Assembly (NCBI GenBank): GCA_024691085.1
Contig: JAILNX010000010.1
Span: 18,094-82,093 of the forward strand
Length of the DNA stretch: 64,000 nucleotides
Origin: Clostridiales bacterium
GTDB taxonomy: Bacteria; Bacillota; Clostridia; Christensenellales; CAG-138
Direction of reading: 5' to 3'
This document shows, one piece after another, positions 1-64,000 of the stretch. Under the pieces are notes generated by a model. The model did no database searches. It had not been told where the DNA came from and was given only the letters and a program-made list of their open reading frames with translations. The first letter of the stretch is position 1. Each line of letters opens with the position of its first letter. Position numbers and translations under genes: made by a program.

Positions 1-63
1 GAAGAAGGGGCGGTGTAAAGGGGGTGGGAGCCATATATTTTTTCAAAAAAAGCTTGCGGCGGT

Positions 64-873
64 TCAGAAACGGCCGTTAAGGAGCTCAGAAAGACGCAAA
101 AAGTCAGAGGCGCCCAACGCCTCCGCGCGGACGGCGGGATCGAGCCCCGCTTCCCGTATTATTGCCTCGGCGTCCGCCCTCTTAAGGCCGAGGGACATGA
201 GGTTGTTCGTAAGCGTTTTTCTGCGCATCGAGAACGACGCCTTGAGCACCCTCTCGAAGCCGCGGGGAAGCTCAAGCCCTTTCGATTCGAAAACAAGCAC
301 GCTGGATCCGACCTCGGGCATGGGATAGTAGGAGTCGGGGGAGAGTGAGATAAGCTTTCCGATATCGAAACGGTAGCCGCTCATTATCGTAAGGGGGCCG
401 TAGTTTTTGTCGCCCGCGGACGCGAAGAACCTGTCTGCCGCCTCCGACTGCATCATCAGCACCATGCGCTTTATCGGGACGGGCGACGTGACGAGCTTCG
501 TGACTATCGGGCTTGTGATATAGTAGGGCAGATTTCCGACGCAGACGAATTCGCCGCCGAAGGACGCCGAAACGCCGGAAAGATCCGTCTTTAAAAAATC
601 CTCATTGATGATCAGAGCCTTCCCGTCAAGGCGCTTTTTCAGTATGTCCGCGAGATCGCCGTCAAGCTCTACCGCGGCGACGCGAAGCCCCGTTTGAACG
701 AGCGGCTCCGTCAGCGCGCCGAGTCCCGGACCGATCTCGAGTATGGGAAGGCCGGGCTCCGACGCGGCGGAAACTATCGCCGAAACGGCTTCTCTGTCGA
801 CGAGAAAGTTCTGCCCGAGCGCCTTGTTGGGTTTGAGCGAGTATTCTTTTATCAGTTCCTTCGATCCTGTCAT
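64..873 (-). CDS. rsmA: 16S rRNA dimethyladenosine transferase RsmA/KsgA
   Basis: 269 residues, the usual length for RsmA. The family uses SAM to dimethylate two adjacent adenines in the 3'-terminal hairpin of 16S rRNA (A1518 and A1519 in E. coli numbering) during 30S maturation. Visible signatures are the N-terminal KALGQNFLVD segment (about residues 17-26), the SAM-binding LEIGPGLGALT loop (about 46-56), and the catalytic NLPYYITSP motif (about 114-122). It is the last gene of a minus-strand run; the upstream rsmF stops 3 nt before this start, so the genes are probably co-transcribed. Nothing is truncated and no alternative family fits. Confidence 0.97.
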   Translation of the reverse strand: MTGSKELIKEYSLKPNKALGQNFLVDREAVSAIVSAASEPGLPILEIGPGLGALTEPLVQTGLRVAAVELDGDLADILKKRLDGKALIINEDFLKTDLSGVSASFGGEFVCVGNLPYYITSPIVTKLVTSPVPIKRMVLMMQSEAADRFFASAGDKNYGPLTIMSGYRFDIGKLISLSPDSYYPMPEVGSSVLVFESKGLELPRGFERVLKASFSMRRKTLTNNLMSLGLKRADAEAIIREAGLDPAVRAEALGASDFLRLSELLNGRF

Positions 874-876
874 AAG

Positions 877-2199
877 CTAAACGATGTAAAGTCCCTTGGG
901 GAGATGATTCTTCATAACGCCGTCGACCGCTTTGCCGAAGCCTATCGGGAACGCGGCGCCGCCCGCGCGCACCGAGACCGCGGAATACCCGCGGAAGCTC
1001 TCGGGGCAGGGAAGAGTATTTCCGGAAAGAAACGCCGAGAGCTCGCGGCTCTTAGGTTCCAGCACGAGTTCGCGCCGGAATCTTTGTCCGAGCGCCGCCA
1101 TAAAGAACGCGTGCGACGGCTTGAAACGGCCCTTTTTGACCTCGCCTAGAGTCACGCCGGCGGATATGGGCGAAAGCCTCATGACCGCCTCGGGCATATC
1201 CCTTGGCACGAGCCTGAGTACGCCGTTCGAGTTCACGATCACTCCGTCCGGAAGACCGCTCTCAAGCGCGGAGGAGACGAAGTCCTCAAATATGCCGAGG
1301 CTCTTTTTATCGCATACGGGCTTGACGGAGGGGAGCTCCTTGTTCAGAACAGGAACGCCCGCGCGCCTCATACGGCAGACGAAATGCCCCTCTCCGCAGC
1401 ATGTGTGCGGGTAGAGCCTTTCCATGTGCTCGAGAGAAAAATCGCCGTGAGCGCTTAGAAATCTGTCGACGACCTCCTCGTTTTCCTCACGCGAGAAGGT
1501 GCAAGTGGAGTAGACGAGCGCGCCGCCCGCGGCAACGCATTCTGAAGCGCTTTCGAGTATAAGGCTCTGGCGCACGGCGCAGGCCGTAACGTGCTCGGGC
1601 GACCATTCGTCGATCGCGGCGTCGTCCTTTCGGAACATTCCCTCGCCGGAGCACGGAGCGTCGACGAGCACGGCATCGAAGAAGCCGGGCAGCTCCTTCG
1701 CTATGACGTCGGGCTTCTTTGAAACAACGGCGGCGTTGGCGACGCCGAGCCTTTCGAGATTCCTTGATAAAAGCAGCGCGCGCTTCGGCACGATCTCGTT
1801 CGAAACGAGTATCCCTTTGCCCTTCATCCTTGCCGCGACTCCGCCGGATTTTCCGCCGGGAGCCGCGCAGAGGTCCAAGACCTTAAGCCCCGACGCGTCG
1901 GCGCCGGACGCTGCGATAACGCTCATAGCGGACGGCTCCTGCATATAGAATAGCCCCGCGGCGTGATATGGGTGCCTGCCCACGTTGTCCGCACCCGAAA
2001 CGGCAAAGCCCTCGGGGATGATGCCCGTTTCCGAAAGCTCCCACGGGGAGACGGAGCGAAAGTCAGAAGGGGAGATCCTTAGCGTATTGACACGAAGCCC
2101 CCTGACCGGGGGCTTCTCATAACATGCTTTGAAGCTCGGATAATCGGAGCCGAGCTCTTTTTTCATCCTCTCCGTAAAGGATGCGGGAAGATCTTTCAT
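877..2199 (-). CDS. rsmF: RsmF/NOL1-NOP2-Sun family rRNA m5C methyltransferase
   Basis: 440 residues. The N-terminal half is a SAM-dependent RNA cytosine-C5 methyltransferase. It shows LDLCAAPGGKSGG (SAM loop, near residue 110), VDAPCSGEGMFRKD (the PC motif cysteine) and VYSTCTFSREENEEVV (the TC motif with the catalytic cysteine). The C-terminal half resembles the RNA-binding extension of RsmF-type proteins, which modify 16S rRNA. The exact target cytosine cannot be read from the sequence. It lies 3 nt upstream of rsmA and 4 nt downstream of the LRR-dockerin gene. Assignment to RsmF rather than another Sun-family paralogue rests on the C-terminal extension. Confidence 0.9.
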   Translation of the reverse strand: MKDLPASFTERMKKELGSDYPSFKACYEKPPVRGLRVNTLRISPSDFRSVSPWELSETGIIPEGFAVSGADNVGRHPYHAAGLFYMQEPSAMSVIAASGADASGLKVLDLCAAPGGKSGGVAARMKGKGILVSNEIVPKRALLLSRNLERLGVANAAVVSKKPDVIAKELPGFFDAVLVDAPCSGEGMFRKDDAAIDEWSPEHVTACAVRQSLILESASECVAAGGALVYSTCTFSREENEEVVDRFLSAHGDFSLEHMERLYPHTCCGEGHFVCRMRRAGVPVLNKELPSVKPVCDKKSLGIFEDFVSSALESGLPDGVIVNSNGVLRLVPRDMPEAVMRLSPISAGVTLGEVKKGRFKPSHAFFMAALGQRFRRELVLEPKSRELSAFLSGNTLPCPESFRGYSAVSVRAGGAAFPIGFGKAVDGVMKNHLPKGLYIV

Positions 2200-2203
2200 C
2201 GGA

Positions 2204-3376
2204 TCAGAAACCGGTGATTATGCCCATGGCGTAGCGGAGGACTATGAGCGCGTCGGCCGCGTCGATAGTATCGTCGCCGTTCACGTTGGCGGCGTTAATA
2301 TCGATCTCATCGGCGGTTATGATGCCCATGGCATAGCGAAGAAGGAGCAGCGCGTCCGCTGCGGTCACGTCGCCGGATCTGTCAAGGTCGCCGAGCATCA
2401 TGAAATGAGCGGTGATGTGCTTCGCGCCCTCGCCGAAGGTGACGGGGAAGTGGTTCTCGGTCGAGAGCAGTTCGCCGTCCGAGTACCAGCCCAGGAAGGT
2501 GTAGCCTTCGATCGCCGCGTAGGATACGCAGGGGGAATAGGTGTCAACGCCGACCCAGGAGAAATAGGTGCCGATATAGCCGCCGGGCTGGGTGTCGAGA
2601 ATGAAGCTCTCGCCTCCGTTAAGCACGGAAAGATCGACGCTCGTCAGCCTGTTCGCCCTGGAGTTGAAAACCTTTAGCTCTGTGAGCATGGAGATGTCGA
2701 CGGAGGTCAGAAGATTCGTCCTTATCTCGAGCTCTTTGAGCTTTAAGTTGTGAGAAAGATCAAGCTCGGTCAGCTGATTCCTCTGGCAGTTGAGCTTCGT
2801 AAGCTCCGTGCAGACGGAAAGATCGAGGCTTGTAAGCTTGTTTTCAAATACGTCGATGACCTTGAGCTTCGTGTTGTTCGCAAGGTCTATGGACGTGAAC
2901 TTGTTTTCGCGGACGAGAAGGCTCTCGAGCTCGGTGCAGTCGGCAACGGAGACCTCCTCGAGGTTGTCGCCGGAAAGATCGAGGTAGCTGAGCGCGGCGC
3001 AGCCCGTGAGGACGATGCCGTCGATATAGCAGTCCTGCACGACGACGGTCGTAAGACCTGTGAAGCCTTCAAGATCGAGCACGCCGGTCACCCACGAGCC
3101 GTGATTGGTCATGGAGAACTTTTTAAGCTTGCCGGTGGTCTCGTCCCATGTGCAGCTCTTCGACCAGGTGGAGGGATCGTCGGGGGAATAACCGTTTCCG
3201 TTGATGCTCTTGCCGTTCTTATCTCCGAAGAAACTAACGAGCTCGAAGAAGGAACGGAGCTTTTCAACGTCGTGCTGGTCGTACTCCGCCGCGAATACGT
3301 TCATCGCGGGAAGCGTCACGAACACGAAAAGCAGGGCGAATACCGCAGCGAAAAAGCGCTTTGAGGATCTGATCAT
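2204..3376 (-). CDS. Secreted leucine-rich-repeat protein with C-terminal dockerin
   Basis: 390 residues. A signal peptide spans about residues 1-29 (basic start, hydrophobic core, cleavage near VFAAE). Residues about 100-250 hold roughly eight short LRR units of the pattern LTSLDLSVCTELTKLNCQ. The C-terminal 60 residues form a type I-like dockerin with two Ca-binding duplicated segments (GDLDRSGDVTAADALLLLR and VNGDDTIDAADALIVLR). Dockerins plug into cohesin modules of scaffoldins, so this protein is probably extracellular and complex-bound; LRRs usually bind protein or glycan. No enzymatic domain is visible. A good promoter precedes it, and the two rRNA methyltransferase genes follow within 5 nt, an odd partnership. 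Confidence 0.88.
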   Translation of the reverse strand: MIRSSKRFFAAVFALLFVFVTLPAMNVFAAEYDQHDVEKLRSFFELVSFFGDKNGKSINGNGYSPDDPSTWSKSCTWDETTGKLKKFSMTNHGSWVTGVLDLEGFTGLTTVVVQDCYIDGIVLTGCAALSYLDLSGDNLEEVSVADCTELESLLVRENKFTSIDLANNTKLKVIDVFENKLTSLDLSVCTELTKLNCQRNQLTELDLSHNLKLKELEIRTNLLTSVDISMLTELKVFNSRANRLTSVDLSVLNGGESFILDTQPGGYIGTYFSWVGVDTYSPCVSYAAIEGYTFLGWYSDGELLSTENHFPVTFGEGAKHITAHFMMLGDLDRSGDVTAADALLLLRYAMGIITADEIDINAANVNGDDTIDAADALIVLRYAMGIITGF

Positions 3377-3409
3377 CTTACACTCCCAAATGCTGAATTT
3401 ATCTTTATC

Positions 3410-3438
3410 ATTATAATTTGAAACGGCGTCAAGGTCAA
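3410..3438 (-). promoter_or_regulatory. Sigma-A-type promoter of the LRR-dockerin / rsmF / rsmA run
   Basis: On the minus strand TTGACC (3438-3433) and TATAAT (3415-3410) are separated by 17 nt, upstream of the GGGAGTG ribosome site and ATG at 3376. This is a near-consensus vegetative promoter. Confidence 0.75.
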
Positions 3439-3448
3439 TAGCAAATAA

Positions 3449-3475
3449 AAGAAAAAGCCCGATCGCTCGGGCTTG
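3449..3475 (-). terminator. Terminator of rpsF-ssb-rpsR
   Basis: Minus-strand hairpin AAGCCCGAGC GATCGGGCTT followed by a T-rich tract (TTTTTCTTTTA), 28 nt after the rpsR stop. It separates the ribosomal operon from the downstream LRR gene. Confidence 0.8.
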
Positions 3476-3502
3476 TCAACATCATAAACGGGTGTTTTTC
3501 GA

Positions 3503-3745
3503 TTACTCGGCGACGTAGGGCAGAAGAGCTACCTGACGCGCTGTCTTGATGGCCTTGGCCAAAGTCCTCTGATGCTCGGCGCAGACGCCGCTCATACGAC
3601 GGGGCATGATCTTGCCGCGCTCGGTGATGAACTTCCTTAAACGGGCGGTGTCTTTATAATCAATGTGCTCGACCTTGTCAACGCAGAACTGACAAACCTT
3701 GCGCCTGGACTTTTTGGGACGGGGCTTCATCTTACGGTCTTCCAT
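3503..3745 (-). CDS. rpsR: 30S ribosomal protein S18
   Basis: 80 residues from the ATG at 3745, which sits 8 nt after an AAAGGAG ribosome site; an in-frame ATG 18 nt further upstream lacks such spacing. S18 binds 16S rRNA in the platform of the 30S subunit as a heterodimer with S6. The family block [11 protein letters not shown] followed by [20 protein letters not shown] is intact. Two CxxC-like cysteines near the N-terminus (CQFC) and a later cysteine (GVC) suggest the zinc-binding form of S18. It is third in the conserved rpsF-ssb-rpsR operon. Confidence 0.97.
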
Positions 3746-3767
3746 GACAGTTACTCCTTTCAATAAA

Positions 3768-4262
3768 TCAGAATGGCAGATCGGAATCGGTTATCTCGGA
3801 AAAACCGCCTGCTATATCGCCGAAGGCAGTGCCGTTCATGCTGCCGGACTGGCTGTTGTTCCAGCCCTGGCCCTGCTGGCGCCTGTCGCCCGCGGGAGCG
3901 GGCTGCGGCTGATAGCCGGAGGAGCGGGCGGGAGCTTCCTGCGAATCGCGGGGGCTCAGGAACTCGACCTCGTCGGCTGTTACCTCGAGGGAAGCGCGGA
4001 GCGTGCCGTCCTTACCCTCGAATGCCCTTGCGGAAACCTCGCCGATAACGCAGACCTTCTTGCCCTTCGTAAGGAAGCGGCTGCAGTTCTCGCCGAGCTG
4101 CCTCCAAGCGGCAACGCGGAAGAAGTCGGTCTGACGCTCGTCCTTGTTGGACTGGAAGCGGCGGTTTACCGCGACGGTAAATGTGCAGACGTTGATGCCG
4201 GAGGGGATCGTCCTCAGTTCCGGATCTGCGGTGAGATTACCGATGATAATAAGTTTATTCAT
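3768..4262 (-). CDS. ssb: Single-stranded DNA-binding protein
   Basis: 164 residues. An OB-fold occupies residues 1-105, beginning [17 protein letters not shown] and containing the conserved FTVAVNRRF and [15 protein letters not shown] segments. A flexible Gly/Gln/Ser-rich linker follows, then the acidic tail DSDLPF that recruits replication and repair partners such as PriA, RecO and exonuclease I. SSB coats exposed single strands during replication and recombination. Its position between rpsF and rpsR is the classical Gram-positive arrangement. An intact DLPF tail argues this is the housekeeping SSB and not a competence paralogue. Confidence 0.97.
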
Positions 4263-4288
4263 TGGGGATCCTTTCTAAAGGGGATGGA

Positions 4289-4576
4289 TCACGCCTCCCT
4301 GCGCTCAACGACGTAGCGCAAGATGCGTTCATCATTCTTCAGGTTACGCTGGAGCTCGGCGGGTACAGCGCCTTCGGCGTTGAAGAGCACCAGAACATAG
4401 TAACCCTCGGTCTGATAATTGATGGGGTACGCAAGACGGCGCTTGCCCCACTCGTCGATCTTCTCGATCTCACCGCCGTTATCGGTGATAACCTTCGCGA
4501 ACTTCTCCACGGTGGCTTTGGTCTCCTCCTCGGTCAGCTCGGCGTTGATGACGTACAGACTCTCATACTTGTTCAT
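4289..4576 (-). CDS. rpsF: 30S ribosomal protein S6
   Basis: 95 residues, typical S6 length. It begins NKYESLYVINAELTEEE and contains GKRRLAYPINYQTEGYYVL, the conserved core that contacts 16S rRNA and S18. It is the first gene of rpsF-ssb-rpsR, preceded by GGAGGTG. S6 with S18 represses its own operon in several bacteria through a leader hairpin. The leader here contains a short C-rich/G-rich hairpin (about 4601-4622) that could serve, but I do not see the diagnostic bulged motif clearly. Confidence 0.97.
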   Translation of the reverse strand: MNKYESLYVINAELTEEETKATVEKFAKVITDNGGEIEKIDEWGKRRLAYPINYQTEGYYVLVLFNAEGAVPAELQRNLKNDERILRYVVERREA

Positions 4577-4643
4577 TCATTTCACCTCCTTGTGGTCTAT
4601 TGACCCCCTCTCAAAGAAGGGGTAAGTATGGTGTTGACGCTAT

Positions 4644-4672
4644 ATTATAGCACAGCGGAACACGCTTAACAA
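4644..4672 (-). promoter_or_regulatory. Promoter of rpsF-ssb-rpsR
   Basis: Minus-strand TTGTTA (4672-4667), 17 nt spacer, TATAAT (4649-4644). The predicted leader is about 60 nt and carries a small hairpin between ACCCCTT and AGGGGGT just before the ribosome site. Confidence 0.7.
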
Positions 4673-4794
4673 TAGCCGAAAGCGCATAAAATACAGTATA
4701 TTTTTGCGTTCTTAAACGGAAAGAGCGGCCCGCGGGAGGTTTGTCTGTACTTTTTTGTGCAAGAGAGTTATAATGAAAAAAACGGAGGTAAAGT

Positions 4795-5343
4795 ATGGGC
4801 GCGATAAAAACTCTTCCCGATTCGGGATTCAAAACCTCAGAATGGTCGGGCGGAACGACGACCGAGCTCTTTCTTCTGCCGGAGGACGGCTCCTATAAAG
4901 AGCGAAGATTTAGCGTGCGTATCAGCACCGCGCTAGTCGAGCTCGAAAGCTCCGTATTCACGAGCCTTCCGGGGGTAAAGCGCTTTTTGACGCCGCTCTG
5001 CCCGGGATTCCTCCTTAACGTGAACGGGGAGGAGAAGGAGCTTAAATACGGAGAGGTGCTCGAGTTTTCCGGCGACGACAGCGTCGAATGCGTCGGCTCC
5101 GGACGCGACCTCAACCTTATGCTTAAGGGCGCCGACGGAGATATGCGGACAGTCAGCGGCGCGTTTACCGTCGAAAGCGGCACCCGCGCGTTCCTGTTCG
5201 CGCCGCAAGAGCAGACCGTTTCATTCTGCGACGACGTAAAAAACGCCTGCACGAGCGCGTTTCTTCCCGCACTGTCGTTCTCGGAAGCGGAGCCCGGCGG
5301 GTACTATACCGACGGTCAGGCCGTACTTTTCGTAATAAAATAA
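4795..5343 (+). CDS. HutD/Ves family cupin-like protein
   Basis: 182 residues. The N-terminus (KTSEWSGGTTTELFLLPEDG) and the following RFSVRISTALVE segment match the HutD/Ves family, small bicupin proteins. HutD occurs beside histidine-utilisation genes and Ves was linked to cold-induced expression in E. coli; the molecular role is unresolved. No hut genes are nearby. GGAGGT lies 6 nt before the ATG. Its divergent neighbour is rpsF. The family assignment is good; function is not inferred. Confidence 0.8.
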   Translation: MGAIKTLPDSGFKTSEWSGGTTTELFLLPEDGSYKERRFSVRISTALVELESSVFTSLPGVKRFLTPLCPGFLLNVNGEEKELKYGEVLEFSGDDSVECVGSGRDLNLMLKGADGDMRTVSGAFTVESGTRAFLFAPQEQTVSFCDDVKNACTSAFLPALSFSEAEPGGYYTDGQAVLFVIK

Positions 5344-5429
5344 GCGGCCGCATCCAAGCGTCATTGGGGATTGACAAGCGGCGGATAATTGTATATAATA
5401 ATCGCAGCAATCGATGAGGAGGGATGTTT

Positions 5430-6056
5430 ATGCCTAAGAATATCATCACGATAAGCCGTCAGTTCGGAAGCGGCGGCAGGACGATAGCGAAAGCTGTCGC
5501 GGAGAAGCTGGGCTATGATTATTATGATAAGGAGCTCATCGAGAAGGTCGCCGAGATGACCGGCTTTGATCCCAAGTATATCGAGGAGAACGGCGAATAC
5601 GCTCCGGGCAAGAGCATTTTCAGCCTCGCAAGCTCGTTCATCAGCGCGTCGAGAGTCATGGGCGGCATGAGCGCATACGATTATCTGTGGGTCGTACAGA
5701 GGAACGCGATAATCGAGATCGCCGACAAGGGCAACTGCGTCATTGTCGGAAGATGCGCCGACTACATCCTGAAGGATTATCCCAACGCCATGCACGTCTA
5801 TATCCACGCGCCGATGGAGGCGAGGGCGCAGCGCATCGTCAAAAGGTACGGCGAAAGCGATAAAAAACCGGAGGAACGCCTGAAGGAGAAGGACTCCAAG
5901 AGGAGCGTCAACTACAAGCATTTCACCGGAAATGTATGGGGCGACAGCCGCAACTACGACCTCTGCTTAAACAGCGATAAGCTGACAATCAAGAAGTGCA
6001 TCGAGGTCATCTGCGATCTCGCCACCATGGAGTGGGGCACGGGCAAGCAGGTCTAA
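5430..6056 (+). CDS. Cytidylate-kinase-like P-loop protein
   Basis: 208 residues from the ATG at 5430, 6 nt after GAGGAGGG; an ATG 6 nt upstream is too close to that site. The P-loop RQFGSGGRTIAK is near the N-terminus, followed by a kinase-like DYYDKELI segment and a lid-like region (RIVKRYGESDKKPEERLKEKD). This matches the cytidylate kinase-2 family, which is widespread in Clostridia and whose substrate has not been established. It may phosphorylate a nucleotide, but it is distinct from housekeeping Cmk. The stop codon overlaps the stop of the convergent glycosylase gene. Confidence 0.82.
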   Translation: MPKNIITISRQFGSGGRTIAKAVAEKLGYDYYDKELIEKVAEMTGFDPKYIEENGEYAPGKSIFSLASSFISASRVMGGMSAYDYLWVVQRNAIIEIADKGNCVIVGRCADYILKDYPNAMHVYIHAPMEARAQRIVKRYGESDKKPEERLKEKDSKRSVNYKHFTGNVWGDSRNYDLCLNSDKLTIKKCIEVICDLATMEWGTGKQV

Positions 6057-6538
6057 AGAATTACGCGCCACGCCTCGATAAGCCTCTCAAGGCTCCATGC
6101 CGCGTTTGCGGGACTGGTCGAGGGAAGGGGAACGGCGTGGATCCCTGTTTCGGGATAAACGTATTTTTCGCAGCATTCGAACGACGCTTTGCCGTTCGCG
6201 TATATTTTTTCTATCGGAGCTTTATTAAGAAGCTCCGATATTTTGTTGGGGACGGCGTCCCTAATGCTCGCGTCTGATGAGCCCGTGATCGTGCAGGAGC
6301 CGATCGAATCCCAAAGCGCGACGCCGTGCGAAAGCAGGAACGCCCGCTTTCCCTCGATCGAGTCGGGGATCTCCTCGCCGTATAGCGAGGAAAGCACCTT
6401 CCAGAAGCGGTTGCGCCTGTGCCCGTAGTAAAACATCACTTCGCGCGACGCGGCTGACGGGAACGATCCCAGGATCAGTATCCGCGAGTTCCCGCCGAAA
6501 ACCGGCGGGAACGGGTGAACGAGCCTTTCTTCCGGCAT
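6053..6538 (-). CDS. DNA-deoxyinosine (hypoxanthine-DNA) glycosylase, UDG superfamily
   Basis: 161 residues from the ATG at 6538; a TTG 9 nt upstream is unlikely because it leaves only about 2 nt to the ribosome site. The opening HPFPPVFGGNSRILILGSFPS and the C-terminal LPSTSPANA motif are characteristic of the family-6 (HDG) branch of the uracil-DNA glycosylase superfamily. That branch excises hypoxanthine produced by adenine deamination, starting base-excision repair. The segment YYGHRRNRFWKVL, also conserved in this branch, is present. The gene is convergent with the cytidylate-kinase-like gene; the two stop codons overlap by 2 nt. Confidence 0.85.
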   Translation of the reverse strand: MPEERLVHPFPPVFGGNSRILILGSFPSAASREVMFYYGHRRNRFWKVLSSLYGEEIPDSIEGKRAFLLSHGVALWDSIGSCTITGSSDASIRDAVPNKISELLNKAPIEKIYANGKASFECCEKYVYPETGIHAVPLPSTSPANAAWSLERLIEAWRVIL

Positions 6539-6606
6539 TTCAAACAATACCTTTCACATGGATTTACGGGCTCATTATACAGCATTTTATACTCTGTGAC
6601 AAGCGT

Positions 6607-7443
6607 TCAGCTGAGGGCGATCCTTCCCGTGACGGTAAGGGTCGCGGTGCCGGGAATGACCTCGACGCTGCCGTCGGGATCCGTTTCGAAGGTCGCCGCG
6701 GGAACGGTGATAACGCCGGGAACGGTTGAGAAAACGCCGGTGGAAACGTCGTAAGTGTAGTCGTCACCGGAAGAAAGCTCTTCGCCGTCAAGGGCGGCGG
6801 TAAGATCGGTCAGAACGGGATCGAAGATATCCGTGAGGACCGCCCCGTCCTCTTCCTCGGCGGCAAGATTGCCGCTGTTCGAGATCACGAAAGTATAGGT
6901 GATCTCGCCGTTGTCGGTCACGGTGAGAGGGGAGAGCGCCTTCGTAATGGTGAGCTGCGGTTCGGCGGCGGCGGTCACCGTAAAGGAAGCGGAAGCCTCG
7001 ACCGTCCCGTAGAAAGCGGTCGCCGTGTTCTCAATGCTGCTCCCGACGGAGAGCGGAGCGGAATCGCTGACGGTGGTGTCGTAGATCACCATGCTCGAAC
7101 CGTCCGCGGGAACGGTTATTCCGGAGAAGGTGATACCGTCCTCAGCGGTGACGGTAAGAGAGTCCTGCCTTACTCCGTCGAGGAACCATACGGCGGAACC
7201 CTGAACGTAATCGAGCGGACGTACGCTGCCGCCCAAATCGTCGGAGACGGAGACGCCGGTTAAGTCGGAAGAACCGGAGTTCAGAAGGGTGATGATGTAG
7301 GTGATGCCCGATCCGCGGGTGTAGGTCGAAGTCAGCGCCGTCTTGTCAAGGGTCAAAGCTCCGACGAGTTCGCCGGTTACGGTATTTGATACAGCGGTGA
7401 CGCCCCTGTAGGAGAGCGTCGCTTTATTTGTGAATATAGCCAT
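6607..7443 (-). CDS. DUF11-repeat protein, surface-type beta-sandwich
   Basis: 278 residues from the ATG at 7443, which has AAAGGAG 7 nt upstream; further upstream in-frame codons fall within a repeat. The protein starts AIFTNKATLSYRG and contains two DUF11-like modules: one with DKTALTSTYTRGSGITYIITLLNSG, another with the ITKALSPLTVTDNGEITYTF block. DUF11 repeats are common in bacterial surface or filament-like proteins. No signal peptide or anchor is visible, so export is unexplained. Thr, Val and Ser are strongly enriched. Upstream lie two 12-bp direct repeats flanking a hairpin, possibly regulatory. Specific function unknown. Confidence 0.75.
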   Translation of the reverse strand: MAIFTNKATLSYRGVTAVSNTVTGELVGALTLDKTALTSTYTRGSGITYIITLLNSGSSDLTGVSVSDDLGGSVRPLDYVQGSAVWFLDGVRQDSLTVTAEDGITFSGITVPADGSSMVIYDTTVSDSAPLSVGSSIENTATAFYGTVEASASFTVTAAAEPQLTITKALSPLTVTDNGEITYTFVISNSGNLAAEEEDGAVLTDIFDPVLTDLTAALDGEELSSGDDYTYDVSTGVFSTVPGVITVPAATFETDPDGSVEVIPGTATLTVTGRIALS

Positions 7444-7458
7444 ATGATTAGCTCCTTT

Positions 7459-7504
7459 CATACTATGCACATAGGGGGTAAGCCCCCTTGTCCATACTAT
7501 GCAC
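7459..7504 (-). promoter_or_regulatory. 12-bp direct repeat pair flanking a hairpin upstream of the DUF11 gene
   Basis: CATACTATGCAC occurs at 7459-7470 and again at 7493-7504. Between them AGGGGGTAAGCCCCCT (7473-7488) forms a tight hairpin. The inner copy lies within 16 nt of the ATG at 7443, overlapping the leader next to the ribosome site. It could be a protein-binding operator or a translational switch. Confidence 0.5.
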
Positions 7505-7544
7505 GGGGCAGACGCAGCGGTGAAAGAAGGCGGTGTTTTTGCAC

Positions 7545-7572
7545 TTGATTTTTACGATCGATGTGATATAAT
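7545..7572 (+). promoter_or_regulatory. Promoter of tRNA-Leu
   Basis: TTGATT (7545-7550), 16 nt spacer, TATAAT (7567-7572), placing the start about 4 nt before the mature tRNA 5' end at 7583. Confidence 0.7.
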
Positions 7573-7582
7573 CTAAAAACAC

Positions 7583-7670
7583 GCCGGTGTGATGGAATTG
7601 GCAGACGTGACGGACTCAAAATCCGTTGGGCTAATCACCCGTGTGGGTTCGAGTCCCACCACCGGCACCA
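7583..7670 (+). tRNA. tRNA-Leu (anticodon CAA)
   Basis: Type II tRNA with a long variable arm and encoded CCA. Acceptor GCCGGTG (7583-7589) pairs with CACCGGC (7660-7666); the anticodon loop CTCAAAA gives CAA, reading UUG. T-arm GGGTTCGAGTCCC. The 3' end from CGAGTCCC to CCAA is repeated exactly 184 bp downstream, and a perfect hairpin begins within the CCA. Confidence 0.95.
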
Positions 7671-7704
7671 ATCCCCTTTGTCCCAACGGGACAAAGGGGA
7701 TTGG
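7668..7704 (+). repeat. Perfect hairpin beginning in the tRNA-Leu CCA
   Basis: A 17-bp uninterrupted stem: 7668-7684 (starting with the CCA of the tRNA) pairs with 7688-7704 (ending TGG), with a 3-nt loop. It is followed by a short T run (TATTTT). It could be an intrinsic terminator, but its base includes the mature tRNA end, which is unusual. Confidence 0.85.
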
Positions 7705-7841
7705 TATTTTGTAAGGGACTCGAAGCCCAATGCCGTCCGTCCTGCGGACGAATCAGACGGCATTGGGCCGGGTTTTGTCAAAAGGCGCGAGTGCGAGCGG
7801 TGTGAGCGAGCACGAGACGCATCTTTTGCAAAACGAGTCCC
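7705..7841 (+). repeat. Type A tRNA-associated structured unit, copy 1
   Basis: Begins GTATTTTGTAAGGGACTCG. The outer inverted repeat GGGACTCG (7715-7722) / CGAGTCCC (7834-7841) equals the tRNA T-arm 3' half. Inside, a 13-bp perfect stem (7725-7737 with 7756-7768) holds a CGTCC/GGACG hairpin, then come GGCCGGGTTTTG and GCGAGTGCGAGCGGTGTG. These blocks recur after tRNA-Ser, and the opening block also after tRNA-Thr. Small open reading frames across this stretch look spurious. Confidence 0.75.
7802..7840 (+). repeat. 39-bp direct repeat, copy 1
   Basis: An exact 39-bp copy of 8024-8062, starting GTGAGCGAGCACGAGACGC and ending CAAAACGAGTCC. It is the 3' half of type A unit 1. Confidence 0.9.
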
Positions 7842-7855
7842 ACCACCGGCACCAA
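7834..7855 (+). repeat. Duplicated 3' end of tRNA-Leu
   Basis: These 22 bp are identical to 7650-7671 (T-arm 3' half, acceptor strand, CCA plus A). The pair brackets 162 bp containing a hairpin and the type A unit, as direct repeats would bracket an insertion at a tRNA 3' end. There is no room for an integrase gene between them. Confidence 0.9.
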
Positions 7856-7892
7856 CAAAAGGATGGGCAGCAAAGCTGCCCATCCTTTTGTT
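7854..7892 (+). repeat. Perfect 18-bp hairpin after the tRNA-Leu 3' copy
   Basis: 7854-7871 pairs with 7875-7892 without mismatch around an AAA loop. It occupies the same place relative to the copied CCA as the hairpin at 7668-7704 does to the real tRNA, but its sequence is unrelated. Confidence 0.85.
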
Positions 7893-7910
7893 AATATCGG
7901 AATGAACGAT

Positions 7911-8002
7911 GGACCCCGAATTCGGCGCAAGCCGAATTCAGAGATTTTGCACACGCAAGCAGGCATACACGCAACCCGTGCGAAATCGGGGTTCAGAGTC
8001 CC
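7911..8002 (+). repeat. Type B tRNA-associated structured unit, copy 1
   Basis: The outer pair GGACCCCGA (7911-7919) / TCGGGGTTC (7986-7994) is T-arm-like. Stem 1 is GAATTCGGC (7918-7926) / GCCGAATTC (7931-7939) with a GCAA tetraloop. Stem 2 is GATTTTGCAC (7943-7952) / GTGCGAAATC (7978-7987) enclosing ACGCAAGC and GGCATA. It ends GGGTTCAGAGTCCC. The unit after tRNA-Ser has the same layout with different stem sequences. Confidence 0.75.
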
Positions 8003-8023
8003 TCCTGTTTTGCCCAAGGAACT

Positions 8024-8062
8024 GTGAGCGAGCACGAGACGCATCTTTTGCAAAACGAGTCC
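8024..8062 (+). repeat. 39-bp direct repeat, copy 2 (partial type A end)
   Basis: Identical to 7802-7840. Here it is not followed by a tRNA 3' end but by GACCTTTTG, so it looks like a decayed or recombined type A remnant closing the tRNA-Leu array. Confidence 0.9.
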
Positions 8063-8138
8063 GACCTTTTGTTAAGCACTTTAAGTGTGCTCGACGCCCC
8101 TCTTGCCGACAATGATATCCTTTTTCGCCCCGACTTTC

Positions 8139-8167
8139 TTTACATTTTTCGCGATCCGATGTAGAAT
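8139..8167 (+). promoter_or_regulatory. Promoter of the APH-like kinase gene
   Basis: TTTACA (8139-8144), 17 nt spacer, TAGAAT (8162-8167), 30 nt before the ATG. Confidence 0.6.
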
Positions 8168-8196
8168 TTATTGAAATCATTCACTGAGGCAGGCAA

Positions 8197-9057
8197 ATGG
8201 AAAACATACTGAGATCACCGCTCATTCGGCGCGAGCTGTCGGCTTACGGAATGAAGGACGCCGCCGTCGAGCTTATCAGGCACAAGGAAGGCGTTATCGT
8301 CGCGAGGGTAAATTCCGGAAGCGGCACGGCGATTCTGAAGGCATTCGAGAGAGACGATTTCAAAAGGGAGATCCTGAATTACGGGATCCTCGGCGACTGC
8401 GGCATCCCTACGATCAAGGTGCTAGACAAGAGCGCGGATTCTCTTCTTCTTGAGGACATTTCGGCTTCCGAAGGCTTCCGGCTCGGCGCTGAGAGCGATC
8501 TTTACGATCCCGAAGTCATCAAGGCCCTCGCCCGGTGGTACAGGCTCCTTCACGATAACGGCAGGGAATACGTAAGGAAGAACGGCGCCGGCATGTATTC
8601 GGAATGGGATCTCTTTACTTTTGAAAACATTGAGGCGGTGGGGGAGCACTTTGGCCTTAAGGAAAACCGCGGCTTCCGCGCCGTTCGCGACGGATTCGGC
8701 CTTATTGATCAAAAGCTCAGGGCAATGCCGATGTCGCTCAACTACAACGATTTTTACTACACGAACCTCGTCGTCAAAAAAGACAAGTCCGAAGCTATGA
8801 TGTTCGATTACAATCTGCTCGGAAAGGGCTTTAATATCTCCGATATCAACAACGTGACGTACTGGTTCAGCGAGGAGAACAAGGCGCTGTTTATCTCCGA
8901 GTACGGCGGGGTGGACCCGAGCCTCGATATTCTCGACAGGATCTGCTCTCCGATCATTTCGCTTCAGTCCGCTATGAGCCGCGGCATATTCCCTGAATGG
9001 GCGGAGGAGGCTATCGGCAAACTTGAGGATATTCCCCGGCTGATAAGCGAGGTCTGA
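8197..9057 (+). CDS. Aminoglycoside-phosphotransferase-like small-molecule kinase
   Basis: 286 residues with the protein-kinase-like APH fold. An ATP-lobe segment (TAILKAFERDDFKREILNY) is followed by a catalytic loop LNYNDFYYTNLVV (Asp and Asn retained, about residues 183-195) and the metal-binding MMFDYNLLGKG segment. The usual His before the catalytic Asp is replaced by Tyr/Asn (family form HxDxxxxN). The substrate could be a choline-like, sugar or antibiotic alcohol; nothing in the context specifies it. It is monocistronic by position, following the tRNA-Leu repeat array. Confidence 0.75.
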   Translation: MENILRSPLIRRELSAYGMKDAAVELIRHKEGVIVARVNSGSGTAILKAFERDDFKREILNYGILGDCGIPTIKVLDKSADSLLLEDISASEGFRLGAESDLYDPEVIKALARWYRLLHDNGREYVRKNGAGMYSEWDLFTFENIEAVGEHFGLKENRGFRAVRDGFGLIDQKLRAMPMSLNYNDFYYTNLVVKKDKSEAMMFDYNLLGKGFNISDINNVTYWFSEENKALFISEYGGVDPSLDILDRICSPIISLQSAMSRGIFPEWAEEAIGKLEDIPRLISEV

Positions 9058-9145
9058 CCGACCGAGGCGACGCGGCAGGTTGATGTGTAAACGGTCAAGC
9101 TGCACTATAATCGCTAAATATTTATCGAATTACGAAAAAAAATTG

Positions 9146-9173
9146 TTGACAAACCCAAGATTAATGCTATAAT
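9146..9173 (+). promoter_or_regulatory. Consensus promoter of the DUF4173 gene
   Basis: TTGACA (9146-9151), 16 nt spacer, TATAAT (9168-9173). Confidence 0.75.
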
Positions 9174-9207
9174 AAAGACATCAAGAAAAAAAGGGAGGTC
9201 GTTTTCT

Positions 9208-10740
9208 GTGGAATCAGAACCCCTTAAGATCGAAACTCCGGCGGAGGCAGGCGGGATCACGAGGAAGGGCGTCATAGCGTTCGTCTTTGCTCTGTGCTGC
9301 TTTGCGGCCGCTTATCTGTTCGTTTGCCTCGTTCCGATCGACAGCTCGCCGCTCGGCTTCTTCGTGCTTACGGCGGCATTCTATCTCGTCACGGCGATCG
9401 CCGCGCTCCTTTTAGGCGGAAGGATCCGCGCCGTCGGCGTTCTCGCGCTCGTTCTCGGGCTCGTTACGGCGGCGTACAGGCTCGTTCACGGGAGCGTGAG
9501 CTTCGATTTATTCCCCGTTTTCGTGCTTTCGTTCCTGTGCTACGGGCTGTTCGCCGTAAGCCTTTTCGGCAATACGGGCGGCGGTCTCGGCGGGGCGTTC
9601 CTTCTCGATATCGTGAAGGGCTTCGTCTATATGTTCACGGCATTCGCCGACTTTTTCGTGGCGGTGTTCAGACCCGAGGGCACGAAAAGGACGCCCAAAA
9701 AGCTTCTGATCGCCGCTGCGGGCATAGTGATCTCGATAATACTCGTCCTCATCGTCGGCGGTCTTCTTTCTTTCGACGCGCATTTCACGGAACTTCTTCC
9801 GAAGCTTGAGATCGACGACGTACTGCGCGTGTTCCTGAAGCTGTTCCTCACAGTTCCGATCGCCGCGATGACGTTCAGCATGCTCGCCTCGTCGATGAAG
9901 CATAAGCTCGGCAGGATGTCCCGAAGGGAGACGGTGGACGGCATCTCGGAAAAGACGAAGGTCATACCCGTCCTTATCATCGCTCTGCCGATCTTTTCGG
10001 TGCTTGCGGTTTACGTTTTGTTCTTCGTCTCGCAGTGGGCGTATTACATGTGCGCGTTCACCGGCACGCTGCCAGAGGGATATTCTTTCGCGGAATACGC
10101 GAGGGAGGGCTTCTTCAACCTCTGTGTAGTCGCGCTTATCAACGCCGTTCTTATTATCGTGCTCTCCTCATTCGCCGGGGCGAAGGGGAAGGGCGGCGCT
10201 GCGGTCGTCTCGATCCTGAAGATACTCCTGTCGTTGGCGACGCTCGTTCTCATCGCGACCGCGGTATCGAAGATGCTCATCTATATCGGGGCGTACGATC
10301 TGACGCGCGACAGGCTCGCCGTCACGGTGTTCCTTGTGTTCCTCGCCCTTGCGTTCCTCGCGGTGATCGTATCGACGGTATTCAAAAAGGTGAAGGCGAT
10401 CCCCGTTATCGTCGTCATCGCCTGCGCGTCGCTCATCGCGTTCTCGCTTGTCGACACGAACCGCCTCATCGCGAAATACAACGTCGATTCGTACCTCGGA
10501 GGCAATCACGCGAATATTGACGTAGCGTACCTCGAAAGCGATCTCGGGCTTTCTGCGGTCCCCGAGCTTGAAAGGCTTGCGGAGAACGCGAAGGATCCGG
10601 ATGTTAAGGTCGCCGCCGGAAGAGCTATTACGAACATCAGGAAAGAAAACTCCGATCTCAAGTGGTACGAGATGAGCATTCCTTACCGGAAAGCCCGCGG
10701 GACTTTTGATAAATCGGATAAGCAGCGGCAGCTTCCGTGA
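9208..10740 (+). CDS. DUF4173/DUF4153-type polytopic membrane protein
   Basis: 510 residues starting at GTG (9208), 9 nt after GGGAGG; no ATG is close to this ribosome site. About ten or more hydrophobic segments span residues 25-420, and a soluble C-terminal tail (YLESDLGLSAVPELERLAE) contains helix-rich repeats. The layout, with DTNRLIAKYNVDSYL preceding the tail, matches the DUF4173 family of Firmicutes inner-membrane proteins of unknown role. The HD-domain gene follows 41 nt later and may be co-transcribed. Confidence 0.8.
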   Translation: MESEPLKIETPAEAGGITRKGVIAFVFALCCFAAAYLFVCLVPIDSSPLGFFVLTAAFYLVTAIAALLLGGRIRAVGVLALVLGLVTAAYRLVHGSVSFDLFPVFVLSFLCYGLFAVSLFGNTGGGLGGAFLLDIVKGFVYMFTAFADFFVAVFRPEGTKRTPKKLLIAAAGIVISIILVLIVGGLLSFDAHFTELLPKLEIDDVLRVFLKLFLTVPIAAMTFSMLASSMKHKLGRMSRRETVDGISEKTKVIPVLIIALPIFSVLAVYVLFFVSQWAYYMCAFTGTLPEGYSFAEYAREGFFNLCVVALINAVLIIVLSSFAGAKGKGGAAVVSILKILLSLATLVLIATAVSKMLIYIGAYDLTRDRLAVTVFLVFLALAFLAVIVSTVFKKVKAIPVIVVIACASLIAFSLVDTNRLIAKYNVDSYLGGNHANIDVAYLESDLGLSAVPELERLAENAKDPDVKVAAGRAITNIRKENSDLKWYEMSIPYRKARGTFDKSDKQRQLP

Positions 10741-10781
10741 CCGCCGCGGCACATAATGGAAAGGGATATGAAGGAACGCTT

Positions 10782-11357
10782 ATGGAAAACGGTTTGATCG
10801 AAGCGGCAAAGAGCTATATTGAGGAGCTCTTCAAGGGCAATTCGGGCGGTCACGACGCGGCGCATTCCCTGCGCGTATTCAGGAACGCGGCGCTGATCGC
10901 CGGGAGCGAGAAGGACTGCGATATTACGGTCGTTTATCTCGCGGCGCTCCTTCACGACGCAGACGACCATAAGCTGTTCAATACTGAAAACAACGAAAAC
11001 GCCAGGGGATTTCTTGAATCGCACGGCGTCTGCGGAGAGACGGAGGAGAGGATCGTAAACGCGATTAACTCCGTATCGTTCAGCAAGAACCGCGGCAGGA
11101 AGCCCGACACCATCGAAGGAATGATCGTGCAGGACGCCGACCGTCTGGACGCGATAGGAGCCGTCGGGATAGCGCGGACTTTCGCCTACGGGGGCGAGCA
11201 CGGAAGAAGCCTCGAGGCTTCGATCGGACATTTCTACGAGAAACTCCTGCTTTTAAAGGACGAAATGAATACCGACCGCGCGAAGGAGCTCGCCGACAGC
11301 CGGCACGCGTTCATGGTGGATTATCTAAAGGAATACTTTGCCGAAACCGGCGAATGA
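10782..11357 (+). CDS. HD-domain metal-dependent phosphohydrolase
   Basis: 191 residues from the ATG at 10782, which follows AAGGAACG. The metal-binding HD signature is complete: His in HDAAHSLRVFRN, HD in AALLHDADDHKLF (about residues 62-74), and a distal Asp in VQDADRLDAIGAVG. It belongs to the YedJ-like group of small HD proteins, which hydrolyse nucleotide or phosphate esters; the substrate cannot be told. Neighbouring genes do not narrow the role. Confidence 0.85.
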   Translation: MENGLIEAAKSYIEELFKGNSGGHDAAHSLRVFRNAALIAGSEKDCDITVVYLAALLHDADDHKLFNTENNENARGFLESHGVCGETEERIVNAINSVSFSKNRGRKPDTIEGMIVQDADRLDAIGAVGIARTFAYGGEHGRSLEASIGHFYEKLLLLKDEMNTDRAKELADSRHAFMVDYLKEYFAETGE

Positions 11358-11392
11358 AATAAAGGAGCCGATCATATTTGATCGACTTCTTT

Positions 11393-11959
11393 TCATTCTT
11401 TTCCCGCTGCGGCAAGTATCAGCGCGCTGTTTTCTTTAAGCCACTTGGCTCTTTTTTTGTAATCGGGCAGGACGCGCTCGACCTCGCGGTAGAACCGGGC
11501 GGAATGATCGCGCGATATGATGTGACAGAGCTCGTGCACCACCACGCCGTCGACGACCTCGGGCGGAGCCAGCATAAGCAGACAGTTGAAACTGAGATTT
11601 CCCTTTCCCGAACAGCTTCCCCAGCGGGTCTTCTGCATGCGGATCGAGATCTTCTGATACTCGACGCCGACGATAGGCGCAAAATGCTCCGCGCGGCGGG
11701 GGATGACCTCCTTCGCGCGCTTTTTAAGCTCCTTGATCTCTTCGGGCGTAAGCCTGAGGACGTTTCTTTTGACTTCCTCGACCTTCCGCGCTTTTTCAAG
11801 ATACGCCTCTATCCGATCTTCGTTCGCACCGATAAAGCGGTTGATAGTCCGCATGGATGCGCGAAGAGGCGCGCGGACGATGACGCGGCCGGCTTTTATC
11901 TGGACGGCTATGGTCTTTCTTTCACTTCTTATCAGTTCATAATCGAATCCGTGATTCAT
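11393..11959 (-). CDS. YgjP-type (DUF45) zinc metallopeptidase
   Basis: 188 residues. The zinc site VVHELCHIISRDHSARFY (HExxH plus a third His) sits at about residues 140-157, followed by the typical ERVLPDYKKRAKWLKENS. The preceding KTRWGSCSGKGNLSFN block is diagnostic of the SprT-like/YgjP (DUF45) family. Such proteins are presumed cytoplasmic metalloproteases; a substrate is not known. It is convergent with the HD gene and diverges from the GNAT gene downstream. Confidence 0.88.
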   Translation of the reverse strand: MNHGFDYELIRSERKTIAVQIKAGRVIVRAPLRASMRTINRFIGANEDRIEAYLEKARKVEEVKRNVLRLTPEEIKELKKRAKEVIPRRAEHFAPIVGVEYQKISIRMQKTRWGSCSGKGNLSFNCLLMLAPPEVVDGVVVHELCHIISRDHSARFYREVERVLPDYKKRAKWLKENSALILAAAGKE

Positions 11960-12035
11960 GCTTCACCCGACCGGTTTTGTTAAGGATAAGAGGATTTTAC
12001 CACAGTTATCGGCGCATTTCAATCGCCTAAAGACG

Positions 12036-12064
12036 TTGACCGGACGCGGGAAAAGTGATATCAT
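12036..12064 (+). promoter_or_regulatory. Promoter of GNAT gene at 12090
   Basis: TTGACC (12036-12041), 17 nt spacer, TATCAT (12059-12064). It supports the ATG at 12090 over upstream in-frame codons. Confidence 0.65.
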
Positions 12065-12089
12065 CAACCTAAAAGGATCGGCACTCGGT

Positions 12090-12533
12090 ATGGATAAAGG
12101 AACGGTCGAAACGATCGCCGCCGAAAGGCTTTCGGCAGACGAATACATAGATTTTTTGAAACGCACGGATCTCGGCTCACAGTACCCGAAGGAGCGCTTC
12201 CGCGAAAGGATAGAGCGGCTCCTTGAGAACGCGTCGATAAGCCTTGCAGCGAGGACGGAAGACGGGCTTCTCGTCGGCGCGCTCCTGGGGCTCACCGACT
12301 TCGCTTACTGGCTCTACGTCACGGATCTCGGCGTGGACAGAGACTTTTTAAGGCGTGGGATAGGGCGGCGCCTTATGAAAAAAGCGCACGAGCTCGCAGG
12401 CGGAGAACGGGATATCGCCGTATATCTCATCGCGAACGACAAGGCCGTCCCGTTCTACGAAAGCATCGGCATGGAAAAGTCCGGCGAGGTCATGAAATAC
12501 GATCATATCGACTGGACGGATTTCACGGTCTGA
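12090..12533 (+). CDS. GNAT family N-acetyltransferase
   Basis: 147 residues from the ATG at 12090, which lies about 26 nt after the promoter -10 box. The acetyl-CoA site is clear: LYVTDLGVDRDFLRRGIGRRLM (beta4, then the R-x-G-I-G-R pyrophosphate loop) and NDKAVPFYESIGM at the C-terminal beta-bulge. The acceptor is unknown. It is close to the PI-PLC gene (51 nt) but need not be in its operon. Confidence 0.85.
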   Translation: MDKGTVETIAAERLSADEYIDFLKRTDLGSQYPKERFRERIERLLENASISLAARTEDGLLVGALLGLTDFAYWLYVTDLGVDRDFLRRGIGRRLMKKAHELAGGERDIAVYLIANDKAVPFYESIGMEKSGEVMKYDHIDWTDFTV

Positions 12534-12583
12534 CGAAGAAAGAAACACATTTTTTAATAAAATACTTCTGAACGGAGACAGAT

Positions 12584-13600
12584 ATGGAAAGAAACAGCAA
12601 AAGGAAAAAACGCTCGCCCATTGCCGTGATACTTCGCGCGATCGCGTGCGTTATCGCCGCTCTCTTACTCGTCTACGCCGCGCTGATGCTCGTGATCCCC
12701 GCGTTCGAGACCGTCGACAGGACGCTTGCCGAAGGCTCCGCGGATTGGATGAAGGGCCTTGACGACGGGATGCCGATAAGCGAGGTCGTGCTCCCCGGCA
12801 CTCACGACTCGGCCGCGTCGAACGTGCGGCTCGCGTTTTTCTCGAAATGTCAGGCGCTTTCGGTCGTCGATCAGCTCGAGGCGGGTTTCCGCTATCTCGA
12901 CATACGCCTCGCGTCCGACGGCGAAAGGCTGAAGCTCGTTCACGGCTTCGTCGAGTGCAAGGAGAACGCCGCTCCGTGGTCGAAACCCTTGTATCTCGAC
13001 TCCGTGCTCGAAGGGTGCTATGCGTTCCTTGAGGCGCATCCCACGGAATTTGTCGTGTTCGCGGCAAAGAAGGATCACGGGGACGATCCGGATACGCACG
13101 TAAGCGGGCTGCTCGACGCGCTTATCGAAAAGGCTCCCGGCCGCTGGCTTCTGACCGACAGCATACCGACGGTGGGCGAGGCGAGGGGTAAACTCGTGCT
13201 CATGCGCCGCTGGACGAATGATGAAGGCGCGGACACTTTCAGCGGCATACGGTTCAGCTGGACGGATCAGCCGAACCGCGAAATGACCGCAGAAAACACC
13301 GTCATGACCGACAACGGAAGCTATACCCTCTGGGTGCAGGACCGATATAAATACGGCACGGAGGACAAGTGGACGGCGTTCATAAGCGGCTTCAAGGACG
13401 GCAAATCGGACGGCGGAAACATTCTTCTTAACTTCCTCTCGACGAACGGGACGGCGAAATTCGGACATCCGTACACTCACGCCAAGGCGCTTAACGCCCG
13501 ATTCCTCGAAATCGATAGGGAGCTTAAAGGCTGGATAATAGTCGACTTCGCTTCGTCGGCGATAGCCCAAAAGATCTACAGCGCGAACTTCTGCGAATAA
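12584..13600 (+). CDS. Membrane-anchored or secreted PI-specific phospholipase C-like protein
   Basis: 338 residues. A basic N-terminus and one hydrophobic segment (about 12-40) suggest an uncleaved anchor or long signal. The catalytic X domain begins with LPGTHDSAAS (first His near residue 73), then GFRYLDIRLA and KLVHGF (second His), the layout of bacterial PI-PLC. Such enzymes cleave phosphatidylinositol or glycosyl-PI by forming a cyclic inositol phosphate. The C-terminal region (RFSWTDQPNREMTAENTVM) is also PI-PLC-like. The strain may use it on host or environmental lipids. Confidence 0.85.
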   Translation: MERNSKRKKRSPIAVILRAIACVIAALLLVYAALMLVIPAFETVDRTLAEGSADWMKGLDDGMPISEVVLPGTHDSAASNVRLAFFSKCQALSVVDQLEAGFRYLDIRLASDGERLKLVHGFVECKENAAPWSKPLYLDSVLEGCYAFLEAHPTEFVVFAAKKDHGDDPDTHVSGLLDALIEKAPGRWLLTDSIPTVGEARGKLVLMRRWTNDEGADTFSGIRFSWTDQPNREMTAENTVMTDNGSYTLWVQDRYKYGTEDKWTAFISGFKDGKSDGGNILLNFLSTNGTAKFGHPYTHAKALNARFLEIDRELKGWIIVDFASSAIAQKIYSANFCE

Positions 13601-13612
13601 AAAACGCTAGAA

Positions 13613-13642
13613 AAAATACGGTCGTATATACGGCCGTATTTT
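13613..13642 (+). terminator. Terminator after the PI-PLC gene
   Basis: AAAATACGGTCGTA / TACGGCCGTATTTT inverted repeat, 13 nt after the PI-PLC stop. Confidence 0.75.
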
Positions 13643-13732
13643 GGTTTGTCCGCGCGGAGGAAGCACAAAAACCGGGCAAAAAGCCCGCTTCCCGATAAAT
13701 GGAGCAATCCCCCGAAATATGCAAAAATACTC

Positions 13733-13761
13733 TTGACTGGGTCTTCCAATGAAGGTATAAT
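13733..13761 (+). promoter_or_regulatory. Consensus promoter of DUF1846 gene
   Basis: TTGACT (13733-13738), 17 nt spacer, TATAAT (13756-13761). The predicted start near 13768 fixes the ATG at 13821 as the first usable start. Confidence 0.8.
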
Positions 13762-13820
13762 ACAATATATTGTGTTCGGTTAGTAATTCGAACGATTCTT
13801 TAAAAGGGGTACCGCTTAAT

Positions 13821-15302
13821 ATGAGGATCGGCTTTGACAACGACAAATACATCCAGATGCAGTCGCAGAAGATACTTCAGAGGATCGAAAGATTCGGCGA
13901 CAAGCTGTATCTGGAGTTCGGCGGAAAGCTGTTTGACGACTACCACGCGTCGAGGGTGGTGCCGGGCTTCCTTCCCGATACCAAGATCAATATGCTGAGG
14001 GAGCTTAAGGACAGCACGGAGATCATTCTCGCCATTCACGCGGGCGACATCGAGCGAAACAAGATAAGAAACGATATCGACATCGCATACGACCGTGAGG
14101 TATTGAGGCTCATCGACGCGTTCAGGTCGCGCGGCTTCTACGTATCCGGCGTCGTCATCACAAGATACCGCGAGAATCAGCCCGCGGTCGATAAATTTGC
14201 CGAGAACCTCGAGCGCCTCGGCATGCGCGTCTACCGCCATTATCCCATCGAGGGCTACCCCAAGAATCCCAGGTTCATCGTCTCCGACGAAGGCTTCGGC
14301 AAAAACGACTATATCGAGACTACGCGTCCACTCGTCGTCGTGACCGCTCCCGGTCCCGGCTCGGGCAAGCTCGCCGTCTGTCTTTCCCAGGTTTATCAGG
14401 AATTCAGAAGGGGCGTCCGCGCCGGCTACGCCAAGTTCGAGACCTTCCCCGTATGGAATCTCCCGCTCAATCATCCCGTTAACCTCGCTTACGAGGCCGC
14501 GACGATCGACCTTGACGACATGAACATGATCGACCCGTTCCACCTTGAGGCGTACGGCGTTTCCACCGTCAACTACAACCGCGACGTCGAGTCCTTCCCG
14601 GTGCTCAACACCATGTTCACCCACATCTACGGTCAGTCGCCCTATAAATCCCCGACGGACATGGGCGTTAACATGATCGGCTACTGCATTACCGACGACG
14701 AAGCGGTGAAGCATGCCGCGAATCAGGAGATAATCAGGCGCTACTATCAGGCCGCCTGCGAGGCGAAGAGGGGCAGGATCGAAAAAGAACAGGTCTACAA
14801 GGCGGAATTCATTATGAGCCGCGCGGGGCTCACCGTCGAAGACAGGCCCGTCGTCGCCGCCGCCGTCAAGAAAGCGGAGGAGTCGGGCAGAGCCGCAATG
14901 GCGATAGAGCTTCCGGACGGCAGGCTCATCACGGGCAAGACCGGCTCGATGGTCGGCCCGTCCGCAGGCGCGCTCATAAACGCGCTTAAGGCGCTCGCGG
15001 GAATCAATCCCGAGATCGACCTCATCGCCCCGATCATCCTCGAACCCATAAGGAAGCTCAAGACCGAGCATTTCGGCAGCGAAAACCCGCTTCTCCATTC
15101 GGACGAGCTTCTCTACGCGCTCTCGATATGCGCCGCGACGAACCCCACTGCGGAGCTCGCGATAAAGCAGCTCCCGAAGCTCAAGGGCTGCGAGGCGCAC
15201 TCCTCGGTCATGCTGACGCGCGCGGATATCTCCGTTTACCGCAGGCTCGGCATCAACCTGACCATGGAGCCGATCAGAAGCGGCAACAGGATGTATATGT
15301 GA
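13821..15302 (+). CDS. DUF1846 family protein
   Basis: 493 residues from the ATG at 13821, after AAAAGGGG. It starts MRIGFDNDKYIQMQS and contains VVVTAPGPGSGKLAVCLSQ (a P-loop-like stretch near residue 175) and the QSPYKSPTDMGVNM block, all typical of DUF1846, a conserved Firmicutes and Actinobacteria family with solved structures but no established activity. It is probably nucleotide-binding. Length is normal for the family. It is transcribed alone, ending in a strong terminator. Confidence 0.9.
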   Translation: MRIGFDNDKYIQMQSQKILQRIERFGDKLYLEFGGKLFDDYHASRVVPGFLPDTKINMLRELKDSTEIILAIHAGDIERNKIRNDIDIAYDREVLRLIDAFRSRGFYVSGVVITRYRENQPAVDKFAENLERLGMRVYRHYPIEGYPKNPRFIVSDEGFGKNDYIETTRPLVVVTAPGPGSGKLAVCLSQVYQEFRRGVRAGYAKFETFPVWNLPLNHPVNLAYEAATIDLDDMNMIDPFHLEAYGVSTVNYNRDVESFPVLNTMFTHIYGQSPYKSPTDMGVNMIGYCITDDEAVKHAANQEIIRRYYQAACEAKRGRIEKEQVYKAEFIMSRAGLTVEDRPVVAAAVKKAEESGRAAMAIELPDGRLITGKTGSMVGPSAGALINALKALAGINPEIDLIAPIILEPIRKLKTEHFGSENPLLHSDELLYALSICAATNPTAELAIKQLPKLKGCEAHSSVMLTRADISVYRRLGINLTMEPIRSGNRMYM

Positions 15303-15312
15303 TTTGAGAATA

Positions 15313-15340
15313 AAAAGCTCCGGAAAACCGGAGCTTTTTT
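15313..15340 (+). terminator. Terminator after DUF1846 gene
   Basis: AAAGCTCCGG / CCGGAGCTTTTTTG hairpin with T run directly after the stop. Confidence 0.85.
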
Positions 15341-15350
15341 GTTGTGATCA

Positions 15351-16724
15351 TTACTGCTGTTCAGCGATTTTCCTCGCGACGTAAACGCCGCTTGCGGAGG
15401 CGTGCGAGAGGGAGTGGGTGACGCCGGAGCCGTCGCCGATAACGTACAGCCCCTTGTGCTTCGTCTCGAGGTTTCCGTCGATGTCGACCTGCATATTATA
15501 GAACTTGACCTCGACGCCGTAGAGGAGCGTGTCGTCGCTCGCGGTACCGGGAGCGATCTTGTCGAGGGCGTAGATCATCTCGATTATGCCGTCGAGTATG
15601 CGCTTCGGAATGACGAGGGAGAGGTCGCCGGGCGTCGCGGAAAGCGTAGGCACGGTAAAGCATTCCTGTATGCGCTTCGCGGTCGAGCGGCGTCCCGATA
15701 TGAGGTCGCCGAACTTCTGAAGCATGACTCCGCCGCCGAGCATATTGGAAAGCTTCGCGATGTTCTCCGCGTACGCCGTCGAATCGTTGAACGGCTCTGT
15801 GAAGTGCTTCGATACGAGCAGCGCGAAATTGGTGTTGGCGGTGTGAAGGGCGGGATCCTCATAGCTGTGCCCGTTCACGGTGATTATGCCGTTGGTGTTC
15901 TCATTGACGACGACGCCGTGCGGATTCATACAGAACGTACGGACGAGATCGCCGTACTTCTCTGTGCGGTAGACGATCTTCGACTCGTAAAGCTCGTCGG
16001 TCAGGTGCGAGAAGATCTCGGCGGGCATCTCGACCCTTACGCCGAGGTCGACGCGGTTGGAGTTCGTCTGGATGTCGAGCTCGCGGCAGATCGACTCCAT
16101 CCATTTGGAGCCGCTGCGCCCAACGGAAATGACGCATTTTTTGCAGGAAAAGCTTTCCTTTTCGGTGTTAACGACGAACCCGCCGTCCGCGGTCTCGACG
16201 TTCGTGACGGGCGTTTTGAAGAAGAACTCGACCTTGTCCTTCAGGAACTCGAAAAGGTTCTTCAGCACGACGTAGTTTTTGTCGGTGCCGAGATGGCGGA
16301 CGGACGCCTCGAGCAGGTGGAGCTTGTTCTGCATGCAGAGCTTCTTTATGCTCGTGTTTGCGGTCGAATAAAGCTTCGTGCCCTCTCCGCCGAGGGACAT
16401 ATTGATGGAATCGACATAGCGCATGAGCTCAGTCGCGTGCTCGCGGCCTATGAACTCGTGCAGGTTGCCGCCGAACTCGTTAGTTATGTTGTACTTGCCG
16501 TCGCTGAAAGCGCCCGCTCCGCCGAAACCGTTCATTATGGCGCAGGTGGGGCAGTGGATGCAGGAACGGATCTTAACTCCGTCGATGGGGCATACGCGCT
16601 TCTCAAGCGGATTGCCCGCCTCGAAAACGGCTGTTTTGAGCCCGGGCGCGAGCTTTGAAAGCTCGTAGGCGGTGAAAATGCCGCCGGGACCCGCGCCGAC
16701 AATGATAACGTCATAATTCTTCAT
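15351..16724 (-). CDS. COG2509-type FAD-dependent oxidoreductase
   Basis: 457 residues. An N-terminal FAD Rossmann motif VIIVGAGPGGIFTAYELS (about 6-23) is followed by a cysteine-rich stretch (CPIDGVKIRSCIHCPTC), then GGAGAFSDGKYN, and a C-terminal VIGDGSGVTHSLSHA motif that closes the FAD site. These features match the uncharacterised FAD-dependent dehydrogenases of COG2509. The cysteine cluster might bind iron-sulfur, but it is variable in the family. Substrate unknown. It has its own promoter at the end of the sigG unit. Confidence 0.85.
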   Translation of the reverse strand: MKNYDVIIVGAGPGGIFTAYELSKLAPGLKTAVFEAGNPLEKRVCPIDGVKIRSCIHCPTCAIMNGFGGAGAFSDGKYNITNEFGGNLHEFIGREHATELMRYVDSINMSLGGEGTKLYSTANTSIKKLCMQNKLHLLEASVRHLGTDKNYVVLKNLFEFLKDKVEFFFKTPVTNVETADGGFVVNTEKESFSCKKCVISVGRSGSKWMESICRELDIQTNSNRVDLGVRVEMPAEIFSHLTDELYESKIVYRTEKYGDLVRTFCMNPHGVVVNENTNGIITVNGHSYEDPALHTANTNFALLVSKHFTEPFNDSTAYAENIAKLSNMLGGGVMLQKFGDLISGRRSTAKRIQECFTVPTLSATPGDLSLVIPKRILDGIIEMIYALDKIAPGTASDDTLLYGVEVKFYNMQVDIDGNLETKHKGLYVIGDGSGVTHSLSHASASGVYVARKIAEQQ

Positions 16725-16770
16725 TCTGAAAACCCTCCCGGGGCAGGATCGTTTTTTTTAGCAACACTTT

Positions 16771-16800
16771 ATTATAACATAAACCCCGATGCGGATTCAA
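16771..16800 (-). promoter_or_regulatory. Promoter of the FAD oxidoreductase gene, overlapping the sigG terminator
   Basis: Minus-strand TTGAAT (16800-16795), 18 nt spacer, TATAAT (16776-16771). The -35 lies in the loop of the inverted repeat CCCCGAT / ATCGGGG (about 16784-16814) that probably terminates sigG. Confidence 0.65.
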
Positions 16801-16832
16801 CCGTATCGGGGCGTTTTCTTTTTTTGTTGGCT

Positions 16833-17606
16833 TCAGACGTATTTTTTCATCTGGGCGAGCGCATGCTTTTCAAGACGGGAGACCTGCGCCTGGCTTATGC
16901 CGATCTCGTCGGCGACCTCGGTCTGCGTCCTGCCTAGGAAGAAGCGCATCTCGATTATGCTCCGTTCACGCTCAGGGAGATTCTCGAGCCCGTTTTTGAG
17001 CGCGACGGAATTGAGCCATTTCTCCTCCGAAGCCTTGTCGTCCTTGACCTGGTCGACTATGAACACGGCGTCGCCGTCGTCGCGGAACACGGGCTCGTTC
17101 AGCGAGACGGGATCCGCTATTGCGTCGAGCGCGAACACGACCTCGTCCTCACCTATGCCGAGCTTCGCCGCGATCTCGCCGAGCGTCGGCTCGCGCCCCA
17201 GCTCGTATTCGAGCTTAGTCCGCTCGCGAAGGGCGTGATACGCCGTGTCCCTTATCGAGCGCGATACGCGCATGGGACTGTTGTCGCGCAGGTAGCGCCT
17301 GACTTCGCCGATGATCATGGGCACTGCATAGGTCGAGAACCTGACCCCGTGCGAGGTATCGAAGTTGTCTATCGCCTTGATAAGGCCGATGCAGCCTATC
17401 TGGAACAGGTCGTCGGGCGGTTCGCCGCGCATCGAAAAGCGCTGGATCACGGAAAGCACGAGCCGGAGGTTCCCGTTTATGAACTCCTCGCGGGCGCCGG
17501 CGTCGCCGTTCTTTATCATTGAAAGGAGCTCCTCGCTCCTCTTCGCGTCCATTCTCGGAAGCCTTCCGGTATTGATGCCGCAGATCTCAACGGTTCCCTT
17601 TGCCAT
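16833..17606 (-). CDS. sigG: Forespore sigma factor SigG
   Basis: 257 residues, matching SigG throughout: N-terminal KGTVEICGINTGRLPRMD, region 2 NGNLRLVLSVIQRF and DDLFQIGCIGLIKAIDNFD, and region 4 GRTQTEVADEIGISQAQVSRLE. SigG directs late forespore transcription in endospore formers. Upstream on the minus strand a GCATA box (17664-17660) and GGGAAGAAT (17644-17636) at 15 nt spacing resemble a SigF/SigG-type promoter, fitting the usual SigF control of sigG. In many Bacillota sigG sits beside sigE; here sigE is not adjacent. Confidence 0.95.
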   Translation of the reverse strand: MAKGTVEICGINTGRLPRMDAKRSEELLSMIKNGDAGAREEFINGNLRLVLSVIQRFSMRGEPPDDLFQIGCIGLIKAIDNFDTSHGVRFSTYAVPMIIGEVRRYLRDNSPMRVSRSIRDTAYHALRERTKLEYELGREPTLGEIAAKLGIGEDEVVFALDAIADPVSLNEPVFRDDGDAVFIVDQVKDDKASEEKWLNSVALKNGLENLPERERSIIEMRFFLGRTQTEVADEIGISQAQVSRLEKHALAQMKKYV

Positions 17607-17635
17607 AACCCACCTCGAAAGAAGATTCTAATGAG

Positions 17636-17664
17636 ATTCTTCCCGCTATTTGAAGGCCGTATGC
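17636..17664 (-). promoter_or_regulatory. Possible SigF/SigG-type promoter of sigG
   Basis: GCATA (17664-17660), 15 nt spacer, GGGAAGAAT (17644-17636). It agrees with most positions of the SigF consensus but not all. Confidence 0.45.
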
Positions 17665-17693
17665 GGTTCGGCGCGTGAAAAAAAGGTTTTTGA

Positions 17694-17723
17694 TTGACGA
17701 AAGCAAAGGGAATGCTGTATAAT
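17694..17723 (+). promoter_or_regulatory. Promoter of the small acidic/basic protein gene
   Basis: TTGACG (17694-17699), 18 nt spacer, TATAAT (17718-17723). Confidence 0.7.
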
Positions 17724-17756
17724 GATAATGACGAACGAAATCAAGGAGGCGAAAAA

Positions 17757-17996
17757 ATGGCATCTGTAAAGGATTCGTGGAAGAAGGTCGGCGAAGACTT
17801 CGGCGACGTCGGCAGGGATATAGGCAATTCCGATCTCGGCAAGGATCTCGGCAAGCTCGGTAAGGACTTCGGCAAGTCCATCGTCAAGACCGTCAAGCAC
17901 GGCGTCAAGGCCGTTTCCGAATGGGCCGACAAGGAGGATCCCGAGGAGAAGAAGGACGATATCCCAGTGGAAGAGGGAGAAGTAATTGACAAGTGA
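17757..17996 (+). CDS. Small charged amphipathic protein of unknown function
   Basis: 79 residues from the ATG at 17757, 7 nt after AAGGAGG. The central part is a heptad-like repeat of Gly, Asp/Lys and hydrophobics (SDLGKDLGKLGKDFGKSIV), probably an amphipathic helix; the tail is very acidic (EEGEVIDK). There is no signal peptide or membrane segment. I do not recognise the family. A consensus promoter drives it, and its end overlaps the next gene by 11 nt, suggesting coupling. Confidence 0.75.
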   Translation: MASVKDSWKKVGEDFGDVGRDIGNSDLGKDLGKLGKDFGKSIVKTVKHGVKAVSEWADKEDPEEKKDDIPVEEGEVIDK

Positions 17997-18495
17997 GATA
18001 AGGCTCGCCCGACCGGGCGAGCTTTCACAAATACTTGCGGTCTATGAAGACGCGCGGGGGTTCATGGCCGAAAACGGCAATCCCGACCAGTGGGGAAGAA
18101 ACGGCTATCCGTCCGCGGAACTCCTTGAAAAGGACGTGGATCTCGGCCGGCTTTTCGTAATTTTGCGGAACGGGAGGATAGCCGCGGCTTTCGTGCTTTT
18201 TATAGGCGACGAGCCGACTTACCGCGTGATAAACGAAGGAAATTGGCTTAACGATAAGCCGTATCTCACCGTCCACAGGCTCGGCTCCGTAAAGGACGAG
18301 CACGGCCTCGCGAAGGAGTGCCTCGATTTCGCCGTGTCGATATGCAGGGAGAAGGGGCTCGACCTTCGCGCGGACACCCATAGAAAGAACCTCCCCATGC
18401 GGCATATCCTCGAAAAATACGGTTTTACCTACTGCGGACTCATTTTCGTCGCGGACGGCACCGAACGAATGGCGTATCAGCTCAGGATCGACTGA
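17986..18495 (+). CDS. GNAT family N-acetyltransferase (TTG start)
   Basis: 169 residues from a TTG at 17986, which lies inside the last codons of the previous gene, after GGGAGAAG; no better start exists before the conserved EIRLARPGELSQILAVYEDA opening. GNAT features are GNPDQWGRNGYPS, the LTVHRLGSVKDEHGLAKECL acetyl-CoA segment and a C-terminal HILEKYGFTYCG. The variable form lacks the classical Q/RxxGxG/A loop (here KDEHGLA). Acceptor unknown. Translation is probably coupled to the small protein upstream. Confidence 0.78.
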   Translation: MTSEIRLARPGELSQILAVYEDARGFMAENGNPDQWGRNGYPSAELLEKDVDLGRLFVILRNGRIAAAFVLFIGDEPTYRVINEGNWLNDKPYLTVHRLGSVKDEHGLAKECLDFAVSICREKGLDLRADTHRKNLPMRHILEKYGFTYCGLIFVADGTERMAYQLRID

Positions 18496-18509
18496 ACGAG
18501 CGGATCATT

Positions 18510-18768
18510 GGGCGCATTCACTTAAGGATACACAGCCTTAAAAGGTTTCTTTTTGCGCCCTGCTGCGTTGAAAATGCTCAAAAGACCCTCCGAGTATTTT
18601 TTGCGCTTCTCGCCTTGCATGGCGCAAAAATCTCCTCTTTTGAGACGCTTCGCGGTTTTCGGCAGACAAAATAAAACCGGGAGTGCAATTGATCACACTC
18701 CCGGTTTTTGCTTTTGTTTAGGAAACTTTCACCGCCGAAAGCCTATGTCTCCTTAAATGAATGCACCC
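18510..18768. mobile_element. MITE-like element with 26-bp imperfect terminal inverted repeats
   Basis: The left end GGGCGCATTCACTTAAGGA (from 18510) and the inverted right end (to 18768) match at 22 of 26 positions, most differences being C/T. A strong internal terminator hairpin (13-bp stem, 18673-18685 with 18696-18708) lies inside. The 259-bp element has no credible gene; a 67-codon open frame inside it looks spurious. No target duplication is evident. The layout suits a non-autonomous dispersed repeat. Confidence 0.65.
18673..18708 (+). terminator. Terminator hairpin inside the MITE-like element
   Basis: AAAACCGGGAGTG (18673-18685) pairs with CACTCCCGGTTTT (18696-18708), followed by further T. 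It would stop transcription from the GNAT gene. Confidence 0.75.
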
Positions 18769-18787
18769 TCCGCTCTTTTTCTTTTTT

Positions 18788-18815
18788 TGTAAGATTCCGG
18801 CATGAAGCGAGTCTA
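18788..18815 (+). promoter_or_regulatory. Possible ECF-type autoregulated promoter
   Basis: TGTAAG (18788-18793) and CGAGTCTA (18808-18815) at 14 nt spacing resemble the TGTAAC / CGTCTA pattern of promoters used by some ECF factors, placed just before an ECF sigma gene. No vegetative promoter is seen. Confidence 0.4.
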
Positions 18816-18834
18816 ATAAATGAAAGGAGGTCAT

Positions 18835-19323
18835 ATGGGACTGAGGTTTGAAGAGATATACGACAGATATTTCAAGGACGTTTACCGGTACGTTTTAAGG
18901 CTCTCCGGCAGCAGCGACGCCGCCGAGGAAGTGACGGCGGAAACGTTCTTCAAGGCGCTCTCCCATATCAATTCCTTTCGCGGCGAGTGCAGTATGTACA
19001 CATGGCTTGTAAGGATCGCCGGGAACTGCTATAAGACCTATCTTAAAAAGAACCGCCGCACGGAGAGCCTTGACGGCGTTGAGGAGCCCGCGTATATAGG
19101 GAAAAACCCGGAGGATATCGCGCTGGACCGCGACGACGCCGCAAGGATCAGGCGCGTCCTCCATACGCTTCCCGAGACCTACAAGGAGGTATTCATGTGG
19201 CGGGTGTTCGCGGAAATGAGCTTTGAGGAGATAGGCTTGCTGTTCGGGAAGACCGCGAACTGGGCGTGCGTCACGTATCACCGCGCGAGAAAGATGATAG
19301 CCCAAAAGGAGGAGTTAAAATGA
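18835..19323 (+). CDS. ECF RNA polymerase sigma factor
   Basis: 162 residues from the ATG at 18835, 4 nt after AAAGGAGG. Region 2 (RFEEIYDRYFKDVYRYVLR and DAAEEVTAETFFKALSHI) and region 4 (LPETYKEVFMWRVFAEMSFEEIGLLFG) are both present, with the short linker typical of ECF factors. The next gene, overlapping by ATGA, encodes a zinc-finger anti-sigma factor that should hold it inactive at the membrane until a signal arrives. Confidence 0.9.
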   Translation: MGLRFEEIYDRYFKDVYRYVLRLSGSSDAAEEVTAETFFKALSHINSFRGECSMYTWLVRIAGNCYKTYLKKNRRTESLDGVEEPAYIGKNPEDIALDRDDAARIRRVLHTLPETYKEVFMWRVFAEMSFEEIGLLFGKTANWACVTYHRARKMIAQKEELK

Positions 19324-19949
19324 AAACTCACTGCAATATCATAAAAGACCTTCTTCCGCTCTACGGGGAAGGGATGCTGAGCCCCGAGAGCACCGCATTG
19401 ATCGAGGAGCACTTGAAGGAATGTTCCGCCTGCGCGGAGGAGCTTAAAAAGCAGAAGGAAAAGACGGTCGGGGAAAGCGGGGAAATACCGTATAAGACCG
19501 AAGCCGCGCCCTTGAAGAAGGTGAAAAAAAGGATCCGGAAGAGGACTGCGCTTATCATTTTGGGCTCGGTCATAGGCACGCTGATTCTGCTGTTTGCTGC
19601 GTTCTGCCTCTGGCCTACTTCGATCGATCTCGGCTCGTCCGATACCCATACGCGAGAGGACATGGAGCTTGCGGTCGAGGCGGTGAAGGCCGACGCGGCG
19701 AGCATGCGGGTATATAAGCTCCTCTCACTTACTTACGCGGGGGACGAAAAAAGCAGGATCGAGCTTGACTACATAAACAAGTACCTCAATAACAAAGAAC
19801 CCTACATAGACTGCATTGCTTTCGATTCCGTGTTTGTACCGCCGCTCGGGCTCGGCGGCGCATGGGATCCCCATATCTATTATTGGGGCTGGTACGTCGT
19901 GAAAACACAGGACGGCCAGTGGATCGTGCGGGAAAAGGGCTATTGCTGA
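19320..19949 (+). CDS. Zinc-finger (ZAS-like) transmembrane anti-sigma factor
   Basis: 209 residues from the ATG at 19320, overlapping the sigma stop. The cytoplasmic N-terminus has HCNIIKDLLPLYGEGMLSP and IEEHLKECSACAEELKK, a zf-HC2 anti-sigma fold with His-x3-Cys-x2-Cys ligands. One membrane helix lies at about residues 76-98, and a 110-residue extracytoplasmic domain ends the protein. Upstream in-frame starts lie inside the sigma gene and are not used. Confidence 0.88.
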   Translation: MKTHCNIIKDLLPLYGEGMLSPESTALIEEHLKECSACAEELKKQKEKTVGESGEIPYKTEAAPLKKVKKRIRKRTALIILGSVIGTLILLFAAFCLWPTSIDLGSSDTHTREDMELAVEAVKADAASMRVYKLLSLTYAGDEKSRIELDYINKYLNNKEPYIDCIAFDSVFVPPLGLGGAWDPHIYYWGWYVVKTQDGQWIVREKGYC

Positions 19950-19961
19950 TTTAAGACACAA

Positions 19962-19990
19962 AAAAGCGCTTCCGTTTGGAAGCGCTTTTC
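19962..19990. terminator. Bidirectional terminator between anti-sigma and mtaD
   Basis: AAAAAAGCGCTTCC / GGAAGCGCTTTT inverted repeat between two convergent genes, usable from either side. Confidence 0.8.
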
Positions 19991-19995
19991 GTTTG

Positions 19996-21288
19996 TCACT
20001 TGTTCAGTACTATCGGCACGGCGTATTCCTCGACTTCGCGGATCGCCTTTTCGACGTCTATCGTGAGCCATTCGCCGTTTCTGTATAGCACCCTGCCGTT
20101 CACCATGGTCATCTCGACGTCCGAGCCGTGAGCGGAATACGCGACGGCCGCGATCGAATCGTAGATGGGGCGGAGATTCGGCTTCGACGTATCGATCATG
20201 ATAAGATCGGCGGCCTTGCCGATCTCGATGGAGCCTGTCTCGCCGCCGCGGCCCTGCGCCTTCGCGCCGTTCACCGTGGCGAGCTTCAGCGCCTCGTACG
20301 CGGGGAGAGCGGTCGGATCGAAGCTCGAGCCCTTCGCGAGGAGCGCCGCGAGCTTGACCTCTTCGAACAGGTCGAGCGAGTTGTTCGAGCACGCGCCGTC
20401 TGTGCCGAGGCACACGTTTACGCGCGCGTCGAGCATGGCGCGGACGTTCGCGACGCCGCTGCCGAGCTTAAGGTTCGAAACGGGACAGTGCGCGACCGAC
20501 GATGAGTGACGCGCGAGGATCTCAAGGTCGCTTTCTTCGAGCCACACGCCGTGCGCGAAGAGTGTTTTCGTATCCAGAATGCCGTATTTTTCAAAAGCCG
20601 CCGCCGCGGTCATGTCGTGACGCGCCTTCGCTTCCTCATGCTCCGACTTCGTTTCGGAGAGATGTATGTGCGTGACGGCGCCGTATTCCTTGGCCCATTC
20701 GTGCACTCTCTGCCAGATATGGGGAGGGGAGGTGTACTCCGCGTGGATCGAAACGTCCGCGCGCACGTCGCCCGAAACGCCGTATTTTCCCAAAAGCGTG
20801 CGCGTTTCGATCACCGCGCGGTCCTTTTCGAAATCGTAATTATCGCCGAGCGCGATCACAGCGTTCGAGAGATTCGCCTTCATGCCCGCCTTCAGCACCG
20901 CCTCAGCGACTGCGGGCTCACAGAAATACATATCGGAGAACGACGTCGTGCCCGTGCGGATCATCTCCGCCATACCGAGCACCGTTCCCGCGACTATCGC
21001 GCGCTCGTCGAGCCTCGCCTCGACGGGAAATACCTTGTCGAAAAGCCAACTCTTCAGCGTGTAATCGTCGGCGTATCCGCGCATCAGACACATTGCCGTA
21101 TGCGCGTGCGCGTTGACGAGACCGGGCATTACGATATGCCCCTTTGCGTCGATGACTTCACGCGCTTCGGGGGTATCGGCGCCGACGTACGAGATCTTCC
21201 CGTCCTTGATACCGACGGAACAGTTCCCGATGACGCCCGAGTCGGTCATGGTCAGAACGACGGCATTTTTAATAAGCGTATCGAGCAT
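19996..21288 (-). CDS. mtaD: 5'-methylthioadenosine/S-adenosylhomocysteine deaminase
   Basis: 430 residues from the ATG at 21288 after AAGGAT. An amidohydrolase-fold metal enzyme with PGLVNAHAHTAMCLMRG (first metal His pair), HIHLSETKSEHEEAK and LGTDGACSNNSLDLFEE (metal Asp). This is the MtaD group, which deaminates methylthioadenosine and SAH to the inosine forms. It starts 2 nt after the phosphorylase gene and is last in an operon with mtnA and ahcY, fitting use of methylthioinosine as intermediate. Guanine or other aminohydrolase activity cannot be excluded without assays. Confidence 0.9.
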   Translation of the reverse strand: MLDTLIKNAVVLTMTDSGVIGNCSVGIKDGKISYVGADTPEAREVIDAKGHIVMPGLVNAHAHTAMCLMRGYADDYTLKSWLFDKVFPVEARLDERAIVAGTVLGMAEMIRTGTTSFSDMYFCEPAVAEAVLKAGMKANLSNAVIALGDNYDFEKDRAVIETRTLLGKYGVSGDVRADVSIHAEYTSPPHIWQRVHEWAKEYGAVTHIHLSETKSEHEEAKARHDMTAAAAFEKYGILDTKTLFAHGVWLEESDLEILARHSSSVAHCPVSNLKLGSGVANVRAMLDARVNVCLGTDGACSNNSLDLFEEVKLAALLAKGSSFDPTALPAYEALKLATVNGAKAQGRGGETGSIEIGKAADLIMIDTSKPNLRPIYDSIAAVAYSAHGSDVEMTMVNGRVLYRNGEWLTIDVEKAIREVEEYAVPIVLNK

Positions 21289-21290
21289 CG

Positions 21291-22112
21291 TCAGATCCTT
21301 TCGAGGAACTCGCGGACGTAGCCCGAAAGCCTCTCCGATGCGGCGTTGCCGGCCTCGATGACCTCCTCGCCGGAGAGGGGCTTGTCCAGGATTCCCGCAG
21401 CCATATTCGTGACGAGCGTCACGCCGAGTATGCGCATGCCGCAGTGCCTTGCCGCAATGCACTCGGGCACCGTGCTCATGCCGACGGCGTCCGCGCCGAG
21501 TATGCGCATGGCGCGTATCTCGGCGGGAGTCTCATACTGAGGCCCCGTGCAGTAGAAGTACACTCCCTCGTGGATATTCTCGCCGTGGGATTCCGCGACC
21601 GCGCGGAATGCCGCCATGTACTCGCGGTCGAATACGCGGCTCATATCGGGGAACCTCGGCCCGAATTCGTCCATGTTCGGCCCGATAAGCGGATTCACGG
21701 CGTTAAGCTTGATGAAATCGGAGATGAGCATCAGCTCGCCGGGCCTGTAACCCGTGTTGATGCCGCCTGCAGCGTTGGTGACGATGAGCTTGTCTATGCC
21801 GATAAGCTTTGCGATCCTTATGGGGAACGCGGCGTCCTCGGCTTCCCAGCCCTCATAGAAATGAAGTCTGCCCTGCATGAGGAGCACCTTTTTGCCGCCG
21901 AGCTCGCCTGCAAGGAAGCGCCCCGCGTGACCGGGAGCGGTCGAGAACTTCATGTGCGGGATCTCGCCGTAGGGGATGACGACGGGGGAGTCGAGCTTTT
22001 CGCCGAGCCTGCCGAGCCCCGAGCCGAGTATGATGAGTATTTCGGGTCTGAAACCCGAAAGCTTCTTTTCGAGCGCCTCCGCGCCTTCACGGTAATCGGA
22101 AAAAGTAAGCAT
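21291..22112 (-). CDS. Purine nucleoside (or methylthioinosine) phosphorylase
   Basis: 273 residues of the trimeric PNP family. Seen are the phosphate loop LGSGLGRLGE (about 29-38), RLHFYEGW, TNAAGGIN (about 118-125), GPQYETPAEIR and the base-binding TNMAAGILDKPL. The family cleaves inosine/guanosine or, in some branches, methylthio-nucleosides. Sandwiched 1 nt after mtnA and 2 nt before mtaD, it most likely phosphorolyses methylthioinosine to give methylthioribose-1-phosphate for MtnA. Substrate choice between 6-oxopurine ribosides and methylthioinosine is inferred from context only. Confidence 0.85.
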   Translation of the reverse strand: MLTFSDYREGAEALEKKLSGFRPEILIILGSGLGRLGEKLDSPVVIPYGEIPHMKFSTAPGHAGRFLAGELGGKKVLLMQGRLHFYEGWEAEDAAFPIRIAKLIGIDKLIVTNAAGGINTGYRPGELMLISDFIKLNAVNPLIGPNMDEFGPRFPDMSRVFDREYMAAFRAVAESHGENIHEGVYFYCTGPQYETPAEIRAMRILGADAVGMSTVPECIAARHCGMRILGVTLVTNMAAGILDKPLSGEEVIEAGNAASERLSGYVREFLERI

Positions 22113-22113
22113 A

Positions 22114-23181
22114 TCACTGTCTCCTCAAATTCTTCTTAATTTCAAACGCTTTTGTGAAACTATCCTCAAACGGCGGTCTCAACACGCCTACCTCGGTTAT
22201 TATCGCGGTGATGAGCTCGTTGTCCACCACGTCGAAGGCGGGGTTATAGACCTTTACGCCTTCGGGAGCGATACGCTCCCTGAACCAGAGCTCCGTGATC
22301 TCGTCGGGATCGCGCTCCTCGATGCGGATGCTTTTGCCGTTCGGGGTGTCCATATCGACTGTCGAAAGAGGCATGAGCATATAGAACGGTACGCCGTAAT
22401 GCTTTGCGAGCACCGCAAGGCTCGAAGAGCCGATCTTGTTCGCGGCGTCGCCGTTTCTCGCGGCGCGGTCGCAGCCGATCATGACGGCGTTTATCCGCCC
22501 TTCCTTCATGACCTCGCCCGCCATGTTGTCGCAGATGAGCGTAGTGTCGACGCCCGCGTTCATAAGCTCGTAAGCGGTCAGCCTCGCGCCCTGCATTAGA
22601 GGCCTTGTTTCGTCGGCGAACACGCTTATGTTCATGCCCTTTTCCTTGGCGAGAAGTATGGGCCCGAGCGCCGTTCCGTAACGGCTCGTCGCAAGGGGAC
22701 CGGCGTTGCAGTGCGTGAGCACGGTATCCCCGTCGTTTAAGAGGGAAAGCCCGAACTCGCTTATTCTCCTGTTCGCCTCGATATCCTCCTCGTGTATCGC
22801 GACCGCCTCGTTAAGAAGGCACTCGACAAGCTCCTCGCGGGGCTTGAACGCGTTCTGCTTAAGCGTCTGGCGCATTCTCGCGAGGGCCCAGAAGAGATTG
22901 ACGGCGGTCGGACGGGCGGAGGCGAGGTACCTTTCCGCGTCGTCCATACGGCGGAAGAAGTCCTCCTCGTTCATGTCCTCGCGGGCGCAGAGATAATACC
23001 CGTACGCCGCGGCGATCCCGATCGCGGGCGCGCCGCGCACACGGAGCTTCCTTATCGCCTCGAAGAGCTGTTCGCGCTTCGTAAGCTCCATGTAATGAAG
23101 CTCGCGGGGCAGCTTCGTCTGGTCGATTATGACGAGAGAGCGGCCGTCCTCGCCGAGTTTAATGTTTTCAAGAATATCCAT
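22114..23181 (-). CDS. mtnA: S-methyl-5-thioribose-1-phosphate isomerase
   Basis: 355 residues, normal for MtnA, an eIF2B-alpha-like fold. RVRGAPAIGIAAAYGYYL (about 48-65), the THCNAGPLATSRYGTALGP catalytic Cys region (about 155-172) and the IGCDRAARNGDAANKIGS Asp region (about 236-253) are all intact. It converts methylthioribose-1-phosphate to methylthioribulose-1-phosphate in methionine salvage. Later salvage enzymes (MtnB, MtnC/X, MtnD) are not in the window. The gene lies between bofA and the phosphorylase with gaps of 4 nt and 1 nt. Confidence 0.93.
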   Translation of the reverse strand: MDILENIKLGEDGRSLVIIDQTKLPRELHYMELTKREQLFEAIRKLRVRGAPAIGIAAAYGYYLCAREDMNEEDFFRRMDDAERYLASARPTAVNLFWALARMRQTLKQNAFKPREELVECLLNEAVAIHEEDIEANRRISEFGLSLLNDGDTVLTHCNAGPLATSRYGTALGPILLAKEKGMNISVFADETRPLMQGARLTAYELMNAGVDTTLICDNMAGEVMKEGRINAVMIGCDRAARNGDAANKIGSSSLAVLAKHYGVPFYMLMPLSTVDMDTPNGKSIRIEERDPDEITELWFRERIAPEGVKVYNPAFDVVDNELITAIITEVGVLRPPFEDSFTKAFEIKKNLRRQ

Positions 23182-23185
23182 AGCT

Positions 23186-23503
23186 TCAGATGACCGTCCT
23201 TATTATCAGTAAAAGTATTACGCCGGGCACGCCGAGAACTCCGGTTATAAGGGAGTTCAGCCACGTGATCGGAATGTAGAAAAAGTCGATGTGCAGAATG
23301 TTGTAAAAAACAATGTCGAAAACGCACAGGAGCACCGCGCCGGCAAGACTGTTGACGAGTATCTTCCAAAGAAGCTTGCCCGCCTTGCCGATGATTTTGA
23401 ATATCAGAAACACTATCACGATCACGGCCAGGAGCACGATAAGCGGCAGAAAACCGGAGAACGAAAGAAGTCCTCCGCCTGAAGAAAATACCGTGACGCC
23501 CAT
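23186..23503 (-). CDS. bofA: BofA family inhibitor of pro-sigma-K processing
   Basis: 105 residues: two hydrophobic stretches, then KLLWKILVNSLAGAVLL and the C-terminal IPITWLNSLITGVLGVPGVILLLII, which is the BofA signature. In sporulating Bacillota BofA lies in the outer forespore membrane and inhibits SpoIVFB, delaying pro-sigma-K cleavage. A sigK gene with an N-terminal pro-sequence is elsewhere in this window. AAAGGAG precedes the ATG. It is curiously embedded in the methyl-cycle salvage operon between the lipoprotein gene (54 nt) and mtnA (4 nt). Confidence 0.85.
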   Translation of the reverse strand: MGVTVFSSGGGLLSFSGFLPLIVLLAVIVIVFLIFKIIGKAGKLLWKILVNSLAGAVLLCVFDIVFYNILHIDFFYIPITWLNSLITGVLGVPGVILLLIIRTVI

Positions 23504-23557
23504 AAAAAACTCCTTTCTCGTACGCCCCTTATAAGTGTATTTCGGGGCGGGGAAGGG

Positions 23558-24301
23558 TTATTCCGAAATACTCACCGCGCCGTCCGAATAGATCAGTATC
23601 CCGACTCCCGCGATGTCGGGGAAGCCGCTGTCGCCTACGTCGAATACCTGGGCGGTCGGGAAACGCCCGTAGCACAGATAGCCATCTCTGACCTCGCAGA
23701 TTCCGGTCACGCCGCCGTCCTCGACAAGGAAGATGAAGCCGTCCGAAAGCCTGTTAACCTTTACCGTCACGCCGCCTTCGCCGTTTTTGAAATAGGCTTC
23801 GATGCGGCGGCCGTCGGTCACGGTGCCGGATAAGCTGCCGCCCTGCTCGAAATCGTATTCGAAATCGCCGTCGGGGAGCATGTATCCGCTTCCCGCGTAA
23901 GCGCCGGTCACCGTTCCCGAGCAATAGGAGGACTCGTCGTCGAACACGAGCATACCGACGCTCGCGAAGATGCGCGCGACATACGCCTCGTCGTGGAGCA
24001 GCAGGAAGCATTCCGACATAATGGCCGGGTCGCCCGACGAGTAAACGGCCTCGATAAGACCGTCCGCCGCGGAGCCGTACTCCGCGAAAAACCGCGTGAG
24101 CATCTCAAAGACCTCGTTGCCAGAAAACGACGCGGGACGGGGCGTGGGAGCCTCCGTCGCGGCAGCCTCGGTAGGAGCCGGAGAGGGAGTGGTCACAATG
24201 CCGTCGAGCTTTCCTTTGACCCTGTCGCAGCCGACCGAAAGGAACGCGGCAAGGACGAGCCCCAGAAGAAGCAGTATCGAAATTGTGCGCCTCGCCGTCA
24301 T
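23558..24301 (-). CDS. Lipoprotein of unknown function
   Basis: 247 residues. A lipobox at LSVGC (about residues 21-25) after a hydrophobic signal, then a Pro/Thr/Ala-rich linker (about 38-60) and a globular domain of about 185 residues with many Gly, Asp and aromatic residues (beta-rich by composition). I do not recognise the domain. Its ATG overlaps the ahcY stop as ATGA, so translation should be coupled; 54 nt separate it from bofA. Its presence in a cytosolic salvage operon is unexplained. Confidence 0.75.
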   Translation of the reverse strand: MTARRTISILLLLGLVLAAFLSVGCDRVKGKLDGIVTTPSPAPTEAAATEAPTPRPASFSGNEVFEMLTRFFAEYGSAADGLIEAVYSSGDPAIMSECFLLLHDEAYVARIFASVGMLVFDDESSYCSGTVTGAYAGSGYMLPDGDFEYDFEQGGSLSGTVTDGRRIEAYFKNGEGGVTVKVNRLSDGFIFLVEDGGVTGICEVRDGYLCYGRFPTAQVFDVGDSGFPDIAGVGILIYSDGAVSISE

Positions 24302-25539
24302 TCGGCAGAAAGGTAGGCTTCCTGTTCGGGGGTAAGCCTGTCGAGACCGAGACCCATGGCGTCAAGCTTTATCATCGCGACCTCGCGGTCAATGCTTTCG
24401 GGAACGTTATAAAGACCCGGAGCAAGCCCGCGTCCGTGCTTTACGAGATATTCCGCGGACAGAGCCTGTATAGCGAAGCTCAGATCCATTATCTCGGCGG
24501 GGTGACCGTTGCCGGCAGTGATGTTGACGAGCCTGCCCTCTGCCATAAGGTTAAGTATGCGCCCGTCGGGCATGACGTATCCGTCGATGAAGGGCTTTCT
24601 TTCGATCTTCTCGACCGCCATCTTTTCAAGGTCGGTCTTTGAGATCTCGACGTCGAAGTGACCGGAGTTCGCCATGATGACGCCGTCCTTCATCTTCTCA
24701 AAATGACGCGCCGTGATGACGTCCCTGCAGCCCGTCGCCGTTACGAAGATATCGCCGAGCGGAGCCGCGTCGTCCATCTTCATCACGCGGAAGCCGTCCA
24801 TCGCCGCCTCGAGCGCGCGGAAGGGGTTCACTTCGGTCACGATGACGTTTGCGCCGAGACCCTTGGCGCGCATGGCGATGCCGCTCGAGCAGAAGCCGTA
24901 GCCCGCGACGACGACCGTCTTGCCGGTGATCATGTTGTTCGTGGTGTACATGATCGCGTCCCACGAGCTCTGGCCGGTGCCGTGACGGTTGTCGAAAAGA
25001 TGCTTGCAGTTGGCGTCGTTCACCGCCATCATGGGGAAGCCGAGAGTGCCGTTCTTCACCCTCGCGCGGAGCTTCAGGATGCCCGTGGTCGTCTCCTCAC
25101 AGCCGCCGATAAGGAACTCGCCGTACTCGGGGTGCTCGTCATGGAGCATCGTGACGAACTCGCCGCCGTCGTCGATGGCGATATGGGGCTTGAACTCGAG
25201 CGTTTTCCTGATGTGCTCATGGTACTCCTCGGGAGTCGAGTTGAACCACGCGTAGACGTTCATGCCCTCCGCGGCAAGCGCGGCGCAGATATCGTCCTTG
25301 GTCGAAAGGGGATTGGAGCCCGTGACGGCGACCTCGGCGCCGCCCTCGCGAAGGAGCAGCGCGAGATACGCGGTCTTCGCCTCAAGATGCACGCAGACCG
25401 ATACGCGCAGGCCCTTGAAGGGCTGTTCCCTCTTAAACCGCTCCGAGAGCGTTTTAAGAACGGGCATATAGCATTTTACCCACTCGATGCGCTTTTTGCC
25501 GAGCGGAGCGAGGGAGATGTCTCTTATCGAATAGCTCAT
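24298..25539 (-). CDS. ahcY: Adenosylhomocysteinase
   Basis: 413 residues from the ATG at 25539 after GGAGGAAAC; upstream in-frame ATGs are poorly placed. The enzyme cleaves S-adenosylhomocysteine to adenosine and homocysteine, using bound NAD. Visible are EAKTAYLALLL, the TTTGILKLRA block, the NDANCKHLFDNRHGTGQS active site, and the NAD loop VVAGYGFCSSGIAMRAKGLGA. SAHases here lack the roughly 40-residue insert of plant enzymes. It is first in the operon with mtnA, a PNP and mtaD; together they clear both SAH and MTA. Confidence 0.94.
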   Translation of the reverse strand: MSYSIRDISLAPLGKKRIEWVKCYMPVLKTLSERFKREQPFKGLRVSVCVHLEAKTAYLALLLREGGAEVAVTGSNPLSTKDDICAALAAEGMNVYAWFNSTPEEYHEHIRKTLEFKPHIAIDDGGEFVTMLHDEHPEYGEFLIGGCEETTTGILKLRARVKNGTLGFPMMAVNDANCKHLFDNRHGTGQSSWDAIMYTTNNMITGKTVVVAGYGFCSSGIAMRAKGLGANVIVTEVNPFRALEAAMDGFRVMKMDDAAPLGDIFVTATGCRDVITARHFEKMKDGVIMANSGHFDVEISKTDLEKMAVEKIERKPFIDGYVMPDGRILNLMAEGRLVNITAGNGHPAEIMDLSFAIQALSAEYLVKHGRGLAPGLYNVPESIDREVAMIKLDAMGLGLDRLTPEQEAYLSAE

Positions 25540-25577
25540 GTTTCCTCCATATGAACGCATATTTTTCATCATCTCAT

Positions 25578-25606
25578 ATAATACCATGTCCGGGACGCAA
25601 AATCAA
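25578..25606 (-). promoter_or_regulatory. Promoter of the ahcY operon
   Basis: Minus-strand TTGATT (25606-25601), 17 nt spacer, TATTAT (25583-25578). It is divergent from the riboswitch promoter at 25631. I see no SAM or SAH riboswitch in the 40-nt leader. Confidence 0.65.
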
Positions 25607-25630
25607 GGCGGGAAAGCGCGATAAACCCCG

Positions 25631-25659
25631 TTGACAAAACGCGCGGGAGGGAGTATCAT
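25631..25659 (+). promoter_or_regulatory. Promoter of the THF riboswitch / folT-folC transcript
   Basis: TTGACA (25631-25636), 17 nt spacer, TATCAT (25654-25659); the start should fall at the first base pairs of the riboswitch. Confidence 0.7.
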
Positions 25660-25668
25660 AAGCACGCT

Positions 25669-25784
25669 GAAGAGTAAAGCTGCGTTCGTAAAGTGTTGGC
25701 CGAACGGGGAGTTGACGGCCAAACGAAAAGCTCATGCGCCTTCGCGCAGGAAGCTTGCGGTCCACAGCCTGCATCCCGCTTCAT
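25669..25784 (+). promoter_or_regulatory. Tetrahydrofolate (THF) riboswitch
   Basis: The segment carries the THF riboswitch landmarks in order: AGAGTA near the start, the GTAAAGTG strand, the loop GAACGGGGAGTTG (family form GAATGGGATGTCG), its closing stem TTGGCC / GGCCAA, then ACGAAAAGC, a GC-rich hairpin, GCGGT and the closing GCATCCCGCT. Downstream, CCTCCTT (25809-25815) can pair with AAGGAGG (25838-25844), the ribosome site of the next gene, giving a translational expression platform. The gene controlled is folate transport and glutamylation, as expected for the class. Confidence 0.88.
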
Positions 25785-25808
25785 AGGGCAGCCAAAGAGT
25801 GCTATGCG

Positions 25809-25844
25809 CCTCCTTCCCATGTCGTATGAATGTGGAAAAGGAGG
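25809..25844 (+). promoter_or_regulatory. Expression platform: ribosome-site sequestering hairpin
   Basis: CCTCCTTCCCAT (from 25809) pairs with the ATGTGG-AAAAGGAGG strand ending at 25844, covering the ribosome site of the ATG at 25851. It is the likely switching element of the riboswitch. Confidence 0.65.
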
Positions 25845-25850
25845 TTTTTT

Positions 25851-27908
25851 ATGTCTGTACTGATGATAATCTTCGGTCTCATCGTATTCTTTTTCGGCGC
25901 GTTCTGCCTGTTCGCCGGGCTCATGGGAAAGTACGAGCTCGCCGCGAACGTTCAGGCGTTCCTTGCCGCGTACTTTAAAGATCCGAAAACTGCGCTCATC
26001 ATCGCCGGCGCGGTCGCGGCAGTCGTAGGCGCGGCGCTTATCGCCGCCGGCAACGTGCTCGAAAAAAGGAGGAGCCGCAGGAAAAAGGTATTCGGCATCC
26101 GCGTGCTGACGGTGCTTTCGATGCTCGTCGCCATGATGGTGATGCTCGACCGTTTCCCCGGACTTTCCGTAAAGAGCCCCGCGCTCAATATCGGCTTCGC
26201 GTTCCTTCCGCCCATGATCGCTGCCATACTCTACGGCCCGCTTGAGGCGGCGGTGGTCTACGCGCTCGGCGATCTTATCGGAGCGCTCCTGTTCCCGTTC
26301 GGAACGTACCATCCCGGGTTCACGGTCTGCGCGGGACTTATGGGCTTCATCATGGGCGTGTTCCTCAACAAACGCCCCTTCGCGTTCACGGGCTCCCAAA
26401 GAGAATGGAAACGCATCCGCTTCTTCCCGAATATGCTCGTTCCCGTAGCCGTGAACTGCCTGGTGATCGGGCTTTTCGTCAACACGCTCTGGATCAGCCA
26501 GCTCTACGGTTCCAAGACCTATTGGGGCTGGTTCGTCGCAAGGCTCGTTGAATACGCGATACTCGTTCCCGTTCAGCTCGTCCTTCTTCCGGTGCTCTTA
26601 AGGCTCTGCGAAACGCTTAAAAAGGCGGGATTCAGCCGCCCCGAAAGCGCCTCGCGGAAACAGCTCAAAAAGATCTCCCGCAGCGAGAGCATCCTCGGCC
26701 TTGAAAGGGTGACGGAGCTGCTTTCGCTCATGGGCGACCCGCAGGACGGCGTCCGCACAATCCATATAGCCGGCACCAACGGCAAGGGTTCCGTCTCGGC
26801 GATGCTCGCCTCAGTCTTAAAAGCGGCGGGCTATAAGGTCGGCGCATTCAATTCTCCCGCGCTCACGGGGCCGGAGGACGGCTTCCGTATCGACGGCGAA
26901 CGCGCAGACGCGGAGAAGCTCCGCGGGATACTTTCCTATATCGCGCCGTTCTCCGAAAAGATGGAGGACAAGCCCACGGAGTTCGAGGTGCTCACCGCCG
27001 CGGCATTCGAGCTGTTTAAGAGGGAGAACTGCGATTTCGCCGTGGTCGAATGCGGCCTCGGCGGGGACGGCGACTCCACGAACGTAATAAAGAGCCCCGT
27101 GCTCTCCGTAATTACCAACGTAACTCTCGACCATACCGACAGGCTCGGCAGTACAGTCCGAGAGATCGCCTCCCACAAGGCCGGCATAATCAAGAAGGGA
27201 CGCCCCGTGCTGTTCGGCGGGACGGACGAAGAAGCGCTCAAGGTAATCGCCGAAAGGGCGGAGGGCTTGGGCTCGGAGCTCACCGTCGCGGATCGGACGC
27301 GCGTGAAAGTGATCTCCCGTACCCTTGACGGGACGGATGTTGAGTTTGACGGCTTCGGAAGGCTTACGCTCTCGCTTCTCGGCGCGCATCAGTCCGAGAA
27401 CGCCCTGACCGCGCTCACCGCCGTCGAGATACTGCGCGGCGAGGGCGTCGATATCCCCGACTCCGCCGTAAGGGAAGGATTCGCTTCCGCCGTATGGCCC
27501 GCGAGGTTCGAGGTAATGAAAAAGGATCCCGTCGTCATATTCGACGGCGCTCACAATCCCGACGGAATGACCTGCGCCGCCGAAAGCATGAGGACGCTGT
27601 TCAAGGACAAAAAGCCCGTCGTCCTCATGGGCGTAATGGCTGATAAGGACTATAATAAATACCCTGAAATACTCAATGATACCGTCGAAAAGATCTTCAC
27701 GGTAAGGCCCGAAAACCCGCGCTCGCTCGACGCGGGAACTCTTGCCGGATGCTTTGCCGCAAAGGGCTTCGCCGCCGAGGAGTGTTCCTCGATGGACTCC
27801 GCGGTCCGATCGGCGTACGCCTTCGCGAAGGAGAAGGACATTCCCCTTGTCGCCCTCGGCACGCTGTACATGTACGGCGAATTCAAAGAAGCACTGGACC
27901 GCATATAA
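25851..27908 (+). CDS. folC: Fusion of FolT-like ECF transporter S component and folylpolyglutamate synthase
   Basis: 685 residues from the ATG at 25851. Residues 1-260 hold seven or so membrane helices with a folate-type S-component pattern (AFLPPMIAAILYGPLEAAVVYALGD, FPFGTYHPGFT, VEYAILVPVQLVLLPVLL). From about 275 to the end is FolC: P-loop HIAGTNGKGSVSAML (near 305), the TEFEVLTAAAF block, NVTLDHTDRLGSTVREIA and DGAHNPDGM. ECF S components import folates; FolC adds glutamates, which traps folate in the cell. Joining them suggests coupled import and retention. ECF energising genes are not in the window. A THF riboswitch precedes it. Confidence 0.9.
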   Translation: MSVLMIIFGLIVFFFGAFCLFAGLMGKYELAANVQAFLAAYFKDPKTALIIAGAVAAVVGAALIAAGNVLEKRRSRRKKVFGIRVLTVLSMLVAMMVMLDRFPGLSVKSPALNIGFAFLPPMIAAILYGPLEAAVVYALGDLIGALLFPFGTYHPGFTVCAGLMGFIMGVFLNKRPFAFTGSQREWKRIRFFPNMLVPVAVNCLVIGLFVNTLWISQLYGSKTYWGWFVARLVEYAILVPVQLVLLPVLLRLCETLKKAGFSRPESASRKQLKKISRSESILGLERVTELLSLMGDPQDGVRTIHIAGTNGKGSVSAMLASVLKAAGYKVGAFNSPALTGPEDGFRIDGERADAEKLRGILSYIAPFSEKMEDKPTEFEVLTAAAFELFKRENCDFAVVECGLGGDGDSTNVIKSPVLSVITNVTLDHTDRLGSTVREIASHKAGIIKKGRPVLFGGTDEEALKVIAERAEGLGSELTVADRTRVKVISRTLDGTDVEFDGFGRLTLSLLGAHQSENALTALTAVEILRGEGVDIPDSAVREGFASAVWPARFEVMKKDPVVIFDGAHNPDGMTCAAESMRTLFKDKKPVVLMGVMADKDYNKYPEILNDTVEKIFTVRPENPRSLDAGTLAGCFAAKGFAAEECSSMDSAVRSAYAFAKEKDIPLVALGTLYMYGEFKEALDRI

Positions 27909-27910
27909 TA

Positions 27911-27936
27911 AAAAAAGCCCCGCGAGGGGTTTTTTT
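27911..27936. terminator. Bidirectional terminator between folC and the DUF362 gene
   Basis: AAAAAAGCCCC / GGGGTTTTTTT hairpin between convergent genes. Confidence 0.85.
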
Positions 27937-27940
27937 CGCT

Positions 27941-29053
27941 TCATTTGACCGTTACGAGCTCGTATTCCCTCGTTCCGAGACCGAGCTTTTCGGCGTGGAT
28001 GAGGCCCGCCTCCCAGTCGGTGTCGGGGTGGACGATCCTGAAGAGATCGTGAGAGTGTCCGTGATCGTGGGGGACGTCCGCCGCGCTTGTGGGCACGACG
28101 GGAGCCTTGTTCGCCGCGTCGACGCAGGCCTGGTCGAGCGCGACGGGATCGAAGGAGGCGAACATGCCGACGTCGGGAATGACGGGTATGTCGTTCGCGG
28201 AATCGCAGTCGCATTCGGGCGAAACGTCGATGACCATGCTTAAATGGAAGCTCGGCTTATCCGCAAGGACCGCTTTGGTGTACTCGGCGATCTTCTTGTT
28301 CATGACGGGCTTCGCCTCGTCCCACTTGGTCATTATCGCGCTCTTGGGGCAGTACGCGATGCAGTAGCCGCAGCCGACGCAGTGCGCTTCGTCGATCTCG
28401 GCCTTGCCGTCCACGACGTGGACGCCGTCGTTTAAGCAGTGACGGACGCACATGCCGCAGCCGATGCAGCGCTTTTTCGAGATCCTGGGCGTGCCGGAGG
28501 AATGCATCTCCATCTTGCCCTTCTTGGAGCCGGCTCCCATGCCGATGTTTTTCAGGCATCCGCCGAAACCCGCGTTGACGTGTCCCTTGAAATGAGTGAG
28601 CGAAATGACGATGTCCGCCTCGGCGATCGCGGCTCCTATCTTGGCGGTCTTGACGTACTCGCCGCCCTCTACGGGGATCTCGCGCTCGTCGGTTCCGCGC
28701 AGACCGTCCGCGATTATCGTATGCACGCCGGTCGCCAGAGGATTGTAGCCATTCATGTACGCCGCGTCGAGGTGGTCGAGCGCGTTGTTCCTGTAGCCGA
28801 CGTAGAGCGTGTTGCAGTCGGTGAGGAAGGGCTTGCCGCCGAGCTCTTTTATAAGGTCGCAGAGCACCCGCGCGTACTGTTGGCGCAGGAACGCCATATT
28901 GCCGACCTCGCCGAAATGTATCTTAACTGCGACGTATTTGTCCTTGAAATCGATGTTTCTTATGCCCGCGCGCTCGGCGAGCCTTTTGAACTTGTTGAGC
29001 AGGCTGTCGCCCATGCCAACGTGCATATCCGTAAAATAAACCCTTGAAGCCAT
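27941..29053 (-). CDS. DUF362 protein with two 4Fe-4S clusters
   Basis: 370 residues from the ATG at 29053 after GGAGGAAAC. The DUF362 domain occupies the N-terminal half (DKYVAVKIHFGEVGNMAFLR, LTHFKGHVNAGFGGCLKN). A bacterial ferredoxin module follows at about residues 190-235: CIGCGMCVRHC and CVGCGYCIAYCP, giving two 4Fe-4S clusters. The C-terminal region resumes DUF362. Such proteins are common in anaerobes and presumed redox carriers or enzymes with unassigned partners. It is convergent with folC. Confidence 0.9.
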   Translation of the reverse strand: MASRVYFTDMHVGMGDSLLNKFKRLAERAGIRNIDFKDKYVAVKIHFGEVGNMAFLRQQYARVLCDLIKELGGKPFLTDCNTLYVGYRNNALDHLDAAYMNGYNPLATGVHTIIADGLRGTDEREIPVEGGEYVKTAKIGAAIAEADIVISLTHFKGHVNAGFGGCLKNIGMGAGSKKGKMEMHSSGTPRISKKRCIGCGMCVRHCLNDGVHVVDGKAEIDEAHCVGCGYCIAYCPKSAIMTKWDEAKPVMNKKIAEYTKAVLADKPSFHLSMVIDVSPECDCDSANDIPVIPDVGMFASFDPVALDQACVDAANKAPVVPTSAADVPHDHGHSHDLFRIVHPDTDWEAGLIHAEKLGLGTREYELVTVK

Positions 29054-29142
29054 ACGTGTTTCCTCCGATATTTGTTTGGGTAAGTATACCACGGAGAGCG
29101 AGCGCGGGCAAGAGCAAAGCATGTTCGGTGCAAAAAAAGCCG

Positions 29143-29171
29143 TTGCATAAAGATCGGAAATAGGGTACAAT
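29143..29171 (+). promoter_or_regulatory. Promoter of trxA-rbr-rubredoxin
   Basis: TTGCAT (29143-29148), 17 nt spacer, TACAAT (29166-29171). Confidence 0.7.
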
Positions 29172-29204
29172 ATGCATAAAGAAAAGACCGAAAGGAGTTT
29201 TTAC

Positions 29205-29513
29205 ATGAAGGAAATCGAACTGACCTTCGATAAATTCGAAGAGATCGTTATGCAGTCCGACAAGCCCGTGCTCGTCGACTTCTGGGCGACTTGGTGCGGA
29301 CCCTGCCGCATGCTCGGGCCGGTCATTGCCCAGATCGCGGAGGAACGCGACGATATCGTCGTCTGCAAGGTCAACGTTGACAACGAGCCCCAGCTCGCTC
29401 AGCAGTTCAACGTTATGAGCATACCCACGGTCATCGTGTTCAAAAACGGCATGATCGCGAACAAATCGGTTGGCTTTAAGCCCAAACAGCAGATACTCGA
29501 TCTTATCGACTGA
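29205..29513 (+). CDS. trxA: Thioredoxin
   Basis: 102 residues from the ATG at 29205 after AAAGGAG. The active site WATWCGPCRMLGPV (CGPC) is at about residues 29-42 and the cis-Pro motif MSIPTVIVFKNG at about 73-84. Thioredoxin reduces protein disulfides and peroxidases in the cytosol. It starts a cluster with rubrerythrin and rubredoxin, only 12 nt upstream of rbr, pointing to oxidative-stress defence in an anaerobe. Confidence 0.97.
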   Translation: MKEIELTFDKFEEIVMQSDKPVLVDFWATWCGPCRMLGPVIAQIAEERDDIVVCKVNVDNEPQLAQQFNVMSIPTVIVFKNGMIANKSVGFKPKQQILDLID

Positions 29514-29525
29514 AAGGAAAACAAT

Positions 29526-30062
29526 ATGAACAAGTACTCGGGAACACAGACGGAAAAGAACCTCCAGGCCGCCTTCGCGGGCGAGAGCCAGGCTAGGAAC
29601 AAGTACACCTACTTTGCGTCCAAGGCAAAGAAGGAGGGCTTCGAGCAGATCTCCGCGATCTTTTTAAAGACCGCCGACAACGAGAAGGAGCACGCGAAGC
29701 TCTGGTTCAAGGAGCTGAACGGCATCGGCTCCACCGCCGAGAATCTTGCCGCCGCTGCCGACGGCGAGAACTACGAGTGGACGGATATGTACGAGGAGTT
29801 CGCGAAGACCGCGGAGGCCGAGGGTTTCCCCGAGCTCGCGGAGAAGTTCCGCGGCGTCGGCGCGATCGAGAAGGAGCACGAGGCAAGGTACCGCGCGCTT
29901 CTTGCGAACGTCGAGGCGCAGAAGGTGTTTGAGAAGTCCGAGGTCAAGGTGTGGGAATGCAGGAACTGCGGCCATATCGTAGTCGGCACTAAGGCTCCCG
30001 AGATCTGCCCGGTATGCGCGCATCCCCAGGCATATTTCGAGATCAACGAAAAGAACTATTAA
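29526..30062 (+). CDS. rbr: Rubrerythrin
   Basis: 178 residues. A ferritin-like diiron domain (about 1-135) carries the Glu ligands in [30 protein letters not shown] and [17 protein letters not shown]-terminal rubredoxin-like Fe(Cys)4 domain ([20 protein letters not shown]) starts near residue 140. Rubrerythrin reduces hydrogen peroxide with electrons from rubredoxin, encoded 29 nt downstream. All metal ligands appear intact. Confidence 0.97.
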
Positions 30063-30091
30063 TTAATCAAGGTCACGAAAGGAGCATTACC

Positions 30092-30247
30092 ATGAAGTAC
30101 GTATGTGAAGCCTGCGGCTGGGTCTACGACGAGGAGCTCGGCGATCCCGAAAACGGCATCGCCCCCGGCACCAAGTTCGAGGATCTCCCCGATGATTTCG
30201 CCTGCCCGCTCTGCGGCGTCGGCAAGGATATGTTCGCCGCCGAGTGA
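30092..30247 (+). CDS. Rubredoxin
   Basis: 51 residues from the ATG at 30092 after AAAGGAG. Fe ligands in [18 protein letters not shown] and [13 protein letters not shown]. It is the small electron carrier that supplies rubrerythrin, encoded directly upstream. An upstream in-frame ATG (30014) lies within rbr and is not used. Confidence 0.96.
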
Positions 30248-30265
30248 ACCTGTCCCGAACAACAA

Positions 30266-30301
30266 AGGATAAAAGGCGGTAATCCCGCCTTTTGTTGTTT
30301 T
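30266..30301 (+). terminator. Terminator after rubredoxin
   Basis: AAAGGCGG TAAT CCGCCTTTTGTTGTTTT hairpin and T-rich tract 20 nt past the stop. Confidence 0.75.
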
Positions 30302-30353
30302 CCCCGCCCGACGGTGGTATAATCGTAAAAACACTTAAAAGGACTTAAACGGT

Positions 30354-31163
30354 ATGCGTCTCGATCCCGAAATCGTCCATCTTGATATGGAATGGGGCGG
30401 CATGAAGATGATCGTGCTTCGCCCGAGAAATAAAAAGGAAAAGCTGCCGGGGATACTCTGGCTCCACGGCGGCGGCTACTTCGAGGGCGGGCCCGAAATG
30501 GTGTTCGTATCGAAGGGCATGGACGCCGCGAGAAAGTTCGGAGCGGTGCTCGTTTCGCCCGAGTACCGCCTTTCGGGGACGGCGCCGTATCCCGCCGCGC
30601 TCGACGACGCATACGCCGCGCTTAAGTGGCTTAACGACAACAGGGAAAAGCTCGGCGTCGACAGGATAATGGTCGGCGGCGAAAGCGCGGGCGGCGGTCT
30701 CGCCGCGGCTCTCTGCATGCTCGCGAGGGACAGGGGAGAGATAGAGATATCGTATCAGATGCCGCTCTATCCTATGCTCGACTGCGACGATACGGAATCC
30801 TCGCGGGACAACAACAATCCCCTTTTCTGGAATACGAAGAGGAATCACGAGGCGTGGAAGCAGTATCTGGGCGAGCTGTGGGGATCGGACGACGTTCCGC
30901 CCTACGCGTCCCCCGCAAAGCAGACGGACTATTCGCGCCTGCCGCCGTGCTACACGTTCGTCGCGGACGGCGAGCCGTTTTACTGCGAGACGCTTGAGTA
31001 CGTAAGACGGCTGAACGAGGCGGGAGTAGAGGCGCACACCGACGTGTTCCATGCCGATCAGCACGCCTTCGATGCGGTCTTCCCTTGGAAGAAGATCTCG
31101 AAGGAAGCGAAGGCGAAGTTCCTTGAACGCTTCGCCGAACAGCTTGAAAAAAACAGAACGTAA
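30354..31163 (+). CDS. Alpha/beta-hydrolase, HSL-type esterase
   Basis: 269 residues. Oxyanion-hole motif WLHGGGYFEGG (about residues 38-48), nucleophile elbow GGESAGGGLAAALC (about 106-119), and the acid/base pair near FVADGEPFYCETLEYV and DQHAFDAVFPW. This is the hormone-sensitive-lipase group of carboxylesterases, which hydrolyse short acyl esters, for instance acetyl groups on sugars. It is probably cytosolic (no signal). TATAAT near 30319-30324 probably serves its promoter. Confidence 0.87.
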   Translation: MRLDPEIVHLDMEWGGMKMIVLRPRNKKEKLPGILWLHGGGYFEGGPEMVFVSKGMDAARKFGAVLVSPEYRLSGTAPYPAALDDAYAALKWLNDNREKLGVDRIMVGGESAGGGLAAALCMLARDRGEIEISYQMPLYPMLDCDDTESSRDNNNPLFWNTKRNHEAWKQYLGELWGSDDVPPYASPAKQTDYSRLPPCYTFVADGEPFYCETLEYVRRLNEAGVEAHTDVFHADQHAFDAVFPWKKISKEAKAKFLERFAEQLEKNRT

Positions 31164-31179
31164 TAAGCAGACAGAAACA

Positions 31180-31213
31180 GGGGGGTCCGCTCATTCGGGC
31201 GGGTCCTTTTTTG
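31180..31213 (+). terminator. Terminator after the esterase gene
   Basis: GGGTCCGC / GCGGGTCC stem (with G-U pairs) and a run of T, between the esterase and the polysaccharide operon. Confidence 0.6.
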
Positions 31214-31282
31214 ACGCAAAACCGTCTTTTATGACGGCTTTTCTTCTTTGATTAATATATGTTTAATTTCATTACCCAATGG

Positions 31283-31311
31283 TTGCTTTTTAAGACTCTT
31301 TACAGTATAAT
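31283..31311 (+). promoter_or_regulatory. Promoter of the surface-polysaccharide operon
   Basis: TTGCTT (31283-31288), 17 nt spacer, TATAAT (31306-31311). It is the only strong promoter found in front of the 23-kb run of plus-strand genes. Confidence 0.7.
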
Positions 31312-31317
31312 ACATTC

Positions 31318-31545
31318 TGTATAGCTATACCCTCCGGAAGTATGCGCTTTTACAAAGTTTTTCCCCGCGCCGGGGCTCCGAGATTCGCTTGAGGACGCTC
31401 ACGCACCGATTGTGCGGTCCGCCCGAACCGATGACATAATGCTTTCTTTTTCGAACGCGATACCGCGTTCGTATGGCGGAGCATTGTCCCGGGGCGCAGG
31501 AGAAGCACCTTTTTTGAGAATTATTTTAGCGAGGATCATCGAACC
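31318..31545 (+). promoter_or_regulatory. Long structured leader of the polysaccharide operon
   Basis: About 230 nt without a gene. Seen are short inverted repeats (CCCCGCGCCGGGG near 31363; GCACCGATTGTGC near 31404) and a larger one in which AATGCT and AGCATT enclose CGAACGCG ATAC CGCGTTCG (about 31438-31487). A T6 run follows at about 31510. I do not recognise a riboswitch class. Transcription attenuation or an antiterminator site is possible. Confidence 0.4.
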
Positions 31546-32688
31546 TTGAACACCGTTGATGCTTTTACCGCCCTTCTGCGCTGCGCAGTTACGGGCAGTA
31601 ACGAAAAGATCGATCTGGGCGAAGCGGATCCCGAGCTTTTGTACACCATGTCAAAGGCTCACGATCTTGCTCATCTGGTCTTTTACGAATTAAAGCGTCT
31701 CGGGATAACTCTGCCCGATGAGGTTCAGCAGAAGTTCAAAAAGCAATACGATATCGCGCTGTACCGTCACGTGAAGCGGACGGTCACGACCGAACAGATA
31801 CGCGCCGCGCTTGAAAGAGCGAAGATCCCGTTCGTGCTTTTGAAGGGCTCCGTGCTTCTTAATCTTTATCCCGAGGCGTGGATGAGGACAAGCTCGGACG
31901 TCGACGTGCTTGTCAGGGAGGCTGATCACAAAAGAGCGGCGGAAGCGTTCAAAGAAATAGGCTGGAAGACGCTCCATGAGTCGCCGCACGATCTCTTTCT
32001 TGTCACGCCGAGCGGCTTCAGCGTAGAGCTGCATCACACCCTGATCGAGGAGAACAGATACCCGCGTGTCGTATCGCTGCTGAAAAGGGTATGGGAGTAC
32101 GCATCTCCGAAGGAGGGCCTCTTCGAGCACGAACTTAATGATGAGTTCTTCTTCTATTACCATATCGCGCATATGGTGAAGCATTTCGAGAACGGCGGCT
32201 GCGGCTTGAGGCCGATCGTGGACCTCTGGATGCTCGATCACAGGACGGAGCATGACCGCGAAAAGCGCTTCGGGATGCTCGAAACGGGCGGCATTGCGCG
32301 TTTTGCCGAGATCATGGAGGAGCTTTCCGAGATATGGCTTTCAGGCAAGGAAAAGGATCCGTCCCTTAACGACGTCGAGGAGTACATCATAAACGGCGGC
32401 GCGTTCGGAACTTTCGAACACTCCGTCGTCGTCAAAAGAAACAAGGCCGCGAACGGCTTTACATATTATCTGCGCCGTCTGTTCCTTCCGTACGATCAGT
32501 TAAGGTGCATATACCCGATACTGAAAAAATGCCCGATACTGCTTCCGTTCTGCTGGATCGCACGCTGGTTCAGACTGCTGAACCCCAACGTGAGAAAGAG
32601 GACCATTAGCGAGATCGGCATCGCTGAATCCGCAGGCTCGGAAGCCGAAAGGATCGGAGCCATCATGAAACAGCTCGGCATTTCGTGA
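31546..32688 (+). CDS. Nucleotidyltransferase-family protein (PF14907-like)
   Basis: 380 residues from a TTG at 31546 after GAGG. The middle part has [20 protein letters not shown] and [15 protein letters not shown], a Pol-beta-like nucleotidyltransferase motif (G-S and D-x-D), followed by [12 protein letters not shown]. It matches the uncharacterised nucleotidyltransferase family often found inside capsule and exopolysaccharide clusters. The substrate is unknown; transfer of a nucleotidyl or phospho-group to a sugar or regulator is possible. It is the first gene of the operon. Confidence 0.8.
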
Positions 32689-32743
32689 CCGGGTGCGGGC
32701 ATATTGTTTTCGCCGCAGGAATACAGTTTTAGGAGGATCGCTT

Positions 32744-33976
32744 ATGAAGATCGCAGTTGCGGGAACCGGATACGTGGGTTTGTCCCTCGCAGTCCTTTTG
32801 AGCCGGCACAACGAAGTTACGGCCGTCGATATCGTTCCCGAGAAGGTCGAAAAGCTCAACAACTGGATAAGCACTATCCAGGATGATTATATCGAAATGT
32901 TCCTTAAGGAGCACGAGGAGCGCGGGCTTAAGCTGAAAGCCACGACCGACGGCGTAACCGCGTACAGGGACGCCGATTTCGTCGTCATCGCCGCTCCGAC
33001 CAACTACGACCCGCAGAAGAACTTCTTCGACTGCTCCGCGGTCGAGAGCGTAATAAAGCTCGTGCTCGACAGCGGCTCCGCGGCGACCATGGTGATCAAA
33101 TCGACCATTCCCGTGGGCTATACCGCGTCGGTGCGCGAGAAGTTCGATACCGACCGCATACTGTTCAGCCCGGAGTTCTTAAGGGAATCCAAGGCACTTT
33201 ACGACAACCTCTACCCGAGCCGCATTATCGTCGGCTGCGATGAGATAAGCCGCGAAAGGGCGGAGACATTCGCGAAGCTCCTCGTCGAAGGAGCCGAGAA
33301 GAAGGACGTTCCCGTTCTGTTCATGGGCTCGACCGAGGCGGAGGCGGTAAAGCTGTTCGCCAACACGTATCTTGCACTGCGCGTTTCCTACTTCAACGAG
33401 CTCGACACCTACGCGGAGCTCAAGGGCCTCGACACCAGGTCCATCATCGACGGCGTCTGCCTCGATCCGCGCATCGGCACGCACTACAACAACCCGTCCT
33501 TCGGCTACGGCGGCTACTGCCTGCCCAAGGACACGAAGCAGCTTCTGGCCAATTTCCGTGACGTTCCCGAGAACCTCATCCAGGCGATCGTCGAGTCCAA
33601 CAGGACCAGAAAGGATCATATCGCCGACCGCGTGCTCGAGAAGGCGGGCTATTACACGGGCTCGTCCATGTGGAACGCCGCTAAGGAGCGTCCCGTCACC
33701 ATAGGCGTTTACCGCCTTACGATGAAGGCCAATTCCGATAATTTCAGACAGTCCAGCATACAGGGCGTTATGAAGAGGATAAAGGCCAAGGGCGCTACCG
33801 TCATTATCTACGAGCCGTCGCTCCCCGACGGAACGACCTTCTTCGGGAGCCTCGTCGTGAACGACATCGCGAAGTTCAAATCGGATAGCGATTCCATAAT
33901 CGCCAACCGCTACGATCCCGTCCTCGACGACGTCAGGGACAAGGTCTACACGAGGGATCTGTTCAGAAGAGACTGA
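32744..33976 (+). CDS. ugd: UDP-glucose 6-dehydrogenase
   Basis: 410 residues from the ATG at 32744 after AGGAGG. The NAD loop [15 protein letters not shown] is at the N-terminus, [20 protein letters not shown] in the middle, and the catalytic cysteine in [14 protein letters not shown] (near residue 260). It oxidises UDP-glucose twice to UDP-glucuronate, supplying uronic acid to the polymer. This is relevant because ATP-grasp ligases downstream could amidate the uronic carboxyl. A related sugar (ManNAc, for example) is possible, but the short form and motifs favour UDP-glucose. Confidence 0.9.
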
Positions 33977-34005
33977 CAAAACGCCTTGATGAAAGGAAGA
34001 ACGGA

Positions 34006-34677
34006 ATGAACATTTTATTCGTAGTCGCGCATCCCGACGACGAGGTCCTCGGAGCAGGAGCGACGATAAACAAGCTGATCGGCGAAGACCACAACGTCGC
34101 CGTAGTGACCATGGCGAATCACGCCGCGGCAAGGGCGAATATCTCTGCGACATTATCGGAAGATCAGGCGAAAGCTTTTGAGATAATGGGCATAAAAAAG
34201 GCGTATTCCGCCGATTTCCCCAATATTCAGATGAACACCGTGCCGCATCTTAAGCTCGTGCAGTTCATTGAGAGCTGCATCGAGGACTGGCAGGCGGAAT
34301 GCATCTATACGCATCATCCGTCAGATACCAATAACGATCACGTTATGACCTCTTTTGCGGCGCAGGCGGCAAGCAGACTTTTCCAGCGAAAGCCGGGCGT
34401 ACCCGCGCTCAGACAGCTCGTTTATATGGAAGTTCCGTCAAGCACCGAATGGTCGCTCGATTCTTCCTCCAACCGGTTCACGCCCAATATGTTCGTCGAG
34501 ATAGGACGCGAAGGCGTGGAGCTTAAGCTAAAAGCGCTCGAGGCGTATGCCGGAGTGATGAGGCCCTATCCGCACCCCAGAAGCCGCGAGGCGATCGAGG
34601 GACTTGCGGCGTACCGCGGTTCCCAGGCGGGCTGCCTATATGCCGAAGCGTTCGAATCCGTCTTTTTCAGAGCGTGA
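34006..34677 (+). CDS. PIG-L/LmbE family deacetylase
   Basis: 223 residues. The metal-binding AHPDDEVLGAGATI motif is at residues 8-21, and the C-terminal IYTHHPSDTNNDHVM supplies the second His cluster. The family removes acetyl groups from N-acetylglucosaminyl compounds. In this operon it may de-N-acetylate a lipid-linked or nucleotide-linked amino sugar. It is followed 7 nt later by the initiating sugar transferase. Confidence 0.87.
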   Translation: MNILFVVAHPDDEVLGAGATINKLIGEDHNVAVVTMANHAAARANISATLSEDQAKAFEIMGIKKAYSADFPNIQMNTVPHLKLVQFIESCIEDWQAECIYTHHPSDTNNDHVMTSFAAQAASRLFQRKPGVPALRQLVYMEVPSSTEWSLDSSSNRFTPNMFVEIGREGVELKLKALEAYAGVMRPYPHPRSREAIEGLAAYRGSQAGCLYAEAFESVFFRA

Positions 34678-34684
34678 GGGTGCT

Positions 34685-35374
34685 ATGAAAAGGAGAACTG
34701 CTTACAGGTTTTTCAAACGTTTATTTGATATTTTATCGACGGGACTCGCTCTTATCATCCTCTCGCCGCTCTTCGTGATCGCGGCAGTCGGGATACTGAT
34801 CTCCGACCCCGGCCCGATCTTTTACCTTGCGAACCGCGCGGGCAAGGACAATAAGACGTTCAGAATGTTCAAGTTCCGGTCTATGAGAGTCGACAGGAAT
34901 GCGAACGAGAAGTCGCTCCGTCCGGATCAGGACAGGATATTCCCGTTCGGAAGGTTCATAAGGAAGACGAAGATCGACGAGCTGCCCCAGCTTCTCAACG
35001 TCTTTTTCGGGGACATGGCCGTTGTCGGGCCGAGACCGGCGTCCGTCGACCAGATCCCGATCACGAGAAGCGGAGCCAACGCCGTCGTCGCGAGCGTAAA
35101 GCCGGGACTCACGAGCCCCTCCGCGCTCTACGACTATCTTTACGGCGACACCATCGAGGACGAAGCGGAGTACATGGAAAAGGTCGCTCCGACGAGGCTC
35201 GCTCTCGACCGATACTATATCGGGAAGCAGACCGCCGGCTGCGATTTGAAAATGATCTGGTACACGGTGGTCTGCATCTTCGGTTCTGTTTTTCATAAGC
35301 CCGCCGTCTTTATACTGCGCGAGCTCATAGAAGCCGTCGACGGCGACAGGCGCGCGCTCGACGAGATGAAGTAA
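34685..35374 (+). CDS. Polyprenyl-phosphate sugar-1-phosphate transferase
   Basis: 229 residues from the ATG at 34685. One hydrophobic segment (about 12-38) is followed by DPGPIFYLANRAGKDNKTF, MFKFRSMRVDRNANE and the catalytic KIDELPQLLNVFFGDMAVVGPRP. This is the short monotopic phosphoglycosyltransferase type, the enzyme that starts repeat-unit assembly by moving a sugar-1-phosphate from UDP-sugar to undecaprenyl phosphate. FucNAc, GlcNAc or another sugar could be the donor. Confidence 0.92.
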   Translation: MKRRTAYRFFKRLFDILSTGLALIILSPLFVIAAVGILISDPGPIFYLANRAGKDNKTFRMFKFRSMRVDRNANEKSLRPDQDRIFPFGRFIRKTKIDELPQLLNVFFGDMAVVGPRPASVDQIPITRSGANAVVASVKPGLTSPSALYDYLYGDTIEDEAEYMEKVAPTRLALDRYYIGKQTAGCDLKMIWYTVVCIFGSVFHKPAVFILRELIEAVDGDRRALDEMK

Positions 35375-35418
35375 CGGCCGTTCTTTATGGACGCCCGAGC
35401 CGGTGAAAGGAGCGGTAA

Positions 35419-36570
35419 ATGAGCAAATACAGGGTTTTGCTGTTTGAGGGCAGAGCGCGCCAAAGCCTTCCTCTTGCTGAAGCCTTTAAAAAAATGGACT
35501 GCGAGGTCACCGCTTTGTGTGAATCAAAGCTTGACGTAGCTTATGTTTCAAGGTATTTCGATAATAAACTGATCGGCGTATGCAGCAATACCGACGAGGA
35601 GGGAACGGCGAAACAGGTCGAGGAGCTTGTTAAAACCGGGGAATACGACCTGGTGGTCCCGACGACCGACTTCTCCGCGATGATCCTCGCAAAGTACAGA
35701 GAGAGGTTTATTCCGTACTGTCACGTCGCTTCGAACGAGTGGAGCGTTTTTCAGATCGCTGCGGATAAGAACAAAACTATGAAGGTATGCACGGACTGCG
35801 GTCTGCCGTGTCCGCGCACGCTCTTTGACGTTGACAGCATCGATAAAGTCACGGGACTTCAGTATCCGATAGTGGTCAAGCCCAAGACCGGCTACGGCGC
35901 GATCGGCTTTAAAAAGGTGAACGACCGGGTCGAGCTTGAAAAGCTGCTCGACGGTCTGTCCGCGGAGGAGATCCGGCAGTTCGTATTTCAGGAGTACATT
36001 CCCCAGACCGATCTTCAGTATGAGTGCGCAATGTTCATGGACGACAATAACGAGGCCAAAACTGCGCTCGTGTTCAGCAAGAACCGCTGGTTCCCCGTCG
36101 AGGGCGGCTCAAGCACTTTAAACATCACCGTGGAACGGGCGGATATCGTGGAGAGCTGCACAAAACTTCTTCAGGCGATCAACTGGCGCGGCGCCGCAGA
36201 CATCGATCTTATTCAGGATCCGAGGGACGGAACGGCAAAGATTATGGAGATCAATCCCCGCGTATCGGGAAGCGTGAAGATCGCTTTCATAGCGGGTACC
36301 GATCAGGCAAGGCAGATGATCGAGCTTGCCGAGGGGAAAGATGTCACGGCGTACAGGGAGTATGAATACGGCTGGCGCCTTCGCTGCTTCCAGACCGATC
36401 TTCTCTGGTTCCTCAAATCAAAGGACAGGTTCAAAGCCAAGCCTTCATGGTTCAGCTGGAAGAGGACGAGAGAGCAGATCTTCTCCTTCAGAGATCCGAT
36501 CCCGTGGTTTGCCTTCTCGATCAAGGGCATCAAAAACTATCGATCGGAAATGAAAAAAAGAACGCAGTAA
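35419..36570 (+). CDS. ATP-grasp ligase (carbamoyl-phosphate synthase-like)
   Basis: 383 residues. The ATP-grasp core begins after an N-terminal Rossmann-like domain (VLLFEGRARQSLPLAEAF). ATP-site features are YPIVVKPKTGYGAIGFKKV (near residues 153-171), the QEYIPQTDLQYECAMF block and the metal-binding IMEINPRVSGSVK. Such enzymes join a carboxylate to an amine via acyl phosphate. It could attach an amino acid to a sugar carboxyl. It is the first of several ATP-grasp genes in the operon. Confidence 0.85.
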   Translation: MSKYRVLLFEGRARQSLPLAEAFKKMDCEVTALCESKLDVAYVSRYFDNKLIGVCSNTDEEGTAKQVEELVKTGEYDLVVPTTDFSAMILAKYRERFIPYCHVASNEWSVFQIAADKNKTMKVCTDCGLPCPRTLFDVDSIDKVTGLQYPIVVKPKTGYGAIGFKKVNDRVELEKLLDGLSAEEIRQFVFQEYIPQTDLQYECAMFMDDNNEAKTALVFSKNRWFPVEGGSSTLNITVERADIVESCTKLLQAINWRGAADIDLIQDPRDGTAKIMEINPRVSGSVKIAFIAGTDQARQMIELAEGKDVTAYREYEYGWRLRCFQTDLLWFLKSKDRFKAKPSWFSWKRTREQIFSFRDPIPWFAFSIKGIKNYRSEMKKRTQ

Positions 36571-36594
36571 CTTTAAAACCCGTAAGGAACCGGC

Positions 36595-37782
36595 ATGAAT
36601 ATTCTGATCGTATCACAGTATTACTATCCCGAACAGTTTCAGATAAACGAGATCGCGGAGGGCCTTGTGAAAAAAGGTCATTCCGTAACGGTGCTCTGCG
36701 GTCTGCCGAATTATCCACAGGGAAGGATATTCAAAGGCTACAGATTCGGCAAGCGGCATGAGACCGTGAACGGAGTGGAGATCAAACGATGCTTCCAGTT
36801 CGGCCGCGGAAAGAGCAAGGTCGGGCTGATCCTTAACTACGTTTCGTTCGCTCTGTCCGGTTCTTTAAAGGTCCTCTTCTTAAAGAAGAAGTATGACGTT
36901 GCCGTAAGCTATCAGCTTTCGCCGGTAACGATGGCGTACCCCGCGATGCTCTATAAAAAGCTTTCCGGGAAGAAGCTGTTCCTGTACTGCCTTGACATAT
37001 TCCCCGAATCGGTCCTCTCGCATACCGGCAGGGACGGATTCATCTACAGAAAAACCGCCGGCATCTCAAGAAAGATCTATAGCGCCTGCAATCTCATCGG
37101 AGTTACGTCCAAGCCGTTTTTGAAGTATCTTAACGAAGTAAACGGCGTTGACAAAGAAAAGATGGTCTATCTTCCCCAGCACGCAGGCGATGAGATGCTT
37201 AAAATGGATCTCGGCGCGGAAGACAACGGCGTCGCGGACTTTATGTTTGCCGGCAACATCGGGTTCGGGCAGAATCTTGAAACGCTGGTCGAGGCGGCCT
37301 CGCTGATCGCGGACAGAGATTTTGTCGTTCACATCGTCGGGGACGGATCGAAGCTGAACTCCCTTAAGGACGCGGTCAGGGAGAAGGGTCTTGAGAAAAG
37401 GTTTGTATTTTACGGGAGAGTCGATCGAAGCGAAATGCCCGATTATTATAAAAAGGCCGATGCCCTGATCCTGACTTTAAGGGGCGACAACGCGGTCGGC
37501 GATACTATGCCGGGCAAGCTTCAGACCTATATGACCACGGGCAAACCGATAATCGGCGCGATAAACGGCGCCGCGCAGGAGGTCATACTGGAGTCCGGCT
37601 GCGGTCTTTGCGGACCTGCCTCCGACGCCGGGACTCTCGCCAGGAATATGCTCGCGTTTATTGATTCGCCCGAGAGCTTTATTGGCTGCGGCGAAAAGGC
37701 GAGGGAGTACTTCCTTGAATACTTTACGCGTGACAAATGCATTAACGACTGGGAGCGGATCCTAACGGAATGCGCCGAATGA
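36595..37782 (+). CDS. GT4 glycosyltransferase, WbuB-like
   Basis: 395 residues, GT-B fold. It opens MNILIVSQYYYPEQFQINEIAE and LCGLPNYPQGRIFKGYR, the form seen in WbuB-type transferases. The C-terminal half carries VYLPQHAGDEMLKMDLG, FMFAGNIGFGQNLETLVEA and the donor-site LQTYMTTGKPIIGAINGAA. WbuB of E. coli O26 is associated with L-FucNAc; since FucNAc genes are at the end of this operon, this enzyme is the best candidate to transfer it. That link is inferred. Confidence 0.85.
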   Translation: MNILIVSQYYYPEQFQINEIAEGLVKKGHSVTVLCGLPNYPQGRIFKGYRFGKRHETVNGVEIKRCFQFGRGKSKVGLILNYVSFALSGSLKVLFLKKKYDVAVSYQLSPVTMAYPAMLYKKLSGKKLFLYCLDIFPESVLSHTGRDGFIYRKTAGISRKIYSACNLIGVTSKPFLKYLNEVNGVDKEKMVYLPQHAGDEMLKMDLGAEDNGVADFMFAGNIGFGQNLETLVEAASLIADRDFVVHIVGDGSKLNSLKDAVREKGLEKRFVFYGRVDRSEMPDYYKKADALILTLRGDNAVGDTMPGKLQTYMTTGKPIIGAINGAAQEVILESGCGLCGPASDAGTLARNMLAFIDSPESFIGCGEKAREYFLEYFTRDKCINDWERILTECAE

Positions 37783-37833
37783 TCACGCCGGAAAACCACG
37801 GACAAGCGTTGCGAAACTTAAGAGGACGTTATT

Positions 37834-38448
37834 ATGAACCTGAGATTTGTCATTGCAAAGATAATCGAAAAGACGCAGATAGCCGCTTTGAAAAACTGCA
37901 CGGTCGATAAAAGATCGAAGGTCTGCAGCAGATCGCGCGCCTATGATACCGTGATAAACAGGTATTCGTACGTCGGCAGCAACTGCACGGTGATCAATAC
38001 CGTGATAGGCAAATACTGCTCCATTGCCGACGGCTGCATCATCGGCGGACCCCAGCACCATATCGATTACGTTTCTTCGAGCCCCGTTTTCCACGAGGGG
38101 AGAAACTCGATGAAGAAGGTCTATTATCCTCACCCTGCGGTCGAACCGCCCGTGACGGTGATCGGAAACGACGTCTGGCTCGGAAACAACGTTATCATCA
38201 AGGGCGGCTGCACCATAGGAAACGGCGCGGTCGTCGGAATGGGGAGCGTCGTAACTCACGATATCCCCGATTACGAGGTGTGGGCGGGCAATCCCGCACG
38301 ACCGATCAGAAAGAGATTTGACGACGAAACCATAAGGTTCTTAAGCGACATCAGGTGGTGGGACTGGGAAGAAGAAAAGATAGAGAAGTACGCGAAGTAT
38401 TTTAACGATCCCGCCGCATTGAAGGCGGCACTGGAGGAAGAGAAATGA
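37834..38448 (+). CDS. Left-handed beta-helix O-acetyltransferase (CatB/XAT group)
   Basis: 204 residues. Hexapeptide-repeat strings (NCTVINTVIGKYCSIADGC and VIGNDVWLGNNVIIKGGC) flank a catalytic-His region at GGPQHHIDYVSSSPVF. The C-terminus GNPARPIRKRF is characteristic of XAT acetyltransferases of surface-glycan clusters. It is expected to O- or N-acetylate a sugar nucleotide or repeat unit. It overlaps the next glycosyltransferase by 4 nt (ATGA). Confidence 0.9.
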   Translation: MNLRFVIAKIIEKTQIAALKNCTVDKRSKVCSRSRAYDTVINRYSYVGSNCTVINTVIGKYCSIADGCIIGGPQHHIDYVSSSPVFHEGRNSMKKVYYPHPAVEPPVTVIGNDVWLGNNVIIKGGCTIGNGAVVGMGSVVTHDIPDYEVWAGNPARPIRKRFDDETIRFLSDIRWWDWEEEKIEKYAKYFNDPAALKAALEEEK

Positions 38449-39653
38449 ACATTCTTGTCGTGACTCCGATCTATCCCAGAACGGACGCCCCGAAAAACAC
38501 CACCGCGACGAAGGTCATCCATTATTTTGCCGACGAGTGGAGAAAAATGGGGCATAACGTCTGCGTGATACATACTCCCAACAGGCTGATGAAGATCTTC
38601 TACGTAATGCCGCAGTGGATCAAGAATATCCTTAAGGCAAAGACGGGAAACGAGTTCCCCGACGTCAAGATCACGAAAAAGGCAGAGTATTCGTTCGAGG
38701 GGATCAATGCCTTCCGCAGGCCTGTCTTCAAGCTCATCCCGAGGAAGCTGTCCTCTGACAGGGAGATCGCGGCTGCCGCGAGGGATATAAATGCTTTCCT
38801 CGAGAAGACCGGCTTCGTACCCGACATCATTCTGGGACACTGGGCCACACCGAGCGTTCAGCTTCTGAACGAGCTGAACAGATACTATAACTGCAGAAAG
38901 TCCATCGTCTTCCATGACGATTATTATACCGGCGCGTTCAACGCGAAGATGATCGAATGTATGCGCCGCATCGACGCCGTCGGGTGCAGATCGGTCACGC
39001 TTGCCGAAAAAGTCAAAAAGCAGCTGAAGCTTGAAAGCTCTCCGTTCATCTGCTATTCCGGCGTCCCCGACGACGTAGTCAGCACGGCGGCCTTCGATCC
39101 CGAAAGGGCGGGGGAGCCTCTTAACCGCTTCATATACGTCGGCGAGCTTATCCAAAGAAAATATTGCGACGTTGTCATTAAGGCGCTCGCAAGGCTCAAC
39201 GTCCCAGGCTGGCGTTTCGACGTGATAGGCGTAGGCAACGACCGAGGCAGATTCGAGCAGCTCGCCGAGAGTCTGGGCGTATCCGACCGCGTGACCTTCC
39301 ACGGGCGCGTCCCCAGGGAGAAGGTCTTCGAGCTTCTCGCAGGATCGCAGTGCTTTATCATGCCGAGCAAGAACGAGGCCTTCGGGCTTGTGTATCTTGA
39401 GGCCATGGTGTCGTCCTGCATCGCCGTGGGCTCCGTCGGAGAGGGCATCGACGGGATCATAAGAAACGGCGAGAACGGGCTGCTTGTCGAGCCCGGAAAC
39501 GAGGGCAGCCTTTATAACGCGCTTTCGGGATTAATGAATATGTCCGCCGAAGAGCGCACTGCGCTTGCCCGCAGAGGATTCGAGACCGCGGTAAGGTTTA
39601 CGGATTCTAACGTTGCCCGCAGCTATCTTTCGGACGCGGAGAATTGGAAATGA
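38445..39653 (+). CDS. GT4 family glycosyltransferase
   Basis: 402 residues, GT-B fold. The N-terminus NILVVTPIYPRTDAPKNTTATK is GT4-like. The C-terminal donor domain has NRFIYVGELIQRKYCDVVIKA, RVTFHGRVPREKVFELLAG and the EX7E motif at SKNEAFGLVYLEAMV. Overlap with the acetyltransferase start suggests strict co-expression. Donor and acceptor cannot be read from sequence. Confidence 0.9.
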   Translation: MNILVVTPIYPRTDAPKNTTATKVIHYFADEWRKMGHNVCVIHTPNRLMKIFYVMPQWIKNILKAKTGNEFPDVKITKKAEYSFEGINAFRRPVFKLIPRKLSSDREIAAAARDINAFLEKTGFVPDIILGHWATPSVQLLNELNRYYNCRKSIVFHDDYYTGAFNAKMIECMRRIDAVGCRSVTLAEKVKKQLKLESSPFICYSGVPDDVVSTAAFDPERAGEPLNRFIYVGELIQRKYCDVVIKALARLNVPGWRFDVIGVGNDRGRFEQLAESLGVSDRVTFHGRVPREKVFELLAGSQCFIMPSKNEAFGLVYLEAMVSSCIAVGSVGEGIDGIIRNGENGLLVEPGNEGSLYNALSGLMNMSAEERTALARRGFETAVRFTDSNVARSYLSDAENWK

Positions 39654-39718
39654 CGGCTCTTGCCGTTATAAGTTAGTTACGACCGAATTTCCCGATCTGT
39701 CAACAGGAAACAGTTCAG

Positions 39719-40915
39719 ATGATAAGAACGCTGATACAAAAGTTAAAATGCAAAAGAGGCACCCTTCTGCCGCTGGTATGCGCTCTGGTAATTATGACGT
39801 ACGTCGATTTCTTCCCGAGCGTGATCAGATACAATCTGTCCTACGTCGCATGGGGCGTGATACTGCTGGAGTGCCTGTTTACCTGTCCCTTAAGGATCAA
39901 CAGGACTGCCTTTTTCTACATCGCGTACGGCGCGGTGTTCCTGCTGATCGTTCTTATTTTCAGCGCTTTCAGCGATTTGCAGTATTATAAGAGTTCCATA
40001 GTTTACGCAATACTGGTAGCGCTCCTCGTTTTTATCTGCGGTTCTTTGATCGGCAACAAGCTCGATCCTGACGACGTGGAAGTCATCTGCAGATGGTACG
40101 TGCTCGGCGCGGTCCTTCTGTCGATCGTTCTGTTTATCAATACCGGCGGTGATTTCAACCTTGACAAAAGGCAATATCTGGGACTGAACAAGAACTCTGT
40201 CGGTCAGATCCTTTCTTCCGCGGCCATGGTCTTAATGGTAGGAGTATCCGCTAAAAAGAAGAAGGGGAACACCCTGATCCGCCTCGCCATGGTAGCGGTC
40301 CTGGTCACTATGCTTTTCCTGATAAGGTCCAGGACTTCCATCCTTTGCTTTGCCGTGGCGGTCGTGCTTATGCTGGCTTCGAGGTATACCAACAGGAAGG
40401 TGAAGCGATGGATCGCTTTCGCGGTCATCGTCTTCGCTGTCGTGCTGATCGCCGTTCCGGGCTTCCGCAACGCTTTGGTCAACAAGATCCTGTTCGCAAA
40501 CCGTGACGCGAGCGATATTGACGCTCTGAGCTCGGGCAGACTGACCATCTACAACAGGTTCTTCCCCATGCTTAAGGGGAATGAGCTGATGGGCTTGGGC
40601 CCGATGTATTACGAAAGCTTCTTCCTTTCTGCGATCCTTCAGTTCGGCATTCCTCTCGGCCTGTTTTTATGGGGCTACGTTCTGTTTATGCTGAGAGAGG
40701 TAAGGGTAAGGCGCAGGAGCCTTCCGTACGGATGGCTTTTGATGCTGATCGCAGTAAGCTATTCCCTTAACGGCCTCTTCGAGGGGCTTCCGCCGTTCGG
40801 CCCCGGCACGAAGAATTTCCTGCTTTGGCTTCTGTTCGGATTGGCGACCGCGCATACGGGATCCAGAGCAAATTATGAGAAAGGTGCAATGGAACATGGC
40901 GGACTGCTCAGATAA
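39719..40915 (+). CDS. O-antigen/capsule repeat-unit polymerase (Wzy-like)
   Basis: 398 residues with about ten to twelve hydrophobic helices and a large loop (about residues 265-300, with SGRLTIYNRFFPMLKGNEL) of the O-antigen ligase/polymerase family. The MLKGNELMGLGPMYYESFF block is similar to the conserved extracytoplasmic loop. It should polymerise lipid-linked repeats on the outer membrane face. It overlaps the acyltransferase gene by about 20 nt. Confidence 0.85.
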   Translation: MIRTLIQKLKCKRGTLLPLVCALVIMTYVDFFPSVIRYNLSYVAWGVILLECLFTCPLRINRTAFFYIAYGAVFLLIVLIFSAFSDLQYYKSSIVYAILVALLVFICGSLIGNKLDPDDVEVICRWYVLGAVLLSIVLFINTGGDFNLDKRQYLGLNKNSVGQILSSAAMVLMVGVSAKKKKGNTLIRLAMVAVLVTMLFLIRSRTSILCFAVAVVLMLASRYTNRKVKRWIAFAVIVFAVVLIAVPGFRNALVNKILFANRDASDIDALSSGRLTIYNRFFPMLKGNELMGLGPMYYESFFLSAILQFGIPLGLFLWGYVLFMLREVRVRRRSLPYGWLLMLIAVSYSLNGLFEGLPPFGPGTKNFLLWLLFGLATAHTGSRANYEKGAMEHGGLLR

Positions 40916-41993
40916 CAACAGACTGGACTATATAGACGTCGTAAAGGGCATCGGTATGCTGCTGGTGGTTTTCGCGCATATCCTTGTCTCCGGATCCGTT
41001 AACTGGTTCATCTACGCTTTCCATATGCCGCTGTTCTTCTTTATTTCGGGAGTCCTTTATAATCCCGCAAAGTACGACAGCTGCTTAAAACTGATAAAGA
41101 AGAGGATCCGCACGCTCCTGATCCCGTACGTCATCTATTCGGTCGTCACGTGGATCGTATGGGTTGTTTATTCGATCGCTGCCAAAAAACAGGTCGAAAG
41201 CTATTGGATGCCCCTTCTTCAGACGGTCATCGCGCAGGGCTCGGGCGGGTTCCTTGTACATAACGTGCCTCTCTGGTTCGTCACCTGCCTGTTCGCGGTC
41301 GAGGTACTGTACTATTTCGTAAACAAGATAAAGAGCCTCGCGCTTAAGCTGATCGTCGCTTTCGCGATAACCGCTCTCGGATACCTGATGATAGCGGTCT
41401 TCGGTTTCTTCCCGTTCAATCTTCTGCCGTGGAGCCTCGAGGTCGCGTTTGCAGCCTTCGCCTTCTATGCCGTCGGCAGCATCTTCGGGAAGAAGATCGT
41501 CGGATTCATATCTTTCCTGCATGGGAAGAACGTTTTCTTAAGGATTCTGGGCATCCTGCTCCTTGCGGGTACGGTATTTGCGTGCTCGCGGGTAAACAGG
41601 CATATTTCGTTCGGGTCCGACAGACTCGGCAGCCATCCGCTGGTACTGTATTTCGGCGCCTTTTCGGGCATCTTCATGATGTTCCTGTTAAGCTATGAGA
41701 TCGCGTCGATAAATACTCGCCTTAAGTTTCTCAACAAGGTGACGGACTATATTAAATGGATCGGCAAGAACAGCTTCCGCTTCATGGCGGTGCACGTTCC
41801 GATCAAGGGCTTCCTTGTGACCGTTGCCGCAAAGGTATTCCACGTTACCGTAAAAGCGGTGGGAAGGAGCTTCGTTTATTCCGGAATCGTGTTCATCGCA
41901 ACAATGATCATCGCTTCCGTTATCACGATGGCAACCAACTTTGTTATTGATAAGATCGCGAAAAAACGCCGTGAGCGCAAGCTGACTGCGTAA
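40896..41993 (+). CDS. Acyltransferase 3 family membrane protein
   Basis: 365 residues from the ATG at 40896 (AAGGTG 9 nt upstream), inside the end of wzy; an in-frame ATG 21 nt upstream is an alternative. It begins RLDYIDVVKGIGMLLVVFAH (the catalytic His) and FHMPLFFFISGVLY, then has about nine further helices. This is OafA-type acyltransferase-3, which O-acetylates or O-succinylates polysaccharides. A second acyl donor path beside the XAT enzyme is likely. Confidence 0.88.
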   Translation: MADCSDNNRLDYIDVVKGIGMLLVVFAHILVSGSVNWFIYAFHMPLFFFISGVLYNPAKYDSCLKLIKKRIRTLLIPYVIYSVVTWIVWVVYSIAAKKQVESYWMPLLQTVIAQGSGGFLVHNVPLWFVTCLFAVEVLYYFVNKIKSLALKLIVAFAITALGYLMIAVFGFFPFNLLPWSLEVAFAAFAFYAVGSIFGKKIVGFISFLHGKNVFLRILGILLLAGTVFACSRVNRHISFGSDRLGSHPLVLYFGAFSGIFMMFLLSYEIASINTRLKFLNKVTDYIKWIGKNSFRFMAVHVPIKGFLVTVAAKVFHVTVKAVGRSFVYSGIVFIATMIIASVITMATNFVIDKIAKKRRERKLTA

Positions 41994-42019
41994 AAATATT
42001 TTTCAGGAGAGATCATCAG

Positions 42020-42919
42020 ATGCAGAAATACCCGTGGCTTGCGGAACGGTTCAGAAGAGCTCTGTGCCGTATCTCGCCGATGCTGAACACGAAGGTTACA
42101 TACAAGATGAAATTCCACAGGAAGCTGGATCTTAACGACCCGAAGACTCTGAACGAGAAGATCCAGTGGCTGAAGTTCAATACGTACCGCGACGATCCGC
42201 TCGTCAAGCAGTGCGCCGACAAGTATGCGGTAAGAAAGTACGTCGAGGACTGCGGACTTAAGCAGATACTGAACGAGCTTATCGCGGCATACGATTCGCC
42301 AGAGAAGATCGAGTGGGACAGGCTGCCCGACAGGTTCGCGCTGAAGATGAACGTGGGCTGCGGTATGAATCACATAGTATCGGACTACAGCGCGGAAGAT
42401 CCGGAAGCGCTCAGGAAGGAAGTCAGGAAATGGTTCAGGGCGTCGAGAACGCAGTGGCTCGGCTACTCGGAGCTGCAGTACAGGGACGTTAAGCCCTACG
42501 CGCTCGTCGAAAAATACTTGGGGAATGCGGAGAAAAAGACCTTCCCGGAGGACTACAAGGTCTACTGCTTCAACGGCAGGGCGGAATTCGTTCTGGTCTG
42601 TGTAGGCCGTGAGAGCGGCGACATCCCGAAATACTATTTCCTGGACCGTGATTGGAATCTCGCGAGGATCAACAGGGACAGCAAGAACGCGCCGGAAGGG
42701 TTCACTATCCCGAAGCCCGCCTGCATGGACGAGCTGTTCGGCGCGGCGGAGACGCTTTCAAAGCCCTTCCCGTTCGTAAGAGCAGATTTTTATATCCATG
42801 AGGATCGGGTCATCTTCGGCGAGCTGACCTTTACTCCCGCCGGCGGAATGGATACGGCAAGACTTCCCGAGACGGACAAGTTCATGGGTGAGATGCTGAA
42901 GCTGCCCGACGCAGAATGA
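42020..42919 (+). CDS. TupA-like ATP-grasp protein
   Basis: 299 residues. It contains KTLNEKIQWLKFNTYRDDP and DKYAVRKYVEDCGLKQIL, the FALKMNVGCGMNHIV ATP-site segment, VEKYLG with YKVYCFNGRAEFVL, and FVRADFYIHEDRVIFGELTF at the metal site. This is the TupA-like ATP-grasp family, originally found in teichuronopeptide synthesis where it joins amino acids to a uronic-acid polymer. With ugd in the operon, a similar amidation of glucuronate is plausible. Confidence 0.88.
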   Translation: MQKYPWLAERFRRALCRISPMLNTKVTYKMKFHRKLDLNDPKTLNEKIQWLKFNTYRDDPLVKQCADKYAVRKYVEDCGLKQILNELIAAYDSPEKIEWDRLPDRFALKMNVGCGMNHIVSDYSAEDPEALRKEVRKWFRASRTQWLGYSELQYRDVKPYALVEKYLGNAEKKTFPEDYKVYCFNGRAEFVLVCVGRESGDIPKYYFLDRDWNLARINRDSKNAPEGFTIPKPACMDELFGAAETLSKPFPFVRADFYIHEDRVIFGELTFTPAGGMDTARLPETDKFMGEMLKLPDAE

Positions 42920-42950
42920 AAACATAAGCGGATCATAAGGGGAACCGGAA

Positions 42951-44038
42951 ATGAACGGAATAGAGAAAACGATCTCAAACGTGATCAATAAAGCGTATAA
43001 GAACAGGTATCAAAGGTACTTCTACAAAGAGCTTAAGGGCTATCAGAACAAAGCCGTGATCCCCGTAAAGGAGTTGTCGGCCGAGCAGAAGAAGGCGATC
43101 AAAGAGTACTATGCCGGATTCGGCATCAAGGATATCAGACCCGACTGGCACAGGTATATTTACAGTATCACGGGAGAGTTCTCTCCCAGGATGATCCCCG
43201 AGGATCTGTTCCACAACGTTCTTGAGCGGGTCTACAACGTCAAGGGCCTCGGCGGATGGGAAGACAAGGCGTTTATGCCGTTCATACTGAAAGACGTCAG
43301 ATTCCCGGAGACCGTCTGCTTCCGGGTAAACGGCTATTACTTTGACAGCAAAAGGAACATGATCTCCAAGGAAGAGGCAATGTCCATGATCGGAGACTGC
43401 GAAAGCGCGGGCGCGAAACCGACTCTGGCGTCGGGAGGCGGCAGAGGCGTAATGAAGGTCGATCCCGCTCACCCGGAAGAAGTACCCAAGGCCATGGGCT
43501 GATCAAGCTTCATCGTCCAGAAGACCATCGTACAGAGTCCCGAGACGGCGGCGTTCAATCCCTCGTCCGTAAACACCGAAAGGTGCTGAGCTTCATGTTC
43601 AAGGGCGAGGTGCATATCCTGTCCGCTCATATGCGTGTCGGAGCTCCAGGCGCGCTGACGGATAACGCGAGCGGTGGAAAGGTGTATATCTTCGGAATAT
43701 CGGAGGACGGACAGACCGGCGAATACGGCGTCAACCTTTTCGGAAAGAAAACGCTTAACGATTTCTACGGCGAACCCATAAAGGGAAGAAAGCTCTCTCA
43801 TCACGGCGAGATCTGCGAGATCATCAAAAAAGCGCACAGATCGTTCCCGTACTTCGGGTTTATGTCGTGGGACTTCTGCGTCAACGACAAGGACGAGCCC
43901 GTTCTGATCGAATACAATACCGGATCTCCCGAGGCGCTCGCTTATCAGATAACGACAGGGCCGCTGTTCGGAGATATGACGGACGAAGTCCTTTCCGATG
44001 CAGCGTCAAAGATGGGCAGGATCAGGTATTTTAAATAA
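42951..44038 (+). pseudogene. Decayed sugar-transfer-associated ATP-grasp gene
   Basis: The first 183 codons run from the ATG at 42951 to an in-frame TGA at 43500, which falls between AMG and SSFIVQKTIVQ, where the intact copies continue unbroken. About 80 nt later (near 43578-43590) the frame shifts; the remainder reads VLSFMFKGEVHILSAHMRVG through to the stop at 44038, aligning with the C-terminal half of the two intact genes downstream. Two lesions in under 90 nt suggest inactivation or assembly error. Without them the protein would be about 362 residues. Confidence 0.8.
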
Positions 44039-44090
44039 TTAACGCCATATACGGATGAAATATCCGTCTAAGATATTGGAGGCATAATCA

Positions 44091-45191
44091 ATGAAACAAA
44101 CCGGCGCGTCTTCAAAAAAATCCACTGTGGATAAACTGAAGGTCTTTTACCGCAAACACATTCTTGATAGAAAGCTGGCTAAAGAGGAGGAGGATAAGAT
44201 CCTCCCGAGACTCAGAAGCATCGGCGGCGGCTATAACGGAAGCAATGCCGAGTATAAGGACGTCGTGCTGAAATACTGGAGCAGATACGGTCTCAAGCCT
44301 CATAAGTGCTGGTACGACCTCTACTGCGCGGGTAAGGACTCGTACGACCCGAGGTACATACCCAATCATATCTGGCTTTACAGCGTGATCCCTCATTTCA
44401 ACAGGCTTGATTATCGCTTTGCCTACGCGGACAAGGGCATGTACAGCCGCTTCCTGCCGGGTGTGAAAAAACCCGAGACCGTCGTGAAAAACATCGCGGG
44501 GCTTTTCTATAACGGCGACGGTGACGAGCTCATCACGAGGAAAGAGGCGAAGGCGCTTATTCTTAACGAGGAGCACCTCATTCTGAAGCCCTCTCTTGAC
44601 TCCTACGGCGGACACGGCATCGTCTTTTATGACCGCGATAAAGCGGAGGATTTCGATTTGGACCGCGTTATCGACGGCTACAAGAACGGCTTCGTCGCGC
44701 AGAGGCTTTTAAAGCAGCATCCGGATCTTGCGCGAATAAACAAGGATTCGGTCAATTCCATCCGCGTGATCTCGTTCCGCTTCAAGGGCGAGGTCCACAT
44801 CCTTTCCACCGTTCTGAGGATGGGCGTCTCCGGCGCGAGGGTCGACAACACCACCGCGGGCGGATGCGCGTGTCCCATTAAGCAGGACGGATGGCTCGTC
44901 GAGAAGGCGGTAAACCGCAAGTCCGAGTGGACGGACAGGCACGAGACGAGCGGCATCCTTTACAAGGATATCAGAGTCCCCAACTTTGAGGGGATCATCG
45001 AGGCTGCGAAAAAAACGCACGGGCTCATGGCGAACTTTAACCTTATCGGCTGGGACTTCTCGGTCGACGAATCGGGCGATCCCGTGCTTATCGAATATAA
45101 CCTTATGCCGGAGCAGAACCAGATCAGCTGCGGCCCGACCTTCGGCGATATTACCGACAAGGTGCTCGACGAAGTATTCCTCGGAAAGTAG
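44091..45191 (+). CDS. Sugar-transfer-associated ATP-grasp protein, copy 1
   Basis: 366 residues. Family PF14397-type signatures: KCWYDLYCAGKDSYDPRYIPN, YADKGMYSRF, PETVVKNIAGLFYNGDGDEL, ATP-site LILKPSLDSYGGHGIVFYD and metal site FSVDESGDPVLIEYNLMPEQ. No membrane segment. Members occur in glycan clusters; the reaction is presumed to be ATP-dependent ligation, with substrates not known. It is followed 39 nt later by a close paralogue, with which it shares many blocks (GYNGSN, RLLKQHPDLARINKDSVNSI, VDNTTAGGCACPIK). Confidence 0.9.
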   Translation: MKQTGASSKKSTVDKLKVFYRKHILDRKLAKEEEDKILPRLRSIGGGYNGSNAEYKDVVLKYWSRYGLKPHKCWYDLYCAGKDSYDPRYIPNHIWLYSVIPHFNRLDYRFAYADKGMYSRFLPGVKKPETVVKNIAGLFYNGDGDELITRKEAKALILNEEHLILKPSLDSYGGHGIVFYDRDKAEDFDLDRVIDGYKNGFVAQRLLKQHPDLARINKDSVNSIRVISFRFKGEVHILSTVLRMGVSGARVDNTTAGGCACPIKQDGWLVEKAVNRKSEWTDRHETSGILYKDIRVPNFEGIIEAAKKTHGLMANFNLIGWDFSVDESGDPVLIEYNLMPEQNQISCGPTFGDITDKVLDEVFLGK

Positions 45192-45230
45192 AACCTATTA
45201 ATTCGAAAATCATTAGAAAGAGGTATTTGT

Positions 45231-46337
45231 ATGATCAATCCCCGTTCGAAATTTGTAGATTTCGTTGCGAAAACCAAATCCGTTTACCACAATCTTGTCA
45301 ACAACAGGATCCTCTCGAAAAAAGAGGCCAAGAAGATCAAGAACAGGCTGAAGACCATAGGCGGCGGTTATAACGGAAGCAATCAAGAATACAAGGATGT
45401 CGTCCTCAAGTACTGGAAAAAGTATAAAAAGCGCCCCGAGAAGTGCTGGTACGATCTCTATTGCTTAGGGGAAAAGTCCTATGATCCGAGGTATATCCCC
45501 AACTCGATCTGGCTTATCAACGTTCTGGAGCATTTCAACGATCCTGCTGAGCGCTTCGCTTATACGAACAAGGGAATGTACAGCCATTTCATGCCGAAGA
45601 TCAAGAAGCCGGAGACCGTCGTAAAGAATATCGCCGGGTATTATTTCGACGGAGACGGCGACAACCTTATTACCGAGGAGGAGGCAAGGCGCCTTATCCT
45701 TCAGGAGGAGCACCTCATCTTCAAGCCCTCGCTTGAAACTTTCGGCGGTTCGGGCATCGTTTTCTATGACCGCGATAATGCCGAGAACTTCGACCTTGAC
45801 GCTGTTCTGAAGAGACTGAAGAACGGCTTCGTGGCGCAGAGGCTTATAAAGCAGCACCCCGATCTCGCGAAGATCAACAAGGATTCCGTCAACTCGATCC
45901 GCGTCATCACATTTCATTTCAAGGGCGAATTCCACGTGCTTTCGACCGTGCTTCGCATGGGCAGATCCGGCGCGAGGGTCGACAACACCACTGCGGGCGG
46001 CTGCGCGTGCCCGATAAAGCCCGACGGCTGGCTCGTTGAAAAGGCGGTCAACCGCAAGTCCGAGTGGATGGACAGGCATGAGTCGAGCGGCATTCTGTTC
46101 AAGGACATCAAGGTGCCGAGCTTCGACCGCGTCATCGAGACCGCCAAGCTCGCGCACTCCCAGCTCCCGTATTTCGATCTGGTCGGATGGGACTTTGCCG
46201 TCGACGAGAGCGGCGATCCCGTAATGATCGAGTACAATCTTCTTCCCGAGCAGAACCAGGTCAGCGGCGGCCCGACCTTCGGCGATCTGACCGAAGAGGC
46301 TCTTGACGACGTGTTCCTCAAAAAGCTGAAAAAATAA
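45231..46337 (+). CDS. Sugar-transfer-associated ATP-grasp protein, copy 2
   Basis: 368 residues, aligning end to end with copy 1 with long identical blocks (IGGGYNGSN, KCWYDLYC, SYDPRYIPN, NKDSVNSIR, VDNTTAGGCACPIK). The ATP-site LIFKPSLETFGGSGIVFYD and FAVDESGDPVMIEYNLLPEQ are intact. The tandem copies may act on different amino acids or positions. It lies 37 nt before the opine-dehydrogenase-like gene. Confidence 0.9.
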   Translation: MINPRSKFVDFVAKTKSVYHNLVNNRILSKKEAKKIKNRLKTIGGGYNGSNQEYKDVVLKYWKKYKKRPEKCWYDLYCLGEKSYDPRYIPNSIWLINVLEHFNDPAERFAYTNKGMYSHFMPKIKKPETVVKNIAGYYFDGDGDNLITEEEARRLILQEEHLIFKPSLETFGGSGIVFYDRDNAENFDLDAVLKRLKNGFVAQRLIKQHPDLAKINKDSVNSIRVITFHFKGEFHVLSTVLRMGRSGARVDNTTAGGCACPIKPDGWLVEKAVNRKSEWMDRHESSGILFKDIKVPSFDRVIETAKLAHSQLPYFDLVGWDFAVDESGDPVMIEYNLLPEQNQVSGGPTFGDLTEEALDDVFLKKLKK

Positions 46338-46374
46338 ACATAGTACATAAAACAGAAACGAAGGGAGAAATAAT

Positions 46375-47454
46375 ATGAAAGTTTCTATTCTCGGAGCCGG
46401 AAACGCCGGCTGCGCAGTCGCTGCCGACCTTACCCTTAACGGACACGAGGTCACCCTGATCAAGACGTCCCACGCGATGCACGACGACAATTTCTTCTAT
46501 CTCCAGCAGAACCACGGCAAGATGACGCTTAACGAGTTCGGCGATATGAAGACCGCGAACATCCATAAGCTCAGCCGCGACGTCGCGGACGTCAAAGGCA
46601 GCGAGATAGTCATAATCTATATCCAGACCAATTTCCATGAGCAGCTCATCGAGAGGATCGCGCCGTATCTTGAGGACGATCAGATCCTGCTCATCAATCC
46701 CGGATACTTCTCCACGGCGTATGTTCTTAAGCACTGCAGCAAGAACATCATCATCGCCGAAGCGGAGAGCTCCTTCATCGACGGACGCATCATGGAGCCC
46801 GGACTCTTCCGTGTCGGCTTCCGCAACGTAAGGAATCCCATCGGTATCTATCCCGCTGCAAGGAAGGAAGAGGCCATTAAAAAGCTCGATCAGCTCGGAG
46901 AGCGTTTCGTATACCTCAATTCCGTAGCGGAAGCGGCGCTCCATAACCCGAACCTGATCGTGCATACCGTGGGTTCTGTAATGAGCATACCGAGGATCGA
47001 GAAGTCCAAGGGCGAATTCTGCCTGTACCATGAGGCGTACACGAGGGACAACCCCGCAACGTGGCGCATACTCGAGGCGCTTGATGCCGAGAAGATGAAC
47101 GTGCTCGATGCCATGGGTCTTCCGCGCTTAAGCTACGTAGAGGCATGCAAGTACAGGAACTCGCTCGACGAAGGCATCAACGCGAGGGAGGTATTCCTCG
47201 ATTACGCCGAGATGCCAACCCGCGCCAAGGGTCCGACGAAGGTCGATTCGCGCTACATCTCCGAGGACGTTCCGCAGGGCCTCGTAATGCTCGAGGCGAT
47301 CGCGAAGTCCATGGATATTCCCACGCCCATCTGCTCGGGACTTATCTCCATAGCCTCCGCGGCTCTCGGACGCGATCTCCGCGCCGAGGGCAGGACTCCC
47401 GAGAAGCTCGGCGTTGAGAACATCAGAAAGATACTTGCGGACTGCGGTAAATAA
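46375..47454 (+). CDS. Octopine/nopaline-dehydrogenase family enzyme
   Basis: 359 residues. N-terminal Rossmann site GAGNAGCAVAADLTLNGHEV (about 7-26). The helical C-terminal domain holds NPNLIVHTVGSVM (catalytic His), RYISEDVPQGLVMLEAIAKS and the ending ASAALGRDLRAEGRTPEKLG, all typical of opine dehydrogenases. These join an amino acid and an alpha-keto acid reductively, giving N-(carboxyalkyl) amino acids. In a polysaccharide operon it suggests production of an opine-like decoration. The keto acid and amino acid are unknown. It ends 2 nt before the CapA-like gene. Confidence 0.88.
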   Translation: MKVSILGAGNAGCAVAADLTLNGHEVTLIKTSHAMHDDNFFYLQQNHGKMTLNEFGDMKTANIHKLSRDVADVKGSEIVIIYIQTNFHEQLIERIAPYLEDDQILLINPGYFSTAYVLKHCSKNIIIAEAESSFIDGRIMEPGLFRVGFRNVRNPIGIYPAARKEEAIKKLDQLGERFVYLNSVAEAALHNPNLIVHTVGSVMSIPRIEKSKGEFCLYHEAYTRDNPATWRILEALDAEKMNVLDAMGLPRLSYVEACKYRNSLDEGINAREVFLDYAEMPTRAKGPTKVDSRYISEDVPQGLVMLEAIAKSMDIPTPICSGLISIASAALGRDLRAEGRTPEKLGVENIRKILADCGK

Positions 47455-47456
47455 TA

Positions 47457-48545
47457 ATGATCAAACTGACATTTACGGGCGATATCGCCTGCGACCGCCC
47501 GCTTCTGAAGGCGGCGAAGCATGGGAACAAATATGATTTTTCCCGTGTGTTCAAAACCGAAAACGTGTTCAGAGATTCGGATCTTGTTATCGGCAATCTC
47601 GAGTCGTGCTTCGGCGGCGCTCATTACGGCAAGAAGCCCTATCATTACAGCGTTCCCGACAGCTTCTGCGACGCCATTCGCGAAGCGGGCTTCGATATTG
47701 TAGGCACTGCGAACAACCACAGCCTTGACGAGGAGGTCAAAGGCCTTGTAAGAACGCTCGACCTCCTTGACAAAAACGGCATAGCTCACACCGGCACCTA
47801 TCGCGGCGAAGGGGACGAGAAGCGCTATCTCGTCATTGAGAAGAACGGGATCAGGATCGCTTTCTATTCGGTGACGTACAGCGTCAACTCCAATTACGAG
47901 GCGTTCCTCGCAGGCGACGTTCATAAATACGTCAACATGATAGGCTACAGGCCGACAAATTACAGCAGGAACCCTCTCAAAAGGTTCTGGCAGGTCAGGC
48001 TTCGCCCCGAGCTTCAGAAGATCCGTCTGAAAAAACAGAAGGGAACGATCATCCCCGCGTATAAGGACAAACTGCGTGAGTGGAGCATCAACAAGGATTG
48101 GCTCAAAGAGATCGACGAGACCGTCGCCGAGGCAAGGAAGGAGTCGGATATCCTTGTGATACTGCTCCATATCGGCGGCCAGTTCAACACGGAGCCCGGC
48201 GAGTTCAGCGAGTATATGGTCGATCATTTCTGCGGCCTCGGCGCGGACGTTATCGTTGGGCATCACCCGCATACGACGCAGCGCATAGAGAAGCGGGGGG
48301 ACACACACATCGCTTTTTCGCTCGGCGGATACTGCTTATCTCCAAGCGGCGAGTATCTTGTGCGCGAGTCGCTGCCCGAGTACAGCGCCGCGTGGCACAT
48401 CGAGATCGGCGACGACAAGAAGATAGCGAACACCTCCGTTACGATCCTGAAATGCGTGGAGGATCCCGATCACTATGCTCACGTCGTTGAAGCGGAGAAG
48501 GAATCGGAGAATATCAATAGTATAAAAAACAGACTGTTCAGCTGA
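47457..48545 (+). CDS. CapA (PGA_cap) family protein without signal peptide
   Basis: 362 residues. The calcineurin-like PGA_cap fold is marked by LTFTGDIACDRPLLK at the N-terminus, DLVIGNLESCFGG, TANNHSLDEEVKGLVRTLD, and LHIGGQFNTEPG with VGHHPHTTQRIE. CapA proteins support poly-gamma-glutamate capsule formation in Bacillus; many homologues act in other capsules. Unlike the two CapA lipoproteins at 60069 and 61299, this one has no signal or linker and so seems cytosolic. Confidence 0.87.
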   Translation: MIKLTFTGDIACDRPLLKAAKHGNKYDFSRVFKTENVFRDSDLVIGNLESCFGGAHYGKKPYHYSVPDSFCDAIREAGFDIVGTANNHSLDEEVKGLVRTLDLLDKNGIAHTGTYRGEGDEKRYLVIEKNGIRIAFYSVTYSVNSNYEAFLAGDVHKYVNMIGYRPTNYSRNPLKRFWQVRLRPELQKIRLKKQKGTIIPAYKDKLREWSINKDWLKEIDETVAEARKESDILVILLHIGGQFNTEPGEFSEYMVDHFCGLGADVIVGHHPHTTQRIEKRGDTHIAFSLGGYCLSPSGEYLVRESLPEYSAAWHIEIGDDKKIANTSVTILKCVEDPDHYAHVVEAEKESENINSIKNRLFS

Positions 48546-48570
48546 CGTAGTTATAATTTGGGAGAAAGCT

Positions 48571-49347
48571 ATGCGTTTTTTTATCAGTGCAGATGATTTC
48601 GGCTACAACCATTCCATTAACATGGCGACAGACGAGGCATTCAGAAAAGGCTGGATCCAAAGGGCGAGCCTGATGATGAATATGGAAGGGACGGATGAAG
48701 CTGTCACTCTTGCACGCGAACACGGATATATGGATAAGATCGCGTTCCATCTCAACCTGACCGTCTGGTATCCGCTTACCGAGGAAGTTAAAACGACGTA
48801 TATCTGCAATTCCGAAGGACGGTTCAGGTATGGCGTGACCAATTATCAGGTCCATAAGTACGCGTTGTCGAGAGAAGTCATTGCAAAAATCAGGAAAGAA
48901 TGCGAAGCTCAGATGATAAAATTTCGGGCCTTCGGCTTCACCTCCGAACATATTGACGCCCACAGATGGATAATCTGCAATTTGCCTGTTTTTTTAGCTA
49001 TATGGCCTCTTTTGAGAAAGTACAAATTTAAAACCACCCGAAGCCTTGAGGGACACTATCTCAATTCAATAGAGGGGGAGAACAGGAAATACTGCAGGAG
49101 GGTTTATTCACTTATCAAGCTAAAGCTGCGTGTAAAGGAAAGCTTCAGCGGCTGTCCGAGCGAGTTCTTCGAGAATATTGAAAACGGGAAGTTCAAGAAA
49201 AACTCCCGCGCTGAAGTGTACGTTCATCCCGACATGGTCGACGGGACTTGCGTAGACCTGTTCTACAATTACTCGAATGACAAGAAGCCCATTGAGGAGA
49301 TCGCCGAAAGAGCATCCCGATCGGGCAATCCCATAAGCGTCGGGTGA
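48571..49347 (+). CDS. ChbG/HpnK (YdjC) family carbohydrate deacetylase
   Basis: 258 residues. The metal site ISADDFGYNHSINMATDEAF is at residues 4-23 (Asp-Asp and His), with AFHLNLT and TSEHIDAHRWI giving further metal ligands. YdjC proteins remove N-acetyl groups from chito-oligosaccharides or lipid-linked sugars. It has lower GC and more A/T-rich codons than flanking genes, possibly a recent insertion into the operon. It is the second deacetylase of the cluster, besides the PIG-L protein. Confidence 0.85.
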   Translation: MRFFISADDFGYNHSINMATDEAFRKGWIQRASLMMNMEGTDEAVTLAREHGYMDKIAFHLNLTVWYPLTEEVKTTYICNSEGRFRYGVTNYQVHKYALSREVIAKIRKECEAQMIKFRAFGFTSEHIDAHRWIICNLPVFLAIWPLLRKYKFKTTRSLEGHYLNSIEGENRKYCRRVYSLIKLKLRVKESFSGCPSEFFENIENGKFKKNSRAEVYVHPDMVDGTCVDLFYNYSNDKKPIEEIAERASRSGNPISVG

Positions 49348-49391
49348 CCGTGCTTTTCAGCACAGCTTTTCGTATGTGACCGAGGAAAAAG

Positions 49392-50963
49392 ATGATAACA
49401 GGATCAAGAACAAAAAACTCATTTCTGAATTTGCTGACCGGACTTGGCGGCCAGCTCCTTACTACCGTTCTCGGGTTCGTAGTCAGGACGGTTTTCATTA
49501 GAACTCTTGGCAAGGAATATCTTGGCATCAACGGATTGTTTTCCAACATTCTCTCGATGCTGTCGCTTACAGAGCTCGGACTCGGAACGGCTATGGCATA
49601 TATGCTTTACAAGCCTCTCGCCGTAAATGACGAGAAGAGGGTAAGGGTCCTGCTCAAGTTCTATAAGACCGCATACCGTGTTATCGGTGTTGTGATATTC
49701 CTGCTCGGACTTTTGATGGTCCCGTTCCTGCGGGTGCTCATAAAGGATTACGACTCGCTTGCCGCGCTCGGAATCGATGCGGTCCTCCTGTTCTTCATAT
49801 TCCTTCTCAGCAACGTATCGTCCTATCTTTTCCTGGCTTACAGAAGCTCTGTAATGAGAGCGAACCAGAAGAGGTATATCCTCGATATCATAGGCTTCGG
49901 AGTAACGATACTGGTTCACGTCGTAGGAATAGTTATCCTTGTCGTATTCAAGGACTTTATCATCTATAAAGTCGTATCCTCGGCAATACTGATACTGCAA
50001 AGCATCGTCAACGGAATAATCGTTAAAAAGTATTATCCCGAATTCTTTAAGAAAGAAAAGGACTCTCTCGGCAAGGAAGAGATAAAGGGACTTTTCAAGG
50101 ACTGCGGAGCGCTGTTCGTCTATAAGGCCAACACCGTGGTCATCAAAGCGACGGACAATATCGTTCTCAGCGCTTTCATAGGCCTTAAAACGGTCGGCAT
50201 GTATTCGAATTATCTGCTCCTGTACACGACCTGCGCAAGCATACTGAGACACTTTTTCGACGCGATCAGGGCGAGCATGGGCAACGTCTTTGCGGTCGAG
50301 TCGGCGGAGACGAAGTACAGGTTCTTCAAGATATCCAATTTTGCCGCGATGGTGCTTTACGGCACCGCAGCCGTGGGGCTCGCCGCCTGTTCGAACGAAG
50401 TCATACTTTGCTGGATAGGAGCGGATTACGTAATCCCGCAGCCGCTGCCGATCCTGATCGGCATAGAGATGCTGTTCGGCGGGATCATTGTCAACCTGTC
50501 TCAGATCAGGGAGGTCAGCGGAGTGTTCCGCCAGATGTGGTACCGTCCGCTGATAGGCATAGTCGTAAACATCGTCGTGTCGATCGTCCTTGCCCAGATC
50601 TGGGGGATCAACGGCGTCGTCATCGGAACGATCGTGACTTTTGCGTTCGTCAACTTTATGATAGACCCGCAGCTCATCCACAAATACACGTTCAACGGTG
50701 AAAAACCCGTTTCGGAATACTACGGGAAGAATCTACTCTACATACTGATTATCGCGGCGGTCGGAGCGGGCGACGTGCTGTTCTGTCAATACGTCTTTGT
50801 AGGTCACGGCTGGTTTTCCGTTGCCGTTCACGTCCTGTTCACGGGCATATCGGTACCTGCGGTATTCGCTCTCCTGTTCTGGAAGACGGACGAATGCAGA
50901 TACCTTGTCGGTATGGTCACGGGAGCGATTAAAAAGATCTCAAACAAGTTCAAAAGAGCCTGA
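49392..50963 (+). CDS. Polysaccharide flippase (Wzx/MurJ-MATE superfamily)
   Basis: 523 residues with about twelve to fourteen hydrophobic segments. The opening SFLNLLTGLGGQLLTTVLGFVVR and FIRTLGKEYLGINGLFSNIL is a common Wzx start in Firmicutes. It should move the lipid-linked repeat unit across the membrane for Wzy to polymerise. Its codon use is somewhat more A/T-rich than the FucNAc genes that follow. Confidence 0.9.
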   Translation: MITGSRTKNSFLNLLTGLGGQLLTTVLGFVVRTVFIRTLGKEYLGINGLFSNILSMLSLTELGLGTAMAYMLYKPLAVNDEKRVRVLLKFYKTAYRVIGVVIFLLGLLMVPFLRVLIKDYDSLAALGIDAVLLFFIFLLSNVSSYLFLAYRSSVMRANQKRYILDIIGFGVTILVHVVGIVILVVFKDFIIYKVVSSAILILQSIVNGIIVKKYYPEFFKKEKDSLGKEEIKGLFKDCGALFVYKANTVVIKATDNIVLSAFIGLKTVGMYSNYLLLYTTCASILRHFFDAIRASMGNVFAVESAETKYRFFKISNFAAMVLYGTAAVGLAACSNEVILCWIGADYVIPQPLPILIGIEMLFGGIIVNLSQIREVSGVFRQMWYRPLIGIVVNIVVSIVLAQIWGINGVVIGTIVTFAFVNFMIDPQLIHKYTFNGEKPVSEYYGKNLLYILIIAAVGAGDVLFCQYVFVGHGWFSVAVHVLFTGISVPAVFALLFWKTDECRYLVGMVTGAIKKISNKFKRA

Positions 50964-50993
50964 TATATATCCATTCAGTAAGGAGAATTGTTT

Positions 50994-52037
50994 ATGTCGG
51001 AATTCAACGGCGCAACACTTTTGATCACCGGAGGCACCGGATCTTTCGGGTCCACGGTGCTGAAGCATTTCATTTCAACCGATATCGGTCAGATACGCAT
51101 ATTCTCGCGTGACGAAAAAAAGCAGGACGACATGAGGCACGACCTGCAGGCGAGGTTCCCCGAGCATGCAGCGAAGGTCAAGTTCTACATAGGCGACGTA
51201 AGGGATCCGCGCTCCGTTGCGGACGCCATGCCAGGAGTCGACTATATCTGGCACGCCGCGGCATTGAAGCAGGTGCCGAGCTGCGAGTTCTTCCCGATGC
51301 AGGCGGTCAAGACGAACGTCGAGGGTACTGATAACGTACTTCACGCGGCGATCGACGCCGGCGTCAAGAGAGTCGTGTGCCTGTCCACCGACAAGGCGGC
51401 GTACCCCATAAATGCCATGGGTATTTCGAAGGCGATGATGGAGCACGTCATATTCGCGAACGCCCGCGTCGCCGCGGAAAGGGGAGGCACGGTCATCTGC
51501 TGCACGCGCTACGGCAACGTCATGTGCTCCCGCGGGTCGGTTATTCCGCTCTTCATCGACCAGATCAAGGCAGGCAGCCCCATCACCATTACGAATCCCG
51601 AAATGACGCGCTTCCTCATGAACCTCGACGAGGCCGTGGAGCTTGTCAAGTTCGCGTTCAATCACGCGGATCCCGGCGATCTGTTCATTCAGAAAGCGGA
51701 CGCCTCGACCATCGGCGATCTTGCGAAGGGCGTGCAGAAGCTCTTCGGCGATACCGGCACGAAGATCATCGGCACCCGCCACGGCGAAAAGCTGTACGAG
51801 ACGCTGATGACGCGCGAGGAGCGCCTCCGCTCGGAGGATATGGGCAATTACTTCCGCGTTTCGGCCGACAACCGCTCCCTCAATTACGATCAGTACTTTA
51901 CCAAGGGCAAGGTCGTGACCGAGGCGGAGGAGAGCTATACCAGCCACAACACGAAGCTTCTAGACATCGACGGCGTCGTCAGGAAGATACTCACCACCGA
52001 CTACGTAAAAGAAGAACTTGCTAAGGCGGGCAAATGA
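50994..52037 (+). CDS. capE: UDP-N-acetylglucosamine 4,6-dehydratase/5-epimerase (CapE/FnlA type)
   Basis: 347 residues from the ATG at 50994 after AAGGAGA. NAD site LITGGTGSFGSTVLKHF (about 9-25) and FSRDEKKQDDMRHDL, catalytic block PINAMGISKAMMEHV with the M-x-x-x-K form typical of the inverting 4,6-dehydratases, and TRYGNVMCSRGSVIPLF. It starts UDP-N-acetyl-L-fucosamine synthesis from UDP-GlcNAc. The following capG and capF complete the path, each joined by ATGA-type overlaps. Confidence 0.92.
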   Translation: MSEFNGATLLITGGTGSFGSTVLKHFISTDIGQIRIFSRDEKKQDDMRHDLQARFPEHAAKVKFYIGDVRDPRSVADAMPGVDYIWHAAALKQVPSCEFFPMQAVKTNVEGTDNVLHAAIDAGVKRVVCLSTDKAAYPINAMGISKAMMEHVIFANARVAAERGGTVICCTRYGNVMCSRGSVIPLFIDQIKAGSPITITNPEMTRFLMNLDEAVELVKFAFNHADPGDLFIQKADASTIGDLAKGVQKLFGDTGTKIIGTRHGEKLYETLMTREERLRSEDMGNYFRVSADNRSLNYDQYFTKGKVVTEAEESYTSHNTKLLDIDGVVRKILTTDYVKEELAKAGK

Positions 52038-53215
52038 ATATGAACTATCCGAATTGGAAAGAAAACGGAAAGATAAAGCTTATGATCATCGTCGGCACGC
52101 GCCCCGAGATCATAAGGCTTGCGGCCGTGATCAAAAAGTGCAGGAAGTATTTCGACACGATACTCGTCCACACGGGCCAGAACTACGACTATAATCTGAA
52201 CGGCGTGTTCTTCAAGGATCTCGGGCTGTCCGATCCCGAGCTTTATCTTGACGCCGTCGGAGCAGATCTCGGCGAGACGATGGGCAACATCATCGCCGCG
52301 AGCTACAAGGCGATGGTCGAGCTTAAGCCCGACGCCGTGCTGGTGCTCGGCGACACGAACAGCTGCCTTTCCGTCATCGGCGCGAAGCGTCTGCACATTC
52401 CCATATTCCACATGGAGGCGGGCAACAGATGCAAGGACGAGTGCCTGCCAGAGGAGACGAACCGCCGCATAGTGGACATCATCTCCGACGTCAACATGGC
52501 GTATTCCGAGCACGCCCGCCGATATCTTGCGGACTGCGGGCTGCCGAAGGAGCGCACCTACGTCACAGGCTCTCCTATGGCGGAGGTCCTTACGGAGAAT
52601 CTTGAGGCGATAAAGGCGTCGGACGTTCACGCGCGCCTCGGCCTTGAAAAGGGCAGGTACATACTGCTCTCCGCTCACCGCGAGGAGAACATCGACACGG
52701 AGAAGAACTTTACGTCCCTGTTCACCGCGATAAACAGGATGGCGGAGAAATACGATATGCCGATACTGTATTCCTGCCATCCGAGAAGCAGGAAGCGCCT
52801 CGAGGCGTCGGGCTTCGAGCTCGATCAGCGCGTCATCAGGCACGAGCCTCTCGGCTTCCATGACTACAACTGCCTTCAGATGAACGCGTTCTGCGTCGTT
52901 TCCGACTCGGGCACTCTTCCGGAGGAATCAAGCTTCTTCACTTCGATAGGTCATCCCATCCCCGCCGTATGCATCAGGACGAGCACTGAAAGGCCCGAAG
53001 CCCTCGACAAGGCGTGCTTTATCCTCTCAGGCATCGACACGAAGGGGCTTTTGCAGGCGGTCGATACCGCCGTCGAAATGGTCAAAGAAGAAAAGAACGG
53101 CGGCGCCGTTCCCGTTCCCGACTATACCGATATCAACGTATCCGACAAGGTCGTCAAGATCATACAGAGCTACGTGGGCGTGGTCAACAAGATGGTCTGG
53201 AGGAAGGACGTATGA
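52034..53215 (+). CDS. capG: UDP-N-acetyl hexosamine 2-epimerase (CapG/FnlC type)
   Basis: 393 residues; a GT-B-like epimerase. IIVGTRPEIIRLAAVIKKC (about 18-36), LGDTNSCLSVIGAKR, EAGNRCKDECLPEETNRR and the SDSGTLPEESSFF loop. It performs the last step to UDP-L-FucNAc in the CapE/F/G pathway. The start overlaps the capE stop by 4 nt and its stop overlaps the capF start. WecB-like 2-epimerase activity on UDP-GlcNAc is the alternative, less likely next to capE and capF. Confidence 0.9.
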   Translation: MNMNYPNWKENGKIKLMIIVGTRPEIIRLAAVIKKCRKYFDTILVHTGQNYDYNLNGVFFKDLGLSDPELYLDAVGADLGETMGNIIAASYKAMVELKPDAVLVLGDTNSCLSVIGAKRLHIPIFHMEAGNRCKDECLPEETNRRIVDIISDVNMAYSEHARRYLADCGLPKERTYVTGSPMAEVLTENLEAIKASDVHARLGLEKGRYILLSAHREENIDTEKNFTSLFTAINRMAEKYDMPILYSCHPRSRKRLEASGFELDQRVIRHEPLGFHDYNCLQMNAFCVVSDSGTLPEESSFFTSIGHPIPAVCIRTSTERPEALDKACFILSGIDTKGLLQAVDTAVEMVKEEKNGGAVPVPDYTDINVSDKVVKIIQSYVGVVNKMVWRKDV

Positions 53216-54411
53216 ATATCCTCGTCACCGGAGCGAAGGGATTTGTCGGGCGCAATCTCGTTGAGAACTTAAAAAACGTCCGCGATGGGAAGAATCGCAC
53301 GCGTCCCGGGATCAGCGTCGGGAATATTTTCGAATACGATATAGACAACACGCCTGAGCAGCTTGATGCATACTGTACGGACTGCGATTTCGTTTTCAAT
53401 CTTGCGGGCGTAAACCGTCCGAAGGATCCGAGGGAGTTCCGCGAGGGCAATTTCGGCTTTGCATCAAAACTGCTCGACACGCTTAAAAAGCATAACAACG
53501 CCTGCCCGATAATGCTTTCGTCCTCAATACAGGCGACGCTTCGGGGCCGTTTCGGAACGTCGGAGTACGGACTGTCCAAAAAGGCGGGGGAGGAGCTGTT
53601 CTTCGATTACGCGAAGGAAACGGGCGCAAAGGTACTCGTCTACCGCTTCCCGAACCTCGTCGGCAAATGGGTGCGTCCCAACTACAATTCCGCGGTCGGC
53701 ACATTCTGCAACAATATCGCGAACGATCTTCCGATAACCGTCAACGATCCCAGCGTAGAGCTTGAGCTTCTGTTCATCGACGATCTGGTCGACGAGATGT
53801 TCGACGCCCTTGAGGGGAAGGAGCATCACTGCGAATTCGACGGGATCGAAACCGTTCTGACCGAAAACGGCAGATACTGCGCCGCTCCTGTCACCCATAG
53901 GGCGACGCTGGGCTATATCGTGGAATGCTTGAACAGGTTCCACGATCAGCCGAAGACGCTCGTTATGCCCGCCATTCCCGACGGAAGCTTTGAAAAAAAG
54001 CTTTACAGCATGTATCTTTCATATCTTCCGAAGGAGAAAGTCGCGTTCGATCTTAAGATGAACTGCGACGACAGGGGCAGCTTCACCGAGCTTCTCAAAA
54101 CCACCGATCACGGTCAGTTCAGCGTAAATATCTCGAAACCTGGTATTACCAAGGGCCAGCATTGGCACAACTCCAAGTGGGAGTTCTTCATCGTAGTTTC
54201 CGGCCGCGGGCTCATACAGGAGCGCAGGATCGGCTCGGACGAGATCATCGAGTTCGAGGTCTCCGGCGACCGCATACAGGCTGTACATATGCTGCCCGGA
54301 TACACGCACAATATCATTAACCTCTCGGAAACCGAAAACCTTGTTACCGTCATGTGGGCGAACGAGATCTTCGATCCGAACAGGCCGGACACCTTCTTCG
54401 AAAAGGTCTGA
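53212..54411 (+). CDS. capF: CapF/FnlB: reductase-epimerase with C-terminal cupin
   Basis: 399 residues from the ATG at 53212. An N-terminal SDR domain (NILVTGAKGFVGRNLVENL; EYGLSKKAGEELFF with the Y-x-x-x-K pair) is fused to a C-terminal cupin (ITKGQHWHNSKWEFFIV). In S. aureus CapF the cupin does C3 epimerisation and the SDR domain C4 reduction on the CapE product. It completes L-FucNAc synthesis. An upstream in-frame open stretch lies wholly inside capG and is not coding. Confidence 0.92.
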   Translation: MNILVTGAKGFVGRNLVENLKNVRDGKNRTRPGISVGNIFEYDIDNTPEQLDAYCTDCDFVFNLAGVNRPKDPREFREGNFGFASKLLDTLKKHNNACPIMLSSSIQATLRGRFGTSEYGLSKKAGEELFFDYAKETGAKVLVYRFPNLVGKWVRPNYNSAVGTFCNNIANDLPITVNDPSVELELLFIDDLVDEMFDALEGKEHHCEFDGIETVLTENGRYCAAPVTHRATLGYIVECLNRFHDQPKTLVMPAIPDGSFEKKLYSMYLSYLPKEKVAFDLKMNCDDRGSFTELLKTTDHGQFSVNISKPGITKGQHWHNSKWEFFIVVSGRGLIQERRIGSDEIIEFEVSGDRIQAVHMLPGYTHNIINLSETENLVTVMWANEIFDPNRPDTFFEKV

Positions 54412-54446
54412 TCAATAATTGCATACCGCGAACGGAACCGCATCTT

Positions 54447-54475
54447 TCCCGCTCGTCATGGGCGGGATTCTTTTA
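54447..54475 (+). terminator. Probable terminator of the polysaccharide operon
   Basis: TCCCGC / GCGGGA hairpin followed by TTCTTTT, 36 nt after the capF stop. Confidence 0.65.
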
Positions 54476-54487
54476 GCGCTTTTGCCC

Positions 54488-54517
54488 GAATAATGCCGAA
54501 GATCGCCGCATAATGAT
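54488..54517 (+). promoter_or_regulatory. Possible SigE-type promoter of sigK
   Basis: GAATAAT (54488-54494), 14 nt spacer, CATAATGAT (54509-54517), close to the mother-cell SigE pattern (-35 ATA core, -10 CATAcaaT). SigE drives sigK in Bacillus. Confidence 0.5.
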
Positions 54518-54543
54518 TGCATAGCAAAAACCGGGAGGGGACT

Positions 54544-55236
54544 ATGCTCAGCGCGATAATCGAGTTTCTTAAAAGCCTTTTCGTCCTTGCGGGAGCGATC
54601 GGAAGACAGCTTCCGGGATCGCTTCCGAAGGAAGAGGAGGAGCGGCTTGTCAAACTGCTTCTTGCGGGGGACGGGGAGGCGAGGAACGAGCTTATCGAGC
54701 ATAACTTAAGGCTTGTCGCTCATATAGCGAAGAAATACAGGACACCGGGGAGGGATCTTGACGACCTTATCTCGATCGGATCCGTCGGGCTGATCAAGGC
54801 CGTCAACACGTATTCGCCCGGTCGCGGCAGAAGCCTTGCGGCGTATATCGGACGCTGTGTAGAGAACGAGATACTGATGTCGGTCAGATCGGAGAGGAAG
54901 CACAGGGGAGAGGTGAGCCTTGACGAGCCGATCGGCACGGACAGGGACGGCAACGAGATCACGGTCGGGGACGTACTGGGCTCAGACGAGGAGAGCGTTA
55001 CGGAGACCGCGGAAAGGACTATGCGCGCTCAAGGCGTGCGCGACGCCGTGGACGAGTGCCTCAAAGGACGCGAGCGCACAGTGATCATATTAAGATTCGG
55101 GCTCGACGGGGGAGAACCGCTCAAACAGCGGGAGGTCGCGGAGCTTTTAAAGATCTCGCGCTCGTACGTTTCGAGGATCGAAACAAGAGCCCTTGAAAAA
55201 CTCGAAAACGCGGTTAGGGGCATGGAGGACGAATAA
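54544..55236 (+). CDS. sigK: Mother-cell sigma factor SigK (pro-form)
   Basis: 230 residues from the ATG at 54544 after GGGAGGGG. A hydrophobic pro-sequence (about residues 1-26) is followed by region 2 (EHNLRLVAHIAKKY, DDLISIGSVGLIKAVNTY) and IGRCVENEILM, and region 4 (KQREVAELLKISRSYVSRIE). The match is best to SigK, the late mother-cell sigma for spore coat and cortex genes. The gene is uninterrupted: no skin element. The stop codon lies in the left terminal repeat of the element at 55233. BofA, in this window, belongs to the system that controls removal of the pro-sequence. Confidence 0.9.
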   Translation: MLSAIIEFLKSLFVLAGAIGRQLPGSLPKEEEERLVKLLLAGDGEARNELIEHNLRLVAHIAKKYRTPGRDLDDLISIGSVGLIKAVNTYSPGRGRSLAAYIGRCVENEILMSVRSERKHRGEVSLDEPIGTDRDGNEITVGDVLGSDEESVTETAERTMRAQGVRDAVDECLKGRERTVIILRFGLDGGEPLKQREVAELLKISRSYVSRIETRALEKLENAVRGMEDE

Positions 55237-55590
55237 AAAAGAGGCGGTATCCGCCGAGTGTTCTTAAGGACACTCGGCGAACGATGTGTTCCGCACAGCG
55301 GAACGTGATGCGTCCTTTGGACGTGATGTGCGCTTCGCGAGTGATGTGTGCCTTCGGCACATTGGCGGAACGCATCACATCACTTAGCGGCAAAGCCGCA
55401 AAACATCACGGTTCGCAAAGCAAACTGCATCACATGTCCGGCAGGGCAAACATCACTGACTCCTTCGACGATTTGCACATGTGTGTCGATTTGCGACAAA
55501 AAGCCGACTGAAATAAGGATTATTTCCTTACTTCAGCCGGTTTTTCATTAACTGTCCTTTAGAGTGCCTTGCGTCCCGCCTCTTTTTTAT
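55233..55590. mobile_element. MITE-like nested-hairpin element with perfect 15-bp terminal inverted repeats
   Basis: ATAAAAAAGAGGCGG (55233-55247) is the exact inverse of 55576-55590. Inside is a chain of small hairpins separated by GTGATG on the left (55305, 55323, 55341) and CATCAC on the right (55373, 55404, 55428, 55451), so the halves can also fold together. A TA dinucleotide flanks the core on both sides (55234-55235 and 55588-55589), compatible with an IS630/mariner-type target. A terminator-like hairpin (55503-55545) lies near the right end. Small open frames inside look non-coding. Confidence 0.75.
55503..55545 (+). terminator. Terminator-like hairpin within the MITE-like element
   Basis: GCCGACTGAAATAAGGA pairs with TTCCTTACTTCAGCCGG (one or two imperfect pairs), followed by TTTTT. 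It probably ends the sigK transcript. Confidence 0.7.
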
Positions 55591-55610
55591 ATAGTGGTTT
55601 ATTCTTCCGC

Positions 55611-56549
55611 CTATTTGCTTCTGTCAAGAGCGTTAAGGAGCTTGAATGAAGCAGGATAGACCGCGATGCCGACGAAGGTCATAAGGAAGTAGCGCGGCGC
55701 GTTCATGATGGGAGAGTCGTAGATGAGCTTGAAGAGGGGCTTGAGCCCGATCCTTATGCCGAAAATGATGGCCGCTCCTAGCACGACCTTGATTATCTGC
55801 ACCCACCACACGGCCTTCGTCTCGAAATTGATGAAGCGCCTCTCGATAATGCTTCCGCAGAATACGCCGAACGTGAGGCCGAACAGCATCGCAGCGTTGC
55901 CGAGGTTATCGGCGTAAAGTTCGGTCCTGTCAAGGGCCAGAATAACTATCAGGAAAATGAGCGAAAGCGCGGACACGATCCCGATTATGACACTGGGGAA
56001 GGCGGGCGAGTCGCCGAATTTTCTGAACAGCGCTTCGGCAAGAATGAGGGTGATTACGCCGGTCACAAGCGATACGCCGACGTCGAGAAGCGTGTGCACT
56101 CCGAGATACATCCTCGAAAAGCCGATGAGAAGTATCAGCACGACGGCGACTATAGAAGCCCATTTTTTCTTTATCTCAAGGGCAAGGCCGCCGTATGCCA
56201 CGACCGCGGACTGCGTATGCCCCGAGGGGAAGGACCAGCCCGTCGCGCCGGCGCGGGCGGACTCGACGATCTCGAATTCGGGATCGATGACCCAGGGACG
56301 CGGGATCATGAATATGAACTTGAGCGCCTGATTGATAAGCGTTCCGAACGACATCATGAAAAGGAATTTGTATCCGGAACGTTTGCTGAAGCAGTACATG
56401 AGCACGATCGCGATAACGATGGGGATCGCTTCCTGCCCGAGAACGGTTATCCCGCTCATAGCGGTGTTCATAAAGGGCGAACGGATGCCGACAATGCTCC
56501 TCAGCATTTCCATCAGCCACGCAAAAAACGAGCTTTCGGTTATGGCCAT
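55611..56549 (-). CDS. PAP2-family membrane phosphatase
   Basis: 312 residues from the ATG at 56549 after GGAGGAATC. About eight or nine helices. The PAP2 motifs are intact: KFIFMIPRP (near 78-86), WSFPSGHTQSA (near 112-122) and GFSRMYLGVHTLLDV (near 150-164). Such enzymes dephosphorylate lipid pyrophosphates, for example undecaprenyl pyrophosphate, or phosphatidic acid. The long helical C-terminus beyond the catalytic part is an extension. Whether it is the cell's main UppP-like enzyme cannot be told. Confidence 0.9.
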   Translation of the reverse strand: MAITESSFFAWLMEMLRSIVGIRSPFMNTAMSGITVLGQEAIPIVIAIVLMYCFSKRSGYKFLFMMSFGTLINQALKFIFMIPRPWVIDPEFEIVESARAGATGWSFPSGHTQSAVVAYGGLALEIKKKWASIVAVVLILLIGFSRMYLGVHTLLDVGVSLVTGVITLILAEALFRKFGDSPAFPSVIIGIVSALSLIFLIVILALDRTELYADNLGNAAMLFGLTFGVFCGSIIERRFINFETKAVWWVQIIKVVLGAAIIFGIRIGLKPLFKLIYDSPIMNAPRYFLMTFVGIAVYPASFKLLNALDRSK

Positions 56550-56638
56550 TAAAATGATTCCTCCGATCAATAGAGCTTTTACAATTTTATCACATAGGTG
56601 AAATGCGGTCAAGCGCGCGATTTTTTTGCCGAAAACCC

Positions 56639-56667
56639 TTGAAAACGGAAATGAATTGCTGTATATT
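56639..56667 (+). promoter_or_regulatory. Promoter of the DUF1508 gene
   Basis: TTGAAA (56639-56644), 17 nt spacer, TATATT (56662-56667). Confidence 0.65.
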
Positions 56668-56697
56668 ATAGATAACCAAAATAGGAGGTATTTTGTT

Positions 56698-57069
56698 ATG
56701 GGCAAATTTGTCGTCAAGAAGACCAACACCGGTATAAAATTTGACCTTAAGGCAACCAACGGTGAGGTCATTGCCACTTCCGAGGTTTACGAGGCAGAGG
56801 CTTCCTGCCGCAAGGGCATCGCGAGCGTTATCAAGAACGCTCCCATTGCGGGCATAGAGGATCAGACCGTCGAGGGTTACGAGACCCTGAAGCATCCGAA
56901 GTTCGAGATCTACACCGATAAAGGCGGCGAGTTCCGTTTTCGCTTAAAGGCAAGGAACGGCCAGATCATCGCCGTATCCGAGAGCTATAAGGCAATGGCG
57001 AGCTGCTTAAACGGCATCAACTCCGTTAAGAAGAACGCGGTCGATTCTCCCATCGTAATGGCTGAGTAA
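56698..57069 (+). CDS. DUF1508 (YegP-like) protein
   Basis: 123 residues from the ATG at 56698 after AGGAGG. Two tandem DUF1508 modules, each about 50 residues: KFVVKKTNTGIKFDLKATNGEVIATSEVY, and KFEIYTDKGGEFRFRLKARNGQIIAVSESY. Each ends with a C-x-x-G-I stretch. YegP-type proteins are small, soluble and often strongly expressed; function unknown. It has its own promoter and terminator. Confidence 0.88.
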   Translation: MGKFVVKKTNTGIKFDLKATNGEVIATSEVYEAEASCRKGIASVIKNAPIAGIEDQTVEGYETLKHPKFEIYTDKGGEFRFRLKARNGQIIAVSESYKAMASCLNGINSVKKNAVDSPIVMAE

Positions 57070-57083
57070 ACGAACACAGCATT

Positions 57084-57113
57084 AAAAAGGACAACGTGCG
57101 TTGTCCTTTTTTT
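57084..57113 (+). terminator. Terminator of the DUF1508 gene
   Basis: AAAAAGGACAACG TGCG TTGTCCTTTTTTT hairpin after the stop. Confidence 0.85.
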
Positions 57114-57173
57114 GATGTTTTTTTATGAAAAGTAGGCGAAAAGTAGGCGAAGTCGTTCCGGAAGAGGCGATGA

Positions 57174-57220
57174 GCAAAAAAAGAAAGCCCTTGAAAAACC
57201 TGATGTTTTCAAGGACTTTT
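57174..57220 (-). terminator. Terminator of the tRNA-Thr / tRNA-Pro transcript
   Basis: Minus-strand hairpin CCTTGAAAAC / GTTTTTCAAGG followed by TTTCTTTTTTT, directly after tRNA-Pro. Confidence 0.8.
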
Positions 57221-57223
57221 TGA

Positions 57224-57300
57224 TGGTCGGAGCGGCGAGATTTGAACTCGCGACCTCCTGGTCCCGAACCAGGCGCGCTACCGAACTGCGCTACACCCCG
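57224..57300 (-). tRNA. tRNA-Pro (anticodon CGG)
   Basis: 77 nt with encoded CCA. First pair C1-G72, as usual for bacterial tRNA-Pro; acceptor CGGGGTG pairs with CGCTCCG through two G-U pairs. The anticodon loop TTCGGGA gives CGG. Unlike the other tRNAs here it is followed by an ordinary terminator and not by a structured repeat. Confidence 0.93.
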
Positions 57301-57309
57301 AAACTGTTA

Positions 57310-57447
57310 TCTTTTCATGCTTTCGAACAGGGCGGACTGCTGCGCTTCGCTTGCAAGGCCGCCCATCGGCACCCTTTTCGGCCATCCACCGGATGCCCGA
57401 AATTGCCTTTAGCAACCGGTTGCCAACCTTCGAATCCCTTCGAAATA
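57310..57447 (-). repeat. Type A tRNA-associated structured unit, copy 3 (divergent)
   Basis: On the minus strand, after the tRNA-Thr hairpin, it opens TATTTCGAAGGGATTCGAAG, matching the opening of the tRNA-Leu type A unit (TATTTTGTAAGGGACTCGAAG). It then differs in its stems but has GGGCGG-CCTTGC and GCGAAGCGCAGCAG blocks near 57330-57365, like the type A core. Next is tRNA-Pro. Confidence 0.6.
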
Positions 57448-57484
57448 CCAAACCTTATTGGCTCTGGGAGCCAATAAGGTTTGG
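57448..57484 (-). repeat. Perfect hairpin beginning in the tRNA-Thr CCA
   Basis: 17-bp perfect stem: on the plus strand 57448-57464 pairs with 57468-57484, the latter including the complement of the tRNA CCA end. Loop 3 nt. Same architecture as the tRNA-Leu hairpin with unrelated stem sequence. Confidence 0.85.
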
Positions 57485-57557
57485 AGCCAATGCAGGGATT
57501 CGAACCCTGGACCTGCGCATTACGAATGCGCTGCTCTACCAGCTGAGCTACATTGGC
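57482..57557 (-). tRNA. tRNA-Thr (anticodon CGT)
   Basis: 76 nt with encoded CCA. Acceptor GCCAATG pairs with CATTGGC; anticodon loop TTCGTAA gives CGT; T-arm GGGTTCGAATCCC. It is first in the pair with tRNA-Pro, preceded by a -10 TATAAT (57577-57572) and -35 GTGACA (57600-57595). Confidence 0.95.
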
Positions 57558-57571
57558 TTGCACAGTTAGAT

Positions 57572-57600
57572 ATTATAACAGATTAAGCGGCGCTTGTCAC
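57572..57600 (-). promoter_or_regulatory. Promoter of tRNA-Thr / tRNA-Pro
   Basis: Minus-strand GTGACA (57600-57595), 17 nt spacer, TATAAT (57577-57572). Confidence 0.65.
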
Positions 57601-57640
57601 GAACTTTTTTTCAAAATATCGCTCAAAGTGAAATATATTT

Positions 57641-58960
57641 TTACTGATGCTCCTTTTTCCACTGCTTTATCTGCTCTAATCTTTCCTTGAACCGCCCCTC
57701 AAGCCCCTGCGTAGTGGGAACGTAATACTCCTTTCCGACGAGCGAATCGGGCAGGCACTGCATGCTTGTCAGCTTATCCTCGTAATCGTGCGCGTATTTA
57801 TACCCCTTGCCGTAGCCCTCGTCGCGCATCAGCTTCGTTACGCCGTTTCTGATATTAAGCGGAACAGGCTCCGAAAGCTGCGTCAGCGCGTCCTCTCGCG
57901 CGCTCATATACGCCGCCTCCATGGCGTTCGATTTGGGGGCGAGGGAGAGGTACACGACAGCCTGCGTAAGATGCACGCTGCACTCCGGCATACCGATGAA
58001 ATGACACGCTTGGTATGCCGCGACGGCAAGCTCGAGCGCCCGCGGGTCGGCAAGGCCGACGTCCTCGCTCGCGAAGCGCGTCACGCGCCTTGCGATATAG
58101 ATGGGGTCTTCGCCCGCCTCAAGCATCCTCGCAAGCCAATAGACCGCCGCGTCGGGGTCGGAGTTGCGCATGGATTTATGCAGGGCAGAGATAAGATCGT
58201 AGTGCTCCTCGCCGTTTTTATCGTAAAGAAGCGACTTTTTGGAGGTGCACTGCTCGACGGTCTCGACCGTAACGAACGTCGTATCGCCCCTCGCGTCGCC
58301 GTTGAGCACAGCCATTTCGAGAGTGGAGAGCGCGGTCCTCGCGTCGCCGTTCGCGAACACGGCGATCATCCTTATCACTTCTTCGGGGATATCCAGCTTC
58401 TGCCTGCCGAAGCCCTTGGGGCTCGTGACCGCCCTGTTGAGCAGCGTCACGATATCGTCCTCGGACAGAGCCTTCAGAACGAACACCTTGCACCTTGACA
58501 GAAGCGCGCTGTTTACCTCGAAAGACGGATTCTCGGTCGTAGCGCCGATAAGGATGATGCTCCCCTTTTCGACGAACGGAAGAAAGGCGTCCTGCTGCGC
58601 CTTGTTGAACCTGTGTATCTCGTCCACGAATACGATCGTCTTTTCCCCGAAGCGTCTGTTGTGATCTGCCTCCTGCATGACGGCTCGGATCTCTTTAATG
58701 CCGCTCGTCACGGCGGAGAACACGATGAAGCTCGCCTTTGTATGATTCGCGATGACGTTCGCGAGCGTTGTCTTTCCGACGCCGGGAGGGCCCCAGAATA
58801 TCATTGAAGAGACCGCGTCGTGCTCGATCATGCGGCGCAGTACGCGGCCCTCGCCCAAAAGCTGCTTCTGACCGACTATCTCGTCGATGGTCTCGGGCCT
58901 CAGCCTGGCGGGGAGGGGCTGCTTCAGGTTTTCATCAGTAAAAGCGATCTGTTCGTTCAT
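57641..58960 (-). CDS. rarA: Replication-associated recombination protein RarA (AAA+ ATPase)
   Basis: 439 residues from the ATG at 58960. Walker A WGPPGVGKTTLANVIA (about 51-66), Walker B TIVFVDEIHRFNKAQQ (about 105-120), sensor 1 in GATTENPSFEVNSALLSR and a C-terminal tetramerisation domain with RRVTRFASEDVGLADPRAL. RarA (MgsA) remodels stalled replication forks and interacts with SSB. Length is normal. It stands alone, divergent from the VanY-like gene. Confidence 0.95.
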   Translation of the reverse strand: MNEQIAFTDENLKQPLPARLRPETIDEIVGQKQLLGEGRVLRRMIEHDAVSSMIFWGPPGVGKTTLANVIANHTKASFIVFSAVTSGIKEIRAVMQEADHNRRFGEKTIVFVDEIHRFNKAQQDAFLPFVEKGSIILIGATTENPSFEVNSALLSRCKVFVLKALSEDDIVTLLNRAVTSPKGFGRQKLDIPEEVIRMIAVFANGDARTALSTLEMAVLNGDARGDTTFVTVETVEQCTSKKSLLYDKNGEEHYDLISALHKSMRNSDPDAAVYWLARMLEAGEDPIYIARRVTRFASEDVGLADPRALELAVAAYQACHFIGMPECSVHLTQAVVYLSLAPKSNAMEAAYMSAREDALTQLSEPVPLNIRNGVTKLMRDEGYGKGYKYAHDYEDKLTSMQCLPDSLVGKEYYVPTTQGLEGRFKERLEQIKQWKKEHQ

Positions 58961-59042
58961 TCTCCGGGTACTCCTTGTTGCTGATACAATTATACACCAA
59001 AACCTGCCGTTTTGCATCAACTGTTTATAAAAACCAATCTGT

Positions 59043-59071
59043 TTGACATGCCGGCACGCAGGTGATAAAAT
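59043..59071 (+). promoter_or_regulatory. Promoter of the vanY-capA-capA unit
   Basis: TTGACA (59043-59048), 17 nt spacer, TAAAAT (59066-59071). Confidence 0.7.
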
Positions 59072-59100
59072 ACTATGAAGCTTTGATACGGAGCAAACAA

Positions 59101-60048
59101 ATGAGATTTAAGAGAACTATTAATATAATACTTGCGATCGTTCTGATTGCCGCGGCGACAGCGGCTCTCGGCTGCGCGCCTGTAAAGCAGGCGGACGCCG
59201 ATAAAAAGACGGACGAGCCCGTCATTTCTCCCGCGCCGTCCACAACGCCATCTGTGACAGACGAGCCGACCGAAACTCCGACCGAAGAGCCGACTCCCGA
59301 ACCCACGCCGGAACCTACGCCGGAACCGACTCCGACGCCCGAGCCCCTGCCTCCCGGATACCTTACCGAAGAGGAGAAGCTCATGCTTGTAAACTTCGAG
59401 CAAAGGCTCGACGACGATTATGTTCCGCACGATCTGGTCAGAGCGTGCGAATACTTAAAGGACGTCTGCAAGCACAAGTACTACAATACCATGATCCAGG
59501 TCGAGGTCGCGGATCAGCTTAAACTGATGCTCGAAGCCGCGAAGGCCGAGGGCGTGAAGACCAGGTATCTGCTCGTCAGCGCGTACAGGACGCAGACCAT
59601 GCAGAGAAATCTGTGGAACAGAAGGATAGCCTCGAACCCGCATTACGGCGAAGATCCGTACCATAATCCCGTCGGCACCATGCCGTATAACGCGAGCGAG
59701 CACTGCGCCGGCCTTGCGGTCGACATTACGAGCGAATTGAATCCCGCTACCGCAATCACTTACGGCAGAACGGCGGAAGCGAAGTGGATGAGCGCGAACG
59801 CGCACCGCTTCGGATTCATTCTCCGATACACGAAGGAGAAGGAGAGCATCACCGGCATTCATTACGAGCCTTGGCATTTCCGCTACGTCGGAGTCAAGGC
59901 GGCGACCGAGATCTACGAATCCGGCGTCTGCCTTGAGGAATACTTGGGACAGCTTCCTCCCTATATGACGGAGTCAGCCGAAGCCGGCGGAACACCGCAG
60001 ACCGTCTGGTGTCTGCTGCCCGATCCCGAAAAAAGGAATCATCTCTGA
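59101..60048 (+). CDS. VanY-like D,D-carboxypeptidase lipoprotein (M15B)
   Basis: 315 residues. Signal with lipobox TAALGC (Cys near residue 21), then a Pro-Thr-Glu linker (about 40-85) of TPEP repeats. The peptidase domain has YLLVSAYRTQTMQRNLW, zinc-site EHCAGLAVDIT (His and Asp) and GIHYEPWHFRYVG (Glu and His). M15B enzymes trim the terminal D-Ala of peptidoglycan stems; VanY does so in vancomycin resistance, but no van ligase genes are nearby. It starts a unit with two CapA lipoproteins. Confidence 0.9.
   Translation: MRFKRTINIILAIVLIAAATAALGCAPVKQADADKKTDEPVISPAPSTTPSVTDEPTETPTEEPTPEPTPEPTPEPTPTPEPLPPGYLTEEEKLMLVNFEQRLDDDYVPHDLVRACEYLKDVCKHKYYNTMIQVEVADQLKLMLEAAKAEGVKTRYLLVSAYRTQTMQRNLWNRRIASNPHYGEDPYHNPVGTMPYNASEHCAGLAVDITSELNPATAITYGRTAEAKWMSANAHRFGFILRYTKEKESITGIHYEPWHFRYVGVKAATEIYESGVCLEEYLGQLPPYMTESAEAGGTPQTVWCLLPDPEKRNHL
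59281..59346 (+). repeat. Pro-Thr-Glu linker coding repeat (vanY-like gene)
   Basis: Tandem 12-bp units of the type GAACCCACGCCG encode PEPT repeats; similar stretches are in the next two genes. Confidence 0.8.
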
Positions 60049-60068
60049 TCTGTTTCGGAGGTCTGTAA

Positions 60069-61295
60069 ATGAAACATAAGCTTGCGTTTCTGATCGCCGT
60101 GCTCGCGCTGATCCTTTTTTCTGCAGCCTGCCGTGAGGTCAAAAACGCGCTTGCAGCGACAGACAAGCCCTCCGGTACCGCCGTGGCCGTGACTGCCGCA
60201 CCGACGGCGATCCCCACTCCGGAACCAACCCCGGAACCCACCCCGGAACCCACTCCGGAGCCCACGCCCGAACCCACGCCCGAGCCGATAGAGATTTCGC
60301 TGATGTTTGTAGGAGACCTTATGTGCCTTCGCGGTCAGCAGAACTATGCAAGGTACATCGCCTCGGGCGGCTCGGAATACGATTTCTGTCCGTCGTTCGA
60401 TTACGTCAAGCCCATCATAGAGAGCGCGGACTGCGCTTTCGGCAATCTCGAGACAACTCTTTCCTCATCGTCCCCGTACGCCGCAGAGGAGATGTTCGTG
60501 GACGAAACGCAGAACTGCAACGGCCCCGCGGAGTTTCTGGAAGCGATCAGATACGCGGGCTTCGACGTGCTTTCGGTTTCGAACAACCATTGCTGCGACG
60601 CGGGCGTCACGGGAATAATCGAGACTCTCGACGCTCTGGACGAGTACGGCTTAAGCTATACCGGGCTTTTCAGGACCGCCGAGGAAAAACGCTATCTCAT
60701 CGTCGACGTAAAGGGCGTCAAGGTCGGAGTTATGGCGTTTTCCGACAGGTTCAACGGCAGGAATTGGGTAGTCTGGAACTGCCCCTACATGATCAACAAA
60801 TACTCCGAGGAAGCTCTGAAAAGGGACGTGGAGGCCGCGAGAGCCGACGGAGCGGAGGTAATAGTCGCGTACATGCACTGGGGTGTGATGTATGAGAACG
60901 AGCCACTGCCGGAGGTTAGGAAGCGCGCTGTCGCGATCGCGAACGCCGGAGTGGACATAATCGCAGGGTCGCATCCTCACGCGATACAGCCCGTGGTATG
61001 GATCGAGGCGGATGACGGCAGACAGGTGCTCTGTATGTATTCTCTCGGCAACTTTATTTCAAGCCTCGGTCAGCCCACAGCGAGCGATACGTTCATCGCG
61101 GAGATCCATCTAAGGAAGAATCCCGACGGCTCGATAGAGTTCACCGACGAGATCTATCATCCGTGCCGCGTATATCTGGCAGTCGGGAATGAGCGGTACG
61201 TCATAATCCCCGTGACCGATCCGCGCGACGCCATACAGACCTCGCTCCGTGAAGCGGAGGAGAGAATAAACGAGATCATCTACAGGTACAGATAA
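60069..61295 (+). CDS. CapA family lipoprotein, copy 1
   Basis: 408 residues. Lipobox FSAAC (Cys near residue 21), TPEP linker (about 45-75), then the PGA_cap metallophosphoesterase-like domain: SLMFVGDLMCLRGQQ, DCAFGNLETTLSS, SVSNNHCCDAGVTG, AYMHWGVMYENEP and AGSHPHAIQPVVW. It lies outside the membrane, tethered by lipid. CapA proteins support capsule attachment or release; the substrate here is unknown. It is followed 3 nt later by a paralogue. Confidence 0.9.
   Translation: MKHKLAFLIAVLALILFSAACREVKNALAATDKPSGTAVAVTAAPTAIPTPEPTPEPTPEPTPEPTPEPTPEPIEISLMFVGDLMCLRGQQNYARYIASGGSEYDFCPSFDYVKPIIESADCAFGNLETTLSSSSPYAAEEMFVDETQNCNGPAEFLEAIRYAGFDVLSVSNNHCCDAGVTGIIETLDALDEYGLSYTGLFRTAEEKRYLIVDVKGVKVGVMAFSDRFNGRNWVVWNCPYMINKYSEEALKRDVEAARADGAEVIVAYMHWGVMYENEPLPEVRKRAVAIANAGVDIIAGSHPHAIQPVVWIEADDGRQVLCMYSLGNFISSLGQPTASDTFIAEIHLRKNPDGSIEFTDEIYHPCRVYLAVGNERYVIIPVTDPRDAIQTSLREAEERINEIIYRYR
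60211..60285 (+). repeat. Pro-Thr-Glu linker coding repeat (capA copy 1)
   Basis: About six near-identical 12-bp units (GAACCCACCCCG type) encode TPEP repeats; replication slippage could change the length. Confidence 0.85.
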
Positions 61296-61298
61296 ATT

Positions 61299-62540
61299 AT
61301 GACCGATCACATCCTCAAAAGAACACTTGCGCTGCTGCTCGCCGCACTCTTCTCGGCGTGCTCTTTCGCGTGCGCGGGAACCGAAAGCGATGAGAAGACC
61401 GCGGTGACAGACGAACCGGTGGAGATCGACGCGCGCGGCACTGAACTTGTGACCGCAGCTCCGACTCCCGTTCCGACTCCGGAACCCACGCCTGAGCCGA
61501 CTGCGACCCCGACTCCGGAGCCGATCAGGGCGACGCTTATGTTCGTGGGCGACCTTATGTGCCTGTCGAGCCAGCAGTACAACGCACAGAAGAACGCTTC
61601 GGGCGGAGCGAAGTACGACTTCAAGCCCTCGTTCAAATATGTAAAGCCGATACTCGACCTTGCGGACTGCGCGTTCGGCAATCTCGAAACGACGCTTTCG
61701 CATTCATGGCCGTACGCGACCGCTTTGCAGCGCACCGACAACGGAATGCCGAACTGCAACGCTCCGAAGGAGTACCTCGAGGCCGTGAAGTATGCCGGCT
61801 TCGACGTGCTCGCGCTTGCAAACAATCATTGCTGCGACGCGGGGCTGCAGGGGATACTGGAAACGCTCGACGCGGTCGACGAATACGGCTTCCAGTCGAC
61901 CGGCGTATTCCGCTCCGAAGAGGATAAACGCTATATCATTATCGACGTGAAGGGGATAAGGATAGCGCTTATGTCATACGCCGAGTCCTACAACGGCAAA
62001 AACGGCTGCGTTTACGGGAAATCCTACATGATCAACACCTTCTCCGAGGAGAAGGTAAAGCGCGACGTTACCAACGCGAGGGCGGAAGGAGTCGATCTGG
62101 TCATCGCCTACGCACACTGGGGATTCGAGCACTTGAATACTCCGCCTCAGCACGTGCGCGAGCACGCCATGATATATGCCAACGCCGGTGTGGATATCAT
62201 TGTAGGGTCGCATCCTCACGCAATACAGCCCGTGGTCTGGCTCACGGCGAACGACGGACGCAAGGTGCTGTGCATGTATTCGCTCGGCAACTTCGTATCC
62301 AGCATGAGCCGCGATACGGCGAAGGATACATTCATTGCCGAGATCAGGATCGAAAAAGCGTACGGAGAAAGCGCTGTTGTGACCGAGGAGATCTATCATC
62401 CCTGCCGCGTGATCAGCGATCTGAACGGCGTCTATTTCGTAATAGTGCCTACGGACAATACCTCGCTCACGAATATAAGGAACGCTCTTGCCGCCGCGGA
62501 CGACAGGATAAGAAAAATAATCTTCGCGGAACGCCGCTGA
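61299..62540 (+). CDS. CapA family lipoprotein, copy 2
   Basis: 413 residues. Signal with LFSAC or SFAC lipobox, TPEP linker (about 52-75), then TLMFVGDLMCLSSQQ, DCAFGNLETTLSH, ALANNHCCDAGLQG, AYAHWGFEH and VGSHPHAIQPVVW, aligned throughout with copy 1. It begins 3 nt after copy 1, so the pair arose by tandem duplication and may act together. Confidence 0.9.
   Translation: MTDHILKRTLALLLAALFSACSFACAGTESDEKTAVTDEPVEIDARGTELVTAAPTPVPTPEPTPEPTATPTPEPIRATLMFVGDLMCLSSQQYNAQKNASGGAKYDFKPSFKYVKPILDLADCAFGNLETTLSHSWPYATALQRTDNGMPNCNAPKEYLEAVKYAGFDVLALANNHCCDAGLQGILETLDAVDEYGFQSTGVFRSEEDKRYIIIDVKGIRIALMSYAESYNGKNGCVYGKSYMINTFSEEKVKRDVTNARAEGVDLVIAYAHWGFEHLNTPPQHVREHAMIYANAGVDIIVGSHPHAIQPVVWLTANDGRKVLCMYSLGNFVSSMSRDTAKDTFIAEIRIEKAYGESAVVTEEIYHPCRVISDLNGVYFVIVPTDNTSLTNIRNALAAADDRIRKIIFAERR
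61461..61524 (+). repeat. Pro-Thr-Glu linker coding repeat (capA copy 2)
   Basis: Shorter, more degenerate version of the repeats in the two preceding genes. Confidence 0.75.
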
Positions 62541-62569
62541 AACGGGATTTTATATATCTTTCGCAAAGG

Positions 62570-62598
62570 TTGAATTTTTCTTTGTCCTGCTGTATAAT
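62570..62598 (+). promoter_or_regulatory. Promoter of tRNA-Ser
   Basis: TTGAAT (62570-62575), 17 nt spacer, TATAAT (62593-62598); start expected a few nt before the tRNA. Confidence 0.75.
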
Positions 62599-62615
62599 AT
62601 GCTTCGTCAGATTCT

Positions 62616-62704
62616 GGAGCGGTATCGAAGTGGTCATAACGGCCCTGACTCGAAATCAGGTGTAGGGCAACCTACCGTGGGTTCGAATCCCACCCGCTCC
62701 GCCA
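62616..62704 (+). tRNA. tRNA-Ser (anticodon CGA)
   Basis: 89 nt type II tRNA with long variable arm and encoded CCA. Acceptor GGAGCGG pairs with CCGCTCC; anticodon loop CTCGAAA gives CGA, reading UCG; T-arm GGGTTCGAATCCC. Its 3' end reappears at 62838-62864 with one extra base. Confidence 0.95.
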
Positions 62705-62741
62705 CGACAATGAGCATCGGCAAAGCCGATGCTCATTGTCG
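62705..62741 (+). repeat. Perfect 17-bp hairpin directly after tRNA-Ser
   Basis: 62705-62721 pairs with 62725-62741 around an AAA loop, starting at the base after the CCA. Confidence 0.85.
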
Positions 62742-62760
62742 TATCGAGAGGAACTGATTT

Positions 62761-62850
62761 GAACCCCGAATTTGCGTCAGCAAATTCTAAGCGCAGCGGC
62801 ACGCAAGTCGGATATGTATTCGGTTACTCGCTGCGCAGGGTTCAGAATCC
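62761..62850 (+). repeat. Type B tRNA-associated structured unit, copy 2
   Basis: Opens GAACCCCGAATTTGC. Stem 1 GAATTTGC (62768-62775) / GCAAATTC (62780-62787) with a 4-nt loop; stem 2 GCGCAGCG (62791-62798) / CGCTGCGC (62829-62836) enclosing CACGCAAG and GGATA; closes GGGTTCAGAATCCC. Same layout as 7911-8002, with both stems changed on both strands. Confidence 0.75.
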
Positions 62851-62864
62851 CACCCGCTCCGCCA
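62838..62864 (+). repeat. Duplicated 3' end of tRNA-Ser
   Basis: 27 nt equal to the tRNA-Ser 3' end (62679-62704) except for one inserted A in the T-loop. The last 19 nt including CCA are identical. Confidence 0.9.
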
Positions 62865-62905
62865 AATAACAGAGGGTACCCAGCGGGTACCCTCTGTTAT
62901 TTGGC
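62861..62905 (+). repeat. Perfect 21-bp hairpin including the copied CCA
   Basis: 62861-62881 (starting GCCA) pairs without mismatch with 62885-62905 (ending TGGC) around a 3-nt loop. Confidence 0.9.
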
Positions 62906-62910
62906 ATTGA

Positions 62911-62990
62911 TAAAGGGACTCGAAGCCGCGATAAGGAAACGCAACAGTGTTGCGTTTTCCGCGGCCGGGTTTTGCGCCGCAGGGCGAGTG
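62911..62990 (+). repeat. Type A tRNA-associated structured unit, copy 2
   Basis: Opens AAGGGACTCGAAGCC like copy 1. The stem GCCGCG (62925-62930) / CGCGGC (62960-62965) encloses a longer GGAAACGCAAC / GTTGCGTTTTCC hairpin, followed by GGCCGGGTTTTG and GCGAGTGCGAAGCGGTGTG. No third tRNA 3' copy follows. Confidence 0.7.
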
Positions 62991-63064
62991 CGAAGCGGTG
63001 TGTGGACGGATTTCACCAACGGCGCGGCAATTTGTTTCGCTGGCATCATTACTTTTATAATCTA

Positions 63065-63093
63065 TTGAAAAATACATGCTTTTCGGGTAAAAT
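63065..63093 (+). promoter_or_regulatory. Promoter of the alpha/beta-hydrolase gene
   Basis: TTGAAA (63065-63070), 17 nt spacer, TAAAAT (63088-63093). Confidence 0.65.
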
Positions 63094-63134
63094 AATCGCG
63101 ATAAACCGAGTTTTGCAAAGGAGAAGCAGAGGAC

Positions 63135-64000
63135 ATGATCGTTAAGAAGTATAAAGAAAGCTTCATGAAACGCTATGATATGGATGAAGGTATTCCATTT
63201 CCCGGTTATGCGGATTATCCGGGTCTTGTCTGTGAGCCGGGTTCGTTTCAGAATTCGGGCGGCTTAATGATCCGTTATTGTATCTATTATTATGCGGATT
63301 ACAGAAAGGATACCCTGATCCTGTTCTGCCATGGCCTCGGTCCCGGACATACTCCATATACGGTCGATATCGAGCAATTATGCCGAGCCGGATTCAAGGT
63401 CGCAGCTTTTGATTATGCCGGCTGCGGCGCTTCAGGCGGAGAATGCCTGACTTCCGTCAATGCACCGACGCAAGACGCATTGGAACTGCTGGAGCTTCTT
63501 GACCCGAAGGAGGAGATCATCCCGGTAGGCCACTCGCTCGGCGGCTATACTGCACTGAACCTCGCGAATTACCTGCCTGATATGAGGCGGGCGGTTATCA
63601 TCTCGGGATTTATGAATATTGCTGACGAAATGATGGATTTTATGAAGCTGCGCATCCTTGCCAACAGAGTAAAAAGATATGAAAAGAGGCTCGTCCCACG
63701 CTTTGGAGCTTTAGACAATCGAGCCTATCTTGCGTCCACGCATGATAACATCCTGTGGATCCATTCGACAGACGACCCGGTGGTCAGTTACAAGTACAAC
63801 GCCGCGCAAGCAATGAAGCTCGGTAATCCAAATGTGCGCGTTATAACGGTCGAAAACAAAAAGCATATGCCGCAGTATACCTATGAGGCGCTGGATACCA
63901 TGAACGCTTGGATCGGCGAATACTATCGCGCGGTGAACGAAAAGAAACTGAATACAGCATCGGAGAAAAGAGCGTTTTTCAAAGACAAGCCCGCCAAGAG
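63135..64000 (+). CDS. Alpha/beta-hydrolase (partial, runs off the window)
   Basis: 288 codons are visible from the ATG at 63135, open to the window end. Seen: LILFCHGLGPGHTPYTVDIEQL (oxyanion strand), AAFDYAGCGASGGECLT, nucleophile elbow VGHSLGGYTAL (about residues 136-146), an acid in HSTDDPVVSY and a His in VENKKHMPQYT. It is a serine hydrolase of the BAAT/serine-aminopeptidase-like type with unknown substrate, probably cytosolic. Codons are more A/T-rich than the CapA genes upstream. Confidence 0.85.
   Translation, partial: MIVKKYKESFMKRYDMDEGIPFPGYADYPGLVCEPGSFQNSGGLMIRYCIYYYADYRKDTLILFCHGLGPGHTPYTVDIEQLCRAGFKVAAFDYAGCGASGGECLTSVNAPTQDALELLELLDPKEEIIPVGHSLGGYTALNLANYLPDMRRAVIISGFMNIADEMMDFMKLRILANRVKRYEKRLVPRFGALDNRAYLASTHDNILWIHSTDDPVVSYKYNAAQAMKLGNPNVRVITVENKKHMPQYTYEALDTMNAWIGEYYRAVNEKKLNTASEKRAFFKDKPAK

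Follow-up and report, generated by a model that had tools for sequence, protein, structure and literature searches.

Modules resembling the tRNA-linked repeats of Escherichia coli stand behind tRNA genes in a genus of Clostridia

Repeats that carry the end of the gene they follow are known from Escherichia coli as tRNA-linked repeats (TLRs). According to PMC8144298, which cites Egan and Landy (1978), Rudd (1999) and Bosl and Kersten (1991), TLRs have been described since 1978 and were without a known function before its own work on the three of the rRNA operons. The same paper gives 22 TLRs at ten loci for E. coli K-12, situated in tRNA or rRNA operons with one to five per locus, and states that the 3′ end of a TLR has 18–19 bp identical to the gene immediately upstream. 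The repeats rrA/B/F, which lie behind 5S rRNA, are transcribed and bind Hfq and CsrA, and the copied 5S end has been proposed as a processing signal (PMC8144298). RtT/rttR is the TLR behind tyrT/tyrV; PMC2965389 likens RtT to BIME-type attenuators. TLRs are the closest known thing to the modules described here, a connection that the initial annotation of this DNA did not make.

Work on integrase sublocation in integrative elements has described an identity block that extends from the T-loop to the 3′ end of the tRNA. In integrons, the fold of the attC site is conserved while its sequence drifts, the site being a single hairpin with extrahelical bases.

The window, meaning the whole stretch of 64,000 nucleotides that was analysed, lies on contig C21 of the 2.0-Mb genome of an uncultured bacterium (G000; 38 contigs, 94% complete). 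Behind its tRNA-Leu(CAA) gene stands an array composed of perfect hairpins, two types of folded unit (A and B) and copies of the tRNA 3′ end:

7583..7670, + strand: tRNA-Leu(CAA), the host tRNA (ARAGORN; Rfam RF00005)
7667..7705, + strand: first perfect hairpin, 18-bp arms 7667–7684/7688–7705, 3-nt loop
7715..7841, + strand: type A unit (predicted fold, coordinates, inverted repeat I4)
7715–7722: type A P1, GGGACTCG, antisense to the tRNA T-arm, pairing with the copied CGAGTCCC
7725–7768 and 7772–7834, + strand: type A P2 and P3 (predicted fold)
7834..7855, + strand: exact 22-nt copy of the tRNA-Leu 3′ end (= 7650–7671), a direct repeat
7854..7892, + strand: second perfect hairpin, 18-bp arms 7854–7871/7875–7892
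7911..8002, + strand: type B unit, three-way junction (model R1, 77.9 bits)
7995..8005, + strand: shortened tail of the type B unit, one extra nt, then GAGTCCC and 3 nt
8023..8066, + strand: remnant of a type A 3′ end with partial tail (44-nt direct repeat D1, 98% to 7801–7844)

All the pieces that the initial annotation had reported in this array are present; a correction is needed for the first hairpin, whose arms are 18 and not 17 nt long. Its 5′ start falls inside the tRNA 3′ end. In an Rfam scan of 7560–8120, the tRNA alone reaches its gathering cut-off. Collinsella-1 RNA (RF01700) matches at full length over the first copy and second hairpin, with 21 bits against a cut-off of 35; it is matched in two of 21 genomes, never above the cut-off, and was judged a chance result of generic hairpin similarity. 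Togavirus FSE, sX14 and the other sub-threshold Rfam matches are chance hairpins. Elsewhere in the window, a THF riboswitch lies at 25668–25783 on the + strand (RF01831, 71.2 bits).

The same grammar had been proposed for tRNA-Ser and, in part, for tRNA-Thr. The features at these two loci are as follows:

62616..62704, + strand: tRNA-Ser(CGA), host tRNA of the second array (ARAGORN)
62703..62742, + strand: perfect hairpin right after the CCA of tRNA-Ser
62761..62864, + strand: type B unit 62761–62851 (R1, 90.2 bits) and full copy of the tRNA-Ser 3′ end 62845–62864
62863..62903, + strand: second hairpin of the Ser array
62915..63030, + strand: type A-like unit, no own-tail copy detected, right end approximate (sequence)
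57301..57484, − strand: insert between tRNA-Thr(CGT) and tRNA-Pro(CGG), with a further repeat inside
57448–57484, − strand: perfect hairpin at the CCA in the Thr insert
57429–57439, − strand: antisense T-arm in the Thr insert, AGGGATTCGAA

At tRNA-Ser(CGA), the hairpin, type B unit, full copy, second hairpin and type A-like unit were all located, the order being B then A, the reverse of the Leu array. The Thr locus is the partial case it was taken for: the hairpin and the antisense T-arm are present, and no copy of the Thr 3′ end was detected in the Thr(CGT)–Pro(CGG) insert.

The type B unit is a three-way junction with strong compensatory change. Seventeen units were cut by eye and then folded (the A1 seeds were likewise picked by eye), and 15 of them fold as a stem P1 around P2, which has a short loop, and P3, which has a loop of mostly ∼30 nt and lies next to P1; for SerGGAc and GlyTCC the minimum-energy fold has no such shape. 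Among 14 aligned units, 89.3% of cells pair (66.7% when shuffled), both sides are changed in 65 cells (23.4 when shuffled) and 16 of 23 pairs are compensated. When the strands are slid by 1–3 columns, the pairing and compensation measures collapse. P1 pairs within the type B unit in 95.2% of cells. R1, a covariance model of type B, gave 134 hits on 75 sources (60 stretches from relatives, selected for having an R1 hit, together with the own stretches and two named loci), of which 110 were kept after removal of 23 antisense shadows and one cut-off hit. Covariation was also run on a wider type B set, A2 (all rows, some shadows included); because A2 was fitted to the model, the 14-unit alignment is the cleaner test. 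The P3 loop keeps the unpaired letters TCAC.CAAGC ... AAG ... CT, most of them at 60–85%, as counted in the first 112 rows of A2 (88 after de-duplication, some shadows included), which suggests a putative binding site.

The layout of the modules is regular. First units begin 53–61 nt behind the tRNA in 48 of 55 locus/tRNA sets, with outlying distances of 41, 201, 212, 228, 241, 890 and 1277. The hairpin after the CCA has an uninterrupted stem of 13–21 bp (mean 17.7) in all 48 modules directly behind a tRNA, and its letters mostly differ between loci. A complete copy runs from the T-loop to the CCA, comprising up to the last ∼20 nt of the tRNA (positions ∼57–76). A new hairpin with a stem of at least 10 bp follows 30 of the 38 copies that reach the CCA and 10 of the 40 truncated ones, three of the 81 units considered having too little flank. 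Since hairpins follow full copies far more often, the tRNA 3′ end plus hairpin is a unit of organisation, as the initial annotation had supposed. At the tRNA-Gly-CCC genes of G006 and G012 (loci L193 and L195), an inverted tRNA copy after the hairpin forms a long palindrome with the tRNA; the inverted part is the T-arm in L193 and the 3′ end in L195.

The tails are specific for the tRNA they follow. A same-strand upstream tRNA is found in the fetched stretch for 81 of the 110 type B units, representing 18 tRNA species, and the tail best fits this tRNA in 71 of the 81, with two ties and eight failures, mostly short tails. The summed tail score is 1252, compared with at most 627 over 300 label shuffles. 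P1 forms 492 pairs with the own T-stem (at most 427 in 1000 shuffles), its 5′ strand making a mean of 6.07 of 7 pairs with the own tRNA. In 40 of the 81 tails, the run covers 18–19 of the last 19 nt with no more than two mismatches; the rest are shorter. In G045, a genome of another genus in the same family (91% complete, 6% contamination), tRNA-Met ends in ...GATAGCCGCTACCA compared with GATTGCCGC in this genus, and the module tail has the same A as its own tRNA-Met end. Locus L129 is a real swap, in which a Ser-CGA tRNA carries a Ser-GCT tail, and an array on G002:C31, in a stretch with no tRNA, has two tails, first Gly-TCC and then Gly-CCC.

ARAGORN finds 44 tRNAs in the window together with the fetched stretches of G000. 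A copy of the own 3′ end (score of at least 12) lies within 400 nt downstream of 14 of the 41 tRNAs with enough flank, and the same test upstream finds copies at none of 40. In six genomes from other genera, none of 79 tRNAs is followed by an own-3′ copy, whatever its type, these loci being the best-scoring tRNAs of each search rather than all. With short flanks and duplicates dropped, the tRNAs examined are 41 of 44 for G000, 34 of 35 for the sister genome G010, 79 of 100 for the other genera and 21 of 21 for E. coli. R1 has 22 matches in G000, two of which are antisense shadows, leaving 20 sense units; 17 of the 20 stand behind a tRNA on the same stretch, the scope being tRNA loci. The other three are on stretches without a tRNA: two on contig C10 have Gly-CCC tails, and an element at that tRNA may have displaced them; the third adjoins an Ala-CGC-like tail where C16 ends. 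Other tRNAs of G000 (Val, Glu, Thr) have the hairpin with different units and with tails that are shorter or absent, and the less complete modules are those inside tRNA operons (Thr, Tyr, Leu-TAG, Gly-GCC).

Many arrays lie near contig ends, for example L117, L118, L123, L128, L134, L135 and L162; assemblies seem to break there, so the unit counts are probably lower bounds. An assembly artefact is ruled out because independent assemblies share the layout with different letters; some arrays do reach contig ends. The statement that no integrase is local is upheld by the PF00589 search: at E 1e-8, G000 has three matches, on contigs C7, C9 and C22, and none on the window contig C21. Nor, as regards membership in integrative elements, did this search find a site-specific recombinase in or near the element. 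The match on C9 (C9:5635–6177, locus L059) lies beside an element-free tRNA-Thr-GGT at C9:6366, and a recombinase gene stands likewise beside an element-free tRNA in L060, L177 and L182 (judged by eye from the sequence alone).

R1 matches 12 of the 13 genomes of the genus and none of the 18 other genomes in the nearest-relative set; under stricter filters it matches one of 90 other genomes of the family, G045, again at a tRNA and with that tRNA's own tail. The initial annotation had taken the arrangement for a system and not a local accident, and both the difference between downstream and upstream flanks and the presence of modules in 12 genomes of the genus and one of another genus, well beyond a single assembly, bear this out.

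Comparison with G010 gives matching positions without the element. This genome has no R1 match, and own-3′ copies are found at two of the 34 tRNAs examined, both with type A units. The Thr–Pro tRNA gap is 19 bp in G010 and 181 in G000, the Tyr–Leu gap 9 and 160, the Leu–Gly gap 21 and 142, and the Gly–Cys gap 102 (hairpin kept) and 326. In G010, a looser terminator lies right after the CCA of Ala-GGC, Ser-GCT, Pro-CGG and others. A similar-looking terminator follows the last copied CCA at Trp, SerGGA and GlnCTG in G000 and at Met in G045, and the first copied CCA at Trp in G001. Since the terminator stands after the CCA when the site is empty and after the copied CCA when it is occupied, the pattern was judged by eye to be an insertion footprint, left by an exact event in which positions ∼57–76 are duplicated. 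A flanking-protein search for matching sites returned four loci, all without a tRNA; the nearest relatives of the protein are 60–61% identical and come from Clostridia bacterium, one from goat omasum.

Other features share these surroundings. Hairpin arrays spaced by TGATGT/TGATAT occur behind looser terminators in L046 and, by eye, in L052, L181, L187 and L232. Behind a tRNA array, L046:2601–2673 scores as Gut-1 RNA (RF01706, 56.7 bits, cut-off 50), which the relevant section of PMC2864571 reports solely from human-gut environmental sequences. Genes for the 23S rRNA-intervening-sequence protein (PF05635) stand behind tRNA arrays or terminators at L046:2774–3181 and L143:3647–4018 (E 3e-25 and 1e-28) and, by eye, behind tRNA-Cys in L183; a GNAT gene in L145 and a DUF6572 gene in L046 have comparable positions.

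A module comprises a strong hairpin at the CCA, a compact folded unit and a copy of the own tRNA, often with a further hairpin. The favoured explanation, given an even chance of being correct, is that such modules are TLR-like: a structured read-through RNA, ended at the copied tRNA 3′ end and gained by precise insertion. If transcription ran on past the hairpin, or traversed a tRNA operon, it would produce a folded unit RNA on which the copied T-stem/acceptor strand and CCA form a tRNA-like 3′ end. Processing of tRNA ends or the following terminator would set that end and yield a small stable RNA, an outcome similar to the proposal for RrB of E. coli (PMC8144298). The gain event would place hairpin and unit exactly behind the CCA, duplicating positions ∼57–76, after which modules would multiply in tandem and decay, with occasional sharing between two tRNAs whose tails are then re-matched. 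A read-through RNA, with the unit working as RNA, is favoured on two grounds: the conservation of structure and loop letters, and the presence of some modules within tRNA operons. Transcription of the unit behind single tRNAs may be rare, given the strong hairpin in front of it; since roughly half of the tails end before the CCA (40 of 81, run below 18/19), a CCA end would not always be needed. Against the favoured view stand the eight misfit tails among 81, the L129 swap, the mixed G002:C31 array, three E. coli TLRs with a closing complement no better than chance and the less complete modules in operons. The insertion footprint shows how modules arrive, not what moves them. Between the mobile or templated element and the structural RNA tail offered by the initial annotation the evidence is divided: compensatory change and conserved loop letters speak for RNA, whereas the exact placement between CCA and terminator, together with the duplicated 3′ end, points to an insertional origin.

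Mobile DNA is an unlikely alternative. The units would be the ends of tiny non-autonomous elements inserting at the T-loop or 3′ end of tRNA genes, with the copy as attachment-site identity block or target duplication, the unit as an attC-like single-stranded recombination site, and a host or phage enzyme acting in trans as the mover. When complete, the copy does run from T-loop to CCA and is followed by the apparent original terminator, the matching tRNA gaps are empty in G010, genes sit between copies at SerGGA and Trp, and L129 carries a foreign tail. Sharing across tRNAs is clear for Gly-TCC and Gly-CCC of G003 and G002: the two G003 modules have 88% identity over 202 bp and each carries the tail of its own tRNA, and the differences between their hairpins are paired changes. 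A moving element would, however, bring the tail of its donor, whereas the tails follow the host tRNA, and G004 has units without a PF00589 match (this genome is only 61% complete). Moreover, among the 106 of 110 units used (tRNA identity taken from the tail where the stretch has no tRNA), 36 have their nearest relative outside the locus at the same tRNA of a different genome (6.9 expected) and 16 at a different tRNA of their own genome (21.6 expected), so units are mostly inherited in place. An equally low probability is assigned to a neutral by-product: replication would switch templates at the tRNA 3′ end, leaving a direct copy and an antisense strand, neither with a function, while repeated fold-back correction would keep the hairpins perfect. 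This suits hairpins that are perfect with largely different letters at each locus, an antisense T-arm and a copy in the same place, tandem multiplication, truncated tails and patchy occupancy; it fits poorly with P1 and P3, which are not short-loop hairpins and yet change their pairs together, with the conserved loop letters and with a spacing as constant as that of the 48 of 55 first units.

Less probable than these is the notion of minute self-retargeting elements, which would insert behind almost any tRNA, rebuild the 3′ end and closing stem from the new host, bring a terminator and be able to gather genes; if true, Clostridia would have a tRNA-anchored, integron-like system, with the E. 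coli TLRs as a distant counterpart. Less credible again than the neutral and mobile-DNA readings, and judged very improbable, is a tRNA-folding switch that regulates tRNA maturation, the antisense strand of the unit invading the precursor T-arm and the copy capturing that strand. The closing strands of type A are antisense to the own T-arm, and in E. coli tyrT/tyrV the lowest-energy fold of the TLR and the last 30 nt of the tRNA has the antisense strand paired to the tRNA 3′ end. The type B P1, however, pairs inside the unit in 95.2% of cells, compared with 6.07 of 7 pairs of its 5′ strand with the own tRNA, and the antisense strand sits behind a strong hairpin. Reverse transcription primed by tRNA was considered because copies begin near position 58, where it would stop; nothing singles it out. 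The 5S-linked TLRs, which have an 18-bp copy (PMC8144298), speak against a stop at a tRNA modification.

In this lineage a genome has up to about twenty units that covary and are specific for their tRNA, and the same tRNAs are naturally occupied in some genomes and empty in others. An old curiosity, the TLR, thereby becomes testable as to the RNA ends produced, the binding partner of the conserved loop and the way in which a module acquires the copy of its host tRNA. Such repeats could be mistaken for tRNA fragments or att scars.

For the comparison with E. coli, five K-12 stretches were hand-picked. The own-3′ copy is seen in the TLRs at tyrT, tyrV (three), argV, argZ, argQ and lysV. A copy lies downstream of seven of 21 tRNAs, which is not a rate because the stretches were so chosen, and also upstream of four of 21 because the repeats stand in tandem. 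A closing complement to the copy of at least 8 nt is found in five of eight TLRs measured: 10 nt in the three tyrV repeats (P 0.005 each) and 8 nt at argV (P 0.02) and tyrT (P 0.085), with argQ, argZ and lysV at chance level, all by shuffling that preserves base composition only. At lysV, a terminator hairpin precedes the unit and another follows the copy.

The E. coli TLRs and the modules described here have in common the copy of the own 3′ end, the presence of several per locus and small internal hairpins. The 3′ end of the modules is that of the gene upstream (71 of 81 best fits, 40 of 81 near-full runs), and location in operons of the TLR kind is matched by the 17 of 20 G000 units behind a tRNA. 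A closing stem antisense to the copy is found in type A here and in five of eight measured E. coli TLRs, and in having a terminator between tRNA and unit, lysV resembles the modules. Copies start at position ∼57 here and at 58–59 in E. coli. Peculiar to the modules are the type B junction with its T-stem mimic and extra T-loop nucleotide, the long hairpin in each module and a far wider use among tRNAs. The Rfam RtT model (RF00391), which matches all four tyr repeats of K-12, has no match in the window or in eight other loci of the genus and family; 'same layout' or 'works like' is therefore the proper wording, not 'homologous member'. The two kinds agree in layout.

The att scars of integrative elements share the identity block from T-loop to tRNA 3′ end; unlike them, the copies here come with a repeated covarying fold and without a dedicated integrase (PF00589), features that together rule out att scars as the whole explanation. 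The attC sites are similar in their conserved fold with drifting sequence and in the AAC/GTT at the P1 ends, which here is simply the universal GTTC of the T-arm; unlike attC, the modules have a three-way junction and are tied to tRNA genes, and no IntI was identified. No earlier account of such repeats in Clostridia was found in the open-licence literature. What is new here are covarying three-way-junction modules with own-tRNA tails in Clostridia, the TLR layout being already known from E. coli.
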